Source: Phenylobacterium sp.
Lineage (GTDB): Bacteria > Pseudomonadota > Alphaproteobacteria > Caulobacterales > Caulobacteraceae
Reading direction: 5' to 3'
NCBI RefSeq assembly: GCF_030679875.1
Contig: NZ_JAUXSP010000019.1
Location: 1-64,000 of the forward strand
Length of the DNA stretch: 64,000 nt
The position numbers were made by a program, and so were the translations under genes. The notes under the pieces are model-generated. The model did not search any database. It had not been told where the DNA came from and worked only from the letters and a program-made list of their open reading frames with translations. Numbering within the stretch: the stretch's first letter is position 1; each line of letters begins with the position of its first letter. Shown piece by piece: positions 1 to 64,000 of the stretch.

Positions 1-1106
1 GCGACCCAGCCTCAGCCTTGTTGGAGGTCCTCGATCCCTCGCAGAACTCGACCTTCGCCGACCACTATCTGGAGGTCGACTACGACCTGTCGCCTGTGAT
101 GTTCGTCACCACGGCCAACTCGCTCAACATGCCCCAGCCCCAGCTGGATCGCATGGAGATCATCCGCATCCCCGGCTACACCGAGGACGAGAAGGTCGAG
201 ATCGCCAAGCGCCACGTCCTGCCCAAGCTGACCAAGGACCATGGGCTGACGCCTGAGGAGTTCGCGGTCTCCGAGGACACGATCCGCGAGCTGATCCGCT
301 ACTATACGCGGGAGGCCGGGGTCCGTTCGCTGGAGCGGGAACTGGGCAATCTGGCGCGCAAGACCGTTCGCGATCTCGCCCGGGAAAACGTCACCAGCAT
401 CACCATCGATCCGGAACGTCTGGCCAAGTACGCCGGGGTCCGTAAGTACCGGTATGGGGAGATGGACGCCGAGGATCAGGTCGGGATCATCACCGGCCTG
501 GCCTATACGGACTTTGGCGGCGACATCCTGACCATCGAGGCGGTCAAGATGCCGGGCAAGGGGCGCATGTCCATCACGGGCAACCTGAAGGACGTGATGA
601 AGGAGTCCATCGCGGCGGCCAATTCCTACGTCCGCAGCCGGGCCACCCAGTTCGGCATCGAACCCCCGGCCTTCGAGAAGACCGACGTTCACATCCACGT
701 GCCGGACGGCGCCACCCCCAAGGATGGTCCCAGCGCCGGCGCCGCCATGGCGACCGCCATCGTCTCGGTCCTGACCGGCATACCGATCCGCAAGGATATC
801 GCCATGACCGGCGAGGTCACCCTGCGTGGCCGGGTGACGGCCATTGGCGGCCTGAAGGAAAAGCTGCTCGCGGCCCTGCGTTCGGGGGTCAAGACCGTGC
901 TGATCCCGCAGGAGAACGAAAAAGACCTGGCGGACATTCCGGCCAAGGTGAAGGAGGCCCTGGAGATCATCCCGGTGAACACCATGGATGAGGTCTTGGT
1001 CCGCGCCCTGACCCGGATGCCGGACCCGATCGAGTGGACCGAGCCTCCGACCAAGGGGCCGGTCGCCGGCGACGATGGCGAAGCTGAGGCGATCATGACC
1101 CACTAG
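1..1106 (+). CDS. lon: ATP-dependent protease La (Lon), C-terminal part, 5' end outside window
   Basis: Cytoplasmic AAA+ serine protease that degrades misfolded and regulatory proteins. The reading frame is already open at base 3 (DPASALLEVLDP, end of the AAA+ module), so the TTG at 18 in the ORF track is not a start. About 368 residues are visible: the end of the ATPase domain, the alpha-helical lid and the proteolytic domain. The Ser-Lys dyad is present: the Ser lies in KDGPSAGAAMA and the Lys in GGLKEKLLAALRSG. It ends in the usual short acidic/hydrophilic tail. A strong terminator follows, so it is transcribed separately from hupB. Confidence 0.97.
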   Translation, partial: DPASALLEVLDPSQNSTFADHYLEVDYDLSPVMFVTTANSLNMPQPQLDRMEIIRIPGYTEDEKVEIAKRHVLPKLTKDHGLTPEEFAVSEDTIRELIRYYTREAGVRSLERELGNLARKTVRDLARENVTSITIDPERLAKYAGVRKYRYGEMDAEDQVGIITGLAYTDFGGDILTIEAVKMPGKGRMSITGNLKDVMKESIAAANSYVRSRATQFGIEPPAFEKTDVHIHVPDGATPKDGPSAGAAMATAIVSVLTGIPIRKDIAMTGEVTLRGRVTAIGGLKEKLLAALRSGVKTVLIPQENEKDLADIPAKVKEALEIIPVNTMDEVLVRALTRMPDPIEWTEPPTKGPVAGDDGEAEAIMTH

Positions 1107-1135
1107 GGTCGGGGCGCTTCCATACCAGACCACAG

Positions 1136-1168
1136 GCGGCGCGGGCTCACCCCCGCGCCGCTTTGTTT
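1136..1168 (+). terminator. Rho-independent terminator of lon
   Basis: A perfect 10-bp GC stem (GCGGCGCGGG / CCCGCGCCGC) with a 6-nt loop is followed by TTTGTTT, 30 nt after the lon stop. The T tract runs into the -35 box of the hupB promoter. Confidence 0.85.
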
Positions 1169-1195
1169 GACGCGCCTGCTTTAGCCCGCATAATC
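1167..1195 (+). promoter_or_regulatory. Promoter of hupB (Caulobacter sigma-73 type)
   Basis: TTGACGC (1167-1173), a 14-nt spacer and GCATAATC (1188-1195) fit the Caulobacter housekeeping consensus TTGACGS-N10-14-GCTANAWC, with an exact -35. The predicted transcript start lies about 65 nt upstream of hupB. The -35 overlaps the lon terminator T tract. Confidence 0.7.
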
Positions 1196-1268
1196 CCTTG
1201 GCGCGAAGGCGTTCGCCGCTGCCGGTGCTTCGCGAAAAACAGAAAAAGGGCAGGGAGAGGAAACCACT

Positions 1269-1544
1269 ATGACCAAGGCTGAACTGGTTTCGGCGATGGC
1301 CGACAAGGCGGGGATCACCAAGTCGCAGGCAAAGGACGCCCTGGAAGCGTTTGTCGATTCCGTCACCGGGTCGCTCAAGGGTGGCCAGGAGGTGCGTCTC
1401 GTCGGCTTCGGCAGTTTTGTGCCGGTGAGCCGAGCCGCAGGCGTCGCGCGCAATCCGCGCACCGGCGAGAGCGTGAACCGCCCGGCCTCGCAGACCGCGC
1501 GGTTCCGGATAGGTGAGGGCCTGAAGAACGCGCTCAATAGTTAG
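1269..1544 (+). CDS. hupB: Nucleoid-associated DNA-binding protein HU
   Basis: HU-family dimeric protein that bends and compacts DNA. It is 91 residues, the normal family length. The helical N-terminus (MTKAELVSAMADKAG) is followed by the beta arm with the conserved DNA-contact segment (ARNPRTGE) and the C-terminal helix (ARFRIGEGLKNAL). The ATG start has a good ribosome site (GGGAGAGG) 8 nt upstream. It is a single-gene unit with its own promoter and terminator, next to lon as in many proteobacteria. The symbol hupB rather than hupA rests on the lon linkage. Confidence 0.95.
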   Translation: MTKAELVSAMADKAGITKSQAKDALEAFVDSVTGSLKGGQEVRLVGFGSFVPVSRAAGVARNPRTGESVNRPASQTARFRIGEGLKNALNS

Positions 1545-1567
1545 ACGATCGAGATACGCAGGATTTT

Positions 1568-1604
1568 AGAGGGGGCGGCCGCCACAGGTGACCGTCCCCT
1601 CTTT
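1568..1604 (+). terminator. Rho-independent terminator of hupB
   Basis: AGAGGGGGCGG pairs with CCGTCCCCTCT (11 bp with one G-U pair) and is followed by a short T run. It lies 23 nt after the hupB stop. Confidence 0.75.
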
Positions 1605-1663
1605 GCGTCATCGCCCAAAAGCGGCTCCGAATCTGCGCCAGGAGCAGGTATGAGTGCCGGCGA

Positions 1664-1740
1664 GGGCGGCTAGCTCAGTTGGTCAGAGCACCTGGTTTAC
1701 ACCCAGGGGGTCGGGGGTTCGAGCCCCTCGCCGCCCACCA
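1664..1740 (+). tRNA. tRNA-Val (anticodon TAC)
   Basis: A full cloverleaf of 77 nt with encoded CCA. The acceptor stem is GGGCGGC/GCCGCCC, the D arm GCTC..GAGC, the anticodon stem CCTGG/CCAGG with loop TTTACAC (anticodon TAC, reads GTA and related Val codons), and the T arm GGGGGTTCGAGCCCC. It sits 32 nt upstream of the aldo/keto reductase start. The ORF-track entry 1679-1864 is a translation of this tRNA. Confidence 0.97.
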
Positions 1741-1772
1741 TTGGTCCAAGGCCCAGCCTGACCGGAGGACGC

Positions 1773-2687
1773 ATGCGATACCGTCCCCTGGGCCGAACCG
1801 GGCTCACCGTCTCAGAGATCGGCTTCGGCTGCGCCAGCTATTGGGGCCTGCCCAGGTTCGATGAGGATGAGGCGGTGCGGCTGGTTCATCGCGCCCTCGA
1901 TCTGGGGATCACCCTGTTCGACACCGCGCCGGGCTACTCCCGGGGCGAGGCTGAGCCGCGATTGGGCCGCGCCCTGAAGGGGCGGGTGACCAATGGTCTC
2001 GTGATCGCCACCAAGGTCGGCACCTTCCATGCCGGCGGGGGCCGCACAGGGAGGGACTTCTCGCCCGCCGCCATCACCCCCAGCGTCGAGGCGAGCCTGA
2101 AGCGACTGGGGGTCGAGCACCTCCAGCTGGTTCAACTGCATGGCCCGGCGGTCCCTGAGCTGAATGATGATCTGTTCGCCGTGCTGGAGCGTCTGCGAGA
2201 TCGGGGTCTGGTGACGGCCTTCGGGGCCAACAGCTTCGATCCCGCCGTGATCGCCGCCATCATCGCCGCGCCCAGCCTCGATGTGGTGATGCTGGACTAC
2301 AACGTTCTGAGGCCAGAGCGCCGAACGCTCATCGATGCGGCTGTGGCGCAGGGCAAGGGGGTGCTGGCGGGCATGCCTTTGGCCATGGGGCATGTGGACG
2401 GCCAGATCCGAAAGGTGAGGGGCCTGCGCGATCTCTGGTACGCGGCCCGCGCCCTGAAGAACCATCGGGAAGAGCTGTTGCTGGCCGAGCGGTTCGGCTT
2501 TCTGAGGCGTCTGGAGGGCATGAGCGCCGCCCAGGCGAGCCTTTCCTATGTGCTGGAGCATCCCGGCGTGTCGGCTGCGGTGACAGGCACCACCCGTCTG
2601 GCCCATCTGGAGGCCAATGTGGCGGCGTCCGGCATGGTGTTGCCGCCGGAGACGCGGACGCGCCTGCGCGCTGCTCAGGGGGTCTGA
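1773..2687 (+). CDS. Aldo/keto reductase family oxidoreductase
   Basis: NAD(P)H-dependent reductase of unknown substrate with a TIM-barrel fold, 304 residues. The catalytic tetrad of the family is visible: Asp50 and Tyr55 (LFDTAPGYS), Lys81 (IATKVGT) and His123 (LVQLHG). The ATG is preceded by CGGAGGA at good spacing. It resembles the L-galactose/L-fucose dehydrogenase-like branch (RPLGRTGLTVSEIGFG start), but the substrate cannot be read from sequence. It stands alone between two tRNA genes with no recognisable pathway partners. Confidence 0.9.
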   Translation: MRYRPLGRTGLTVSEIGFGCASYWGLPRFDEDEAVRLVHRALDLGITLFDTAPGYSRGEAEPRLGRALKGRVTNGLVIATKVGTFHAGGGRTGRDFSPAAITPSVEASLKRLGVEHLQLVQLHGPAVPELNDDLFAVLERLRDRGLVTAFGANSFDPAVIAAIIAAPSLDVVMLDYNVLRPERRTLIDAAVAQGKGVLAGMPLAMGHVDGQIRKVRGLRDLWYAARALKNHREELLLAERFGFLRRLEGMSAAQASLSYVLEHPGVSAAVTGTTRLAHLEANVAASGMVLPPETRTRLRAAQGV

Positions 2688-2937
2688 GGCTTCGTCCTCT
2701 GGCGAGCCTTATATTGGCGCTCGGCGTCCCGACCTATGACGATGGAGCCGATACCGCGCCGCGGCGCCGGATCAGACCGTGATCGAGCTAATCACCCTGG
2801 CCGGAGGCGGCTTCCAGGCCACGATGCTGGCTTCGGCCAAGGCCGAACGGATCAAGCCCTTCGCCAAGCTCTTCGCCCGGCAGGAACGATGTCGTCTGAG
2901 GAGAGGGGCCCGCGCCAGGTTTTCTCAAAGAAGACCA
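2688..2937. other. Intergenic stretch with an unassignable 56-codon reading frame
   Basis: The 250 nt between the aldo/keto reductase and tRNA-Asp contain one amino-acid-like stretch, a GTG frame from 2779 to 2949 (VIELITLAGGGFQATMLASA...KPFAKLFARQ). It has no clear ribosome site and its 3' end runs into the opposite-strand tRNA-Asp. It may be the remains of a decayed gene or chance. I do not recognise it and do not call it as a gene. Confidence 0.3.
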
Positions 2938-3014
<77 letters not shown>

Positions 3015-3044
3015 ATATGGCGCTCGCGTCGCCGCGAGGGGCGT

Positions 3045-3073
3045 CTGATAGGTCCCGACCGGAATCGTGTCAA
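3045..3073 (-). promoter_or_regulatory. Promoter of tRNA-Asp
   Basis: Minus strand TTGACAC (3073-3067), a 14-nt spacer, then CCTATCAG (3052-3045); read in E. coli style this is TTGACA-N17-TATCAG. The predicted start is about 25 nt upstream of the tRNA. The -35 overlaps the stop codon of the AbgT-family gene. Confidence 0.6.
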
Positions 3074-4623
3074 CTGGGCACGAGCGATGATGTGGCCTGC
3101 GGCGGCGAATAATGCACGCCAGCCTGTGGACCGAGGGGCAACTCCAGCGCCGACCACAGCCCGACCAGGATCAATCCGGCGCTCATCATCGCCGCCGAGT
3201 AGGGCAGCATGGCGCTGATCAGGCCGCCGACGCCAAAGCCTGGCCGCCATCTTTGGCAGAATCCGAGGACCAGCGCGAAATAGGGCATGAGCGGCGAGGC
3301 CATGTTCACGCTGGAATCCCCCATCCGATAGGCGGCCGTGGTCATCTCGGGGCTCACCCCCAGCAGCATCAGCATGGGCACCAGGACCGGCGCCAGCGCG
3401 GCCCACTTGGCTGAGGCCGAGCCGATCAGCATGTCGAGGCCGGCGGTCAGGACAACGATCGCCATCAGCAACACCGGGATCGGCAGGCCGGAGGCTCGCA
3501 CGGCCTCCGCCCCATTGATGGCGATGATGACGCCCAGGTTTGACCAGGTGAACATGGCGATGAAGTGGGCGGCGGCGAAGGCGAGCACGATGTAGGGCGC
3601 CATGGCCGCCATCGAGTCCGAGGCCAGACGCACCACATCCTTGTCTGAACGAATCTGCCCGGTCAGCCGGCCATAGGTCAGGCCGCCGGCCAGGAAGAGG
3701 ATGAAGAACCCGGCGACCAGCGACCGGAAGAACGGGGTCCAACGGCCTGGGCCCTCCAGGCTGTCATCGACGAGGGGCGCACCGGGCGCCAGCGCGAGCG
3801 CGGCCCAGAGGACCATCACGCTCAGCACGGCGACTCCGGACCACCGCAAGGCGCGGCGCTCCTGCGTAGACAAGGGCGCGTCCTGTGGGGGCAGGTCTGC
3901 GGGGGGTGTCCAGGGACCCAGGCGAGGCTCAACCACATTGGCGGTCACCCACCAGGCGACGGGAATGAACACTACGGCGGCTGCGGCGGTGAAGTACCAG
4001 TTTCCCACCAGGTTGGCGGTCCAGGTCGGATCGATCAGCCGGGCGGCGGGTTCAGACAGGCCAAGAATCAGGGCGTCGAACTGACCGGGCAGGGGATTGC
4101 CGGCGAAGCTGCCCACCACGCCGGCGAAGGCCGCGGCGATTCCCGCCACGGGATGGCGGCCAACCGCAGCGAAGGCCGCGCCTGCCAGGGGCAGGAGGAT
4201 GACAAAGCCCGTATCGGCGGCGTGGTTGGCGATCAGGCCCAGAAAGATGACCACGGGGGTCACGAGCCTGTGGGGGGTGCGGCTCATCATGGCGCGAATC
4301 GCCGCTGAGAGCAGACCGACCCGCTCGGCGATTCCCGCCCCGAGCATGATCAAGAGGACGTAGCCGAGAGGGGCGAAGCCCGTGAGAGTCCTGGGCATCT
4401 CCACCAGCAGGGTGCGGATATTGTCCGGGGCGAGCAGGCTCTGGGCGCGGAGGAGCTGTCCATCCACTGGATTGATCGCGCTGACGCCGACCCAGGCGCA
4501 GAGGACGCTGGCGAGCACCAGGGCGCCAATGATCCAGGCGAAGATGAATACGGGATCGGGCAGGCGGTCGCCCAGGCGCTCAATGGCGTCGAGCGCCCGG
4601 TGAAGTATGGGTCTTGCGGTCAA
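3070..4623 (-). CDS. AbgT family transporter
   Basis: Inner-membrane protein of 517 residues with about a dozen hydrophobic segments, beginning with the family-typical N-terminus ([18 protein letters not shown]). Conserved AbgT/MtrF features include [17 protein letters not shown] and the paired hairpin region near [12 protein letters not shown]. Characterised relatives import p-aminobenzoyl-glutamate (AbgT) or export sulfonamides and folate fragments (MtrF, YdaH); which applies here cannot be read. The start is TTG with a strong ribosome site (GGAGGGG) just upstream. No abgA/abgB hydrolase genes lie nearby, which argues mildly against a p-aminobenzoyl-glutamate uptake operon. Divergent from the nuo operon. 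Confidence 0.9.
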
Positions 4624-4816
4624 TTTCCCCTCCCCGCTGGACGATCAGCCTAGGCCGCAGGGGAGGTCGCGCAAACCGGCGTCGCAGCTCTTGCGAGGCA
4701 TTCGCAGAATAATCCCAACAATGCCCGGTTCTCAGGCGCGCCGCTCCACTCGCGACGTCTGGCCGCAGCCGCGGGAGGCGTGGCCATGGCGTATCTCTGT
4801 TGTCGGAATCCGCTGT

Positions 4817-4843
4817 TTGAACCCTGCGCATTGCTGGTCTAGA
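4817..4843 (+). promoter_or_regulatory. Possible promoter of the nuo operon
   Basis: TTGAAC (4817-4822) and GGTCTAGA (4836-4843) have roughly the spacing of Caulobacter sigma-73 promoters and lie about 30 nt upstream of nuoA. The match is moderate. The rest of the 247-nt gap (4624-4870) shows no other gene. Confidence 0.4.
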
Positions 4844-4870
4844 AGGGCCCGCGACTCCTTCGAGGACTCC

Positions 4871-5248
4871 ATGAACGCGTTCCTTCTGCAGTACCTGCCC
4901 ATCGTGATTTTCTTAGGGATCGCGGCGGTCCTGGGCCTGGCCTTCGTGCTGGCCGCGGCCGTTCTGGCGCCCAAGGCGCCCGACCCGGAAAAGCTCTCGA
5001 CCTACGAGTGCGGCTTCAACGCCTTTGACGATGCGCGGATGAAGTTCGACGTCCGCTTCTATCTGGTGTCGATCCTCTTCATCATCTTCGACCTGGAAGT
5101 CGCGTTCCTGTTCCCCTGGGCCGTCAGCCTGATGAACCTGCCCACCGAAGCCATGCAGTTCGCCTTCTGGTCGATGATGAGCTTCCTGGGCATCCTGACG
5201 GTGGGATTCATCTATGAATGGAAGAAGGGGGCCCTCGAATGGGAGTGA
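4871..5248 (+). CDS. nuoA: NADH-quinone oxidoreductase subunit A
   Basis: Membrane subunit of respiratory complex I, 125 residues with three transmembrane helices. The conserved loop with the quinone-site cysteine is visible (LSTYECGF), as is [25 protein letters not shown]. The ORF-track start at 4607 is an artefact of an open upstream frame; ATG 4871 gives the family length. First gene of a 14-subunit operon; it overlaps nuoB by 10 nt. Confidence 0.97.
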
Positions 5249-5799
5249 TCGTTCCGGCCAATTCGGCCGCCCGGGCGACCGTCGAGGGCTATGATCCCAA
5301 GGTCCACGACCCCTTCTTCGATGGGGTCAACGATCAGCTGGCCGACAAGGGCTTCATCACCGCGGCCGCCGATGACCTGATCACCTGGGCGCGCACCGGC
5401 TCGCTCATGTGGATGACCTTCGGCCTGGCCTGCTGCGCGGTGGAAATGATGCAGGCCTCGATGCCGCGCTATGACCTGGAGCGCTACGGCTTTGCGCCGC
5501 GGGCCAGCCCGCGCCAGTCGGACGTGATGATCGTGGCCGGCACCCTGTGTAACAAGATGGCTCCAGCCCTGCGCAAGGTCTACGACCAGATGCCAGAGCC
5601 CCGCTACGTCATCTCCATGGGCTCCTGCGCCAATGGCGGCGGCTACTACTATTTCAGCTACTCCGTCGTTCGCGGCTGTGACCGGATTGTGCCGGTGGAC
5701 ATCTATGTCCCGGGTTGCCCGCCGACCGCCGAGGCGCTGGTCTACGGCGTGCTGCAGCTTCAGAAGAAGATCCGCCGCACCGGGACGATCGAGCGATGA
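5239..5799 (+). CDS. nuoB: NADH-quinone oxidoreductase subunit B
   Basis: Peripheral-arm subunit of 186 residues that carries cluster N2, the last iron-sulfur centre before quinone. The ligand motifs are present: the tandem cysteines in [26 protein letters not shown] and [14 protein letters not shown] 5239 is chosen over the track's 5218 because the family begins near MGVIVPANS and it leaves a short overlap with nuoA. Overlaps nuoC by ATGA. Confidence 0.97.
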
Positions 5800-6425
5800 G
5801 CTGGCCCGTTTCCGCCACCGACCTGCAGGTTCTCGGCCAGGCCATGGTCGCCAACAGCGCCGGGTCGCTGACCAGCGCTCAGGTGGCCTTTGATGAGCTC
5901 AGCCTGACGGCGCCGCTGCCGCGGATCGTCGAGGCTCTGACCTTCCTGCGCGACCATCCTGATTACAGGTTTGAGGTGTTGGTCGACCTGACCGCGGTGG
6001 ATTACCCCGAGCGCGAGAAGCGCTTCGAGGTGGTCTATCACCTGCTGTCGATGAGCAAGAACCTGCGCGTGCGGATCAAGCTGGTGACCGACGAGGATAC
6101 TCCGGTCCCCACCGCGACGCCGGCTTACCCTTGCGCCAACTGGTATGAGCGCGAGGCCTTCGACATGTACGGGGTCTTCTTCGAAGGCCATCCGGACCTG
6201 CGCCGCATCCTCACCGACTATGGCTTCCACGGCCACCCGCTGCGCAAGGACTTCCCCATGAGCGGCTATGTGGAGCTGCGCTATGACGACGAGCTCAAGC
6301 GCGTGGTCTATGAGCCGATCAAGATGACCGAGTGGCGCAACTGGGACTTCCTCAGCCCCTGGGAAGGCGCCGAGCGCGGCTTCGCCGCCCTTCCGGGCGA
6401 CGAAAAGGCGGAGCCCAAGGCATGA
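5796..6425 (+). CDS. nuoC: NADH-quinone oxidoreductase subunit C
   Basis: 30-kDa peripheral subunit of complex I, 209 residues. The family signature [26 protein letters not shown] is present in pieces near residues 110-140, as is [12 protein letters not shown]. The start ATG overlaps the nuoB stop (ATGA), giving translational coupling; the longer ORF-track version extends into nuoB. It is not fused to nuoD, unlike in E. coli. Confidence 0.97.
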
Positions 6426-7657
6426 CCGGCGAAGTCGTCCCCGCCTCCGAGGCCCAGCTGGCCCACAGCCCCTCGACCGAAACCGAGATTCGTAAGTTCA
6501 CCATCAACTTCGGTCCCCAGCATCCGGCCGCGCACGGGGTGCTGCGCCTGATCCTGGAGCTGGACGGCGAAGTCGTCGAGCGGGTGGACCCCCATGTGGG
6601 CCTGCTTCATCGCGGCACCGAAAAGCTGATGGAGTACCGGCCCTATCAGCAGACGATCCCCTATTTCGATCGCCTGGACTATGTGGCCCCGATGAACCAG
6701 GAGCACGCCTATGTGCTCGCCATCGAGAAGTTGCTGGCCGTCGAGGTTCCCTATCGGGCGCAGCTGATCCGGGTGCTCTACTCGGAAATCGGCCGGATTC
6801 TGAACCACCTGCTCAACGTCACTACCCAGGCCATGGATGTCGGCGCGCTTACCCCGCCGCTCTGGGGTTTCGAAGAGCGCGAAAAGCTCATGGTCTTCTA
6901 TGAGCGGGCTTCGGGCGCGCGCCTGCACGCCAACTATTTCCGCGTCGGCGGCGTGCGTCAGGACCTCCCGCCGGCCCTGGTGGCCGACATCTCGTCTTGG
7001 TGCGACGCCTTCCCCAGGGCGCTCAAAGACATCGACAGCCTGATCACCGGCAACCGCATCTTTAAGCAGCGCAATGTCGATATCGGCGTGGTCAGCAAGC
7101 AGGAGGCTCTGGATTGGGGCTTTTCCGGCGTCATGGTTCGTGGCTCGGGCATCGCCTGGGACTTGCGCCGCAACCAGCCCTACGAGTGCTACAACGAGCT
7201 CGAATTCGACATTCCGCTTGGGGTGAACGGCGACTGCTACGACCGCTACCTCTGCCGGATGGAAGAGATGCGCCAGTCGGTCCGCATCATGAAGCAGTGC
7301 TGTGATCGCCTCGAAAAGACGCCAGGCCCGGTGCTGATCGAGGACAACAAGATCGGCGCGCCGCGGCGCGGCGAGATGAAGCGCTCGATGGAGGCGCTCA
7401 TCCATCACTTCAAGCTGTTCACCGAAGGCTACCGGACGCCGGCCGGCGAGGTCTATGCCTGCGTCGAAGCCCCGAAGGGCGAGTTCGGCGTCTTCCTGGT
7501 CTCGGACGGCTCCAACAAGCCCTACAAGTGCAAGATCCGCGCGCCGGGCTATCCCCACCTGCAGGCCATGGACTGGATCAACCGCGGCCACATGCTGGCT
7601 GACGTCTCGGCCATTCTCGGCTCGCTCGATATCGTGTTCGGGGAGATCGACCGATGA
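6422..7657 (+). CDS. nuoD: NADH-quinone oxidoreductase subunit D
   Basis: 49-kDa subunit of 411 residues that lines the quinone pocket with NuoB. The N-terminal signature [15 protein letters not shown], the pocket residues in [10 protein letters not shown] and the terminal [13 protein letters not shown] are seen. Related to the large subunit of NiFe hydrogenases, but without metal-ligand cysteines as expected. The ATG overlaps the nuoC stop; the 3' end overlaps the next, non-nuo gene by ATGA. Confidence 0.97.
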
Positions 7658-8004
7658 ATGCGACCGCAACGCCCACGCCGTCCGATCTCGCCCAGGGCCA
7701 GCTTGACGCCTACAACGCCCAGGACGTGGACGCCCTGTGCGGCTTCTTCGCCCAGGATCTGATCGTGGCCGACTTCAATGGCGCGGTGACCGTCGACGGG
7801 CTTGAGGCCTTTCGGGCCAGGCACGTGGCCCTGTTCGCCGAGCACCCGCAGAACCGCGCCGAACTCGCCCATCGCGTGGTGATCGGTGACCGGGTGATCG
7901 ACCACGAGCGCGTCTATCGCCAGCCTGGGCCAGTGAGCTTCGAAGTGGCGGCCATCTACACCATCGCCGGCGGCAAGATCGCCCGCATCGACTTCGTCAA
8001 GTGA
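7654..8004 (+). CDS. NTF2-like / SnoaL-like small protein inside the nuo operon
   Basis: Predicted cytoplasmic protein of 116 residues with the cone-shaped NTF2-like pattern: an N-terminal helix ([21 protein letters not shown]), a middle helix ([13 protein letters not shown]) and a C-terminal beta sheet ([20 protein letters not shown]). Such folds serve as small-molecule isomerases, ligand binders or hydrolase scaffolds, so a function cannot be read. It is translationally coupled to nuoD (ATGA) and is followed 7 nt later by nuoE, hence co-expressed with complex I. It is not a known complex I subunit in model bacteria. Confidence 0.85.
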
Positions 8005-8011
8005 GGGGCAA

Positions 8012-8695
8012 GTGAGCGTTCGTCGTCTTTCGCCCAATCAGCCTGCCAGTTTCGCCTTCCAGCCTGAGACGCTGGAGAAGGCCAAGTGGTGGATCGCCAA
8101 GTTCCCGCAAGGCCGCCAGCAGTCGGCGGTCATCCCGATCCTGTGGCTGATTCAGAAGCAGGACGGCTGGGTCAGCGAGCCAGCCATTCGCCTGGTGGCC
8201 GAGATGCTGGGCATGGCCCGCATCCGGGTGCTGGAGGTCGCGACCTTCTACACCATGTTCATGCTGGAGCCTGTGGGCAGCGTCGCCCTGGTCCAGGTCT
8301 GCGGCACCACGCCTTGCCAACTGCGCGGGTCCGAGAGCCTGATGGCGGTCTGCAAGCGCAAGATCGGCGCGAAGGATCACCTGTCGGCCGACGGCAAGTT
8401 CACCTGGCAGGAGGTGGAATGCCTCGGCGCCTGCGCCAACGCCCCCATGGCCGCCATCAACGACTATTACTACGAAGACCTGACGCCCGAGAGCTTCGAG
8501 GCGCTGCTGGACGATTTTGCGGCCGGCAAGGCGCCAGCGCCGGGCTCGGCTGTGAAACGCCAGGGTTCCGCGCCTGAGGGCGGGGCTCTGACCCTGTCTG
8601 ATCCGGCGCTCTATGACGGCTCAGCCGCCAAGCCGCTGAAGAAGATTCCGAATGCTGCGCCTAAGGCGACAGCCAAGGCGGAGCCGACGGCGTGA
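8012..8695 (+). CDS. nuoE: NADH-quinone oxidoreductase subunit E
   Basis: 24-kDa subunit of the NADH module with a thioredoxin-like [2Fe-2S] domain (cluster N1a). The four cysteines are in [11 protein letters not shown] and [10 protein letters not shown]. At 227 residues it is longer than E. coli NuoE (about 166). The extra length is a C-terminal Ala/Lys-rich tail after about residue 170, seen in other alphaproteobacteria. The start is GTG, preceded by GAGGGG. Confidence 0.95.
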
Positions 8696-8901
8696 GCGCA
8701 GACGCAGGCATCAAGACGCGATTCATGCGCATGGCGGTGATCAACGGCGTTTGTGTGGCGATCGCCGTGGCCGCGGTGATCGGGGCGCTGATCTCAGGCC
8801 AGGACTGGCTGTTCGCCATCTTCGGCGTCGCTCTGGCTGCGGGGTTCGCGGCGCAGATCTGGTTCATCGCCGCCTTCCGGCGCGCGAAAGAAGGAGTTTG
8901 A
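8692..8901 (+). CDS. Small two-helix membrane protein inside the nuo operon
   Basis: 69 residues: a short charged N-terminus ([12 protein letters not shown]), two hydrophobic helices (about 15-35 and 40-60) and a basic C-terminus (FRRAKEGV). GTG start overlapping the nuoE stop (GTGA); nuoF starts 5 nt after its stop. Alphaproteobacterial nuo operons often carry a similar small gene here (annotated DUF5337 in Rhodobacter), but I cannot confirm membership by eye. Possibly a complex I assembly or accessory membrane factor; this is inference from position. Confidence 0.8.
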
Positions 8902-8906
8902 GGGGC

Positions 8907-10223
8907 GTGGTCGGGATTCTCGAAGACAAGGACCGCATCTTCACGAACCTCTATGGCCTGCACGACTTCGGGCTTGAGGGCGCGAAGCGGCGCGGCGCCT
9001 GGAACGGCGTGCGTGAAATCCTGTCGCAGACCCCGGAGTGGATCTGCGATCAGGTCAAGAATTCCGGCCTGCGCGGTCGCGGCGGGGCGGGCTTCGGCAC
9101 CGGCCTGAAGTGGACCTTCATGCCCAAGCAGGAGAGCGAGCGCCCGCACTTCCTGGTGGTCAACGCCGATGAGTCTGAGCCGGGCACCTGCAAGGACCGC
9201 GAGATCCTGCGCAACGATCCGCATCTGTTGATCGAGGGCTGCCTGATCGCCAGCTACGCGATCCGCGCCCACGCCTGCTACATCTACATCCGTGGCGAAT
9301 ATGTCTTCGAGCGCGAGCGCCTGGAGGCCGCCATCAAGCAGGCCTATGAGGCTCGTCTGATCGGCAAGGACAATGTCCACGGTTGGGACTTCGAACTCTA
9401 TGTGACCCACGGGGGCGGGGCCTATATCTGCGGCGACGAAACCGCCCTGATGGAAAGCCTCGAAGGCAAGAAGGGGCAGCCGCGACTCAAACCCCCGTTC
9501 CCGGCCGGCGCTGGCATCTATGGCTGCCCGACCACCATCAACAATGTCGAGACCATCGCCACGGTCGGCTCGATCCTGCGCCGCGGGGCGGAGTGGTTCG
9601 CGGGTTTTGGCCGGCCCAACAATACCGGCACCAAGCTGATGGCCATTTCCGGTCATGTGAACCGGCCCTGCGTGGTCGAAGAGACCATGTCGATCCCCCT
9701 GCGCCAGCTCCTCGAAGAGCATTGCGGTGGGATTCGGGGCGGCTGGGGCAATCTGAAGGCGATCATTCCCGGCGGCTCGTCGGTGCCGATGATCACCGCC
9801 GAGATGGCCGAGACCGCGCTGATGGACTTCGACTCCCTGCGCGAGATGCGCTCGGGCCTCGGCACGGCGGCGGTCATCGTCATGGACAAGGACGCCGACA
9901 TCGTGAAGTCGATCGCCCGACTGTCCTATTTCTACAAGCATGAGAGCTGCGGCCAGTGCACCCCGTGCCGCGAAGGCACCGGCTGGATGTGGCGGGTCAT
10001 GGAGCGGATGGTGACGGGCGAGGCCGACATGGCCGAGATCGACATGCTGCTCGACGTCGCATCGCAGGTGGAAGGTCACACGATCTGCGGCCTCGGCGAC
10101 GCCGCCGCCTGGCCGATCCAGGGCCTCTTCCGCCACTTCCGCCATGAGGTGGAGGATCGCATCACCCAGTACCGCGCCGGACGCCCGCACGTGCAGGGCG
10201 CCACGCTCGTGGCGGCGGAGTAA
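8907..10223 (+). CDS. nuoF: NADH-quinone oxidoreductase subunit F (NADH/FMN-binding)
   Basis: 51-kDa subunit of 438 residues that oxidises NADH through FMN and cluster N3. Visible are the nucleotide site [16 protein letters not shown], the FMN region [19 protein letters not shown] and the N3 ligands [12 protein letters not shown] plus the later Cys in HTICGLGD. I choose GTG 8907 because AAGGAG lies 10 nt upstream and the protein then begins [14 protein letters not shown] as in relatives. The ORF-track start at 8652 lies inside nuoE. A TTG at 8898 is an alternative. Confidence 0.95.
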
Positions 10224-10228
10224 AACAC

Positions 10229-12268
10229 ATGCCCATCGCAAAGGTCGACGGCGTCGAGGTCGAGTTCGAACCCGGCATGACAGTGCTGCAGGTGGCGGAG
10301 CTGGCTGGGAAGGAAATCCCGCGTTTCTGCTATCACGAGCGCCTGTCCATCGCCGGCAACTGCCGCATGTGCCTGGTCGAGGTGAAGCCTGGTCCGCCCA
10401 AGCCGCAGGCCTCCTGCGCCCTGCCGGCCGCCGAGGGCCAGGAGATCTTCACCGACACGCCGATGGTCAAGAAGGCCCGTCACGGGGTGATGGAATTCCT
10501 GCTGATCAACCATCCGCTCGACTGCCCGATCTGCGACCAGGGCGGCGAGTGCGACCTGCAGGACCAGGCCATGGGCTATGGCCGCGACGATTCCCGCTAT
10601 GGCGAGAACAAGCGCGCGGTCGAAGAGAAGTTCATGGGGCCGCTCATCAAGACAGTGATGACCCGCTGCATCCAGTGCACCCGCTGCGTCCGCTTCATCA
10701 CCGAAGTGGCCGGCGTGCCGGAGATCGGCCTGATCTCCCGGGGCGAAGACGTTGAAATCACCACCTATCTCGACGCGGCGGTGACCTCGGAACTCAGCGC
10801 CAACGTCATCGACCTGTGCCCGGTCGGCGCGCTGACCTCCAAGCCTTACGCCTTCAATGCGCGGCCCTGGGAGCTGAAGAAGACCGAGAGCATCGACGTC
10901 ATGGACGCCCTGGGTTCGGCCATCCGCGTGGACGCTCGCGGCCCGGCCGTGCTTCGCGTGCTGCCGCGCATCAATGACGACGTCAACGAAGAGTGGATCA
11001 GCGACAAGACCCGCTACGCCGTCGATGGCCTGTCGCGGCAACGCCTGGACCGCCCCTACATCCGCGAGAGTGGCAAGCTGCGCCCCGCGACCTGGACCGA
11101 AGCCCTGCAGACCGTAGCCGCCAAGGTAAAGGCGACGTCGCCCGACCGCATGGGTGTGATCGCCGGTGACCTGCAGGACGCCGAATCCATGAAGGCGGCG
11201 CTGGACCTGTTCGGCGGGCTGGGCGTGACCAGCCTTGACTGCCGCCAGGACGGCATGGCCCTGGGCGACGGGCCCCGGGAAAGCTGGCTGCTCAACTCGA
11301 CCATCGCCGGCATCGAAGACGCTGACGTGATCCTGCTGGTGGGGACCAATCCCCGCCTGGAAGCCCCGGTGTTCAACGCCCGCCTGCGCAAGCGCTGGCT
11401 GGCCGGCGCCCTGCGGATCGGTGTGATCGGCGAACAGGCCGACCTGTCCTACAGCTATGACTATCTCGGCGCCGGGCCTGAGACCCTCATGGGTCTCGCC
11501 AAGTCCCGGAGCGACTTCGCCAAGGCGTTCAAGGGGGCCGAGAAGGCCGCGATCATCGTCGGCGCTGGGGCTCTGGCCCGCACCGATGGCGGCGCCGTCG
11601 TCAAGGCCGCCGCCAGTGTGGCCCAGACCTTCAAGGCGACCTGGAATGTGCTGCATACCGCCGCGGCCCGGGTCGGCGGCCTCGATCTCGGCTTTGTGCC
11701 CAAGGCCGGCGGCAAGACGGCCCTGGAGCTCACCGCCAAGGGCGGCGCCGACCTGCTGTTCCTCATGGGCGCCGACGAGATCGACCTGTCGGCCACCGAC
11801 GCCTTCGTCGTCTATATGGGGACCCATGGGGACGCGGGCGCTCACCGGGCCGACGTCATCCTGCCGGGCGCAGCCTACACCGAGAAGAACGGCCTCTACG
11901 TGAACACTGAGGGCCGTGTGCAGCGCGGCGAGCGTTCGGTCTTCCCCAAGGGCGAGGCCAAGGAAGACTGGGCCATCCTGCGGGCGCTCTCCGAGCTGCT
12001 GGACGCCAAGCTGCCCTATGACAGCCTCGACCAGCTGCGCGCCCGCCTGTTCGCCGATCACCCCACCTTCGGCCGAATCGACTATGTGCCTGAGGCGCCC
12101 GGCGCCCTGGACCTGTCGGCTCTGGGCGGGGAGGGCGCGCTTTCGGATGCGCCCTTCGCCAGCCCGGTGAAGGCCTTCTATCTGACCAACCCGATCGCAC
12201 GCGCCAGCGTGACCATGGCCGAGTGCCAGGCGCTCGTGCCGGGCGCCGAAAAGATCGCCGCGGAGTAG
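10229..12268 (+). CDS. nuoG: NADH-quinone oxidoreductase subunit G
   Basis: Large iron-sulfur subunit, 679 residues. The N-terminal ferredoxin domain (CYHERLSIAGNCRMCLVEV), the His-ligated cluster region (HPLDCPICDQGGECDLQD) and the 4Fe-4S motif (CIQCTRCVRF, later Cys in DLCPVGAL) are all present. The molybdopterin-oxidoreductase-like remainder carries no cysteine cluster where E. coli NuoG has N7; the equivalent stretch reads TESIDVMDALG. It is therefore the shorter, N7-less type, as in mitochondria. Starts 5 nt after nuoF. Confidence 0.96.
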   Translation: MPIAKVDGVEVEFEPGMTVLQVAELAGKEIPRFCYHERLSIAGNCRMCLVEVKPGPPKPQASCALPAAEGQEIFTDTPMVKKARHGVMEFLLINHPLDCPICDQGGECDLQDQAMGYGRDDSRYGENKRAVEEKFMGPLIKTVMTRCIQCTRCVRFITEVAGVPEIGLISRGEDVEITTYLDAAVTSELSANVIDLCPVGALTSKPYAFNARPWELKKTESIDVMDALGSAIRVDARGPAVLRVLPRINDDVNEEWISDKTRYAVDGLSRQRLDRPYIRESGKLRPATWTEALQTVAAKVKATSPDRMGVIAGDLQDAESMKAALDLFGGLGVTSLDCRQDGMALGDGPRESWLLNSTIAGIEDADVILLVGTNPRLEAPVFNARLRKRWLAGALRIGVIGEQADLSYSYDYLGAGPETLMGLAKSRSDFAKAFKGAEKAAIIVGAGALARTDGGAVVKAAASVAQTFKATWNVLHTAAARVGGLDLGFVPKAGGKTALELTAKGGADLLFLMGADEIDLSATDAFVVYMGTHGDAGAHRADVILPGAAYTEKNGLYVNTEGRVQRGERSVFPKGEAKEDWAILRALSELLDAKLPYDSLDQLRARLFADHPTFGRIDYVPEAPGALDLSALGGEGALSDAPFASPVKAFYLTNPIARASVTMAECQALVPGAEKIAAE

Positions 12269-12271
12269 GGC

Positions 12272-13357
12272 ATGGACGCCACCACAAGTTTCTGGGCGAC
12301 GCCGGGCGGCTGGACCTTGATCACCGTGGGCCAGATCCTGGCCGTGATGATCTGGATCCTGCTGTCCCTGGCCTTCCTGCTGCTGGCTGACCGCAAGATC
12401 TGGGCCGGCGTGCAGATGCGCAAGGGGCCCAACGTCGTGGGTCCTTTCGGCCTGCTGCAGTCCTTCGCCGACTTCCTGAAGTTCGTCCTGAAGGAGATCG
12501 TCATTCCTGACGGGGCCGACAAGGTGGTCTTCATCCTGGCCCCCCTGATCAGCTTCGTCCTGGCCTTCGCCGCCTGGGCCGTGGTGCCCCTGGCGCCGGG
12601 CTGGGTGGTCTCCGACATCAATGTCGGCGTCCTCTACCTGCTGGCGATCAGCTCGCTCGGCGTCTACGGCATCATCATGGGCGGCTGGGCGTCCAACTCG
12701 AAATACCCCTTCCTGGGCAGCCTACGGTCAGCCGCCCAGATGGTCAGCTACGAGGTCTCCATCGGCTTTGTGATCATCACGGTGATCCTGCTGGCCGGCA
12801 CCATGAACCTGCAGACCATTGTTGAGCAGCAGGGCGGCGGATTCTGGAACTGGTACGTGTTCGGCGGCGGCCTTTCCAACCTGCCGATGATCCTGATCAT
12901 GGTCCCCATGGCGGTCGTATTCTTCATCTCGGCCCTGGCTGAGACCAACCGCCCGCCCTTTGACCTGCCCGAAGCCGAGTCTGAGCTCGTGGCCGGCTAT
13001 CAGGTGGAATACTCCTCGACCCCGTACCTGCTGTTCATGATCGGCGAGTACGCCAACATCGTGCTGATGTGCGCCATCATCACCATCCTGTTCTTCGGCG
13101 GGTGGCAGGCGCCGTTCCCGACGCCGTTCATCGAGAGCTGGCCGGCCACCGCGCAGAGCTTCTTTGGCTTCATGTGGTTCTTCGCCAAGACGGTGTTCTT
13201 CTTCTTCCTGATCGCCATGGTGAAGGCGATCGTGCCGCGCTACCGCTATGACCAGCTGATGCGCCTGGGGTGGAAGGTGTTCCTGCCCTTCTCCCTGGTG
13301 GCCGTGGTGCTGGTCGCCGCCTGGCGGGTGTTTGGCCCGGCCCAAGGAGCGATCTGA
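12272..13357 (+). CDS. nuoH: NADH-quinone oxidoreductase subunit H
   Basis: Membrane subunit of 361 residues, about eight transmembrane helices, forming the quinone chamber with NuoB and NuoD. The signature loop [20 protein letters not shown], carrying conserved acidic residues, lies near residues 225-245. The start is 3 nt after the nuoG stop; the TGA overlaps nuoI. Confidence 0.97.
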
Positions 13358-13854
13358 TGAGTTTCGCCGCCCGTATCAGCCAGGCCGCCAAGGGCGCGGC
13401 GCTGATGGACTTCATCGGGGCCTTTGGCCTGGGCATGAAGTACATGATGCGCCCCAAGGCGACCGTCATCTATCCGAACGAGCGCAACCCGCAGTCGCCC
13501 CGTTTCCGCGGCGAGCACGCCCTGCGTCGCTATCCCAATGGGGAAGAGCGCTGCATCGCCTGCAAACTCTGCGAGGCCATCTGCCCGGCCCAGGCGATCA
13601 CCATCGAGGCCGAGCCCCGGGACGACGGCAGCCGCCGGACGACCCGCTACGACATCGACATGGTCAAGTGCATCTACTGCGGCCTGTGCCAGGAGGCCTG
13701 CCCGGTGGACGCCATCGTCGAGGGACCGAACCTGGAGTTCGCCACCGAGACGCGCGAAGAGCTCTATTACGAAAAGGATCGCTTGCTCGACAACGGGGAC
13801 CGTTGGGAGCGGGAGATCGCGAAGAACCTGGAACTCGACGCGCCCTATCGCTAA
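13357..13854 (+). CDS. nuoI: NADH-quinone oxidoreductase subunit I
   Basis: 8Fe ferredoxin subunit of 165 residues carrying clusters N6a and N6b. Two CxxCxxCxxxCP motifs are visible: [16 protein letters not shown] and [16 protein letters not shown]. The ATG 13357 overlaps the nuoH stop by one base (TGATG); the longer ORF-track frame starts inside nuoH. An unusually long 104-nt gap separates it from nuoJ. Confidence 0.97.
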
Positions 13855-13958
13855 GAGACAGGCGCGATTCCGGGGCTTTTGGACGTTGGCGTCCGACCGG
13901 GGCCAAGCGCCCTGCGGGCGGACCAACCTGATGATTGAGGGGCGAAAGTAGAGCCGTC

Positions 13959-14576
13959 ATGGCCTTGCAGGCGATCGCATTCTATCTGCTGGCGACAGTC
14001 ACGATCGGCTCCGGTCTGGCCGTGGTGTCCGTCAGGAATCCCGTGCACTCGGTGCTGTTCCTCATCCTGACCTTCTTTTCAGCCGCAGGCCTCTTCCTGC
14101 TGCTGGGGGCGGAGTTCCTGGCGATGCTGCTGGTGGTCGTCTATGTGGGCGCCGTCGCGGTGTTGTTCCTCTTCGTCGTCATGATGCTCGATGTGGACTT
14201 TGGAGCCTTGAAGCAGGGCTTCGCTCGCTACGCGCCTGTCGGCGCCTTAGTGGGCGGCATTCTGGCGATTGAGATGATCATCGTCGCCACGGCGGTGGCC
14301 CGGGGCGGGGCGGCCAGCGGAGTTCGCGAGCCGATGTCGGCCCTGGACGGCCTGTCCAACACCGAGACCATCGGCCGGGTGCTCTACACCGACTATGTCT
14401 ACTTCTTCCAGGCCGCGGGGCTGGTGCTGCTGGTGGCCATGATCGGCGCCATCGTCCTGACCCTGCGCCACAAGCCCGGCGTCCGCCGCCAGGTGATCTC
14501 CGACCAGGTGGCGCGCACGGCCGAGAGCGGCATGCGCACCGTTCAGATCAAGCCGGGCGAAGGGATGGGCGAATGA
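13959..14576 (+). CDS. nuoJ: NADH-quinone oxidoreductase subunit J
   Basis: Membrane subunit of about five helices, 205 residues, including the pi-bulge helix region [25 protein letters not shown] that is conserved in the family. ATG 13959 is preferred over the track's TTG 13935, because the protein then begins at the first helix ([12 protein letters not shown]). The ribosome site is weak. Overlaps nuoK by ATGA. Confidence 0.95.
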
Positions 14577-14881
14577 CCATCGGGCTCAGTCACTATCTGG
14601 CGGTCGCCGCCATCCTGTTCACGATCGGGGTCTTCGGGATCTTCGTGAACCGCAAGAACGTCATCGTCATCCTGATGTCGATCGAGCTCATCCTCCTGGC
14701 GGTGAACATCAATTTCGTCGCCTTCTCCGCCTACCTGCATGACGTGGTGGGGCAGATCTTCGCCATGTTCGTCCTGACCGTGGCCGCCGCCGAGGCGGCT
14801 GTGGGCCTGGCCATCCTCGTCACCTTCTTCCGCAACCGCGGCGGCATCGCCGTGGACGACGCCGCCGTGATGAAAGGCTGA
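14573..14881 (+). CDS. nuoK: NADH-quinone oxidoreductase subunit K
   Basis: Small three-helix MrpC-like subunit, 102 residues, standard length. Conserved membrane glutamates are present in [15 protein letters not shown] and [14 protein letters not shown]. Start coupled to nuoJ (ATGA). Confidence 0.97.
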
Positions 14882-14889
14882 CGGAGCCC

Positions 14890-16947
14890 ATGACCCCTCA
14901 GTCTATCGCCATCACTCTGGTCTTTGCGCCCCTCCTGGGCGCCCTGATCGCGGGTCTGTTTGGCCGCCGCATCGGCGATTTCGCCTCCCAGGCCGTGACT
15001 ACGGGCCTGCTGATCCTCGCCTGCATCCTGTCCTGGACCCTCTTCATCCAGTGGACCTGGGGGGGGCTTGAGGCCTTCACGCTCACCCTGTTGCCCTTCA
15101 TCAATGTCGGCGACTTCCAGTCGGCCTGGTCGATCCGTATCGACGGGCTCTCGGCGGTGATGCTGATAGTCGTCACCTCGGTCTCGGCCCTGGTTCACGT
15201 CTATTCGTGGGGCTACATGGCCGAGGACGACTCCCGGCCGCGCTTCTTCGCCTACCTGTCGCTGTTCACCTTCGCCATGTTGGCCTTGGTGACGGCCGCC
15301 GACTTCATGCAGCTGTTCTTCGGCTGGGAAGGGGTGGGGCTGGCCAGCTACCTGCTGATCGGCTTCTGGTTCAAGAAGCCCACGGCCAACGCCGCCTCCA
15401 TCAAGGCGTTCGTGGTCAACCGGGTGGGCGACTTCGGCTTCGCCCTGGGCATCATCACCGTCTTCTGGATGTTCGGCACCATCGAGTTCGCCGAGATCTT
15501 CCCGCGGGTCGAGGAATTCGCCGCTGTCGGCTGGCAGTTCGCTGGCCAGACCTGGCGCGCCATGGACCTGGCCTGCGCCCTGCTGTTCATCGGCGCCATG
15601 GGCAAGTCGGCCCAGTTCTTCCTGCACACCTGGCTGCCCGACGCCATGGAAGGCCCGACGCCGGTCTCGGCCCTGATCCACGCCGCCACCATGGTGACGG
15701 CGGGCGTCTATATGGTCTGCCTGCTGTCGCCGATGTTCGAATACGCCCCGGTCACCAAGCAGATCGTCACCCTGGTCGGGGCGATCACCGCGCTCTTCGC
15801 GGCCACGGTCGGCTTGGCGCAGAACGACATCAAGCGGGTCATCGCCTATTCGACCTGTTCGCAGCTCGGCTACATGTTCTTCGCCGCCGGCGTCGGCGCC
15901 TATCAGGCGGCCATGTTCCACCTGTTCACCCACGCCTTCTTCAAGGCCCTGCTGTTCCTCGGCGCCGGCTCGGTGATCCATGGCATGCACCACGAGCAGG
16001 ACATGCGGAAGATGGGCGCCCTGTGGAAGCTGCTGCCGGTCACCTATGCGGTGATGGTCATCGGCACCCTGGCCATCACCGGCTTCGGCATCCCTGACCT
16101 GCACCTTGGCTTCGCCGGCTTCTATTCCAAGGACACGATCATCGAGGCGGCCTACGCCGCCGGTGAAGAGAACGGCATCGCCTACTTCGCCTTTGTGATC
16201 GGCATCCTGGCGGCGGGGCTGACCGCCTACTATTCGTGGCGCCTGGCCTTCATGACCTTCCATGGCCACGCCAAATGGGGTCACGAGCCCCATGACGACC
16301 ACGCCCATGCTCCGGCTCAGCATGAGACCCACGATGAGCCGTTGCCGGACGCTCACGACCATGGGCATCACCACGCCCATACCCCGCACGAGAGCCCCTT
16401 GGTGATGATCGTTCCGCTGCTGCTGCTCGCCCTGGGCGCCGTGGCCGCCGGTTTCGCCTTCGTCGAGCATTTCGTGGGCGATCATCAGGCGGAGTTCTGG
16501 CGCGGCGCCATCTTCACCGCGCCCACCAACCATGTGCTCGAGCACGCCCACCATGTGCCGCATTGGGTGCTCTATGCGCCCCTGGTGGCCTCGATGCTGG
16601 GCTTGGCGATCGCCTTCTACATCTACGTGCTGCGTGAGGGCCTGGGCGCCCGGATGGCGGCCAAGGAAGGGCCGGTCTGGAGCTTCCTGTACAATAAGTG
16701 GTTCTTCGACGAGCTGTACAACGCCACCTTTGTCCGCGCCGCCCGCGGTCTGGGCGACCTTTTCTGGAAGGTCGGAGACCAGAAGATTATCGACGGACTG
16801 GGCCCCAATGGCGTGGCGGCTGTTTCGGCGGCGGTTGGCCGGCGGACCGGCAAGCTGCAGACCGGCTTCGTCTACCACTATGCATTTGTGATGTTGCTTG
16901 GCGTGGCGGGGCTTCTGGCCGTCGCGCTCGCGTTCTGGCGCGCTTGA
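14890..16947 (+). CDS. nuoL: NADH-quinone oxidoreductase subunit L, with histidine-rich loop
   Basis: Antiporter-like proton-pumping subunit of 685 residues with the long lateral helix expected at the C-terminus. Core motifs: GWEGVGLASYLLIGFW, GKSAQFFLHTWLPDAMEGPTPVSALIHAATMV and STCSQLGYMFFA. Residues of roughly 457-502 form a polar insert with 15 histidines (for example DAHDHGHHHAHTPHE) between two membrane helices, unusual against E. coli NuoL. It begins 8 nt after nuoK. Confidence 0.97.
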   Translation: MTPQSIAITLVFAPLLGALIAGLFGRRIGDFASQAVTTGLLILACILSWTLFIQWTWGGLEAFTLTLLPFINVGDFQSAWSIRIDGLSAVMLIVVTSVSALVHVYSWGYMAEDDSRPRFFAYLSLFTFAMLALVTAADFMQLFFGWEGVGLASYLLIGFWFKKPTANAASIKAFVVNRVGDFGFALGIITVFWMFGTIEFAEIFPRVEEFAAVGWQFAGQTWRAMDLACALLFIGAMGKSAQFFLHTWLPDAMEGPTPVSALIHAATMVTAGVYMVCLLSPMFEYAPVTKQIVTLVGAITALFAATVGLAQNDIKRVIAYSTCSQLGYMFFAAGVGAYQAAMFHLFTHAFFKALLFLGAGSVIHGMHHEQDMRKMGALWKLLPVTYAVMVIGTLAITGFGIPDLHLGFAGFYSKDTIIEAAYAAGEENGIAYFAFVIGILAAGLTAYYSWRLAFMTFHGHAKWGHEPHDDHAHAPAQHETHDEPLPDAHDHGHHHAHTPHESPLVMIVPLLLLALGAVAAGFAFVEHFVGDHQAEFWRGAIFTAPTNHVLEHAHHVPHWVLYAPLVASMLGLAIAFYIYVLREGLGARMAAKEGPVWSFLYNKWFFDELYNATFVRAARGLGDLFWKVGDQKIIDGLGPNGVAAVSAAVGRRTGKLQTGFVYHYAFVMLLGVAGLLAVALAFWRA

Positions 16948-16961
16948 GGCGGGGATAGGTC

Positions 16962-18449
16962 ATGACTGGCATTCTCTCCCTCATCACCTATGCGCCGCTG
17001 GCGGGCGTCGCGGCCATCCTGGCCCTGCGCTTCGTGGCGCCCTCGGGCAGTCCGCGGTCAGCTGAACTGGCCAAGTGGATCGCGCTGGTCACCACACTGG
17101 TGACCCTGGCCCTGTCCCTGGTCATGCTCGGTCTGTTCGACCGCACCACGGCCGACTTCCAGTTTGTCGAGGACTTCGCCTGGTTCGCCGGGCTCCACTA
17201 CCGGATGGGTGTGGACGGCATTTCGGTGCTGTTCGTGGTCCTCACCGCCTTCCTGATGCCGCTCTGCATCGCCGCCTCCTGGCGTTCGATCGAGCACCGC
17301 ATCGAGGAATATCTCATCGCCTTTCTGGCGCTGGAGACCCTGGTCATTGGCGTGTTCTGCGCGCTGGACCTGATCCTCTTCTATCTGTTCTTTGAGTTCG
17401 GCCTGGCGCCGATGTTCCTGATCATCGGGGTCTGGGGCGGCAAGAACCGGGTCTATGCGGCCTTCAAGTTCTTCCTCTACACCCTGCTGGGTTCGGTGCT
17501 GATGCTGGCCGCGGTGCTGGGCATGATCGGCATCACCGGCACCTCCTCGATCCCCGAACTCATGACCTATGACTTCGGTCAGGAGATCCAGATCTGGCTG
17601 TGGCTGGCCTTCTTCGCATCGTTCGCGGTGAAGATGCCCATGTGGCCGGTGCACACCTGGCTGCCCGACGCCCACGTGGAAGCGCCAACCGCAGGCTCGG
17701 TGATCCTGGCCGGCGTGCTGCTGAAGATGGGCGGCTATGGCTTCATGCGCTTCTCGCTGCCCATGTTCCCCGACGCCTCGGCCTATTTTACGCCCCTGGT
17801 CTTCGCCCTGTCGGTGATCGCCATCGTCTACACCTCGCTGGTGGCCTTCCGGCAGACCGACATCAAGAAGCTGATCGCCTATTCGTCCGTGGCCCACATG
17901 GGCTTCGTGACCCTGGGCATCTTCTCGGGCAACGCCCAGGGCGAGCAGGGGGCCATCTTCCAGATGGTCAGCCACGGCCTGATCTCCGGCGCCCTCTTCC
18001 TCTGTGTCGGCGTGGTCTATGACCGGATGCACACCCGCGAGATCGCCTTCTATGGCGGGTTGGTGAACCGGATGCCCTGGTACGCGGCGATCTTCCTCTT
18101 GTTCACCATGGGCAATGTCGGCCTGCCTGGCACCTCGGGCTTTGTGGGCGAGATCCTGACCATGACCGGCGCCTATCAGGCCTCGACCTGGGCGGCCATC
18201 GTGGCGGCCAGCGGCGTCATTCTCTCGGCCGTCTACGCCCTTAGCCTCTACCGGCGGGTGGTGTTTGGCGAGATCACCAATCCGGCCCTGGCCGAGATCA
18301 AGGACCTGAACTGGCGGGAGGTGGCGATCTTCGCCCCCCTGATCATCGGCACCCTCTATCTCGGCATCTATCCGGCCGCCGTTTTCGATATCACCCAGGC
18401 CTCGGTCGACAATCTGGTCGCGGTCTACCGCGCTGCGACCGGCGGGTGA
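16962..18449 (+). CDS. nuoM: NADH-quinone oxidoreductase subunit M
   Basis: Second antiporter-like proton-pumping subunit, 495 residues, about 14 helices. The core motif [23 protein letters not shown] with the key lysine and the second-half motif [15 protein letters not shown] are present. Starts 14 nt after nuoL. Confidence 0.97.
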
Positions 18450-18462
18450 GGGGGCTTTTGCG

Positions 18463-19893
18463 ATGAATTTTTCCGCTGATCTGAGCCTCGCCCTACCCGA
18501 GGTGATCCTGGCCGTAGGCGCCCTCGCCCTGCTGGTGTGGGGCGCCTTTCAAAGCCGGGCCAACATGGTGTTCAGCCTTGCGGCTGTGGCCCTGCTGGTG
18601 GCCGCCGGCGCGGCCGCCGTTCTCGGCCCCATGGGCCGTGGATTCTCCGGCGGACTGATCGCCGATCAGGCTTCGGCCTTCGCCAAGGTGGCCATCTACG
18701 CCGCCAGCGCCATCGCCATCCCTCTCGGCCAACCGTGGTTCCAACGCCGGGGCGTGAACAATTTCGAGTTCCCGATCCTGATCGTCCTGGCCGCGCTCGG
18801 CATGGGCATGATGGCCTCGGCGGGCGATCTGATCTCGCTCTATATCGGGGTCGAACTCCACTCCCTGGCGCTCTACGTCCTGGCGGCGATCCACCGCGAC
18901 AACGCCAAGGCCTCCGAAGCCGGCCTGAAGTATTTCGTGCTCGGCGCTCTGTCCTCCGGCCTGCTGCTGTACGGCGCCTCACTGATCTATGGCTTCGCCG
19001 GCTCCACGCATTTCGACATCATCGCGCAGTCCGTCGAGGGCGGGGCCAATGTCGGCGTGCTGTTTGGCCTGGTCTTCCTGATCTGCGGTCTGGCCTTCAA
19101 GATCTCAGCCGCCCCGTTCCACATGTGGACCCCTGACGTCTATGAGGGCGCCCCGACCCCGGTTGTGGCCTTCTTTGGCGCGGCCCCCAAGATGGCGGCC
19201 ATGGTGCTGCTGGCCCGTGTCCTGGCCGAGGGCTTTGGCGGCGCCGCCGAGCAGTGGGCTCAGATCCTGGTGATCGTGGCGCTGGCCTCGGTCGCGGTCG
19301 GCGCCTTCGCCGGTCTTGTCCAGACCAACCTGAAGCGTCTCTGGGCCTATTCCTCCATCGCCAATATTGGCTATGCGGTCCTGGGCCTGGCCTCTGGGGA
19401 CGCCGCCGGCGTTCAAGCCATGCTGGTCTTCATGGTGCTCTACATGGTCGACGTGACGGGCTTCTTCGCCTGCCTCGCGGCCCTGTCGCGCGATGGCCGT
19501 CCCATGGAGACGATCTCCGACATGGCGGGCCTGTTCAAGGAGCGCCCTGGCATCGCCTTGGCCATGAGCGCCTTTGCGCTGTCCGCCCTCGGGCTTCCGC
19601 CCTTCTCAGGGTTCTGGGCCAAGTTCTACGTGTTCAAGGCCGCCATTGGCGCAGGCCTCGGCGTGGTCGCGGTCATCGCCCTGGTCGGTAGCGTGGTCGC
19701 GGCCTTCTATTATCTGCGACTGATCAAGGTGATGTGGTTCGACGCCTCGGCCGGCGCCACTGATACGCCACCGGTAGAGGCGCGAGTCATCGCCCTTAGC
19801 CTGGCGCTGTTCACCTTCCCCGTGGTTCTGGTGGCGCTGGTCTTCATCGATCCGCTCGCAGCGGCTGCGGCCGCCGCCTTCGGCCTGGCCTGA
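18463..19893 (+). CDS. nuoN: NADH-quinone oxidoreductase subunit N
   Basis: Third antiporter-like subunit, 476 residues. Motifs: ISLYIGVELHSLALYVLAA, FKISAAPFHMWTPDVYEGAPTP, and LWAYSSIANIGYAVLGLASG. Last nuo gene; birA starts one base after its stop, so transcription clearly continues. Confidence 0.97.
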   Translation: MNFSADLSLALPEVILAVGALALLVWGAFQSRANMVFSLAAVALLVAAGAAAVLGPMGRGFSGGLIADQASAFAKVAIYAASAIAIPLGQPWFQRRGVNNFEFPILIVLAALGMGMMASAGDLISLYIGVELHSLALYVLAAIHRDNAKASEAGLKYFVLGALSSGLLLYGASLIYGFAGSTHFDIIAQSVEGGANVGVLFGLVFLICGLAFKISAAPFHMWTPDVYEGAPTPVVAFFGAAPKMAAMVLLARVLAEGFGGAAEQWAQILVIVALASVAVGAFAGLVQTNLKRLWAYSSIANIGYAVLGLASGDAAGVQAMLVFMVLYMVDVTGFFACLAALSRDGRPMETISDMAGLFKERPGIALAMSAFALSALGLPPFSGFWAKFYVFKAAIGAGLGVVAVIALVGSVVAAFYYLRLIKVMWFDASAGATDTPPVEARVIALSLALFTFPVVLVALVFIDPLAAAAAAAFGLA

Positions 19894-19894
19894 A

Positions 19895-20638
19895 TTGGCT
19901 TCCGCTAGCCCGCCGATCGCGTTCTACGACGAGCTCGACTCCACCAATGCCGAGGCCCGTCGTCGGGCTGAGGCTGGGGAGAGCGGTCCAGTCTGGATCG
20001 CCGCCCTTCGGCAGACCGCGGGCCGGGGCCGTCGGGGCCGGGCCTGGGAGACCGGGGTCGGCAATCTCGCCGCGACCCTACTGATGACCACGGACCGCCC
20101 GGCCGCAGAAGCCGCCCAACTGTCCTTCGTCGCCGCCCTGGCCGCCGCAGACCTGGCCGACACCTGCCTGCGGCCTGGTCTGGTCAGTGTGAAATGGCCC
20201 AATGATCTGCTGATCGCGGGACGCAAGGCCGCGGGCATCCTGGTGGAATCGGGCGCCCGTCCGGACGGCCGCCTCTGGCTTGCGGTCGGCATCGGGATCA
20301 ATCTCGTCAGCGGCCCTGAGGCGGCTGAGCGACCCTCCAGCACCTTCGCCGAACACATGGCTGTCGACCCGCCAACGCCCCAGGCGGCCCTGGGCGTGCT
20401 GGCGGACTCCTTCGAGACCTGGCGCAGCGCCTGGAGCGCTCAGGGCTTTCCCGCCATCGCCGAGGGCTGGACCCATCGGGCCCATGGCCTGGGTCAGGCC
20501 TGCGTCGCCCGACTGCCACAGGAGACCGTCGAGGGCGTGGCCGAGGGGATGGAGCCTGATGGCGCCCTACGCCTGCGCCTGGCGGATGGTCAGATCCGGC
20601 GGATCACCGCCGGTGACGTATTCTTTGGAGACGCCTGA
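19895..20638 (+). CDS. birA: Biotin--[acetyl-CoA-carboxylase] ligase
   Basis: Attaches biotin to carrier proteins such as AccB via biotinyl-5'-AMP. 247 residues with the catalytic domain only; the N-terminal repressor helix-turn-helix of E. coli BirA is absent, so it should not regulate transcription. Motifs: ELDSTNAEA, the nucleotide loop [19 protein letters not shown] and KAAGILVES. The start is TTG, one base after the nuoN stop (TGAATTG). It is embedded in the nuo transcript, a common alphaproteobacterial arrangement. Confidence 0.92.
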
Positions 20639-21411
20639 TGCTGTTGGCTATCGAGCAGGGCAACACCAACACCCTTTTCGCCGTCCATGATGGTCAGACC
20701 TGGATCGCCCAATGGCGGGCGGCGACCGACTCCACCCGTACGGCCGACGAGTACGCCGTCTGGCTCTCCCAGCTGCTGCACATGGCCGGCCTGCAGTTCG
20801 GTGTGCTGGACGCCTGCATCATTTCCAGCGTCGTGCCGCAGTCGATCTTTAATCTGCGGAACCTCGCCCGGCGCTACCTGCATGTGGAGCCCCTGGTCAT
20901 CGGCGAGAACGCCGAGCTCGGGATCGAGGTGCGCATAGACAAGCCCTCGGAGGCCGGCGCGGACCGCCTGGTCAACGCCATCGGGGCGCACATGGTCTAT
21001 CCTGGCCCCTTGATCGTCATCGACTCCGGCACAGCCACCACCTTCGACGTGATCGCCGGCGATGGTGGGTTTGAGGGCGGGGTCATCGCCCCCGGCATCA
21101 ACCTGTCCATGGAAGCCCTGCACGCCGCGGCCGCCAAGCTGCCGCGGGTGGCGATCCAGAAGCCGCAACGGGTGATCGGCAAGGATACGGTGGGCGCCAT
21201 GCAGTCTGGCGTGTTCTGGGGCTATATCGCCCTCATTGAGGGCCTGATCAGTCGTATCAAGTCAGAGTGGCCCGAGCCCCTGACGGTCATTGCAACCGGC
21301 GGCGTCGCGTCGCTGTTCCATGGGGCCAGTCTGCAGATCGACCACTTCGATCCAGACCTGACCATAAGGGGTCTCCTCGAGATCCATCGCCGTAATTCCG
21401 GAGGCGCCTGA
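20638..21411 (+). CDS. coaX: Type III pantothenate kinase
   Basis: First step of coenzyme A synthesis, phosphorylating pantothenate. 257 residues, ASKHA fold. The adenosine/phosphate motif [11 protein letters not shown] and GGVIAPGI are intact. The N-terminal phosphate motif reads [11 protein letters not shown], where most family members have Asp (DxGNT), so Glu6 replaces it. I recall Caulobacter CoaX proteins sharing this variant. The start overlaps the birA stop by one base. Probable co-transcription with birA and nuo. Confidence 0.93.
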
Positions 21412-23093
21412 TGGCTGCCAACAAGACCCAGGACGAACTCGTCTTCCTCCCGCTGGGGGGGTCGAACGAGATCGGGATGAACTTCAACCTCTATGGGTTC
21501 GGACCACCCCACGCCCGCAAGTGGATCATTGTCGATCTGGGCGTCACCTTTGGCGATCTCACGACGCCGGGGGTCGATCTGATCCTGCCCGATCCGACCT
21601 TCATCGAAGAGCATGCCGATGACATCCTCGGCATTGTCCTCACCCACGCCCATGAGGACCATATCGGCGCCGTATCCTGGCTGTGGCCGCGGCTTCGTGC
21701 CCCCCTCTACGCCACCCCATTCACCGCCTTCCTGCTGCGCGAAAAGCTGCGCGAGGGCGGGCTCGAGGGCCAGGTCGAGATCAATGTCGTCCCCCTGGGC
21801 GGCCGCGTGACACTGGGTCCGTTCGAGATTGACCTGATCACCCTGACCCACTCGATCCCTGAGCCCAACGGCCTGTCCATCCGCACGCCCCTGGGCACAG
21901 TGCTGCACACCGGCGACTGGAAGATCGATCCCGACCCGGTTCTGGGTGAGGCGACCGATGAGGCCTTCATCCGCCAGCTTGGGGACGAGGGCGTCCTGGC
22001 CATGGTCTGCGACTCCACCAACGTCTTTGTCGAAGGTGAGTCAGGCTCCGAGGCCGATGTGCGCGATGCGCTGGCACGGCTGATCGGCGAGCTGAAGGGC
22101 AAGGTCGCCGTCGCCTGCTTCGCCTCGAATGTGGCGCGGATGGATTCGGTGATCCGGGCGGCGGAAACCAATGGCCGCCGGGTATGCCTGGTGGGTCGCT
22201 CCATGCACCGCATGGCCGCGGCCGCGCGCTCGGTGGGCCTGTTCAAGGGTCTCAAGGATTTCGTCAATGAGAGCGAGGCGGGCTATTTCCCCGCCGACTC
22301 CATCCTCTACCTCTGCACCGGCAGCCAGGGGGAGGCCCGCGCCGCCCTGTCGCGCATCTCCGAGGGAACCCATCCCCATGTAAACCTGGGCAAGGGCGAT
22401 TCCTGCGTCTTCTCCTCCCGGGTCATTCCCGGCAACGAGATCGCCATCCGCAACCTGCAGAACCGCATGGCTGACCGGGGCGTGCGGCTCTACACCGATA
22501 ACGACCATCCGGGCATCCACGTGTCTGGCCACCCCTGCCGGGATGAACTGGCCCGCATGTACGCCTGGGCCCGCCCGCAGATCGCCATCCCCACGCACGG
22601 GGAGCGCCGCCACCTCCTGGAGCATGCGGCCTTTGCGCGGGACCTGCAGGTTCCGCAGACGGTCGCGCCGCGGAACGGTGACATGGTTCGACTCGCGCCT
22701 GGCCGCGCGGAGATCATCGACGAGACGCCCGCAGGCCGGCTCTACGTCGACGCCAATGTGGTGGTCAGTGAGAACGGCGAGGCCCTGCGCGAGCGTCGTC
22801 ACGCCGCACACAATGGCGTGGTGACGGTGGCCGTGGTCCTGGATGGCCGGGGTAAGATCACCTCGGGCCCGCAGGTGCGCGCCATCGGCCTGCCCACGGA
22901 CGAAGACTATCCCCTGGACGAAGCCCTGGATGACTTGGCCGAGGAGGCCGAGCGCGCTCTCGGACGGCTGTCGGGGGCCGATCGTGAGGTCGATCAGGCG
23001 GTGGAGACCGCCATGTCCCGGGCGGTGAAAAAGGCCTGCCAGCGGGTGTGGGGGCGTCGCCCTGTGGTCGAGACGACGGTGCTGCGACTTTAG
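21411..23093 (+). CDS. rnj: Ribonuclease J
   Basis: Metallo-beta-lactamase/beta-CASP ribonuclease, 560 residues, acting in RNA decay and rRNA/mRNA maturation. The zinc motif HAHEDHIGAVSW is near residue 80, followed by the beta-CASP domain and further ligands in LTHSIPEPNG and the C-terminal DNDHPGIHVSGHPCRDE region. The start overlaps the coaX stop by one base. Presence fits alphaproteobacteria, which carry one RNase J in addition to RNase E. Confidence 0.93.
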   Translation: MAANKTQDELVFLPLGGSNEIGMNFNLYGFGPPHARKWIIVDLGVTFGDLTTPGVDLILPDPTFIEEHADDILGIVLTHAHEDHIGAVSWLWPRLRAPLYATPFTAFLLREKLREGGLEGQVEINVVPLGGRVTLGPFEIDLITLTHSIPEPNGLSIRTPLGTVLHTGDWKIDPDPVLGEATDEAFIRQLGDEGVLAMVCDSTNVFVEGESGSEADVRDALARLIGELKGKVAVACFASNVARMDSVIRAAETNGRRVCLVGRSMHRMAAAARSVGLFKGLKDFVNESEAGYFPADSILYLCTGSQGEARAALSRISEGTHPHVNLGKGDSCVFSSRVIPGNEIAIRNLQNRMADRGVRLYTDNDHPGIHVSGHPCRDELARMYAWARPQIAIPTHGERRHLLEHAAFARDLQVPQTVAPRNGDMVRLAPGRAEIIDETPAGRLYVDANVVVSENGEALRERRHAAHNGVVTVAVVLDGRGKITSGPQVRAIGLPTDEDYPLDEALDDLAEEAERALGRLSGADREVDQAVETAMSRAVKKACQRVWGRRPVVETTVLRL

Positions 23094-23134
23094 GGCCTTC
23101 GCGCCGTAGGGGCAGGGGGCGTATAGGTGCCTGC

Positions 23135-23557
23135 ATGATCGGGAAACTGAACCATGTGGGCGTGGCCACGCCGTCCATCGACGCCGCCGTCGCCCTCTAT
23201 CGCGATGTCCTGGGCGCCACCTCCATCACCGAGAAATGGGCGATGGAGGAACAGGGTGTCTGGGTGTGCTTCGTCAACCTGCCCAATTCGCAGATCGAGC
23301 TGATCGAGCCCTTGGGGGACAATTCCCCGCTGAAGGGATTCCTGGCCAAGAACCCCGCCGGGGGCCAGCATCACGTCTGTTTCGAGGTCGAGGATATCCT
23401 GGCCGCCCGCGATGAGATGCGCGCCAAGGGCGCCACGGTGCTGGGCACGGGCGAACCCCGCATCGGGGCCCATGGAACACCCGTCATCTTTGTCCACCCC
23501 AAGGACATGGGCGGGGTGCTGGTTGAGCTCATGGAAACGCCGAAGGAGAACCACTGA
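23135..23557 (+). CDS. mce: Methylmalonyl-CoA (ethylmalonyl-CoA) epimerase
   Basis: VOC-fold epimerase of 140 residues, interconverting (2R)- and (2S)-methylmalonyl-CoA in propionyl-CoA metabolism. Metal ligands are recognisable: His in KLNHVGVATPS, Glu in IELIEPLG, His in GGQHHVCFEV and the terminal Glu in GVLVELME. ATG 23135 gives the normal length; the track's 23048 start overlaps rnj. It follows rnj by 41 nt and is coupled to the next gene. Confidence 0.93.
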   Translation: MIGKLNHVGVATPSIDAAVALYRDVLGATSITEKWAMEEQGVWVCFVNLPNSQIELIEPLGDNSPLKGFLAKNPAGGQHHVCFEVEDILAARDEMRAKGATVLGTGEPRIGAHGTPVIFVHPKDMGGVLVELMETPKENH

Positions 23558-23817
23558 TGGGCGTCACGACGGCGATCGCCATCTATCTGATCATCTGGTG
23601 GGTGGTGCTCTTCACCATCCTGCCCCTGGGCGTGATCAGCCATGCCGAGGCGGGCATCGACAAGGGTGACGGGGGAGACCCCGGCGCGCCGGTAGATCCC
23701 AAGCTGAAGAAGAAGTTCTTCACGACCACCTGGGTCTCGGCCCTCGTTTTCGCCGTGGTCTATCTCGTGATCCGCCTGGGTCTGGTGCCGATGCCAAGCT
23801 CGGCCGCCAACTTCTGA
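23557..23817 (+). CDS. DUF1467 family membrane protein
   Basis: 86-residue protein with two transmembrane helices (about 5-28 and 58-78) separated by a Gly/Asp-rich loop (KGDGGDPGAPVDPKLKKK). This matches the small DUF1467 family, which in alphaproteobacteria is regularly found between mce and proS. Function unknown. The ATG overlaps the mce stop by one base. Confidence 0.85.
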   Translation: MGVTTAIAIYLIIWWVVLFTILPLGVISHAEAGIDKGDGGDPGAPVDPKLKKKFFTTTWVSALVFAVVYLVIRLGLVPMPSSAANF

Positions 23818-24008
23818 GGTCGTCTTTAGGCTCAGGCTGTAGCGTTCTGCGCCAAATGCGGCCGGTAGCGCCTGCAAAATGGGCGAAGCTGGCCTGGTGA
23901 GCGTCAAGGCGCCCGCCGCGGTAGGTCACCGATGTTACAACGGTTACTTTGGGGTCAGCCAAACCGGTCCGGCCGGCTTGCGCGCGTTTTCCCCGATGAC
24001 CGACTTGG

Positions 24009-24041
24009 AGGCCGCCCGCCCACAGCAGGCGGCCTTCTTTT
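24009..24041 (+). terminator. Rho-independent terminator upstream of proS
   Basis: AGGCCGCC pairs perfectly with GGCGGCCT across an 11-nt loop, followed by TCTTTT. It lies 190 nt after the DUF1467 stop, a long 3' tail for an mRNA, so it could also end a small RNA. Confidence 0.7.
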
Positions 24042-24052
24042 CGCCGCTTCGA

Positions 24053-24082
24053 TTGCCAAGGTCGGACGCACGGGGCTAATCA
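24053..24082 (+). promoter_or_regulatory. Possible promoter of proS
   Basis: TTGCCA (24053-24058) and GCTAATCA (24075-24082) resemble the Caulobacter housekeeping elements with a 16-nt gap, just downstream of the terminator and about 40 nt before proS. Confidence 0.4.
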
Positions 24083-24121
24083 GGGCCTCCCGTCCGAGTT
24101 TCGTGTCCGAAGGCCCGCCGC

Positions 24122-25438
24122 ATGCGTCTGTCGCGCTATTTCATTCCCACGCTGCGTGAGGCGCCATCTGACGCCCAGATCGCCTCGCACCAGCTGATGC
24201 TGCGGGCCGGGATGATCCGGCAGGAAGCCGCCGGCATCTATGCCTGGCTGCCGCTCGGCCTGCGGGTCCTGAAGAAGATCGAACAGATCGTCCGTGAGGA
24301 AATGGACCGCGCCGGGGCTATCGAGGTGTTGATGCCCACCTTGCAGCTGGCCGATCTGTGGCGCGAGAGCGGTCGCTATGACGACTATGGCGACGAGATG
24401 CTGCGCATCAAGGATCGCCATGAGCGTGACCTGCTCTATGGGCCCACCGCCGAGGAGGTCATCACCGACATCTTCCGGGCCCATGTGAAGAGCTACAAAG
24501 AGCTGCCCAAGAACTTCTACAACATCCAATGGAAGTTCCGCGACGAGCGCCGCCCCCGGTTCGGCGTGATGCGTGGCCGCGAGTTCCTGATGAAGGACGC
24601 CTATTCCTTCGACGTGGACGAGGCCGCCGCCCGCCGTTCCTACAACCGCATGTTCGTCGCCTATCTGAACACCTTCTCGCGCCTGGGGCTGAAGGCGGTT
24701 CCCATGCGGGCTGATCCTGGTCCCATTGGCGGCGATTTGAGTCATGAGTTCATCATTCTGGCAGAGACCGGCGAGAGTCAGGTGTTCTGCCACCGCGACC
24801 TGGTGGAAATGCCGCCGCCCGGCGAGGTCGACTGGGACGGCGATCTGCAGCCCATCGTCGATCAGCGCACCGCCCTCTATGCGGCCACCGAGGACATGCA
24901 CGACCAGGGCCGGTTTGAGGCCGAGGTCGCGGAGTCAGACCGTCTCTCAGCCCGTGGCATCGAGGTCGGGCATATCTTTTATTTCGGCGAGAAGTACTCC
25001 AAGCCCATGCGCGCCGTGGTCACGGGCTCCGATGGTCAGGAGCGGCCGATTCACGGAGGCTCCTATGGGGTTGGCGTGTCGCGTCTGGTGGGGGGCATCA
25101 TCGAGGCCAGCCACGACTCGGCGGGCATCATCTGGCCCGAGGCGGTCGCGCCGTTCGGCGTCGCCATCATCAACCTGCGCCCGGGCGACTCCGCCGTCGA
25201 CCTCGCCTGCGAGCAGGCCTATGGCGCGTTGCGCGAGGCGGGTAAGGACCCCCTCCTGGATGACACCGACGAGCGGCCTGGCGCCAAGTTCGCCGCCATG
25301 GACCTGATCGGCACCCCCTGGCAGCTGATCATCGGCCCCAAGGGCGTCGCCGAAGGCAAGGTGGAGATCAAACGTCGCGCCACCGGCGAGCGGCAGTCCC
25401 TGCCTCTGGAAGATGCATTGAAGGCGATCACAGCGTGA
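24122..25438 (+). CDS. proS: Prolyl-tRNA synthetase, short form
   Basis: Class II aminoacyl-tRNA synthetase of 438 residues. Motif 2 lies in the [25 protein letters not shown] region and motif 3 in [14 protein letters not shown]; the anticodon-binding domain follows. The motif 2-3 interval is short, so the roughly 180-residue editing insertion of E. coli ProS is missing, the usual alphaproteobacterial form. ATG 24122 fits the family start ([13 protein letters not shown]). Overlaps lolC/E by GTGA. Confidence 0.96.
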
Positions 25439-26709
25439 GCACCGTGGCCGCGCCTTTCGGACGCTGGGAGCGCATGCTCGCCAGCCGCTATCTGCGCGCC
25501 AAACGCAGCCAGGGCGGCGTGGCGCTGATCTCCATCATCTCGTTCGTCGGGATTATGCTCGCCGTGGCGGTGCTCATCATCGTCATGTCCGTGATGAACG
25601 GTTTCCGCACAGAGCTGCTGGATCGCACCCTGGGCTTCAACGGTCATGTCTATGTGGCCGGCGGTTCGCTCTATGAGCCTGAGGTCCAGACCCTGGCCGG
25701 CGAAATCGCCGCCCTGCCCGGGGTGGTCCAGGCCTCGCCCCTGGTGGAGGCTCAGGCCATGGCCCTGGGCCAGGGACAGATCAGCGGCGTCGTGGTGCGG
25801 GGCATCAGCGAGCCTGACCTTCGCCGGACCGAGATCGTGTCCGGCAATATCGTCCGCGGCTCCCTGGAGGGCTTCGGCGCCGGGGAGTACGGCGGCGACA
25901 TGCTGCTGATTGGCGACCGGCTGGCCGAGACCCTCGGGGTCCAGCCAGGTGATCCCCTGACCCTGATTTCCCCTAGCGGGGGGGCCACGGCGTTCGGCTA
26001 CACCCCCCAGCGCAAGACCTACACCGTCGGCGGCACCTTCAGCGTGGGGATGAGCGAGTACGACCAGCTCTTCATCTATATGCCGCTGGAGCAGGCCCAG
26101 CTGTTCTTCGCCCGCGAGGGCATGGTCGATGTGGTGGAGATCCGCGTGGCCGATCCCGACCGCGCTCCAGCCATGAAATCGGCCATCGCCGAACTGGCCG
26201 GTCCTGGCGCGATCGTCACCGACTGGACCCAGCGCAACGCCAGCTTCTGGAACGCGCTGAAGATCGAACGCAGTGTCATGCGTCTGATCCTCATGCTCAT
26301 CGTCGCCATCGCGGCCATGAACATCATCTCTGGTCTGGTCATGCTGGTGAAGAACAAGGGGCGCGATATCGCCATCCTGCGCACCATGGGGGCCGGTCGG
26401 GGCGCGATCCTGCGCATCTTCTTCATGGCTGGCGCCTCGGTGGGCGCGCTTGGCACCCTGGTCGGGCTCGTGCTCGGCGTGCTGTTCTGCCTCTTCATCG
26501 GGCCAATTCAGAACGCCGTTGAGTGGGCGACCGGCGCCGAAGTGTTCAGCTCAGACATCTATTACCTCGCCCATATCCCAGCCAAGGTCGACTCCCTGGA
26601 GGTGATGATCGTGGTGGGCTGGGCCCTTGCGGTCTCGTTCCTGGCGACCCTGCCTCCGGCCCTGCGGGCCTCTCGTCTCGATCCTGTGGAGGCCCTTCGC
26701 TATGAGTGA
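25435..26709 (+). CDS. Lipoprotein-releasing ABC transporter permease, LolC/LolE family
   Basis: Inner-membrane permease of 424 residues. One N-terminal helix (about 30-55) is followed by a large periplasmic domain and three C-terminal helices of the FtsX type. With LolD it extracts lipoproteins from the inner membrane for LolA. Only one permease gene is present, so it probably works as a homodimer (LolF-like situation) unless a second copy lies elsewhere. GTG start overlapping the proS stop; overlaps lolD by 8 nt. Confidence 0.93.
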
Positions 26710-27394
26710 GCCGCCCATTCTTTCGGTACGGGGCCTGGAGCGCACCTACGTCACCGGCGACCGTAGCCTGACGGTCCTGCGCGGCGTGGATCTGGATGTT
26801 TCCCCGGGGGAGATTGTCGGCCTGATCGGCCCGTCCGGGTCGGGCAAGTCATCCCTGCTACACGCCGCGGGATTGCTGGAACGTCCCAACGCTGGACAGA
26901 TCTTCATCGAAGGTCGCGACTGCTCGACGCTCAATGAGCGGGCGCGGACCCGGGTTCGCCTGGGCTCCATCGGATTTGTCTATCAGTTCCACCATCTCCT
27001 GGCCGAGTTCAGCGCCCTGGACAATGTGGCCCTGCCGATGATGATCGCCGGTCAGGACCACGAGGCGGCCAGGGAACGGGCGGCCATGCTGCTGGGGCAG
27101 TTGGGCCTTGCCGAACGGGTCGATCATCAGCCGGCCCAGATGTCTGGCGGGGAACAACAGCGGGTGGCGCTCGCCCGCGCGCTCGCCAATGCGCCGCGAC
27201 TGCTGCTGGCGGACGAACCCACGGGCAACCTGGATCCCACCACCTCAAGCGAGGTGTTTGAGAGCCTTTACCGTCTGGCCCGGGAGACCGGGGTGGCGGC
27301 TGTGATCGCCACCCACAATCTCGAACTGGCCCGCCATATGGACCGGGTTCTCGCCCTCAAGGATGGCCACCTGGAGCCGCAGTCGCTGTTCTAG
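26702..27394 (+). CDS. lolD: Lipoprotein-releasing ABC transporter ATP-binding protein
   Basis: ATPase of 230 residues. Walker A is [12 protein letters not shown], signature [15 protein letters not shown], Walker [14 protein letters not shown], and the H-loop His lies in VIATHN. ATG 26702 is chosen because the protein then starts at [16 protein letters not shown]; the longer track frame lies inside the permease gene. Convergent with the VOC gene, 9 nt apart. Confidence 0.96.
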
Positions 27395-27403
27395 GACAGG
27401 ATC

Positions 27404-27826
27404 TCAGGCGCCGAAGGTGGTCGAGCCATCGGCGCCGATCACGCTGCCCGGATTGTGCGCCACCTCCCAGACATGGCCGTCAGGATCGGCGAAATACCCG
27501 GAATAGCCGCCCCAGAACACCGGCTCAGGCGCCTTTAGCGCCTGGCCGCCTGCGGCCAGCGCCTCAGCGAATGTGCCGTCCACCGCCTCGCGGCTGGGCT
27601 CATTGATCGCAATGGTCACGCCGCTGAAGGTTCCATCGATGGGGCGCCTGGCGTCCTCCGCCAGGGCCGCGCGGCCAAACAGTCCCAGGGCCAGACCGCG
27701 GAGCTGATAGAAGCAGACGTCCTCGGTGGCGCTCACCGGGCGCCAGCCCAGGCCTTCCTCGTAGAACTGACGCGCTCGGTTGAGGTCATCGACCCCCAGG
27801 GTGATCAGGCTGAGACGTTGATCCAT
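27404..27826 (-). CDS. VOC family (glyoxalase/bleomycin-resistance fold) protein
   Basis: 140-residue protein with two beta-alpha-beta-beta-beta modules: the first begins LSLITLGVDDLNRARQFYEEGLGW, and the second ends YFADPDGHVWEVAHNP, a typical VOC finish with the metal-ligand Glu. Substrate unknown; the first-module position usually holding His is Thr (ITLGV), so metal binding may be altered. Start ATG 27826 has an excellent ribosome site (GGAGGTT). The track's longer start at 27919 would cross the divergent promoter and the small SOS gene and is rejected. Confidence 0.85.
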   Translation of the reverse strand: MDQRLSLITLGVDDLNRARQFYEEGLGWRPVSATEDVCFYQLRGLALGLFGRAALAEDARRPIDGTFSGVTIAINEPSREAVDGTFAEALAAGGQALKAPEPVFWGGYSGYFADPDGHVWEVAHNPGSVIGADGSTTFGA

Positions 27827-27857
27827 TAAGAACCTCCAGAACGCCTGGGCGGCGGGG

Positions 27858-27882
27858 TTGACGAGGAGAACAAAACTAGAAT
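27858..27882 (+). promoter_or_regulatory. Promoter of the sidA-like gene (and dnaE)
   Basis: TTGACGA (27858-27864), a 10-nt spacer and ACTAGAAT (27875-27882) are close to the Caulobacter consensus TTGACGS-N10-14-GCTANAWC. The expected start, near 27889, falls inside the LexA box. Confidence 0.7.
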
Positions 27883-27884
27883 AA

Positions 27885-27899
27885 GAACATAAACGGAAC
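27885..27899 (+). promoter_or_regulatory. LexA box (SOS operator)
   Basis: GAACATAAACGGAAC is a perfect GAAC-N7-GAAC, i.e. GTTC-N7-GTTC on the other strand, the established alphaproteobacterial LexA operator. It begins 3 nt after the -10 element, where bound LexA would block RNA polymerase. Confidence 0.85.
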
Positions 27900-27917
27900 A
27901 TCCACAAGGGGTATGTC

Positions 27918-28010
27918 ATGGTCGTTCATCTGGCGCGGGAATCGCTGGCTTTTGTCTCGGTGGCGGGCTTCGTGTGGGTCGTCTGTCAGTTCGCCTATCT
28001 GGTGGGCTAG
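27918..28010 (+). CDS. sidA: 30-residue single-helix membrane peptide, probable SidA (SOS cell-division inhibitor)
   Basis: Too short for the ORF track. The peptide starts MVVHLARESLAFVSVAGF and ends QFAYLVG: a short amphipathic/charged start followed by one hydrophobic helix of about 20 residues. AAGGGG lies 6 nt before the ATG. Upstream is a strong promoter with a perfect LexA box over the start region. In Caulobacter crescentus SidA is a 29-residue inner-membrane peptide, strongly SOS-induced, that halts division by acting on FtsW/FtsN. Size, topology, LexA control and, as I recall, the neighbourhood match. Identity is inferred without alignment. dnaE follows 24 nt downstream and may share the transcript. 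Confidence 0.75.
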   Translation: MVVHLARESLAFVSVAGFVWVVCQFAYLVG

Positions 28011-28034
28011 ACCAGCGAAGGCGGGGAGGCGGAG

Positions 28035-31000
28035 ATGAACCAGCAGCAGAACGAGGGCTTCGTTCACCTGCGGGTGCGTTCGGCCTACTCCCTCCTGGAG
28101 GGAGCCATCAAGGCCGACGCCATTGGCGCCTTGGCGGCCGCCCATGACATGCCCGCCGTCGCCTTGACCGACCGCACCAACCTCTACGGCGCCCTTGAAT
28201 TCTCGGTGGCGACCCAGGGGCAGGGGGTTCAGCCGATCATTGGCTGCGCCCTGGCGGTGAGCGGGATTGGCGAACGGCAGCCCGACAAATGGGCCAGAAC
28301 CCCGACTGTCGTTCTGCTGGCCCAGACGGAAGCTGGCTATCTCAACCTCTCTCGCCTTTCGTCCATGGCCTATATCGACAGCGTCGGGGGGGTCGAGGAG
28401 CCGGCGGTGAGCTGGGCCAAGGTGGTCGAGCACTCAGAGGGTTTGATACTGCTGTCGGGGGGCTGGGATGGCCCGGTCGATCCCCTGATGGCGGCCGGGA
28501 AGGTGGCTGAGGGTCGAGCCGCGCTTGGCGAAATGTTCCGCGTGTTCGGAGACCGCTTCTATGTAGAACTTCAGCGTCATGGCCTGGCGCCGCAAGCCCT
28601 GGCTGAACCGGAGCTGGTGGCCTTCGCCTATGAGATGGACGTCCCGTTGGTGGCCACCAATGACGCCCACTTCACCTTGCCGGACATGCACGCGGCCCAT
28701 GACGCCCTGCTGTGTATCGCTGACGGCGCCTTTGTCGGGCAGGACGAGCGCCGTCGGGTGAGCGGAGAGCACTGGTTCAAGCCGGCCGCCGATATGCGCG
28801 CCCTGTTCGCCGACCTGCCTGAAGCCTGCGACAACACCCTGGAGATCGCGCGCCGGTGCGCCTTCATGGTCCGCAAGCGTGATCCCATCCTGCCGCGCTT
28901 CCCCACCGAAGGCGATCGCACCGAGGCCGATGAACTGGCCCACCAGGCCCGTGAGGGCCTGAAGGGTCGGATCGCCCGCGGGCAGGCGAACCACGCCCCG
29001 GAAGCGGAATATTTCGAGCGCTTGGAGCGGGAGATCGGGGTCATCACCGAGATGGGCTTCCCGGGTTACTTCCTGATCGTTGCGGATTTCATCAAGTGGG
29101 CCAAGGCCCATGACATCCCTGTGGGGCCTGGCCGGGGTTCCGGCGCGGGTTCGCTGGTGGCCTATTCCTTGACCATCACCGACCTCGACCCCCTGCGCTA
29201 TGGCCTGCTGTTTGAGCGGTTCCTGAATCCTGAGCGGGTGTCCATGCCCGACTTCGACATCGACTTCTGCCAGGACCGGCGGGAAGAGGTGATCTCTTAT
29301 GTGCAGCAGCGCTATGGCCGGGACCGGGTGGCCCAGATCATCACCTTCGGCACCCTGCAGGCCCGGGCCGTCCTGCGTGATGTGGGCCGCGTCCTTCAGC
29401 TACCCCTGGGCCAGGTGGACCGACTGGCCAAGATGGTGCCCGCCAACCCGGCCAATCCCGTGACCCTGGCCAAGGCCATCGAGATCGAACCTCGCCTGCG
29501 GGCGGCTCGCGACGAGGACGAGGCGGTCTCCCGCCTGCTGGACGTCGCCCTGAAGCTGGAGGGGCTCTATCGCAACGCCTCCACCCACGCCGCTGGCGTG
29601 GTGATCTCCGATCGGCCCCTGACCGAGTTGACGCCCCTCTATCAGGACCCCCGCTCGGACCTGCCAGCCACCCAGTTCAACATGAAGTGGGTCGAGAGCG
29701 CCGGCCTGGTGAAGTTCGACTTCCTTGGCCTGAAGACCCTGACGGTGATCGACAAGGCGCTGAAGTTCCTGGATCAGCGTGGCGCCCGGGTGGATATGGG
29801 CGTCCTGCCCGTGGACGACGCCAAGACCTATGAGCTCATGTCGGCGGGCCATACGGTGGGGGTCTTCCAGATGGAAGGTCAGGGGATGCGCGACACCCTG
29901 CGCCAGCTTCGACCGAACTCTATCGAGGACGTCACCGCTGTTGGCGCGCTCTACCGGCCAGGCCCGATGGATAACATCCCGGCCTTTGTCGACTGCAAGT
30001 TCGGCCGCCGGACCATCGACTACCTGCACCCCTCCCTGGAGCCCGTGCTCAAGGAGACCTACGGGATCATCGTCTACCAGGAACAGGTGATGCAGATCGC
30101 CCAGATCCTGGCGGGCTATTCCCTGGGCGGCGCCGACCTGTTGCGTCGGGCCATGGGCAAGAAGAAGAAGGACGAGATGGCCGAGCAGAAGGCCATGTTC
30201 GTCGCCGGGGCCTCCACCCGTGGGGTGCCGGAAAGCCAGGCGGCCTCCATCTTCGAGCTTGTCGACAAGTTCGCGGGCTATGGCTTCAACAAGAGCCATG
30301 CGGCGGCCTATGCCGTCGTGTCCTACCAGACGGCCTGGCTTAAGGCGAACGCCCCGGTGGAGTTCTTCGCGGCCTCCATGAGCCTGGACATGGCCAATAC
30401 CGACAAGCTGGCGGTCTTCTACCAGGACGCCAAGCGGTTCGGCGTGGAGATCCGGGCCCCCGACATCAACCGATCCGGCGCTGACTTCGAGGTGGAGGAC
30501 GGCGAAGTGCTCTATGCCCTGGGCGCTGTTCGCAATGTCGGCCTGGCGGCCATGCAACACGTCGCTGACCTGCGCCGGGAGGGCGGGCCCTTCCGCGACA
30601 TCTTTGATTTCGTCGAACGGGTCGACCCGCGGCATGTGAACAAGCGGACCTTCGAGACCTTGGCCAGGGCCGGCGCCTTTGAGTCCATCCACCCCAACCG
30701 GGCTCAGCTGGTCGCCGCCGCCGACGGCCTGATCGGCTACGCTCAGAGCGTAGCGGCTGACCGGGCCTCAGCGCAGGCCAGCCTGTTCGGCGGCGACCAG
30801 GCGGGCGTGGGGCGTCCGCGGATGCCACGGGCCGAGATGTGGACGCCTGTGGAGCGGCTGGATGAGGAATTGGCGGCGGTAGGATTCTATCTCTCCGGCC
30901 ATCCCCTGGAAGACATGATTCCGGCCCTGCGCCGACGCCGGACCGAGCTGCTCACCGAGGTGATCGTCAAGGCCGAGGCTGGCGCGGAGGTGTTCCGCAT

Positions 31001-31478
31001 GGCCGGCGTGGTGCGCCGCAAGCAGGAGCGCGCCTCCCAGTCCAGCGGGGAGAAGTTCGCCTTCGTCACCCTGTCGGACCCGACCGGGGAGTACGAGGTG
31101 CTGTTTCCGCCGGAGTCCCTGCGCCGCTGTCGCGACGTGCTGGAGCCGGGCAAGGCGGTGTCGATCAAGGTCCGCGCCAAGGCCAGGGACGGGGAGGTGC
31201 GCTTTTTCGGCGACGAGGCCGAACCCGTGGAGAAGGCGATTGAGAACGCCGTGGCCGGCCTACGGGTCCACATCTCGCCACGGAGCGCAGAGATCGATGC
31301 GCTGAAGCGACGGCTCGAAGGCGCCGCCAACGCCCGTGGCGGCGAGATCATCCTTACCGCGCCCCTTGGGGGCGGACGCGAGGTGGAGGTGAAGCTACCA
31401 GGCCGGTTCACCCTTGATGGGGCCATGCGCGGCGCGCTGAAGACGGCGCCTGGGGTTCTCTACGTCGAGGAACTCTAG
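28035..31478 (+). CDS. dnaE: DNA polymerase III subunit alpha
   Basis: Replicative C-family polymerase of 1147 residues. Order: PHP domain (about 1-270), palm with catalytic PDFDIDF (Asp406, Asp408), fingers, beta-clamp-binding and OB-fold regions. The PHP entry motif reads HLRVRSAYS where E. coli has HLRVHSDYS, so the first metal ligands (His and Asp) are Arg15 and Ala17. PHP nuclease activity is therefore unlikely, as expected where proofreading is by DnaQ. It is the replicative DnaE by length and linkage, not ImuC/DnaE2. The start ATG has GGGAGGCGGAG upstream and lies 24 nt after the sidA-like gene. Confidence 0.96.
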
Positions 31479-31519
31479 GTTCCGCAGCCCAGGGCGCGTG
31501 GGCGCTGGGCGTGGCGGGC

Positions 31520-31548
31520 TTGCATTTTCTGTCATCTGGACGTATGCC
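31520..31548 (+). promoter_or_regulatory. Probable promoter of rpsB-tsf
   Basis: TTGCAT-N17-TATGCC, ending about 120 nt upstream of rpsB. The rest of the 191-nt gap is a long, GC-rich leader with the strong ribosome site AAAGGAG. A leader binding S2 would be plausible, but no defined motif was recognised. Confidence 0.45.
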
Positions 31549-31669
31549 GCGCCCATCACACACGCAGGCGTGCGGCGACTCTCGGGGAGACATCCTGTGA
31601 GTTACCGTTCCGGGCTCCTCGAAATAGGGGTTTTGGCTTGCGGAGGCATACCGGAAAAAGGAGCCATTC

Positions 31670-32476
31670 ATGGCGCTTCCCGACTTCTCCATGCGTCAGC
31701 TTTTGGAAGCTGGCGCCCACTTCGGTCACCAGACGCACCGCTGGAATCCGAAGATGGAACGCTACATCTTCGGTTCGCGGTCGAACATCCACATCATCGA
31801 CCTGTCGCAGACCATCCCTCTGCTGCACCAGGCCCTGGTCAAGGCCCGCGACGTGGCCGCCGGCGGCGGTCGCATCCTGTTCGTGGGCACCAAGCGCCAA
31901 GCCTCGGATCCGGTGTCTGTCGCGGCCAAGCGCTGCGCCCAGTACTACGTCAACCATCGCTGGCTGGGCGGCACGCTCACCAACTGGCGCACCGTGTCGG
32001 GCTCCATCGCCCGCCTGCGCGAGCTGGAAGGCCTGCTGGAGGGCGAAGGCGCCAAGCGCGGCAAGAAGGAACTGCTGCAGCTCACCCGCGAGCGGGACAA
32101 GCTTGAGCTCTCCCTCGGCGGCATCAAGGACATGGGCGGCATTCCCGACCTGATGTTCGTGATCGACACCAACAAGGAAGCCATCGCCATCCAGGAAGCC
32201 CGGAAGCTGAACATTCCGGTGATCTCCATCCTGGACACCAACTGCGATCCGGCCGGCATCACCTATCCGATCCCGGGCAATGATGACGCCGCCCGCGCCC
32301 TGCAGCTCTATTGCGACCTGATGGCTGACGCGATCCTCGACGGCCTGACGGCTGGCCAGGTCGCGGCCGGTGTCGATCTCGGCGCCTCGGAGGCTCCCAT
32401 GGAGCCGGCCCTGGCCATGACGGCTGCGGCCGAGCCTGCGCCTGCCGCCGCTGAAGGCGAGACCACCCAGGCCTAA
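31670..32476 (+). CDS. rpsB: 30S ribosomal protein S2
   Basis: 268 residues. Family signatures: [19 protein letters not shown] at the N-terminus, GGTLTNWRT near residue 100 and [24 protein letters not shown] in the C-terminal half. An Ala/Glu-rich tail of about 30 residues follows. ATG with AAAGGAG. First gene of the translation/envelope block. Confidence 0.98.
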
Positions 32477-32521
32477 GGCCGGTCCGCCCCTTATGGGGTG
32501 GGCCTCGACATTAAACTGTGA

Positions 32522-32551
32522 CGGCTGGGGCTCTATCCAGAGGCCCAGCCG
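32522..32551 (+). terminator. rpsB-tsf intergenic hairpin (attenuator-like)
   Basis: CGGCTGGGgCTCT pairs with AGAGgCCCAGCCG around an ATCC loop, broken by one G-G mismatch, and is followed by a weak TTGATTCT tract. It probably reduces read-through from rpsB into tsf rather than stopping it fully. Confidence 0.5.
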
Positions 32552-32578
32552 TTGATTCTAGATCAAGGGAGCCGAGCC

Positions 32579-33514
32579 ATGGCGGAGATCACCGCTGCGC
32601 TGGTCAAAGAGCTGCGCGAGAAGTCTGGCGCAGGCATGATGGACTGCAAGAAGGCGTTGCAGGAGAACGGCGGCGATATCGACGCCGCGATCGACTGGCT
32701 GCGCACCAAGGGCCTTTCCAAGGCCGCCAAGAAATCCGACCGCGCCGCGGCCGAGGGTCTGGTGGCCGCCGCGGTCCGCAAGGATGGCGCGGGCATGACA
32801 GGGGTCGTGGTCGAGCTGAACGCCGAAACCGATTTCGTGGCGCGGAACGAGCTGTTCCAGTCTGCCGCCAAGGACATCGCCCAGGTCGCCCTGGACGTCG
32901 AGGGTGTCGAGGCCATCTCGGCGGCCAAGACCGCCAAGGGCGAACAGGTGAGCGACGTCGTCACCAACCTGATCGCCACCATCGGCGAAAACATGATGCT
33001 GCGCCGGGCCTCGCGCCTGACCGTGGCTCAGGGCGCTGTCGCCGCCTATATCCATGCCGCGGCCGCCCCTGACCTTGGCCGCATTGGTGTGCTGGTGGCC
33101 CTTGAGGGCGCTGGCGATCAGGCCAAGCTGCAGGAAGTCGGCCGCAAGATCGCCATGCACGTGGCCGCCACCAATCCCATGTCGCTCTCGACGGACGACC
33201 TCGATCCCGAGGCCGTTGAACGCGAAAAGGCGATCTTCACCGAACAGGCGCTGGCGTCCGGCAAGCCGGCCGGCGTGGTGGAGAAGATGGTCGAAGGCCG
33301 CATCCGCAAGTTCTTCGAAGAAGTGGTCCTGCTCAAGCAGGCCTTCGTGATGAACCCGGACCAGACGGTCGAGCAGCTGATCGCCGAGCTGGCCAAGGAG
33401 ACCGGCGCGCCGGTGACCATGACCGGCTTTGTGCGCTTCGGCCTCGGCGATGGCGTGGAAAAGAAGGTCGACGACTTCGCCGCCGAAGTGGCCCAGCTCA
33501 GCGGCCAGGCCTAG
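32579..33514 (+). CDS. tsf: Elongation factor Ts
   Basis: Guanine nucleotide exchange factor for EF-Tu, 311 residues. The N-terminal UBA-like module ([27 protein letters not shown]) and the core signature [13 protein letters not shown] are present. ATG 32579 with AAGGGAG is preferred over the track's 32552. Pair with rpsB is near-universal. Confidence 0.97.
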
Positions 33515-33536
33515 TCCTCAGACGATCTGCACTGCG

Positions 33537-33569
33537 GGGCGCGACGCGTTCGACGCGGGTCGCGCCCTT
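33537..33569 (+). terminator. Hairpin after tsf
   Basis: GGGCGCGAC and GTCGCGCCC form a perfect 9-bp stem with further inner pairing (GCG/CGC). Only TT follows, so it may be a partial terminator, a Rho-assisted end or an RNA-stabilising structure between tsf and pyrH. Confidence 0.5.
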
Positions 33570-33608
33570 GCGCTATCTTGCCCAAGCCAGATTCGGAAAG
33601 ACGCGCCA

Positions 33609-34334
33609 ATGCCCACGACCACCCCCGCCCTGCGCTACAAGCGGATCCTGCTGAAGGTCTCCGGCGAGGTTCTGATGGGCGAACAGGGATTCGGTATCGA
33701 TCCGAACACCCTGGAAGCGGTGGCCAAGGACATCGCCGAGGTGGTCAGCCACGGGGTCGAGCTGTGCCTGGTGATCGGCGGCGGCAATATCTTCCGCGGC
33801 GTCTCGCTGGCGGGCAAGGGCATGGAGCGTTCCAGCGCCGACTATATGGGCATGCTGGCGACGGTGATGAACGCCCTGGCCCTGCAGGGCGCCCTCGAAA
33901 AGGAAGGCGTCTTCACCCGGGTCCAGTCAGCCATCCCCATGGACGCGGTCTGCGAGCCCTATATTCGGCGTCGCGCCATGCGCCATCTGGAAAAGGGACG
34001 GGTGGTGATCTTCGCCGCTGGCCTGGGCGCGCCCTATTTCACCACCGATACCCCTGCGGCCCTGCGGTCGGCCGAGATGGGCTGCGAGGCCCTGTTCAAG
34101 GGCACCAGCGTCGACGGGGTCTACACCGCCGACCCGAAGAAGGACCCGGCGGCCGTCCGCTATGAGTCCCTCAGCTATCACGACGTCCTGGCGCAGGACC
34201 TGCGGGTGATGGACGCTTCGGCGATCGCCCTGATGCGTGACAACGACATTCCGATCGTGGTGTTTTCGATCCGCGAACGGGGAAATTTTCTGAAGGTTCT
34301 AAAGGGGCAGGGCGTCTTCACCACGATCGCCTGA
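33609..34334 (+). CDS. pyrH: Uridylate kinase
   Basis: Amino-acid-kinase-fold UMP kinase of 241 residues for pyrimidine nucleotide synthesis. Motifs: [27 protein letters not shown], and [18 protein letters not shown] near the nucleotide site. ATG 33609 follows GGAAAG; the track's 33429 start lies in tsf. Followed 41 nt later by frr, the usual order. Confidence 0.97.
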
Positions 34335-34375
34335 TCCCTCTTAGACGCCCACCTGAGATCGAATGGAGGAGCCCC

Positions 34376-34942
34376 ATGGCCGTTGCACCCAAGCCGGTTC
34401 TCGCTAACTACAAGGACCGCATGGACAAGACCGTCCTGACCTTGAAGGACGAGTTCGCCTCTCTCCGTACCGGACGGGCCTCGGCAGGCCTCCTGGACCA
34501 GATCATGGTCGACGCCTATGGCGCGATGGTGCCGATCAGCCAGGTCGCCGCGGTCAGCGTTCCTGAGGCTCGGATGCTGACGGTCAGCGTCTGGGACAAG
34601 GGCGTCGCTGTGTCTGTGGAAAAGGCTATCCGAAACAGCGGCCTGGGTCTCAATCCCGTGGTCGATGGCCAGACCCTGCGAATCCCGATCCCGCCCCTGA
34701 CGGAAGAGCGACGCAAGGACCTGGTCAAGGTCGCAGGCAAGTATGCCGAGCAGCAGAAGGTGGCGGTGCGCAACATCCGCCGTGACGCCAATGACGACCT
34801 GAAGCGGGCTGAAAAGGACGGCGTCATCAGCCAGGACGAGCAAAAACGCATGGAGACCGAGGTGCAGAAGCTCACCGATGAGTCGGTCAAGCGCGTGGAC
34901 GAAGCCTTGAAAATCAAAGAACAAGAGATCATGCAGGTTTGA
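34376..34942 (+). CDS. frr: Ribosome recycling factor
   Basis: 188 residues. Splits post-termination ribosomes together with EF-G. Family motifs: [14 protein letters not shown] at the N-terminus, [19 protein letters not shown] in the middle and the coiled-coil arm that follows. ATG with GGAGGAG. Confidence 0.97.
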
Positions 34943-34979
34943 TCGGCTAGCCTGTCGCCAAAGGACGCGCGAGAAACCC

Positions 34980-35753
34980 ATGGCCCGCAGCCCAGAGCCG
35001 AACGCCGCCGGACCGGCCGCCGAACATCCGGCGGGCGAGGCTCTGCATGTGGCCCTCGTGATGGACGGAAATGGCCGTTGGGCCAAGCGTCGGGGCTTGC
35101 CGCGCAGCCTGGGCCACAGGGCCGGCGTCGAGGCGCTCAAACGTACAGTCGCCGCCGCCCCAGACCTCAACATCCGCTATCTCACCGTCTTCGGTTTCTC
35201 GACGGAGAACTGGAGCCGGCCCGCCACCGAAGTGGCCGAACTGATGGCCCTGCCGCGTCGCTATTTCGAAAGCGATCTTGGCCGGCTGGAGCGTGAAGGG
35301 GTCCGGGTAAGAGTGATCGGCCGCCGCGCGGGGCTGAATCCCGACCTGATCCAGATCATTGAAGAAGCTGAGCGACGCACGGCTGGCAACGACACCTTCT
35401 TCCTGCAGGTGGCGTTCAACTACGGCGGCCAGGCCGACCTGACGGACGCCGCCCGCCGGTTCGCCCAGGACGTCGCCGCCGGGCTCGCGCGCCCCGAGGA
35501 TCTGGATGAGGCCCGATTCACGGCCTATCTCTCCACCGCATCAACCCCGCCGCCCGACCTGATTGTGCGCCCGTCGGGCGAGCAGCGACTGTCGAACTTC
35601 CTCCTGTGGGAAGCGGCCTATTCCGAGCTCATCTTCCAGGATGTCCTCTGGCCCGACTATGGCCCTGAGCACCTGAAAGCCGCCATAGACGCCTTCCGCA
35701 CCCGCGATCGGCGCTATGGCGCCGTCGCCGATGACGCCCTTGCCGCCGGGTAA
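34980..35753 (+). CDS. uppS: Undecaprenyl diphosphate synthase (isoprenyl transferase)
   Basis: cis-Prenyltransferase of 257 residues making the C55 carrier for peptidoglycan and O-antigen. Motifs: ALVMDGNGRWAKRRG with the catalytic Asp, LGHRAGVEALK, FGFSTENWSRP, and DLIVRPSGEQRLSNFLLWE. A roughly 20-residue Ala-rich N-terminal extension precedes the core. Overlaps cdsA. Confidence 0.96.
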   Translation: MARSPEPNAAGPAAEHPAGEALHVALVMDGNGRWAKRRGLPRSLGHRAGVEALKRTVAAAPDLNIRYLTVFGFSTENWSRPATEVAELMALPRRYFESDLGRLEREGVRVRVIGRRAGLNPDLIQIIEEAERRTAGNDTFFLQVAFNYGGQADLTDAARRFAQDVAAGLARPEDLDEARFTAYLSTASTPPPDLIVRPSGEQRLSNFLLWEAAYSELIFQDVLWPDYGPEHLKAAIDAFRTRDRRYGAVADDALAAG

Positions 35754-36549
35754 ACACTTCGACTGGTCAAACCTCGCCATTCGCGCGGCCTCGGCCCTGG
35801 TGCTTGTGCCAGCGGCCGTCGGTGCGGTCTGGTGGGGCGGTCTGCCCTTCCTTCTGCTGATATCCGTGGGCGTGGCTCTGCTGTCGATCGAGTGGTCGGG
35901 CATGTCTGCGCCCAGAGCGCCCTTGCGGGTGCTGAGCGTCGTACTGGTTTCAGTCCTGGCCGGCGTCTTTCTGATCTATCTGCTCTATGTGCCGCTGGCC
36001 TGGGCAAGCCTTGCGCTTGGGGCCGCCATCGCCGCGCTGATCGCCAGACGGGTCGCCGAACGGCCCGCAGACGCCGCCTTTGGCGTCGTCTATATCGGCA
36101 TCCCATGCTTGGCCCTGGTCTGGCTCAGGGGCACTCCGGAAGGGGCGCTCTGGGTTCTGATGTTGTTTGCGGTCACCTGGTCAGCCGACATTGCGGCCTT
36201 CCTGGTGGGAAGTCTGCTGAAGGGTCCGAAGCTCTGGCCCCGGTTCTCGCCCAACAAGACCTGGTCGGGTTTCGTCGGTGGACTGGCCGCGTCCACAGCG
36301 ACCGGGGCCCTCTGCTCGGCCCTGTTTGGCGTAGGCATGGGGCCGGTCACAGGCGCGGTCATCGGGTTTATGGGCGGCTTGGCGACCATGGGCGGCGATC
36401 TCTGGGAGTCGATGCTCAAGCGCCGGTTCGGTGTAAAGGACTCAGGGGATCTGATCCCCGGTCACGGGGGACTCCTGGACCGGGTCGACGGCCTTATGTT
36501 CGCCGTGCTGGTGCTGGCAATTGCCCGTCTTGCGGAGCTTTTTAGATGA
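35731..36549 (+). CDS. cdsA: Phosphatidate cytidylyltransferase
   Basis: Makes CDP-diacylglycerol, the precursor of all phospholipids, at the inner membrane. About 272 residues with many hydrophobic segments and the C-terminal signature [26 protein letters not shown]. It overlaps uppS; two starts (35716 and 35731) are possible and neither has a clear ribosome site. I chose the shorter one. Confidence 0.93.
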
Positions 36550-37757
36550 ACGCCCACGCTCTTCCGCGGAAGGTCACCGTCCTTGGCGCGACAGGCTCGG
36601 TGGGCATGTCGACGCTCGACCTGTTTGATCTGGCCAAGGTCGAGGTTGAGGTAGTCGGCCTGACCGGCGGGCGCAATGTGGCGCGCCTGGCCGAGCAGGC
36701 CCTGCGTTGGCGGCCGCAGATCGCAGTGATCGAGGATGAGGCGGGGCTGCCCGAACTGCGCGATCGGCTGAAGGGCTCTGGTGTGCAGGCTGCAGCCGGG
36801 GCCAACGCTATCGCCGAGGTGGCCGCCGCTGACGCTCAGTGGGTGATGTCGGCGATCGTCGGCTTTGCGGGCCTGGCCCCGACCCTGGCCGCTGCGCGGG
36901 CCGGGGCGGTCGTGGCTCTGGCCAACAAGGAGAGCCTGGTCTGTGGCGGACCAGGGCTTCTCAGGACGGCCAAGCTGGCGGGCGGGGTGATCATCCCCGT
37001 CGATTCCGAGCACTCTGCGATCTTCCAGGTCTTTGATTCCCGGGCCAATGCTCAGGTGACGCGGGTGATCCTGACCTCATCGGGCGGGCCGTTCCGAACC
37101 TGGACCCGGGCGCAGATGGTCCATGCGACCCCCGAACAGGCGGTCGCGCATCCGAACTTCAGTATGGGCGCCAAGATTTCGGTCGATTCAGCGTCCATGA
37201 TGAATAAAGGCCTCGAAATCATCGAGGCCGCCTATCTGTTCGCCATGCCGCCGGAGCGTCTTGAGGTCTTGATCCACCACCAGCAGATCATCCACTCCAT
37301 GGTGGAGTACGCCGACGGATCCACCCTGGCCCAGCTGGGGCCGCCGGACATGCGTGCGCCGATCGCCTGCGCCTATGCCTGGCCCGACCGGCTCCCCTGG
37401 CCCGCGCCGCGGCTGGACCTGGTGGCGTCGGGTCCGCTCACCTTCGAGGAGCCCGACCTCGAAAAGTTTCCCGCCCTGGGGCTGGCCAAGGCGGCCCTGG
37501 CGGCCGGCGGCGCCGCGCCAGGCGCCCTGAACGCCGCCAATGAGGTGGCGGTCGCCGCCTTCCTTGACCGAAAGATCGGCTTTCTCGATATTGCCGCCAC
37601 CGTGGCCGAGACCCTGGAGCGCCTGGAGCGCACTGGGGACCTCGCCGGAGGGGCGAGCGGAGACGCCTTGGAATCAGCTCGGGAAACAGACGCTGCGGCC
37701 CGGCGCATCGCCTCGGTCGTCACCGCTGGGCTTTCTGGCTCTCGCCAGGCCCACTAG
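36546..37757 (+). CDS. dxr: 1-deoxy-D-xylulose 5-phosphate reductoisomerase
   Basis: NADPH-dependent second step of the MEP isoprenoid pathway, 403 residues. Motifs: [17 protein letters not shown] (nucleotide binding), [22 protein letters not shown], and the active-site loop with [17 protein letters not shown]. It supplies precursors for the UppS product two genes upstream. Start coupled to cdsA by ATGA. Confidence 0.97.
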
Positions 37758-37774
37758 GAGCATAGCCCCCTTCG

Positions 37775-38992
37775 ATGTTCAGCCTCATTGAGACCGCGCT
37801 GACCTACATCATCCCGTTTTTGCTCGTGCTCACTGTCGTGGTGACCATTCACGAGCTTGGGCACTATTGGGCTGCGCGCGCCTGCGGCGTGGCCATCGAC
37901 CAGTTCTCCATCGGCTTTGGCCGCCGGATTTTTGGCTGGCGCGATCGGCAAGGGGTGGAGTGGCGGATTGGCTGGATCCCCTTGGGGGGCTACGTAAAGT
38001 TCTCAGGCGATGAGAACGCCGCCAGCGTTCCGGACCACGAAAACCTTGAAGCCATGCGGCAGCGGATCGACGCCGAACAGGGGCCGGGATCCTCCAGCCG
38101 CTATTTTCACTTCAAGCCTGTGGAGCAGCGGGCCTTCATCACCGCAGCCGGGCCGCTGGCCAACTTTGTCCTGGCGATCGTGCTGTTCGCCTTCCTGTTG
38201 ATGAGCGTGGGCGAGACGGTGATCCCAGCCCGGGTCGCCGCTGTGCAACCCGATAGCCCCGCGGCGCGGGCAGGCTTCATCGTGGACGACATGGTGGTGC
38301 GGGCGAACGGCCAGAAGATCGACAACTTCTTTGATCTCCAGCAGATCATCGCCGTCCGTTCCAACGCCCCGACGGCCTTTGTCGTCGACCGGGGAGGGCA
38401 GTTGGTCTCCCTGACGGCCACGCCGGAACGGCGACTGGTGTCCGACCGCATGGGCGGTGAGCAGAAGATCGGGGTGCTGGGCATCGCCAGCCCCGCCCAG
38501 ATGGGCGAGCGCACCGTCCGTCGCTATGGGCCTCTGGAGGCCGTGGCAGGCGGGGTGGAGCGAACCTGGCGGGTGCTGAGCACGACGGTCTACTATCTGG
38601 GCCGCGTGGTCACGGGGCGCGAGAGCGCCGATCAGCTGGGCGGCCCGCTTCGGATTGCTCAAGCCTCGGGTCAGGTGGCGCAGTCAGGCGCCCAGGGCGC
38701 GCCAGACACCGCCTCCATGCTACTGGGCAGCGGGGTCGCCCTGCTGGGGCTGACTGCGGTGCTCTCGGTGGGCATTGGGTTCATGAACCTGTTGCCAGTC
38801 CCGGTTCTCGATGGCGGGCATCTGGTCTTCTACGCCTATGAGGCCATCGCGCGCCGCCCTCTTGCGGCCAAGGTTCAGGCGGCAGGGTATCGCGTGGGCC
38901 TTGCGCTGCTGCTCGGATTGATGTTGTTCGCCACCTGGAACGATCTGCAGCAACTGCGTGTGTTCAAATTTCTCGGCGGCCTGATTTCCTAG
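37775..38992 (+). CDS. rseP: RseP/MmpA-family site-2 zinc metalloprotease
   Basis: Intramembrane protease of 405 residues. The zinc motif VTIHELGHYWAARACG is in the first helix and the second motif MNLLPVPVLDGGHLVFY near the C-terminus; one PDZ domain lies in between (about 130-220). In E. coli it cleaves RseA in the envelope stress response. In Caulobacter the homologue MmpA degrades the polarity factor PodJ, which may be the more relevant role here. Directly upstream of bamA, as in most proteobacteria. Confidence 0.95.
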   Translation: MFSLIETALTYIIPFLLVLTVVVTIHELGHYWAARACGVAIDQFSIGFGRRIFGWRDRQGVEWRIGWIPLGGYVKFSGDENAASVPDHENLEAMRQRIDAEQGPGSSSRYFHFKPVEQRAFITAAGPLANFVLAIVLFAFLLMSVGETVIPARVAAVQPDSPAARAGFIVDDMVVRANGQKIDNFFDLQQIIAVRSNAPTAFVVDRGGQLVSLTATPERRLVSDRMGGEQKIGVLGIASPAQMGERTVRRYGPLEAVAGGVERTWRVLSTTVYYLGRVVTGRESADQLGGPLRIAQASGQVAQSGAQGAPDTASMLLGSGVALLGLTAVLSVGIGFMNLLPVPVLDGGHLVFYAYEAIARRPLAAKVQAAGYRVGLALLLGLMLFATWNDLQQLRVFKFLGGLIS

Positions 38993-39022
38993 GCCCGCCT
39001 TCCTCCCTTTACGGCTGATCAG

Positions 39023-41383
39023 ATGCAAAGATCTCGCGCTCGCAGCGCTGCGCTCGCTTCCGGCTTCGCCCTGCTGCTCTCCTCGACCGCCCTGACGGCG
39101 CCGACACTGGCCGTAGCCCAGGCCCAGGCGCAGGCCGAGGTCGTCCAGCGCATTGCGGTCCGCGGCAATGAGCGGATCGAACAGGCGACGGTGCTGTCCT
39201 ATCTGCCAATCCAGCCCGGCGATCGGGTTGACGCTGCGCAGCTCGATCTGGCGCTGAAGGCCCTCTACCGGACCGACCTGTTCGCCGATGTCCGCATCAG
39301 TGCTGTAAATGGCGAGGTGATCGTCGAGGTGGTGGAAAACCCCATCATCAATCGGGTCATCTTCGAGGGGAACCGGGGCCTTAAGGAAGACAAGCTTCGC
39401 GACGAGGTCACCCTGCGCCCCCGCGGCATCTTTACCCGCGCGCGTATCCAGCAGGATGTGCAGCGGATCGTGGAGCTCTATCGGCGGTCCGGTCGGATTT
39501 CGGCCAATGTCACCCCCAAAATCGTCGAGCTGCCGCAGAAGCGGGTCGATGTCATCTTCGAGATTGACGAGGGGGCCAAGAGCGGCGTCCTGCGCACCAG
39601 CTTTCTCGGCAATGTTCAGTTTTCCGACAACGACCTGCGCGATGTGATCGTGACCGAGCAGAGCGCCTGGTACAAGCTGTTCACCAGCAACGCGAACTAT
39701 GACCCTGATCGACTTGAGTTCGATAAGGAAAAGCTCCGCGAACACTACCGAAATCGGGGCTTCTACGACTTTCGTGTCGTCTCGGCGATCGCTGAGCTTG
39801 CCCCGGACAAGAACGGCTTCGTGGTGACTTACACGATCGAGGAGGGCCCCGAATACAAGTTCGGGAACATCCAGGTCGCCACTGAGCTTGAGAAGCTCAA
39901 CAAGGAAACCCTCGTCCAGATCCTTCCCATCCGGGAAGGCCAGATCTATCAGGACGAACGTATCGAGCAGGCGACTGACACCCTGACCTTCGCCGCTGGC
40001 GCAGCCGGGTTTGCCTTCGTGGATGTCCGTCCCCGCTACACGCCCAATCGCGAGACCCGGACCGTCGACGTGACCTTCCAGGTCAACGAAGGTCCCCGGG
40101 TCTATGTTGAGCGCATCGACATCATCGGCAACACCCGCACCCTGGACTACGTGGTCCGCCGTGAGATGAACCTGGCTGAGGGCGACGCCTATAACCGGGT
40201 GCTCGTGGATCGGTCGCGAAATCGCATCCGCGCCCTTGGCTTCTTTAAGGATGTCACGATCGAGGAAATCCCGGGGTCGGCGCCTGACCGCACCGGCCTC
40301 CAGGTGCAGGTGGAAGAACAGCCGACGGGCGAGTTGTCGTTCAGCGCCGGCTACAGCTCAGTCGATCAGCTGATCCTCGATCTGGGCGTCACGGAGCGGA
40401 ACTTCCGCGGCCGTGGCCAGAACGTGCGGGCTCGGATTTCGGTCGGATCTCTGCGCCAACAGGTCGACTTCTCGTTCACAGAGCCCCGGTTCATGGGCCG
40501 TGATCTCGGGGCTGGCCTGGACCTCTATTCCTATCGCTATGACCTGACCGACTTTTCAGCCTACCGGACCAACACCATCGGCGGCGGCGTGCGTCTGGGC
40601 TTCCCCTTGACCCTCAATGCCCGCGGTTCGGCCCGTTACACCCTGCGGCGCGATGAGGTCGAGATCCCGGCCTCGTTCTGCGACCCGGGCGCGCCTGTGG
40701 TGTCGATCTCGCTCTGCCAGCAGCGCGGATCCTACACCACCTCCCTGGTGGGCTACGGGGTTCGCCTGGACCGACGGAACGATCCAATCAATCCGACCCG
40801 AGGCTTCTACACCGCCTTGAACCAGGATCTGGCCGGGGTCGGGGGTGATGTGAACTATCTGAAGACCGAGCTCGAGGGCGGAATCTACTACGGCTTCTCG
40901 CCGAGCTTCATCCTCAGCGGCACCGGCTCGGCGGGTTATGTCGATGGCTGGAACGGCGACACGGTGCGGATCAATGAGCGGTTCTACAAAGGCGGCAACA
41001 GCTTCCGTGGCTTTGAGACGGCGGGCATCGGCGCCCGCGATCTGAATTCCAGCCGTGGTGACGCCTTGGGCGGTAAGGCCTATGCTATCGGTTCGGTCGA
41101 GCTGACCGTGCCGACCTTCCTTCCGGAACAGTACGGGGTGAAGGCGGCGATCTTCTCCGACTTCGGCACCTTGGGGATGCTGGACGATGAGGATAAGCTG
41201 ACCGTCGCTGGAGCCGTTGATCCGAACATCGTCGACGACCTCTCCCTGCGCGCCTCCGCAGGGGTCAGCATCTTCTGGCGCTCGCCCATGGGTCCGATCC
41301 GTTTCGACTTCAGCCAAGTTTTGGCCAAAGAAGATTACGATAAGACCGAAACCTTCCGGTTCTCCACCTCAACTAGGTTCTGA
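39023..41383 (+). CDS. bamA: Outer membrane protein assembly factor BamA
   Basis: 786 residues: a signal peptide (about 1-38, ending LAVAQAQAQA), five POTRA domains (about 40-430; first begins VVQRIAVRGNERIEQATV) and a 16-strand Omp85 barrel ending in a terminal Phe (SSTRF-like, STRF). Conserved barrel segments include NFRGRGQN and the RGF-type motif SFRGFETAGIG. Essential insertase for outer-membrane proteins. Confidence 0.97.
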   Translation: MQRSRARSAALASGFALLLSSTALTAPTLAVAQAQAQAEVVQRIAVRGNERIEQATVLSYLPIQPGDRVDAAQLDLALKALYRTDLFADVRISAVNGEVIVEVVENPIINRVIFEGNRGLKEDKLRDEVTLRPRGIFTRARIQQDVQRIVELYRRSGRISANVTPKIVELPQKRVDVIFEIDEGAKSGVLRTSFLGNVQFSDNDLRDVIVTEQSAWYKLFTSNANYDPDRLEFDKEKLREHYRNRGFYDFRVVSAIAELAPDKNGFVVTYTIEEGPEYKFGNIQVATELEKLNKETLVQILPIREGQIYQDERIEQATDTLTFAAGAAGFAFVDVRPRYTPNRETRTVDVTFQVNEGPRVYVERIDIIGNTRTLDYVVRREMNLAEGDAYNRVLVDRSRNRIRALGFFKDVTIEEIPGSAPDRTGLQVQVEEQPTGELSFSAGYSSVDQLILDLGVTERNFRGRGQNVRARISVGSLRQQVDFSFTEPRFMGRDLGAGLDLYSYRYDLTDFSAYRTNTIGGGVRLGFPLTLNARGSARYTLRRDEVEIPASFCDPGAPVVSISLCQQRGSYTTSLVGYGVRLDRRNDPINPTRGFYTALNQDLAGVGGDVNYLKTELEGGIYYGFSPSFILSGTGSAGYVDGWNGDTVRINERFYKGGNSFRGFETAGIGARDLNSSRGDALGGKAYAIGSVELTVPTFLPEQYGVKAAIFSDFGTLGMLDDEDKLTVAGAVDPNIVDDLSLRASAGVSIFWRSPMGPIRFDFSQVLAKEDYDKTETFRFSTSTRF

Positions 41384-41387
41384 TTTC

Positions 41388-42005
41388 ATGACCACCAAAA
41401 CCCTCGCCGCCGGCCTCTCCGCCGCGGTGCTCGCGCTGGCGCTCGCCCAGGGCGCCCAGGCCCAGCAAGCGCCCGCCGCTCCGCAGGTCACTCATGGCGC
41501 CGCCATTCCGGGGGTCTGTGTGATGTCTCTCGACGGCGCGATCGGAGGCTCCACCGTGGGCCAGTATGTGCAGACGCGCCTGCAACAGATCGCCACGCAG
41601 GTCGAAGCCGAGCTGAAGGGTGAGGAGACCGCGATCACGAACGAGGCCCAGGCCATCGAGACTGGCCGCGCCAGCCTGAGCCAGGACGCCTTCGACAAGC
41701 GCCGGGCTGACCTGCAGGTGCGGGTCAACGCCTTCCAGCGCAAGGCCACCCTGCGCGAGCGTGAACTGGCTGTGACCCAGCAGAAGGCCATCGCGCGCGT
41801 CGGTCAGGAAATGGAGCCGCTGATCCGGCAGGTCTATCAGCAGCGTCAGTGCGCCATGCTGGTCAACCGGGAGGCCCTGCTGTTCTCCAATCCCCAGATG
41901 GATGTCACGGCCACCCTGGTCACCGCCCTGAACGGCAAGATCACCCAGTTCGCTTTCGACCGTGAACGGCTGGACCAGCAAGCCGCGGGCGCCCAGACTA
42001 GATAA
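41388..42005 (+). CDS. skp: OmpH/Skp family periplasmic chaperone
   Basis: 205 residues: a signal peptide (MTTKTLAAGLSAAVLALALA..QAQ), then a long charged helical segment (about 75-150) that forms the tentacles of the Skp trimer, ending in a short beta part. Carries unfolded outer-membrane proteins to BamA. The track start at 41217 lies inside bamA; ATG 41388 is 5 nt after the bamA stop. Confidence 0.88.
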   Translation: MTTKTLAAGLSAAVLALALAQGAQAQQAPAAPQVTHGAAIPGVCVMSLDGAIGGSTVGQYVQTRLQQIATQVEAELKGEETAITNEAQAIETGRASLSQDAFDKRRADLQVRVNAFQRKATLRERELAVTQQKAIARVGQEMEPLIRQVYQQRQCAMLVNREALLFSNPQMDVTATLVTALNGKITQFAFDRERLDQQAAGAQTR

Positions 42006-42049
42006 GCCAGCGACTCGCCCACGGGGCGCGGGTTGCGCCTGGAATCCAA

Positions 42050-43072
42050 ATGCCTGACCCGCGCTTCTTCGAGGACCTCGGTCCCATTGGCCTCTCCCGC
42101 CTCGCCGAACTGACGGGCGCCCAGCTTGCGCCCGGCGCAGGGCATGTGGGCGACGTGACGGGGGTGGCGGTATTGAACCGGGCGACGCCTGGGACCGTCA
42201 CCTTTCTGTCTGATCCCCGCCGCGCCGACGAACTTGCGTCGACCAAGGCCGCCGCCTGTTTCGTCCATCCCAAGCAGGCCGCAGCTGCGCCCGTCGGATG
42301 TGCAGCCCTTCTGACTCCGTCACCCCAGGCCGCCTACGCGCTGGCCGCGGGGGCCCTCCACCGGCCCCGCCGCAACACCGCTGATCGGATGGTCTCCCCC
42401 AGCGCCAGGCTCGAAGATGGCGTCCGGGTGGAACCCGGGGCGGTGATCGGTGACGGGGCCCAGATTGGCGCTCGCTCGGTGATCGGCGCCGGCGCCGTCA
42501 TCGGTCCAGGCGTAACCATCGGCCGGGACTGCGAAATTGGCCCACGCGCGACCGTCACCTTCGCCGTGATCGGCGACCGGGTGCGGATTTTCGCGGGCGC
42601 GATGATCGGAGAGGCCGGGTTTGGCGCCACCGTCGGCGCGGGCGGTCTGATCGATATTCCACAGCTGGGCCGGGTCATCGTACAGGACGGGGTCACCATC
42701 GGCGCAGGCGTCTGCGTTGACCGCGGGGCCTTTGACGACACGGTGATCGGCGAGAACACCAAGATCGACAACATGGTCCAGATCGCTCACAACGTGCGGA
42801 TCGGGCGCAACTGCGCCATCGCCGCCCAGACAGGGATCTCGGGCAGCGTCGTGGTCGGGGACGGGGTGCAGTTTGGCGGTCGCGCAGGCGTGGCTGACCA
42901 CCTGATCATCGGAGAGGGCGCGCGGGTCGCAGCGGCTGCGGGCGTCATGCGGGATATTCCCCCGGGCGAGACCTGGGGCGGCTTTCCGGCCCGACCTTTG
43001 AAGAAATGGATGCGCGAGGTTGCGTGGCTGTCGAGGATGGCTGAGCGTCGCGGAAATGGAGCAGGCGCATGA
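42050..43072 (+). CDS. lpxD: UDP-3-O-acylglucosamine N-acyltransferase
   Basis: Third step of lipid A synthesis, adding the second acyl chain. 340 residues: an N-terminal uridine-binding domain, then a left-handed beta-helix of hexapeptide repeats (IGDGAQIGARSVIGAGAV...), the catalytic His in NMVQIAHNVRIG and a C-terminal helix. Overlaps fabZ by ATGA. Confidence 0.97.
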   Translation: MPDPRFFEDLGPIGLSRLAELTGAQLAPGAGHVGDVTGVAVLNRATPGTVTFLSDPRRADELASTKAAACFVHPKQAAAAPVGCAALLTPSPQAAYALAAGALHRPRRNTADRMVSPSARLEDGVRVEPGAVIGDGAQIGARSVIGAGAVIGPGVTIGRDCEIGPRATVTFAVIGDRVRIFAGAMIGEAGFGATVGAGGLIDIPQLGRVIVQDGVTIGAGVCVDRGAFDDTVIGENTKIDNMVQIAHNVRIGRNCAIAAQTGISGSVVVGDGVQFGGRAGVADHLIIGEGARVAAAAGVMRDIPPGETWGGFPARPLKKWMREVAWLSRMAERRGNGAGA

Positions 43073-43542
43073 GCCGCAAAGCGCCGGTCAACGAAAACCC
43101 GGACGAGATCGACATCTCGGAGATTCTGCGGCGGATACCCCACCGCTATCCCTTCCTGCTTGTCGACCGCGCAGAAGACTACAAGGCCAGCGAGTCGATC
43201 GTCGGCATCAAGTGCGTGACGTTCAACGAGCCATTTTTTGCCGGGCATTTCCCCGAGTATCCGGTGATGCCAGGCGTGCTGATCGTCGAGGCTCTGGCTC
43301 AAACGGGCGCGGTGCTGATGTCCAAGTCACTGGATGTCGATGTGGCCGGCAAGACGATCCTTTTCATCTCCCTCGACAACTGCCGTTTCCGCCAGCCGGT
43401 GCGGCCGGGAGACGTTCTGAGAATGCCGGTCGAGGTCGTCCGCCATCGTGGTGACCTGTTCAAATTCAAGGGACGGGCCATGGTTGGCGACAAGGTCGCC
43501 GCCGAGGCCGAGTTCGCCGCCATGGTGGTGGCCACACAATGA
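43069..43542 (+). CDS. fabZ: 3-hydroxyacyl-[acyl-carrier-protein] dehydratase FabZ
   Basis: 157 residues, hot-dog fold. Dehydrates 3-hydroxyacyl-ACP in fatty acid elongation and so competes with lipid A synthesis for 3-hydroxyacyl-ACP. Motifs: [12 protein letters not shown], the catalytic His in [14 protein letters not shown] and the catalytic Glu in [11 protein letters not shown]. Coupled on both sides by ATGA overlaps. Confidence 0.97.
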
Positions 43543-44336
43543 GCGCCGACATCCATCCCACCGCCATCATCGCGCCGGGCGCCCAGCTGGCCGAAGACGT
43601 GAAGATCGGGCCGTACTCGATTGTTGGCGAACATGTACGGATCGGGCCGCGGACCGAACTTCTGTCCCATGTGGTGGTCGAGGGGCACACGACCATCGGT
43701 GCAGACTGCAGCGTGCGCAATTTCAGTAATCTGGGCGGACCGCCGCACCATACGGGCTACAAAGGCGAGCCGACCGAGTTGATCATCGGAGACCGCAACC
43801 GCCTGTGGGAGCATGTCACCATGCACATCGGAACCCCCGATGGCGGCGGCGTCACCCGGGTGGGCAACGATGGCATGTACATGGCCACCAGCCATGTAGG
43901 CCACGACTGCACCGTGGGGGACAATGTCGTCCTGGCGCACTCGGCCACACTGGGCGGACATGTCGATGTCGGCGACTTCGTGATGGTCAGTGGACTGGCG
44001 GCGGTTCACCAGCACTGTCGGGTGGGGCGCTATTCCTTCATCGGCGGCCTGGCGGCGGTGACAAAGGACGTCATTCCCTACGGCCTGGTCTGGGGCAACC
44101 ATGCCCATCTCGAAGGCCTGAACCTGGTAGGCCTCAAGCGCCGCAACTTCTCCCGCGAGATGATCGCGGAGTTGCGGTCGGCCTACAGGCTGATGTTTGC
44201 CGAGGAAGGCACCTTCCAGGAGCGGATCGAGGACGCCACGGCCACATTCGGTCACAGCGCGCCGGTCATGGAGATCATCGACTTCATTCGCGCCGAGGCC
44301 AACCGGCCGCTCTGCCTGCCGGAGCGGGAGGTCTAG
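43539..44336 (+). CDS. lpxA: UDP-N-acetylglucosamine O-acyltransferase
   Basis: First committed step of lipid A synthesis, 265 residues. Hexapeptide-repeat beta-helix ([20 protein letters not shown]...) with the catalytic His in the [15 protein letters not shown] region and the C-terminal helical domain. Coupled to fabZ by ATGA; lpxI follows 4 nt later. Confidence 0.97.
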
Positions 44337-44340
44337 GATA

Positions 44341-45180
44341 GTGTCCAGGCTCGGCCTGATCGCGGGTGGCGGCGGACTTCCGGTGGAGATCGCCACGGCC
44401 TGCCAGCAGGCGGGCCGGCCGCTGTTCGTCGTGCGACTCAAGGGATTCGCCGGCCCTCAACTGGCCGGGTTTGCAGGCGCCGATATCGGCATCGCCGAGC
44501 TCGGGAAGTGTATCCGGGCTTTGAAGGCGGCCGGCTGCGACGCCATCTGCTTTGCAGGCCAGGTGAACCGGCCAGACTTTGCCGCCCTACGCCCTGATGT
44601 ACGTGGCTTGAAGGCTCTGCCTGGGTTGATCGCCGCGGCGCGTCACGGGGATGACGGCCTGCTGCGGGCGCTGCTGCAGGAGTTCGAGAAGGAGGGGTTC
44701 CGGATCGAGGGCGCCGACGAGGCCATGGGCGATCTTCGCCTGCCCCTGGGGGTGCTGGGACGGATCAGCCCGGAAATTCGCCATCAGGCCGACATCGACC
44801 GGGCCCTTCATGTGGCGCGCGAGATGGGACGAATGGATATCGGCCAGGGGGCCGTGGTCTGCGAGGGACTGATCCTGGCCGTGGAGGCTCAGGAGGGCAC
44901 TGACGCCATGCTTCGCCGCGTGGCCGATTTGCCGGGCGCCATTCGTGGCGCGCCGGACGCCCTGCGCGGCGTTCTGGCCAAGGCGCCCAAGCCGATTCAG
45001 GAAACCCGCGTCGACCTGCCCACCATCGGTCTGGCCACCATCCAGCGTGCGGCGCGGGCTGGCCTGGCCGGGGTGGTGGGGGAGGCGGGGCGGCTCCTTG
45101 TGCTTGATCGCGCGGAGCTAATCACCATGGCCGACGACCTGGGCCTGTTCGTGCTGGGCGTCGAACCCAAGGCGTCATGA
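44341..45180 (+). CDS. lpxI: UDP-2,3-diacylglucosamine pyrophosphatase LpxI
   Basis: 279 residues of the DUF1009/LpxI family, which replaces LpxH in alphaproteobacteria and hydrolyses UDP-diacylglucosamine to lipid X by attack on the other phosphorus. Family features: start LGLIAGGGGLPVEIA and the core KAPKPIQETRVDLPTIGLATIQRAARAG in pieces. GTG start, 4 nt after lpxA, with GGGAGGT upstream; the track start lies inside lpxA. The Caulobacter enzyme is the characterised member. Overlaps lpxB by ATGA. Confidence 0.94.
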   Translation: MSRLGLIAGGGGLPVEIATACQQAGRPLFVVRLKGFAGPQLAGFAGADIGIAELGKCIRALKAAGCDAICFAGQVNRPDFAALRPDVRGLKALPGLIAAARHGDDGLLRALLQEFEKEGFRIEGADEAMGDLRLPLGVLGRISPEIRHQADIDRALHVAREMGRMDIGQGAVVCEGLILAVEAQEGTDAMLRRVADLPGAIRGAPDALRGVLAKAPKPIQETRVDLPTIGLATIQRAARAGLAGVVGEAGRLLVLDRAELITMADDLGLFVLGVEPKAS

Positions 45181-46349
45181 CCCGGCCCGTCTGCATCATG
45201 CTGGTCGCCGCCGAAGCTTCGGGAGATGATCGCGGCGCCGGCCTGATGGCGGCCCTGAAGCGCCACCTTGGGGCCGATGGCGTCAGGTTTGTCGGCCTGG
45301 GCGGCGCCGGTATGAACGCTGAAGGGCTCACCAGCCCCTTCGACATGTCCGAACTCTCGATCCTGGGCCTTCTGGAAGGCCTGCTGGCCTATCGCCGTGT
45401 GGTGCGTCGGGCCGACGAGATGGCCGCCCTGGCCCGGCGCGAACAGCCCGACATGGCGATCTTGATCGACTCGTGGGGCTTCACCCTCAGGGTGGCTCAG
45501 CGACTGAAGGCTCAGTCGCCCGATCTGCCGGTGGTGAAGTATGTCGCGCCTCAGGTCTGGGCCTCGCGACCCGGTCGCGCCGCGGTCCTGGCGAAGGCGG
45601 TGGACCACCTGCTGTCCATCCACACCTTCGATGCGCCGTTCTTCGAGAAGGTCGGTCTTCCGACCACTTTTGTGGGCAACAGCACGCTCAGCCTTGATTT
45701 TGGCGCCGCTGATCCAGCCACGCTGCGCCGCAGGCTAGGCATCAGTCCCGATGCGCCGGTCGTGATCGTGCTGCCGGGAAGCCGCCGCAGCGAGATTGAG
45801 CGGGTCATGCCGGCCTTCGAGGACGCGGTGGCTCTGCTCAAGGCCGCCCGGCCAGAGCTTCAGATCATCATACCGGCCGCATCCACAGTCGCCGACATGG
45901 TCAAGACCCGGGTGGCGGGCTGGCCCTACAGGGCTCATGTGTTGGAAGGCGAGGCCGATCGGTACTCGGCGATGAAGGCCGCGACCGTCGCCCTGGCCTG
46001 TTCAGGCACGGTGACCACGGAACTCGCTCTGGCGGGCGTGCCCATGGTGGTGGGCTACCGTCTCGGCCCGGTGACCTACGCCATCCTCAAGCCGCTGATC
46101 CGCACCGAATATGTGACGTTGTTCAACATCGCCGCGCAACGCTTCGTGGCGCCCGAACTCATCCAGTCCGACTGCACGGGGTCGGCCCTCGCGCGGGAAG
46201 TCGCCCGCCGGCTGGATGATGCTGATCTGCGGCGCTCGCAGATCGCCGCACAGGATGAAGCCTTGGTCCAAATGGGACGCGGCGGCCCCGATCCCTCGGA
46301 GGCCGCCGCGCAGGTCGTTCTGAAAATCCTGGGCCGGGGCGCCGCTTAA
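45177..46349 (+). CDS. lpxB: Lipid-A-disaccharide synthase
   Basis: GT19 glycosyltransferase of 390 residues joining lipid X and UDP-diacylglucosamine. Motifs: [42 protein letters not shown], and [16 protein letters not shown]. Its TAA overlaps the stop codon of the convergent gltA, so the two mRNAs are complementary at their ends. Confidence 0.97.
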
Positions 46350-47629
46350 CCGCGCTTGTCGACCGAGGAGTAGTCCCGCTGGGCCGCGCCGGTATAGATC
46401 TGGCGCGGACGCCCGATCTTCTGTGACGGATCCTCGACCATTTCCTTCCACTGGGCGATCCAGCCGACGGTCCGCGCAAGGGCGAACAGCACCGTGAACA
46501 TCTCCGGCGGGAAGCCAAGGGCCCGCAGGGTGATGCCCGAATAGAAGTCCACGTTCGGATAGAGCTTGCGCTCGACGAAGTAGGGGTCGCTGAGCGCGAT
46601 CCTCTCGAGCTCCATGGCCACCTTCAGGAGCGGGTCGTCGGTATTGCCCACCTCGGCCAGCACTTCGTGGCAGGTGGCCTGCATGACCTTGGCGCGGGGA
46701 TCGTAGTTCTTGTAGACCCGATGGCCAAAGCCCATGAGCCGGTAGCGACGATCCTTCACCCCTTGAACGTATTCGGGGATGTTCTCCACCGACCCGATCT
46801 CGGCCAGCATATTGAGCGCCTCTTCGTTGGCGCCCCCATGGCTGGGGCCCCACAGGCAGGCGATGCCGGCGGCGATGCAGGCGAAGGGATTGGCTCCTGA
46901 CGAACCGGCCAGACGAACGGTGGATGTCGAGGCGTTCTGCTCGTGGTCAGCGTGCAGGATGAAGATGCGGTCCATGGCCCGGGTCAGGACCGGATTGGGC
47001 TTCCAGTCCTCGGCCGGGACCGAGAAGCACATCCGCAGGAAGTTTTCGGCATAGGACTCGTCGTTGCGCGGATGCACGAACGGCTGGCCCTTGGAGTATT
47101 TGAAGGCCCGCGCGGCGATCGTCGGCATCTTGGCGATCATGCGGTGAGCCGAGATCATCCGCTGCTGCGGATCATCGATGTTGGTGCTGTCGTGATAGAA
47201 GGCCGACAGAGCGCCGACCGCGCCGACCATGATGGCCATCGGGTGGGCGTCGCGGCGGAAACCGGCGAAGAAGCGGTCGAACTGCTCATGCAACATCGTG
47301 TGATAGGTGATGTTGTGATCGAACTCGGCGAACTGGCTCGCCGTGGGCAATTCCCCGTGCAGCAGCAGGTAGCAGACTTCGAGGAAGCTCGACTTCTCTG
47401 CCAGCTGGTCGATCGGGTAACCCCGGTGCAGCAGGATGCCGGCGTCACCGTCGATATAGGTGATCTTGCTCTCGCAGCTCGCTGTCGACGTAAACCCCGG
47501 ATCGTAGGTGAAGACATCGGCCTCGGCGTAGAGTTTGCGCACGTCCACCACATCCGGACCCGTCGTACCCTTCAAGATGGGTAGTTCGACGGTTTTGGCG
47601 CCGATGCTGATCTTCGCCGTATCGCCCAT
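46346..47629 (-). CDS. gltA: Citrate synthase
   Basis: Entry enzyme of the TCA cycle, 427 residues, hexameric proteobacterial type. Active-site regions: [15 protein letters not shown] (His), [15 protein letters not shown] (His) and the later Asp; the signature [11 protein letters not shown] is near the N-terminus. ATG 47629 with AAGGGGAT is preferred over the track's TTG 47644. A -10-like GCTATAAG (47684-47677, minus) in the 58-nt gap after gltX suggests its own promoter. Confidence 0.97.
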
Positions 47630-47687
47630 GCCATCCCCTTTCAATGAGTAGGAATTAAAACGTCTGTTCGCTTGGCCTTATAGCGGT

Positions 47688-49094
47688 TTACGCAGCGGGC
47701 GAAAGCGCGTCGTGGAGCCGCCCCAGGCTTTCATCCTGTCCGAGGGCGGTAAGGGCGCCGGCCAGGTCTGGGGCCGAGGCCGCGCCGGCCAGACAGATCC
47801 GCAGGGCCGGGCCGAACTTGCCGATGCCCACGCCTTCAGACTCGGCGAAAGCGCGGATCTCCAGCTCGAGAGCCGAGACGTCCCAGGCCTCTGTCGCAGC
47901 CAGCCGCTCGCTCAGGCGCGAGAGCCTTGCGCGGGTCTCCTCGCTCAGCAAGGTGGCCGCCTTCTCGGGAAGCTCGAGGGGCCGTCGCCCCAGGATGAAC
48001 ACCGTGGAGTCGGCCAGATCCAGCAAGGTCTTGGCCCCGTCCCGCACCAGGGGAATGGTCCGCTCGAGCACGGGACGCGCCTCTGACGACACCTCGAGGC
48101 CTCGGCTGGAATGGATCGCGGAGACGAGATCGGTCAGTCGCTCGATCTGCGCCTGACGGATATAGTGGTTGTTGATGTGGTTGAGCTTGGCCCAGTCGAG
48201 GCGGGCCGGGGCGCTGACCACGTCGACGATGTCAAACCAGGCGACGGCGTCGTCGTCACTGAAGATCTCGTCGTCGCCATGGCCCCAACCCAGCCGCGCC
48301 AGATAGTTGCGCATGGCCTCGGGGAGATAGCCCATCGAATCGAACTCGCTCACCGCCTGGGCGCCGTGGCGCTTGGAGAGCTTGGCGCCGTCCGGCCCGT
48401 GGATCAGCGGCAGGTGCGCCCAGACCGGAACCTCCCACCCCAGGGCCTTGTAGATCAGGGTCTGTCGGGCGGCGTTGTTCAGATGGTCATCGCCTCGGAT
48501 GACGTGGGTCACACCCATGTCATGGTCATCCACGACCACGGCCAGATTATAGGTCGGCGATCCGTCGGTGCGCAGCAGGATCAGGTCGTCCAGATCCTTG
48601 TTCTGGAACCGCACATCGCCCTTCACCTTGTCGGCCACCAGGGTGTCGCCCGACAGCGGGCTCTTGAGCCGTACGACGAAGGGGCGGTCAGGGGCGTCGT
48701 TGGGGGCGATGTCGCGCCAGGGCGAGCGGACGACCCGGCCTTCGGCCCGGGCGGTCTCTCGCTCGGCCTCGAGCTCCTCGGCGGTCATGTAGTCGCGATA
48801 GGCGCCGCCGCGGGCCAGGAGCTCATCGGCGGCTTCGCGATGACGATTCGCGCGGGCGGCCTGGAACACCGGCGGCGCGTCTGGTTCGAGGCCTAGCCAC
48901 CGCATCCCCTCGAAGATCACTTCGACGGCGGCCTCAGTAGAGCGCTCGCGATCAGTGTCTTCCACGCGCAACAGGAACGTGCCGCCGGTGTGGCGGGCGT
49001 AAAGCCAGTTGAAAAGCGCTGTCCGGGCCGTGCCTATATGCATCGAGCCAGTGGGCGAGGGGGCGATCCGGGTGACGACGGGGCGTTCGGGCAT
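47688..49094 (-). CDS. gltX: Glutamyl-tRNA synthetase
   Basis: Class I synthetase of 468 residues. HIGH-equivalent: APSPTGSMHIGTARTALFNW; KMSKS-equivalent: KLSKRHGAQAV; C-terminal anticodon-binding helical domain. ATG 49094 gives the family start MPERPVVTRIAPSPTG; the track's 49163 would overlap comEC. Alphaproteobacteria often have two GltX paralogues and use one for tRNA-Gln; which this is cannot be told. Confidence 0.95.
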   Translation of the reverse strand: MPERPVVTRIAPSPTGSMHIGTARTALFNWLYARHTGGTFLLRVEDTDRERSTEAAVEVIFEGMRWLGLEPDAPPVFQAARANRHREAADELLARGGAYRDYMTAEELEAERETARAEGRVVRSPWRDIAPNDAPDRPFVVRLKSPLSGDTLVADKVKGDVRFQNKDLDDLILLRTDGSPTYNLAVVVDDHDMGVTHVIRGDDHLNNAARQTLIYKALGWEVPVWAHLPLIHGPDGAKLSKRHGAQAVSEFDSMGYLPEAMRNYLARLGWGHGDDEIFSDDDAVAWFDIVDVVSAPARLDWAKLNHINNHYIRQAQIERLTDLVSAIHSSRGLEVSSEARPVLERTIPLVRDGAKTLLDLADSTVFILGRRPLELPEKAATLLSEETRARLSRLSERLAATEAWDVSALELEIRAFAESEGVGIGKFGPALRICLAGAASAPDLAGALTALGQDESLGRLHDALSPAA

Positions 49095-49161
49095 AGAGGT
49101 CGGGGGTCTTGAGGGGTCGCAAACCGGCGGGATCGCCGGGCGATGGGGCCGGCGTCTTAGC

Positions 49162-51297
49162 ATGCGCCTGTCGCGGCCTCCTAGTGCGCGGGACCTGCTG
49201 ATCGGCCTGGGTCGTCAGATGGTCAACCAGGCGGACCGCTGGAGCCTGTGGACGCCGGTGGCCTTTGGCCTCGGCTGTGCGGGTTATTTCGCCCTGGATC
49301 GGGAGCCGCTAGGGCTGGTGGCCGTCGGATGCGCCTGTCTGGCCGTCGCCCTGCTGGTCTGCGCCCGGCGTCTGCCAATCAGCCGCGAAGCAGCCCTGGC
49401 GCTCATCCTGGCGGCCTTCGCCCTGGGAGGGTTTGCGACCGCCAAGTTCAGAACAGAGGCGGTCGCAGGTCCCATCGCCCCGGCGATTGACGGCCCCAGC
49501 CACGTGGAAGGTTGGGTGGTGGACCTGGCGAGTCCCGGACAGGGCGGCGGCAGCCGCATCATTATCGCGCCCACCCGCATCGACGGCCTCTCGCCGGCCG
49601 AGACCCCCACCCGGGTCCGCCTGACCTTGCGTGACACCATCCCGCCCGTTCCCGGCACGGCGGTTCGCACACTGGCGCTGATCAACCCGCCCCCGCCGCC
49701 GGCCAGCCCGGGAAGCTACGACTTCGCCAGAGACGCCTTCTACGAGAGCATCGGCGGCGTAGGCTTCGCCCTGACGCCTCCCGCGCTTATCGATCTTCCG
49801 CCGCCCCCGGCCCGGCTGGCCCTGGATATGAAGATCAACGCCGCCCGATGGAGCCTGGCGCGTCAGATCGTGAAGAGTATGGGCCCAGAGACCGGGGGCC
49901 TGGCCGCGGCCATGGTCATGGGCAACCAGGCGTTCATTCCCCCCGAGCAGATCGAGCATATGAGGGCTTCGGGCCTCGCCCACCTGATCGCGATTTCGGG
50001 CCTCCACATGGCCATTGTCGGGGGTTTTGTCTTCGCCGCCGTCCGGGCCGGCGTCGCCGCCTGGCCCTGGCTCGCCCTTCGGGTGTCGAGCAAGAAGGTC
50101 GCCGCCCTGATGGGCCTGGGCGCGGTGGGTTGTTACCTCGTCGTCTCTGGAGCCCCCGCGCCGGCCGAGCGCGCGGCGATCACCGCCTCGGTGGCCTTTG
50201 CCGCGGTCATATTTGATCGCAGAGCCATCAGCCTGCACGGCCTGGCCCTGGCCGCCCTCATCGTCTTGCTGATCCACCCCGAGGCGGTGACCGAGCCTGG
50301 CTTTCAGATGTCGTTCTCAGCCACAGCAGCCCTGGTCGCCCTGGCTGAAGTCTGGCCCAGGGCGATCCGGGAAATCAGCGCGCCCTGGCCCATCCGCGCG
50401 GCCCAGACGGCGATGACCTGGCTGGCCGCCAGCCTGGCGGCGAGTTTCGTCGCCGGCATGGCCACGGGCCCCTTCGCCCTGCAGCACTTCAATCGCATGG
50501 CCACCTATGGCTTAGCGGCCAACCTCGCGGCCTCACCAATTTCGTCCTTTCTGATGATGCCCAGCCTGGCCCTCGGCGCGGCCCTCACGCCGCTGGGTCT
50601 GGGAGACGTGCCGCTGATGGTGTCCGGATGGGGGATTGAAGCCATCACCCGCGTGGCCCAGGCGGCGGCCGAGGCCCCGGGGGCGAACCTGCTGGTGGCG
50701 AGCGCCCCGGCCTGGGCGCTTCCCAGCGCCTTCCTGGGCATCCTCTGGCTGTGCCTGTGGCGTGGCCCCGTGCGCTGGATCGGTCTTCCGTTTGCGCTGG
50801 CCGTGAGCCTGGCGCCCCGACCGGAGCCGCCGAACCTATGGATCGCCGCTGACGGGGCGCAGGTGGCCTTGCGAGTTGGGGATGAGGCCATTCTCATGCG
50901 ACCCGATGTGAAGCGGTTCGGCGCCGAACGGTGGGCCCAGCGGCATGGACTGGCGCCCACTTCGGATGGGGCCCGGGAGCCGTACTTCGCCTGTGATCGC
51001 TGGACCTGCCGTCCCGCACCAGGCGCGCCCGTGGCGGTCGCAACCTACTGGAGTCGAAAGATCCCGGAGGCCGATGTGCTGGATGAGCTTTGCAAGTCGG
51101 CCGATCTGGTGGTGATCCGGCCGGCGATGCCCGCCAGCGCCTGTCCCGGAAAGATCGTGTTGAGCGGCGCTGACTTCGCGCGTGGGGGCTCGGTAGAGCT
51201 AGGGCTGGGCCGCGACGGTGTCTGGCGCGCCCAGTGGGCCCAGGATCTGCGCGGCCGCAGACCCTGGAGCTGGGGCGTCAGTGATAGCGGCGAATGA
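49162..51297 (+). CDS. ComEC/Rec2 family membrane protein, without metallo-beta-lactamase domain
   Basis: 711 residues: two N-terminal helices, an OB-like DUF4131 segment (about 100-200), then the polytopic competence domain (about 240-540) with [39 protein letters not shown] in pieces. The family forms the inner-membrane channel for single-stranded DNA uptake. The C-terminal about 150 residues start [17 protein letters not shown], resembling the first strands of the usual nuclease-like beta-lactamase domain, but no HxHxDH motif appears. ATG 49162 chosen; the track start would overlap gltX. Ends overlap the convergent lexA by 20 nt. Confidence 0.88.
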
Positions 51298-51970
51298 GGC
51301 CCACCAGTCGGCCTTGGACCGCCACCTGATCTGGGCCGAAGATGCGGGTTTCATAGGCCGGATTGGCGGCCTCCAGCGCGATTGAGGCGCCCTTGCGCCT
51401 CAGGCGCTTGAGGGTGGCTTCCTCGCCCATGACCAGGGCCACGACGATCTCTCCGGAATTGGCCGAGTCGGCGCGCCGGATCACCACATAATCCCCGTCC
51501 AGAATGCCGGCGTTGATCATCGAATCACCCTGGACCTCCAGGACAAAGTGCTCGCCGGCGCCGAGCATCGACTCCGGCACATGCAGCCGATCGCGCTCCT
51601 GCTGGATGGCTTCGATGGGGGTGCCCGCGGCGATCTTGCCGAGAACCGACAGCTCCCGGGTGTCGTTGGCCGCGGTGGCCGGCGCTGGGTCGCCAGGGCC
51701 GACCAGCTGCGGCTTGAAGGCCTGACGCCCCTTGGGCGGCGCGGACGTGGTGGCGTCCTGAGGAAGCTTCACGACTTCAAGCGCCCGGGCCCGGTGCGGG
51801 AGACGGCGAAGAAAGCCGCGTTCCTCCAGAGCCGTGATCAGCCGGTGGATCCCGGACTTGGACGCCAGGTCCAGCGCCTCCTTCATCTCATCGAAGGACG
51901 GCGAGACGCCGGTCTCTTTGATCCGCTCATGAATGAACATGAGCAATTCGTGCTGCTTACGGGTCAGCAT
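51278..51970 (-). CDS. lexA: LexA repressor
   Basis: SOS master repressor and self-cleaving S24 peptidase, 230 residues. N-terminal winged helix ([17 protein letters not shown]...[17 protein letters not shown]); cleavage site Ala115-Gly116 ([10 protein letters not shown]); catalytic Ser150 ([10 protein letters not shown]) and Lys188 (EEATLKRL). The linker is longer than in E. coli. ATG 51970 fits the family start. Two LexA boxes in the promoter indicate autorepression. Convergent with comEC. Confidence 0.97.
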
Positions 51971-51988
51971 TGGACTTCCCAACCTTGA

Positions 51989-52003
51989 GAACAAAGCGCA
52001 AAC
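51989..52003 (-). promoter_or_regulatory. Second, imperfect LexA box at lexA
   Basis: On the minus strand GTTTGCGCTTTGTTC is GTTT-N7-GTTC, one mismatch from the consensus, in the lexA 5' leader 18 nt upstream of the ATG. Confidence 0.5.
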
Positions 52004-52012
52004 GTTAGCGAT

Positions 52013-52027
52013 GTTCTCTAGGCGTTC
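52013..52027 (-). promoter_or_regulatory. LexA box (SOS operator) of lexA
   Basis: Plus strand GTTCTCTAGGCGTTC is a perfect GTTC-N7-GTTC. It covers the -10 element of the lexA promoter, so binding would block initiation. Confidence 0.88.
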
Positions 52028-52041
52028 TATCTTAATGTCAA
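52015..52041 (-). promoter_or_regulatory. Promoter of lexA
   Basis: Minus strand TTGACAT (52041-52035), a 12-nt spacer, then CCTAGAGA (52022-52015), close to the Caulobacter consensus and overlapped by the LexA box. Confidence 0.65.
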
Positions 52042-52082
52042 GTTACCGGCCGGTGGCGCCCCGGAGTGGGCGTCTGCTCGCA

Positions 52083-53045
52083 TCAGGGGGCTGCGAAATT
52101 CAGCGGCACCGTGGTCGGGTAGGTGGCCAGAAAGCGTTCTGCGACAAAGTGCAGGACGATATCGGGCTGCTCTCGACGGATGATCTCAGCCAGGACGTCG
52201 CCGTCATGCCAGACATAGACTGACCGGGAGAAGTGCTCGGCCAGGAACGGAATTGATTCGGTGGCGGTGGAGTCCCGAAAGACCACGGCCCGGGGCAGGC
52301 TCGGATCGGGCGTCTCGTAGATCAGCATCTCGCGACCGTGGAAGCCGGTCTGATCTTCAGGAGTGAGAGCCAGACGTTTCGCCCGGACCAGCGCTTCGTC
52401 CAAATTGTACTTCAGGGTGATCTCGAGCATGGCGCGCCAGCGGGCATAGTCAGCGTCGATGTCGAAGCCCGGCTTCTGGTTCTCGTCGAGCTGGACGAAC
52501 AGATCGCCTTCGAAGCCGGCCCGGGCCGGCAGGAGTTCGCTGGAAGTGATCGCCGGGCGGGTCGTCAGACCGGCGGCGTCCAGGGTCTCGATCACAAACC
52601 GGTAGAGCAGGTAGCCGCCGAGCCAGTTCACATGGGTGTCGCCGCGGAAATACAGGAAGCCCAGCCGCTTCATCCGCTCGAACCACGGCTGCAGATAGTG
52701 GATCTGGGCCGGAAAGCGCTTGGCGAGCCAGGTGGCGGGACGGCTCGGGTCTGAGTTCAGATCCACCAGACCCTTGGGCAGGTATTCCTGATAGGCGACG
52801 CTCTTTTCCGGCGTGATGAACATCAGGTAGGGCGTGGGCGCCAGCGCCTCAAGCCGGGCCTTAATGACCCCCTCGACCTGAGTCCGCTCACGCCGTGTCC
52901 AGCGCGTCACGCCAAACTGCCAAGGCAGGAAGTCATTGGTGTCGTTGACCAGGAAGACCCAGCCCCCAGGCGCGGCCAGGGCCTTACCTGGCTGACGCGC
53001 CTTGGCGGCCGCGACGCGGCGAGCGGCCCTGCGCGGCCAGATCAA
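52083..53045 (-). CDS. AlgX/AlgJ-like SGNH-fold protein (putative O-acetyltransferase)
   Basis: 320 residues. The segment [18 protein letters not shown] has the Asp-x-His pair and [10 protein letters not shown] a candidate nucleophile Ser, the order used by AlgX/AlgJ alginate O-acetyltransferases. [17 protein letters not shown] near the N-terminus also resembles that family. No membrane anchor or clear signal peptide is seen; the N-terminus is short and basic. The TTG start overlaps the trpC stop (TTGA), suggesting coupling. No MBOT or other polysaccharide gene is nearby, so the substrate is unknown. Confidence 0.7.
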
Positions 53046-53830
53046 GACATCAGGCCGCGGACAGCCGCCGTGACGTCGGCCTGACGCATCAGGCTTTCCC
53101 CCACCAGCATGGCCCGGGCGCCGGCCGCCTCCAGCCGACGGACATCGGCGGGGCCAGCTATGCCGCTCTCGGTGACCAAGAGGGCGCCTTGCGGCGCCAG
53201 GGCCGCCAGTCGTTCTGTTGTGGCCAGGTCTGTCTCAAAGGTGCGCAGGTTGCGGTTGTTCACCCCCACCAGGGTCGCGCCCATCCGACCGGCGCGGTGC
53301 ATTTCGTTCTCGTCATGCACCTCGACCAGGGCGTCCATGCCCAGCCGGGCGGCTTCGGACTGCAGCTCTCCAGCCAGCACATCATCGACCATGGCCAGGA
53401 TGATCAGGATGGCGTCGGCCCCCAGGGCCCGTGACTCGGCCACCTGCCAGGGGTCCACAAGGAACTCCTTGCGCAAGGCCGGCAGACCGACGGCGTCTCG
53501 GCCTGCGGTGAGGTAGGAGTCCGCGCCCTGGAAGCTGGGGGTGTCGGTGAGAATGGAAAGGCAGGCGGCGCCGCCCGCCTCATAGGCTCTGGCCAGGTTC
53601 GGGGGATCAAAGTCGGCCCGGATCAAGCCCTTTGAGGGGGAAGCCTTCTTGATCTCGGCGATGAGCGCCAAACGTCCCGGGGCATGAGCGCGAACCAAGG
53701 CCGCGCGAAACCCGCGGGGGGGCGAAGGGGCGGCGGCGGCGGCCTCGACCTGCGCCTGTGAACGCTCGCGCTTGCGGCTCGCCACCTCGTCGCGCTTGTA
53801 AGCGGCGATCTTGTCCAGCACGTCGCTCAT
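53042..53830 (-). CDS. trpC: Indole-3-glycerol phosphate synthase
   Basis: TIM-barrel enzyme of 262 residues in tryptophan synthesis. Motifs: [49 protein letters not shown] and LVTESGI. Not fused to trpF. ATG 53830 overlaps the trpD stop (ATGA); the track start 53848 lies in trpD. Confidence 0.96.
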
Positions 53831-54840
53831 CAGGCGGTGATCTCGCAAAGCTTGTTCAAGGCGTGGAGTGCGCGACCGTCGTCCAGCACCTGGGCGGCCA
53901 GTTCAACGCCCTCACGCAGGGTTTCGACCCGCTCGCCCACCAGGAAGGCGGCCGCGGCGTTCAGGGCGACGATGTCGCGATAGGGGCCCGTCTCGCCCTC
54001 CAGCAGGCGACGCAGGGCCGCGGCGTTGACCTCGGGCGCGCCGCCGGTGAGATCTGACAGGGCCGCCCGGGGCAGGCCGACGGCCTCTGGCGTGACCGTG
54101 AACAGGCGCACCTGACCGTCTTTCCACTCAGCCACCTGGGTCTCACCTGTGGTGGTCATCTCGTCCATGCCGCCACCATGGACGACCCAGGCGCGTTCGG
54201 CCCCCAGACCGCCCAGGACACGAGCCAACGGCTCAACCCAGCGTTCGGAAAACACCCCAAGCACCTGCCGTTGGGCGCCGGCGGGATTGGCCAGAGGCCC
54301 CAGCAGGTTGAACAGGGTGCGAAAGCCAAGCTCGGCGCGGATCGGCGAGACATGCTTCATCGCCCCGTGGTGGGCCTGGGCGAAGAGAAAACAGATGCCA
54401 GCCTCATCAAGCCCGCGACGCTGTTGCTCACGGCCAGCGGTGATGTTCACGCCCAGCGCAGAGAGCACGTCGGCGGCTCCTGAGCGGGAGGACAGGGCGC
54501 GATTGCCGTGCTTGGCCACCTTCAGCCCGCCGCCCGCGGCCACGAACGCGACGGCGGTGGAGATGTTCAAAGTGTGCAGCCCATCGCCGCCCGTGCCGCA
54601 GACATCGATCACCTGATAGGGATGATCGAGCACGATGGCGGCCTCGCGCATGGCCCGGGCGCTGGCGGTGATCTCGCCGACGGTCTCGCCGCGCATGCGC
54701 ATGGCGGTGAGCGCGGCGGCCACCTGGGCTGGGGTCGGCTCGCCGCGCAGACAGGCGGCGAAGAAGACCTGGGCGTCTTCCTCAGACAGCGTCGCCCCGT
54801 CGGCGAGGCGGGCAAGGAGGGGCTTGAAGGCCTCGGACAT
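53830..54840 (-). CDS. trpD: Anthranilate phosphoribosyltransferase
   Basis: 336 residues, second step of tryptophan synthesis. The PRPP motif [17 protein letters not shown] and [17 protein letters not shown] are present. Starts 9 nt after trpG; coupled to trpC by ATGA. Confidence 0.96.
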
Positions 54841-54849
54841 CTGCGCCCC

Positions 54850-55440
54850 TCAGGCTGGGCTCAGGCGGCGGGCGCCAGCGAGGTCCAGGAAGTTGGAGAG
54901 CAGGGCGTGACCGCCCTCCGTGGCGATGGACTCCGGGTGGAACTGCACGCCGAAGATTGGCCGGCTCACATGCTGGACCCCCATGACCTCGCCGTCCTCG
55001 GTCCAGGCGGTGATCTCCAGCACCTCGGGCATGGTCTCGCGACGCACCGAAAGGCTGTGATAGCGGGTGGCGGTGAAGGGATTGGGCAGGCCAGCGAAGA
55101 CGCCCTTGCCGGTGTGGTGGATGGCGCTGGTCTTGCCGTGCATCAGGCTTGCCGCCCGGATGACCTCGCCGCCAAAAGCCTGGCCGATGGCCTGATGGCC
55201 CAGGCAGACCCCCAGGATCGGCAGGTCCGTGGGCGCCTTGGAGAGCAGGTCAAGGCAGATGCCCGCCTCATTGGGCGTGCAGGGCCCTGGCGACAGCAGC
55301 ACGCCTTCCGGTTTCAGCGCGATCGCCTCTTCGGCGCTCAGCGCGTCATTGCGATGGACCAGCGTTTCGGCCCCAAGCTCGTTCAGATAGTGAACGAGAT
55401 TGTAGGTGAAGCTGTCGTAGTTATCGACGACCAGGATCAT
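54850..55440 (-). CDS. trpG: Anthranilate synthase component II (glutamine amidotransferase)
   Basis: 196 residues. Class I amidotransferase triad: the Cys in [13 protein letters not shown] and the His and Glu in [10 protein letters not shown]. Supplies ammonia to TrpE. Signature start [19 protein letters not shown]. It is separated from trpE by about 300 nt that hold a small opposite-strand ORF, so trpGDC probably starts from its own promoter or by read-through from trpE. Confidence 0.96.
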
Positions 55441-55520
55441 GGATTTTCTCTAGGCCAAAGCTCAGGGCGGCGCAAAGCGCCACATTGCATATGGGCGCGG
55501 GCAGGGCGATGCTCCAGCCC

Positions 55521-55742
55521 ATGTCGCTCACCGATTCCGCGCTCGATCCCGACGCCATGGCCCAGGCGCGCACCTTGCTGACGCCGGCGCCCGTCCGGGA
55601 ACGACTGTGGCCGGTGGTCGCCGCCGCCGCCTTCGCTGCGATTGCCGCCTTGGCCCTCGCCGGCGCCATGATCACCGCCCCGCCGGTGGTCAGCCAACCG
55701 ATGACGACCAGCCAGGATGAGACCCTGACCCCCGTCCTCTAG
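55521..55742 (+). CDS. Small single-helix hypothetical protein between trpG and trpE
   Basis: About 73 residues from ATG 55521 (MSLTDSALDPDAMAQARTLL), with one Ala-rich hydrophobic helix (about 32-52) and a short polar C-terminal tail (PVVSQPMTTSQDETLTPVL). Opposite in strand to the trp genes. It looks like a membrane-anchored peptide with a cytoplasmic N-terminus, of the kind often encoded next to sigma/anti-sigma or periplasmic genes, but no family is recognised. Upstream ATGs at 55509 and 55491 are alternatives; no clear ribosome site is seen. Its TAG overlaps the trpE stop. Confidence 0.55.
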   Translation: MSLTDSALDPDAMAQARTLLTPAPVRERLWPVVAAAAFAAIAALALAGAMITAPPVVSQPMTTSQDETLTPVL

Positions 55743-57271
55743 ACGAAGCGCCAGGCGTCCTCGGCGGCCCGACGAAGCGCCCGGGCCTTGTGCATAGTCT
55801 CGTCGTATTCGGCGTCAGGATCGGAATCGGCCACCACCCCGCCGCCTGCCTGGATGTACATTTGGCCATCCTTGAAGCAGGCAGTCCGCAGGACGATGCA
55901 GGTGTCGACCGAGCCGTCCGCGCCGAAATAGCCCACGGCGCCGGCATAGGCGATGCCCCGCTTCTCGATCTCAAGCTCGTCGATGATCTGCATCGCCCGG
56001 ACCTTGGGCGCCCCTGAGAGGGTTCCAGCCGGCAGGGCCGCCATCAGCACGTCCACAGGATCGACCCCCTCGGGGGCGTCCCCCTCCACATTGGAGACCA
56101 GATGCATGACGTGGCTATAGCGCTCGACAAAGAAGCTGTCGGTCACGCGCACAGCCGGGCCCTTGGCCCGGGGCGCCTCGGCGTTGCGACCTGGCTGGCG
56201 CAGCATGGCCACCCGGCCCACATCATTGCGGCCGAGATCGAGCAGCATCAGGTGTTCGGCCCGTTCTTTCGGGTCGGCGATCAGCTCCTGCTCCAGGGCC
56301 AGGTCCTCTTCCGGCGTCGCGCCACGGGGGCGGGTGCCGGCGATCGGACGGATGGTGATCTTTCCGTCCCGCAGACGCACGAGGATTTCGGGGCTGGAGC
56401 CCGCCAGCTGGAAGTCGCCAAAGTTCAGATAGAACAGGAAGGGCGACGGGTTGGTCCGGCGCAGTGACCGGTAGAGGGCCAGGGGATCGAACGGGAAGGG
56501 CGCCCGGAACCGATGGCTCGGCACCACCTGGAAGATGTCGCCCGCCCGGATATAGGCCTTGGCCTTCTCGACAATCCCTCGATAGGTCTCGCGACTGACC
56601 GGCGTGGTGAAGGCGTCGGGGGCGGCGACGCCCTCGCCCGTCAGTCCGGGGGCAGGGGCGCGCAGGTCCTCGCGGACCGCCTCAAGGCGCGCCTTGGCAG
56701 CCTCATAGGCCGCCTCTGCCGTTAGGGCGCCGGGACGCACCGTGGTGGCCAGGATGATCTCCTGGCCGATCGAGTCGAAGATCGCCACGATGGAAGGACG
56801 GGTCATGATGCCGTCGGGCAGATCAAGCGGGTCAGGATTGACGTGGGGCAGCCGCTCCACCAACCGGACCATGTCATAGCCCAGGGCGCCGAACACCCCG
56901 GCCACCATCGGAGGGAGCCCTTTGGGGATATCCAGCCTCGCGCTGGCCACCAGATCCCGAAGGGAATCCAGCGTGCCCGCCGCCTGGGTCGTGAACCGGC
57001 CCGCGGCGATGTCGCCCCCTTCGGCGATTTCAGCGACCTGACCCCGGCAACGCCAGACGAGGTCCGGCTTGAGGGTGATCACGGAATAGCGGCCACGCCA
57101 GGCGCCGCCCTCGACTGATTCGAACAGGAAGGCGTAGGGCTGCCCCTGACCGATCTTCAGATAGGCCGAGACCGGCGTCTCCAGATCATCGATCAGGCGG
57201 GTCCAGACCACCTGCGCCGCACCGTTCGCATGGCGTGTGGCGAAATCAGCAAATTCCGGCTCAAGGCTCAC
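55739..57271 (-). CDS. trpE: Anthranilate synthase component I
   Basis: Chorismate-utilising enzyme of 510 residues. The feedback site region FLFESVEGGAWRGRYSVI corresponds to the LLES element that binds tryptophan. Active-site motifs: IRPIAGTRPRGATPEED, MLLDLGRNDVGRVA, MHLVSNVEG and GTLSGAPKVRAMQII. GTG start overlapping the ppiD stop (GTGA), so it is translated from a ppiD-trpE mRNA. Confidence 0.96.
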   Translation of the reverse strand: MSLEPEFADFATRHANGAAQVVWTRLIDDLETPVSAYLKIGQGQPYAFLFESVEGGAWRGRYSVITLKPDLVWRCRGQVAEIAEGGDIAAGRFTTQAAGTLDSLRDLVASARLDIPKGLPPMVAGVFGALGYDMVRLVERLPHVNPDPLDLPDGIMTRPSIVAIFDSIGQEIILATTVRPGALTAEAAYEAAKARLEAVREDLRAPAPGLTGEGVAAPDAFTTPVSRETYRGIVEKAKAYIRAGDIFQVVPSHRFRAPFPFDPLALYRSLRRTNPSPFLFYLNFGDFQLAGSSPEILVRLRDGKITIRPIAGTRPRGATPEEDLALEQELIADPKERAEHLMLLDLGRNDVGRVAMLRQPGRNAEAPRAKGPAVRVTDSFFVERYSHVMHLVSNVEGDAPEGVDPVDVLMAALPAGTLSGAPKVRAMQIIDELEIEKRGIAYAGAVGYFGADGSVDTCIVLRTACFKDGQMYIQAGGGVVADSDPDAEYDETMHKARALRRAAEDAWRFV

Positions 57272-59211
57272 TCAGCCGATTCCTTCGTCGCAGGCGCCTT
57301 GGGCGCCGCCTTGGACGGGGGGGCTTCAGGCTCCAGTCCGAGCGCGGCCCGCGCCCGCGCCTCGCTGGTGCGAACCTTGACCTTGTCACGGGCCGCCAGA
57401 CTCGAGGCTTCGGCCATGTCGCGGAACAGGGCCATGCTGGCCTGGCCGCGGCCGTCCTCCACCGCCTGGGCGACCTGGGCGGTCGCCCCAGGCCGAACGG
57501 CTTCGAGCTTGCCCACAATCATGCCGAGGGTGACGTCTCGAGCGGTGAACACTTCCAGCGGCGCGGCGCCGAAGGCCCGGACCAGGGCGTCTTCGGAGAG
57601 TTGCTCGCCAGGACGCGCCGTCGTCCGGCTCAGGCCCGTGGCGCGGGTGACCCGGGCCCCGACGCTGGTCGCCGCAGCCTCCAGGGTCTGGCCGCCGCGG
57701 ACGCGTTCGGCCACCTCGGTCGCCTTGGCCTCGAGCCGCTGCACCATTTCCCGCTGCATCCACACCTGGGTCAGGAGGGGGCGGACGTCGTCGAGGGGGG
57801 GCAGGGCGGCGGGAATGACCCGTTCGGCGCGGACCGCGAAATACTCCCCTTCCGTCAATTCGGTCAGGTCAGACTCGCTGCCCTCAGCCAGGGCGAAGGC
57901 GGCCTCCAGCAGTTGAGGCGTCACGCCCTGGACCGGCTGGCCCTCCTGGTTGCGGCCCTGCTGGCTCACGGCGGGCAGGGTGATCACGGTGGCCCCCGCC
58001 GCCTGGGCGGCTTCGGCCAGGGAGGCGCCGCCGATATGGGCCTCCTCATAGGCTTGGGTGCGCTCATAGACCTTCTCGGCGGCCTGATCGCGGCGGATTT
58101 CAGCTTCCAACATGGGCCGGACATCTTCGAGGGTCGGCTCGCGCCCTGGATTCACCGCCGTCACCTTGACGACGGAGAGGCCCAGGTCGCCCTCGATGGT
58201 GTTGCTGACCGCGCCGGCGGCCAGGGCGAAGGCCGCTTCGGCCACCTTGCGGTCGGCGATGGCGCTGCGGGGGCGAGAGTCGTAGGTGACCGGCTCCACA
58301 CCGATATCCTGGGCCACGGCGACGGGATCCTCACCCTCGCGCAGGCGCTGGGCGATCCGCGTCGCCGTCGCCTGATCCCGGGCCGGAATCTGCACCAGGG
58401 TCCGGGTTTCGGGCTGGGAGAGGGTGTCCTTTCGGAACGCGAAGCGCTCCTCGAGGTCTGCTGCGCTGATCGGGCCCGCCATGTCCTGGGGGCGAGGGGC
58501 GAAACGCACCACCGACAGGACCCGGTACTCGGGCATGCGCAGTTGCTCGGCGTTCTCCTGCATGAAGGCCTGAAGCTGCTCGTCGGTCGGCAAGCCCGGC
58601 GCCTCGACGGAGGAAATTCCGATCTGGAAGTAGCCAATGTCGCGTTCTTCAAGATCGACCATGGCCGCCAGGGCGCCATAGGCCCGGGGGGCCCTAAGTC
58701 CGCTGACCAGGCCCGAGGCGAAATGCTGTTGGGCGATCTCGTCCTCCAGCAGGGCGATGAAGCCGTCGGAGGTCAGGTTGGTCTCCCCCAGACGCTGCTC
58801 CATCAGGTTCCGATCGAAGCGACCGCTGATCGGGTCGAAGAAGGCGGGGATCTGCCGCAGTTGATCGGCCACAAGGCTGTCGCCGGGGCGCAGGCCAATG
58901 CGGTCCAGCATCTCGGCCAGGGCCTCGCGGGTGGCGATCTGTTCCAGCAGGCTGGGGATGACGCCGTTTTCCGCCGCCATCTGGGGGGTGATCGGCTGGC
59001 CCATCTGCTGCTCGGCGTTCTGGCGCCACTCATCATACGCCCGCCGGAAGCCTTGATCGTTGACGCTGCGGCCACCGGCCTTGACGACCCATGTGGAGAA
59101 CTGGCCCTGCAGCACATCGGACATGCCGAACACGGCGAAGCTGATGACCAACAGGCCAATCAGGATGGCGGCCACCCAGGATTTGGCGAAGGCGCGGAAC
59201 GCGGTAATCAT
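57268..59211 (-). CDS. ppiD: PpiD-like membrane-anchored peptidyl-prolyl isomerase
   Basis: 647 residues: an N-terminal membrane anchor (SWVAAILIGLLVISFAVFG), a SurA/PpiD-type N-terminal chaperone region (about 40-170), a parvulin-type rotamase domain (about 250-370) and a long C-terminal region. Acts in the periplasm on proteins leaving the Sec channel. ATG 59211 with AGGAAGG is preferred; the track start at 59562 reads through tpiA on the opposite strand. Divergent from tpiA and coupled to trpE. Confidence 0.9.
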   Translation of the reverse strand: MITAFRAFAKSWVAAILIGLLVISFAVFGMSDVLQGQFSTWVVKAGGRSVNDQGFRRAYDEWRQNAEQQMGQPITPQMAAENGVIPSLLEQIATREALAEMLDRIGLRPGDSLVADQLRQIPAFFDPISGRFDRNLMEQRLGETNLTSDGFIALLEDEIAQQHFASGLVSGLRAPRAYGALAAMVDLEERDIGYFQIGISSVEAPGLPTDEQLQAFMQENAEQLRMPEYRVLSVVRFAPRPQDMAGPISAADLEERFAFRKDTLSQPETRTLVQIPARDQATATRIAQRLREGEDPVAVAQDIGVEPVTYDSRPRSAIADRKVAEAAFALAAGAVSNTIEGDLGLSVVKVTAVNPGREPTLEDVRPMLEAEIRRDQAAEKVYERTQAYEEAHIGGASLAEAAQAAGATVITLPAVSQQGRNQEGQPVQGVTPQLLEAAFALAEGSESDLTELTEGEYFAVRAERVIPAALPPLDDVRPLLTQVWMQREMVQRLEAKATEVAERVRGGQTLEAAATSVGARVTRATGLSRTTARPGEQLSEDALVRAFGAAPLEVFTARDVTLGMIVGKLEAVRPGATAQVAQAVEDGRGQASMALFRDMAEASSLAARDKVKVRTSEARARAALGLEPEAPPSKAAPKAPATKESAE

Positions 59212-59249
59212 GGAGGACCCTTCCTCGGGCGCGAAGTCCAGTGGAGGCG

Positions 59250-59279
59250 GGTATAGTGGAGGCGGCTTCCCCCCCGCAA
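59250..59279 (-). promoter_or_regulatory. Possible promoter of ppiD-trpE
   Basis: Minus strand TTGCGGG (59279-59273), a 15-nt spacer, ACTATACC (59257-59250). The start would lie about 35 nt upstream of ppiD. Confidence 0.45.
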
Positions 59280-59338
59280 GCACGTGACAGCGTCGATCGC
59301 TTGGCTTATCGGCCTGACCGACCCCACGGAGAGGCCAA

Positions 59339-60091
59339 ATGAGCGCACCCATCCCCCTGATCGCGGGCAATTGGAAGATGAACGGGGCCGGCCCGGCCCT
59401 GGCCGAGGCCAGCGCCATCGCCGCTGGCGCGCCCGCCGCTGGGGTTCGTGTCGCCCTCTGCCCGCCAGCCACTCTGGTCGAGCGGATGAGCCGGGCCCTG
59501 GCTGGCTCGCCGGTCGAATTGGGCGGCCAGGACTGCCATGCCCAGCCAGGCGGCGCCTTCACCGGCGATATCTCGGCCGAAATGCTCGCCGACGCCGGGG
59601 CGAGCCTGGTGATTCTCGGCCATTCGGAGCGTCGTGCGGGTCATGATGAGGGTGACGCCGATGTCGCCGCCAAGGTCAGCGCCGCCTTGAAGGCCGGGCT
59701 GGAGCCCATTGTCTGCGTGGGTGAGACCCAGGCTGAGCGGGAGGCAGGCCAGGCGCTTGAGGTGGTGACCCGTCAGGTGCGCGCGTCCCTGCCGGCCGAG
59801 CTGGCCGGTCGCGCCTTCACCCTGGCCTATGAGCCGGTCTGGGCCATCGGAACGGGCCTGACCCCCAGCCTGCAGGACATTGTCGAGGTCCATCAGGCGA
59901 TCCGCGCCACCCTGCGGGACATGTTCGGCCAAGCCGGGGCGGCGCCCGCCATTCTCTATGGCGGCTCGGTGAAGCCCGGCAACGCAGCTGAAATCCTGGC
60001 CCTTCCAGAGGTGGGCGGCGCCCTGGTCGGCGGCGCATCGTTGAAGGCCGCGGAGTTCCTGGCCATTGTCGAGGGCGCGCCCAGGGCTTAG
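59339..60091 (+). CDS. tpiA: Triosephosphate isomerase
   Basis: Glycolytic enzyme of 250 residues. The catalytic residues are in AGNWKMNGAG (Lys), LGHSERR (His) and AYEPVWAIGTGL (Glu); phosphate loop LYGGSVKPGNA. ATG with GGAGAGG. Followed by secG, pyrG, rpmF and eno, a frequent alphaproteobacterial order. Confidence 0.97.
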   Translation: MSAPIPLIAGNWKMNGAGPALAEASAIAAGAPAAGVRVALCPPATLVERMSRALAGSPVELGGQDCHAQPGGAFTGDISAEMLADAGASLVILGHSERRAGHDEGDADVAAKVSAALKAGLEPIVCVGETQAEREAGQALEVVTRQVRASLPAELAGRAFTLAYEPVWAIGTGLTPSLQDIVEVHQAIRATLRDMFGQAGAAPAILYGGSVKPGNAAEILALPEVGGALVGGASLKAAEFLAIVEGAPRA

Positions 60092-60249
60092 CTAGGGGCG
60101 TCGCCACCTTGGCGGCCGCGCCCTTGATCTCCATCTCGTCGGTCCACGGCCCTATGGCCTTGAGCCCCGTGGGATGATAGAGCGCGCGCTTGGTTTTTCG
60201 GCGCGGGTTTCCTCCAGGAGCCCCGCGTCAAGACGTTTTGGACTAGTCC

Positions 60250-60699
60250 ATGCTTCTGAACATTCTGCTCGCCATTCAAATCGTCGTCTGTCTCACCCTC
60301 ATCGGCCTTGTGCTGCTGCAGCGGTCGGAGGGCGGCGCGCTGGGCATGGGCGGCGGCGGGTCCGGCAATTTCATGAGCGCCCGGGGCGCTGGGGATTTCC
60401 TGTCGCGCTTCACCTGGATCCTGGGCGGGGTGTTCTTCGCGCTCAGCCTGACCATCACCCTGGTGGCGGGTCGGGTCAGCGGCGGGTCTGCCGTCGACCG
60501 ACTGAATATTGAGGCGCTGGATCCGAGCCAGCTCAACCAGGCTCCCGCTGTCCCCGCACCCGCGGCGCCCGCGACCGCGCCAGCCACGGGCGGCGCGCTG
60601 GACGCCCCGGCAGCCCAGATCCGCAACCCGTTCCTCGACGCCGAAATGGGCGAAGGGGAGGGCGCGCCGGCCGCGCCTGCGCCCGCACCTGCGCCCTAG
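60250..60699 (+). CDS. secG: Preprotein translocase subunit SecG
   Basis: 149 residues. Two transmembrane helices (about 3-22 and 52-72) flank the conserved cytoplasmic loop LLQRSEGGALGMGGG. The C-terminal half (about 90-149) is an Ala/Pro-rich low-complexity tail (PAVPAPAAPATAPATGG), making the protein longer than E. coli SecG (110). Single-gene spacing on both sides: 158 nt to tpiA and 151 nt to pyrG, with no clear terminator in either gap. Confidence 0.94.
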   Translation: MLLNILLAIQIVVCLTLIGLVLLQRSEGGALGMGGGGSGNFMSARGAGDFLSRFTWILGGVFFALSLTITLVAGRVSGGSAVDRLNIEALDPSQLNQAPAVPAPAAPATAPATGGALDAPAAQIRNPFLDAEMGEGEGAPAAPAPAPAP

Positions 60700-60844
60700 C
60701 GCTCAACGCCTGCACGGCTCTGGCGTCCCATCGCGTGTCGCCAGGGGCGTAAGCTTCCAGTCACCGGCCGCCCCTTGCGGCCACCCAAGACGTTATGGCG
60801 CACCCGTTGATGCGGGGCCGCGCCCCGAATCGATGGTAGGTTGA

Positions 60845-62491
<1,647 letters not shown>

Positions 62492-62585
62492 GGGGAGGAG
62501 ACCTGCATTCAGCTTGCAAAGACGTCCGCACGGCCGCGCATGCAAGATCAACGGGCCACGGTGTTCCTCTCCCCCAGACAGGCGC

Positions 62586-62614
62586 TTGAAAGTCCCGGCG
62601 GATTGCGTCATACA
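62586..62614 (+). promoter_or_regulatory. Possible promoter of rpmF
   Basis: TTGAAA-N17-CATACA, 65 nt upstream of rpmF. Modest match. Confidence 0.4.
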
Positions 62615-62627
62615 CGCGCGCTCATGT

Positions 62628-62660
62628 CGGCGGCCCCCGCGGCCGCCGTCTCAATTTTTA
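62628..62660 (+). terminator. Hairpin with T tract between pyrG and rpmF
   Basis: CGGCGGCC and GGCCGCCG form a perfect 8-bp stem with a CCCGC loop, then TCTCAATTTTTA. It is either the pyrG terminator or a leader attenuator of rpmF, whose ATG is 18 nt further on. Confidence 0.55.
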
Positions 62661-62678
62661 TACGCCTGCGAGATTCCC

Positions 62679-62861
62679 ATGGCCGTTCCTAAGCGAAAAG
62701 TATCGCCCTCGCGGCGCAACATGCGGCGCTCCCACGATGCGCTGGGCAAGAATTCCTTCGTCGAAGACAAGGAAACCGGCGAGCTGAAGCGCCCCCACCA
62801 CATCGACCTGAAGACCGGCATGTATAAGGGCCGTCAGGTCCTGACGCCGAAGGAAGACTAG
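62679..62861 (+). CDS. rpmF: 50S ribosomal protein L32
   Basis: 60 residues, the standard length, with the start [20 protein letters not shown] characteristic of L32. No zinc-binding cysteines are present, so this is the C-minus form. The track frame starts too early at 62514. Not linked to plsX-fabH here, unlike in E. coli. Confidence 0.96.
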
Positions 62862-62897
62862 GCGCTCCACGCCTGTCGACCTGTCGCAAGACATCGA

Positions 62898-62926
62898 GGC
62901 CTCGCCCTGATCGGGCGGGGCCTTTT
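62898..62926 (+). terminator. Rho-independent terminator of rpmF
   Basis: GGCCTCGCCC pairs with GGGCGGGGCC (10 bp, one G-U) around a TGATC loop and is followed by TTTT. Confidence 0.8.
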
Positions 62927-62936
62927 GCGTGGCCGA

Positions 62937-62965
62937 TTGCCCGCCCGGGCGAAGGTGGCTAAGCC
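62937..62965 (+). promoter_or_regulatory. Probable promoter of eno
   Basis: TTGCCCG (62937-62943), a 14-nt spacer and GCTAAGCC (62958-62965), good fit to the Caulobacter consensus, directly after the rpmF terminator and 49 nt before eno. Confidence 0.5.
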
Positions 62966-62981
62966 TCCCGGGCCTTTCTGA

Positions 62982-64000
<1,019 letters not shown>

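Follow-up and report, generated by a model that had tools for sequence, protein, structure and literature searches.

The short frame that directly precedes dnaE in the window, by which we mean the entire 64,000-nucleotide stretch of DNA analysed here, is best explained as sidA, a gene that would encode an SOS-induced, LexA-controlled cell division inhibitor peptide. We put the probability of this reading as a whole at roughly 95%; the identity of the gene, its coding status and the conservation of its operator are read from sequence, and its action is predicted from work on Caulobacter crescentus. The frame was assigned to SidA because a curated protein model recognizes the peptide, orthologues occupy the same place across the Caulobacteraceae, substitutions are of the coding type and the LexA operator is conserved. 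A preliminary description of this DNA had proposed a probable SidA homologue, and that proposal is borne out. The window gene is an ordinary sidA orthologue. Features of the locus are listed in the table.

Table. Features of the sidA-dnaE region and of lexA in the window.
Feature	Position	Strand	Basis and remarks
-35-like element TTGACG	27858..27863	+	From sequence; largely kept in near relatives; not returned by a generic sigma-70 scan
Second LexA box GAACAAAACTAGAAT	27868..27882	+	One mismatch; 17 nt upstream of the proximal box, in register; overlaps the proposed -10
Proposed -10 TAGAAT	27877..27882	+	Weakly supported; relatives have CAGAAT
Promoter-proximal LexA box GAACATAAACGGAAC	27885..27899	+	Perfect GAACN7GAAC; retained among relatives, 29-65 nt upstream of the ATG
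Shine-Dalgarno-like AAGGGG	27906..27911	+	From sequence; 6 nt from ATG 27918; kept in most of the window clade
sidA	27918..28010	+	30 codons and stop; encodes MVVHLARESLAFVSVAGFVWVVCQFAYLVG; predicted SOS-induced division-inhibitor peptide (NF033228, pN/pS, single helix)
dnaE, DNA polymerase III alpha subunit	28035..31478	+	PRK05673, 1453 bits; Pfam DNA_pol3_alpha; starts 24 nt past the sidA stop
Divergent glyoxalase-family gene	27404..27826	-	Pfam PF00903; bounds the 91-bp promoter region
lexA, repressor expected to act on sidA	51278..51994	-	PF01726 and PF00717
LexA box GAACGCCTAGAGAAC before lexA	52013..52027	-	Perfect motif; 43 nt before the lexA ATG

Identity and coding status of the short frame

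When MVVHLARESLAFVSVAGFVWVVCQFAYLVG was compared with NF033228, the NCBI curated equivalog model for the cell division inhibitor SidA, it scored 53 bits (E 2.3e-14) against a cut-off of 35. Searches of Pfam and PHROGs with the same peptide gave zero matches, phage families included. In a comparison of the window with five near relatives, the sidA frame had a pN/pS of 0.34 and the remaining frames gave 1.16 and 2.42, and codon positions 1, 2 and 3 of the sidA frame held 41, 22 and 81 differences, respectively. This pattern indicates that purifying selection acts in the sidA frame only. At 30 residues, the peptide has the expected length of about 29 with one transmembrane helix. AlphaFold2, run with no alignment, modelled one helix over residues 2-29 with a mean pLDDT of 94.5, which is the expected outcome for such a peptide and weak evidence alone; hydropathy also fits a single helix. 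A terminator-like stem inside the gene (27930-27948) was disregarded, as one was found and 0.7 were expected.

Most of what the preliminary description had read from the letters holds. The frame of 30 codons, the AAGGGG placed 6 nt before its ATG and the GAACN7GAAC motif are all where it had put them, the single-helix peptide is backed by the hydropathy and the model, and both conservation of the frame and codon periodicity, which it had named as decisive, were found in relatives.

The closest DnaE sequences, compared over 400 residues, came from a pair of metagenome bins labelled Caulobacteraceae (96 and 93%), and Phenylobacterium sp. MCMED-G08 followed at 88% in the same comparison. On this basis, the window genome is assigned to a Phenylobacterium-like member of the Caulobacteraceae.

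Operator and promoter

GTTCN7GTTC is the published LexA motif of Caulobacter (PMC12700426). By count alone the complementary form, GAACN7GAAC, is not rare, with 2 copies in the window vs 1.18 expected and 83 in the genome. Motif counts, which were not significant in the window, were set aside as evidence for an operator, and position and conservation were used instead. The motif is meaningful because of where it lies: copies precede lexA and also recA of the window genome, and it is retained upstream of sidA in relatives, where 53 of 65 Caulobacteraceae loci have a perfect box. Elsewhere in the window genome (L004, L010, L013 and L017), LexA-type boxes lie before frames read by eye as ssb, uvrA, imuA-like and comM-like genes.

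Two boxes, each with at most one mismatch, were found in 61 of the 65 Caulobacteraceae loci, with a spacing of 16-18 nt in 60 loci and of 26 nt in the remaining one; tandem boxes occurred in 0 of 585 control windows taken inside dnaE. Several Brevundimonas loci have two perfect boxes, 18 nt apart. The sidA operator is hence best described as a tandem pair of putative LexA boxes, not a single one. Near relatives have CCAGAAT where the window has CTAGAAT, and the conserved element there is GAACN7GAAT (27868-27882). Part of the conservation at this second box may reflect promoter rather than operator.

The preliminary description had credited the gene with a textbook LexA-controlled promoter. As to LexA control, the perfect proximal box stands, being conserved and matched by the same box before lexA and recA; the second box, with its one mismatch, had been missed. 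As to the promoter, the elements TTGACGA-N10-ACTAGAAT are present at 27858-27882, but a generic sigma-70 scan of the window returned no promoter there, and the -10 is weak and not conserved in near relatives. We take TTGACGA-N10-ACTAGAAT to agree with the C. crescentus housekeeping promoter consensus (Malakooti and Ely 1995).

sidA in the Caulobacteraceae

NF033228 was searched against 398 Caulobacterales genomes. Matches at E<=0.001 were obtained in 73, all of them Caulobacteraceae, and 43 exceeded the cut-off; the C. vibrioides control genome was matched, as it should be. A simple rule located the peptide upstream of dnaE in 65 of 67 fetched loci (the window counted in), and the peptide was recovered in L066, which failed only that rule. 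All 20 listed Caulobacteraceae genomes lacking an NF033228 match proved on inspection (8 and 12 in two rounds) to have a divergent sidA at dnaE with boxes upstream. Every Caulobacteraceae genome examined carries a predicted sidA. NF033228 is not sensitive enough to find all members of the family, a shortfall that is greatest in the genus taken to be Brevundimonas. This bears on the earlier remark that such genes are lost by annotation pipelines: the NCBI model does pass the window gene, and it fails most Brevundimonas peptides and all those of other families.

In Caulobacter, Phenylobacterium, Brevundimonas and other genera, sidA lies directly before dnaE, a position shared with Caulobacter sidA. 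In one Brevundimonas-like genome (L080, 1501-1590), an intact sidA and its LexA box are found away from dnaE, on the downstream side of a relA/spoT-like gene. Caulobacter genome G017 contains a further SidA-like frame, MTRLIRETLAFAAAATFVWAVCVGALVVGDLFRSLPA (L081, ~1500, minus strand), which was not accepted as sidA and may be chance or a paralogue; a LexA box is lacking within 400 nt, and dnaE is not in its vicinity.

Putative SOS peptides in other families of the Caulobacterales

The comparison with short frames upstream of dnaE in other Caulobacterales, which the preliminary description had suggested, was run and recovered peptides across the Caulobacteraceae, in the families that we call f4 and f5, and, within a further family, f3, in genus g10; f3 takes in relatives of Hyphomonadaceae bacterium JAD_PAG50586_4. 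The search rule called for a box with at most one mismatch, followed at no more than 90 nt by the start of a hydrophobic frame of 26-36 residues that ends before dnaE or just inside it. It was satisfied by 31 of 34 loci in f4, 22 of 24 in f5 (vs 0 of 480 resampled sequences) and 3 of 16 in f3, all of the latter in g10, and by none of the 7 loci of f2. Overall, 1 of 3180 Markov-resampled sequences passed. Among 59 loci of other named Alphaproteobacteria, mostly Rhodobacterales, one passed; a box lay upstream of dnaE in two, one candidate being 234 nt away, and these were judged to be chance. The rule misses most Brevundimonas because the hydropathy of their helix falls just below the threshold, and in L197 it selected a different frame from the one that encodes the SidA-like peptide. 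In the failing f4 and f5 loci L218, L224, L230 and L214, the peptide was present on inspection.

A LexA box and an unlabelled single-helix peptide of 25-33 residues lie directly upstream of dnaE in nearly all f4 and f5 genomes (L195-L206, L212-L255, L274-L275 and L311-L316). A profile of the f4 peptide matched 87 genomes, all f4 and with a single copy each, including 39 of the 39 f4 genomes in the dnaE sample. The f5 profile matched 47 genomes, all f5, including 33 of 40 in that sample; the seven missed all belong to genus g16, and G050 and the other six have the peptide at dnaE. Several g16 peptides are just 25 residues long, e.g. MSLLKDLAGFTIVISVIATAITVIG. In the f5 genome G139, peptide and dnaE lie on different contigs. 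The three g10 loci (L263, L264 and L265) have a variant, MAQLQDAAAFAAILAFTLMAWGWGAVIG, 155-217 nt upstream of dnaE and behind a LexA box; other f3 genera are without it.

NF033228 gave no match in the families outside the Caulobacteraceae, and seven f4, f5 and f3 peptides tested had no NCBIfam match even at E 10 and no Pfam match over the cut-off. A class-wide search with the f4 and Caulobacteraceae profiles yielded just weak matches outside the order, several within longer frames, and no convincing homologue.

Homology of these peptides to SidA was assessed with hhalign. The Caulobacteraceae and f4 profiles aligned with 95.3% probability (E 2.4e-8) and the f4 and f5 profiles with 81.3% (E 1.2e-5); the Caulobacteraceae and f5 profiles had no direct match (probability 0.6%). 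As a control, columns were permuted separately within the N-terminal part and within the helix (n=150), which keeps column composition. The real score was reached by 0/150 shuffles for Caulobacteraceae-f4, 0/150 for f4-f5 and 35/150 for Caulobacteraceae-f5. The f4 peptides thus resemble SidA beyond what composition gives, and are filed here as SidA-like rather than SidA because they have no NF033228 match. The f5 peptides lack direct profile similarity to SidA and share its layout of LexA box, hydrophobic peptide of ~31 residues and dnaE.

These peptides could instead have no common origin with SidA, single-helix SOS peptides having emerged, or been recruited, more than once at this site. The failed match between the Caulobacteraceae and f5 profiles is what one would then expect, single helices easily look alike, and several g16 genomes have peptides of just 25 residues. 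We consider a separate origin unlikely, though deserving of some weight, as the two linking profile comparisons beat all 150 composition-keeping shuffles, box, length and neighbouring gene are alike, and Brevundimonas and genus g7 show intermediate forms. Common descent is supported because position, operator and length are shared. Homology to SidA is likely for the f4 peptides; for the f5 peptides, which are tied to SidA through f4 and position only, the balance tips modestly in its favor. Since the layout recurs with diverged peptides in f4, f5 and g10, the arrangement is probably ancestral to them. Peptides of the SidA type, with a presumed checkpoint role outside Caulobacter, are probably ancestral to most of the Caulobacterales, where they have so far gone unannotated.

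Relationship of sidA to dnaE

The gap between sidA and dnaE has no space for a promoter, and judging from this layout sidA and dnaE probably share a transcript, at least in part. In four f4 genomes, the end of the peptide gene and the beginning of dnaE have 4-7 nt in common. A promoter inside sidA or transcription from upstream could also supply dnaE. In a literature search, no paper was found that treats sidA and dnaE together in such a coupling sense, although absence from the searched library is no proof. The pairing is not obligatory, as L080 and G139 demonstrate.

With this proximity in mind, we considered whether the short frame, rather than encoding a division inhibitor, might act as a leader peptide or upstream ORF in the regulation of dnaE translation or transcription. 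Its distance from dnaE, a position retained across the order and the stop/start overlaps in some f4 genomes would suit such a role. Against this, the sequence is conserved as well as the position (FVW core, pN/pS 0.34). Moreover, sidA and its LexA box have moved away from dnaE in L080 and are still intact, the peptide of G139 is on another contig, and the C. crescentus orthologue is a proven inhibitor (PMC4211646). We regard regulation of dnaE by a leader as very improbable. Even less credence, in effect almost none, is given to an overlapping frame of 41 codons that opens at ATG 27913 and ends inside dnaE. It opens 5 nt further upstream and extends over the start of dnaE, but its start codon is missing in the nearest relatives, it is unconstrained (pN/pS 1.16) and its Shine-Dalgarno spacing would be just 1 nt. 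The frame starting at 27918 as sidA remains the reading that we adopt.

Predicted action and comparison with known inhibitors

The SidA protein of C. crescentus has 29 residues, resides in the inner membrane and is the main SOS division inhibitor (PMC4211646). It interacts with FtsW and FtsN, and mutations in ftsW and ftsI suppress its lethality, which was interpreted as SidA keeping FtsW/I/N inactive (PMC4211646). Complex predictions of low confidence place SidA at TM7 of FtsW (PMC13396833). Genes of the FtsW/RodA family are present in the window genome. By analogy with the C. crescentus work (PMC4211646, PMC12700426), we predict that LexA bound to one or both operators in the 91-bp promoter region would keep sidA off, and that upon DNA damage RecA would trigger LexA cleavage and sidA would be transcribed. 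The 30-residue peptide would then insert as one helix into the inner membrane, where it would hold FtsW/FtsI/FtsN, the late divisome complex, in an inactive state until repair is complete. On these grounds, binding by LexA, induction by damage and inhibition of FtsW/FtsN are all ascribed to the window gene.

The window peptide has its length, FVW core, single helix, LexA box and place before dnaE in common with SidA of C. crescentus (CCNA_02004; NF033228), from which it differs by one additional N-terminal residue and by FVWVV in place of FVWMM/FVWMV. DidA of C. crescentus is likewise a small, damage-induced membrane inhibitor of FtsW/I/N (PMC4211646), but it is a distinct gene, induced by DriD and not through LexA, and binds FtsN in two-hybrid assays. 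YneA of Bacillus, SosA of Staphylococcus and ChiZ of Mycobacterium are also SOS- or damage-induced membrane proteins that act on late division steps, with FtsW predicted or shown to be involved (PMC13396833). Unlike SidA, they are longer and some have other domains; SidA is predicted to bind a different face of FtsW TM7 (PMC13396833). SulA of E. coli is an SOS division inhibitor as well, but its target is FtsZ polymerisation (PMC4211646).

Significance

The curated SidA model covers just part of the Caulobacteraceae, and a far wider set of predicted single-helix SOS peptides before dnaE is described here. We tentatively propose, at slightly less than even odds, that most Caulobacterales share an ancestral checkpoint in which LexA-controlled SidA-type peptides form one unit with dnaE, that the 25-33-residue peptides of practically all f4 and f5 genomes and of g10 (f3) block FtsW as SidA does, and that dnaE is expressed from the same LexA-repressed promoter. 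Which residues enable a one-helix peptide to stop FtsW may be learned from these natural variants, of which there are dozens, the shortest with 25 residues. If the proposal is true, polymerase supply and division arrest would be tied, with an essential replicative polymerase sharing a LexA-repressed promoter. This raises the question of how cells can express an essential polymerase gene that lies behind a LexA-repressed division inhibitor and yet not make the inhibitor.
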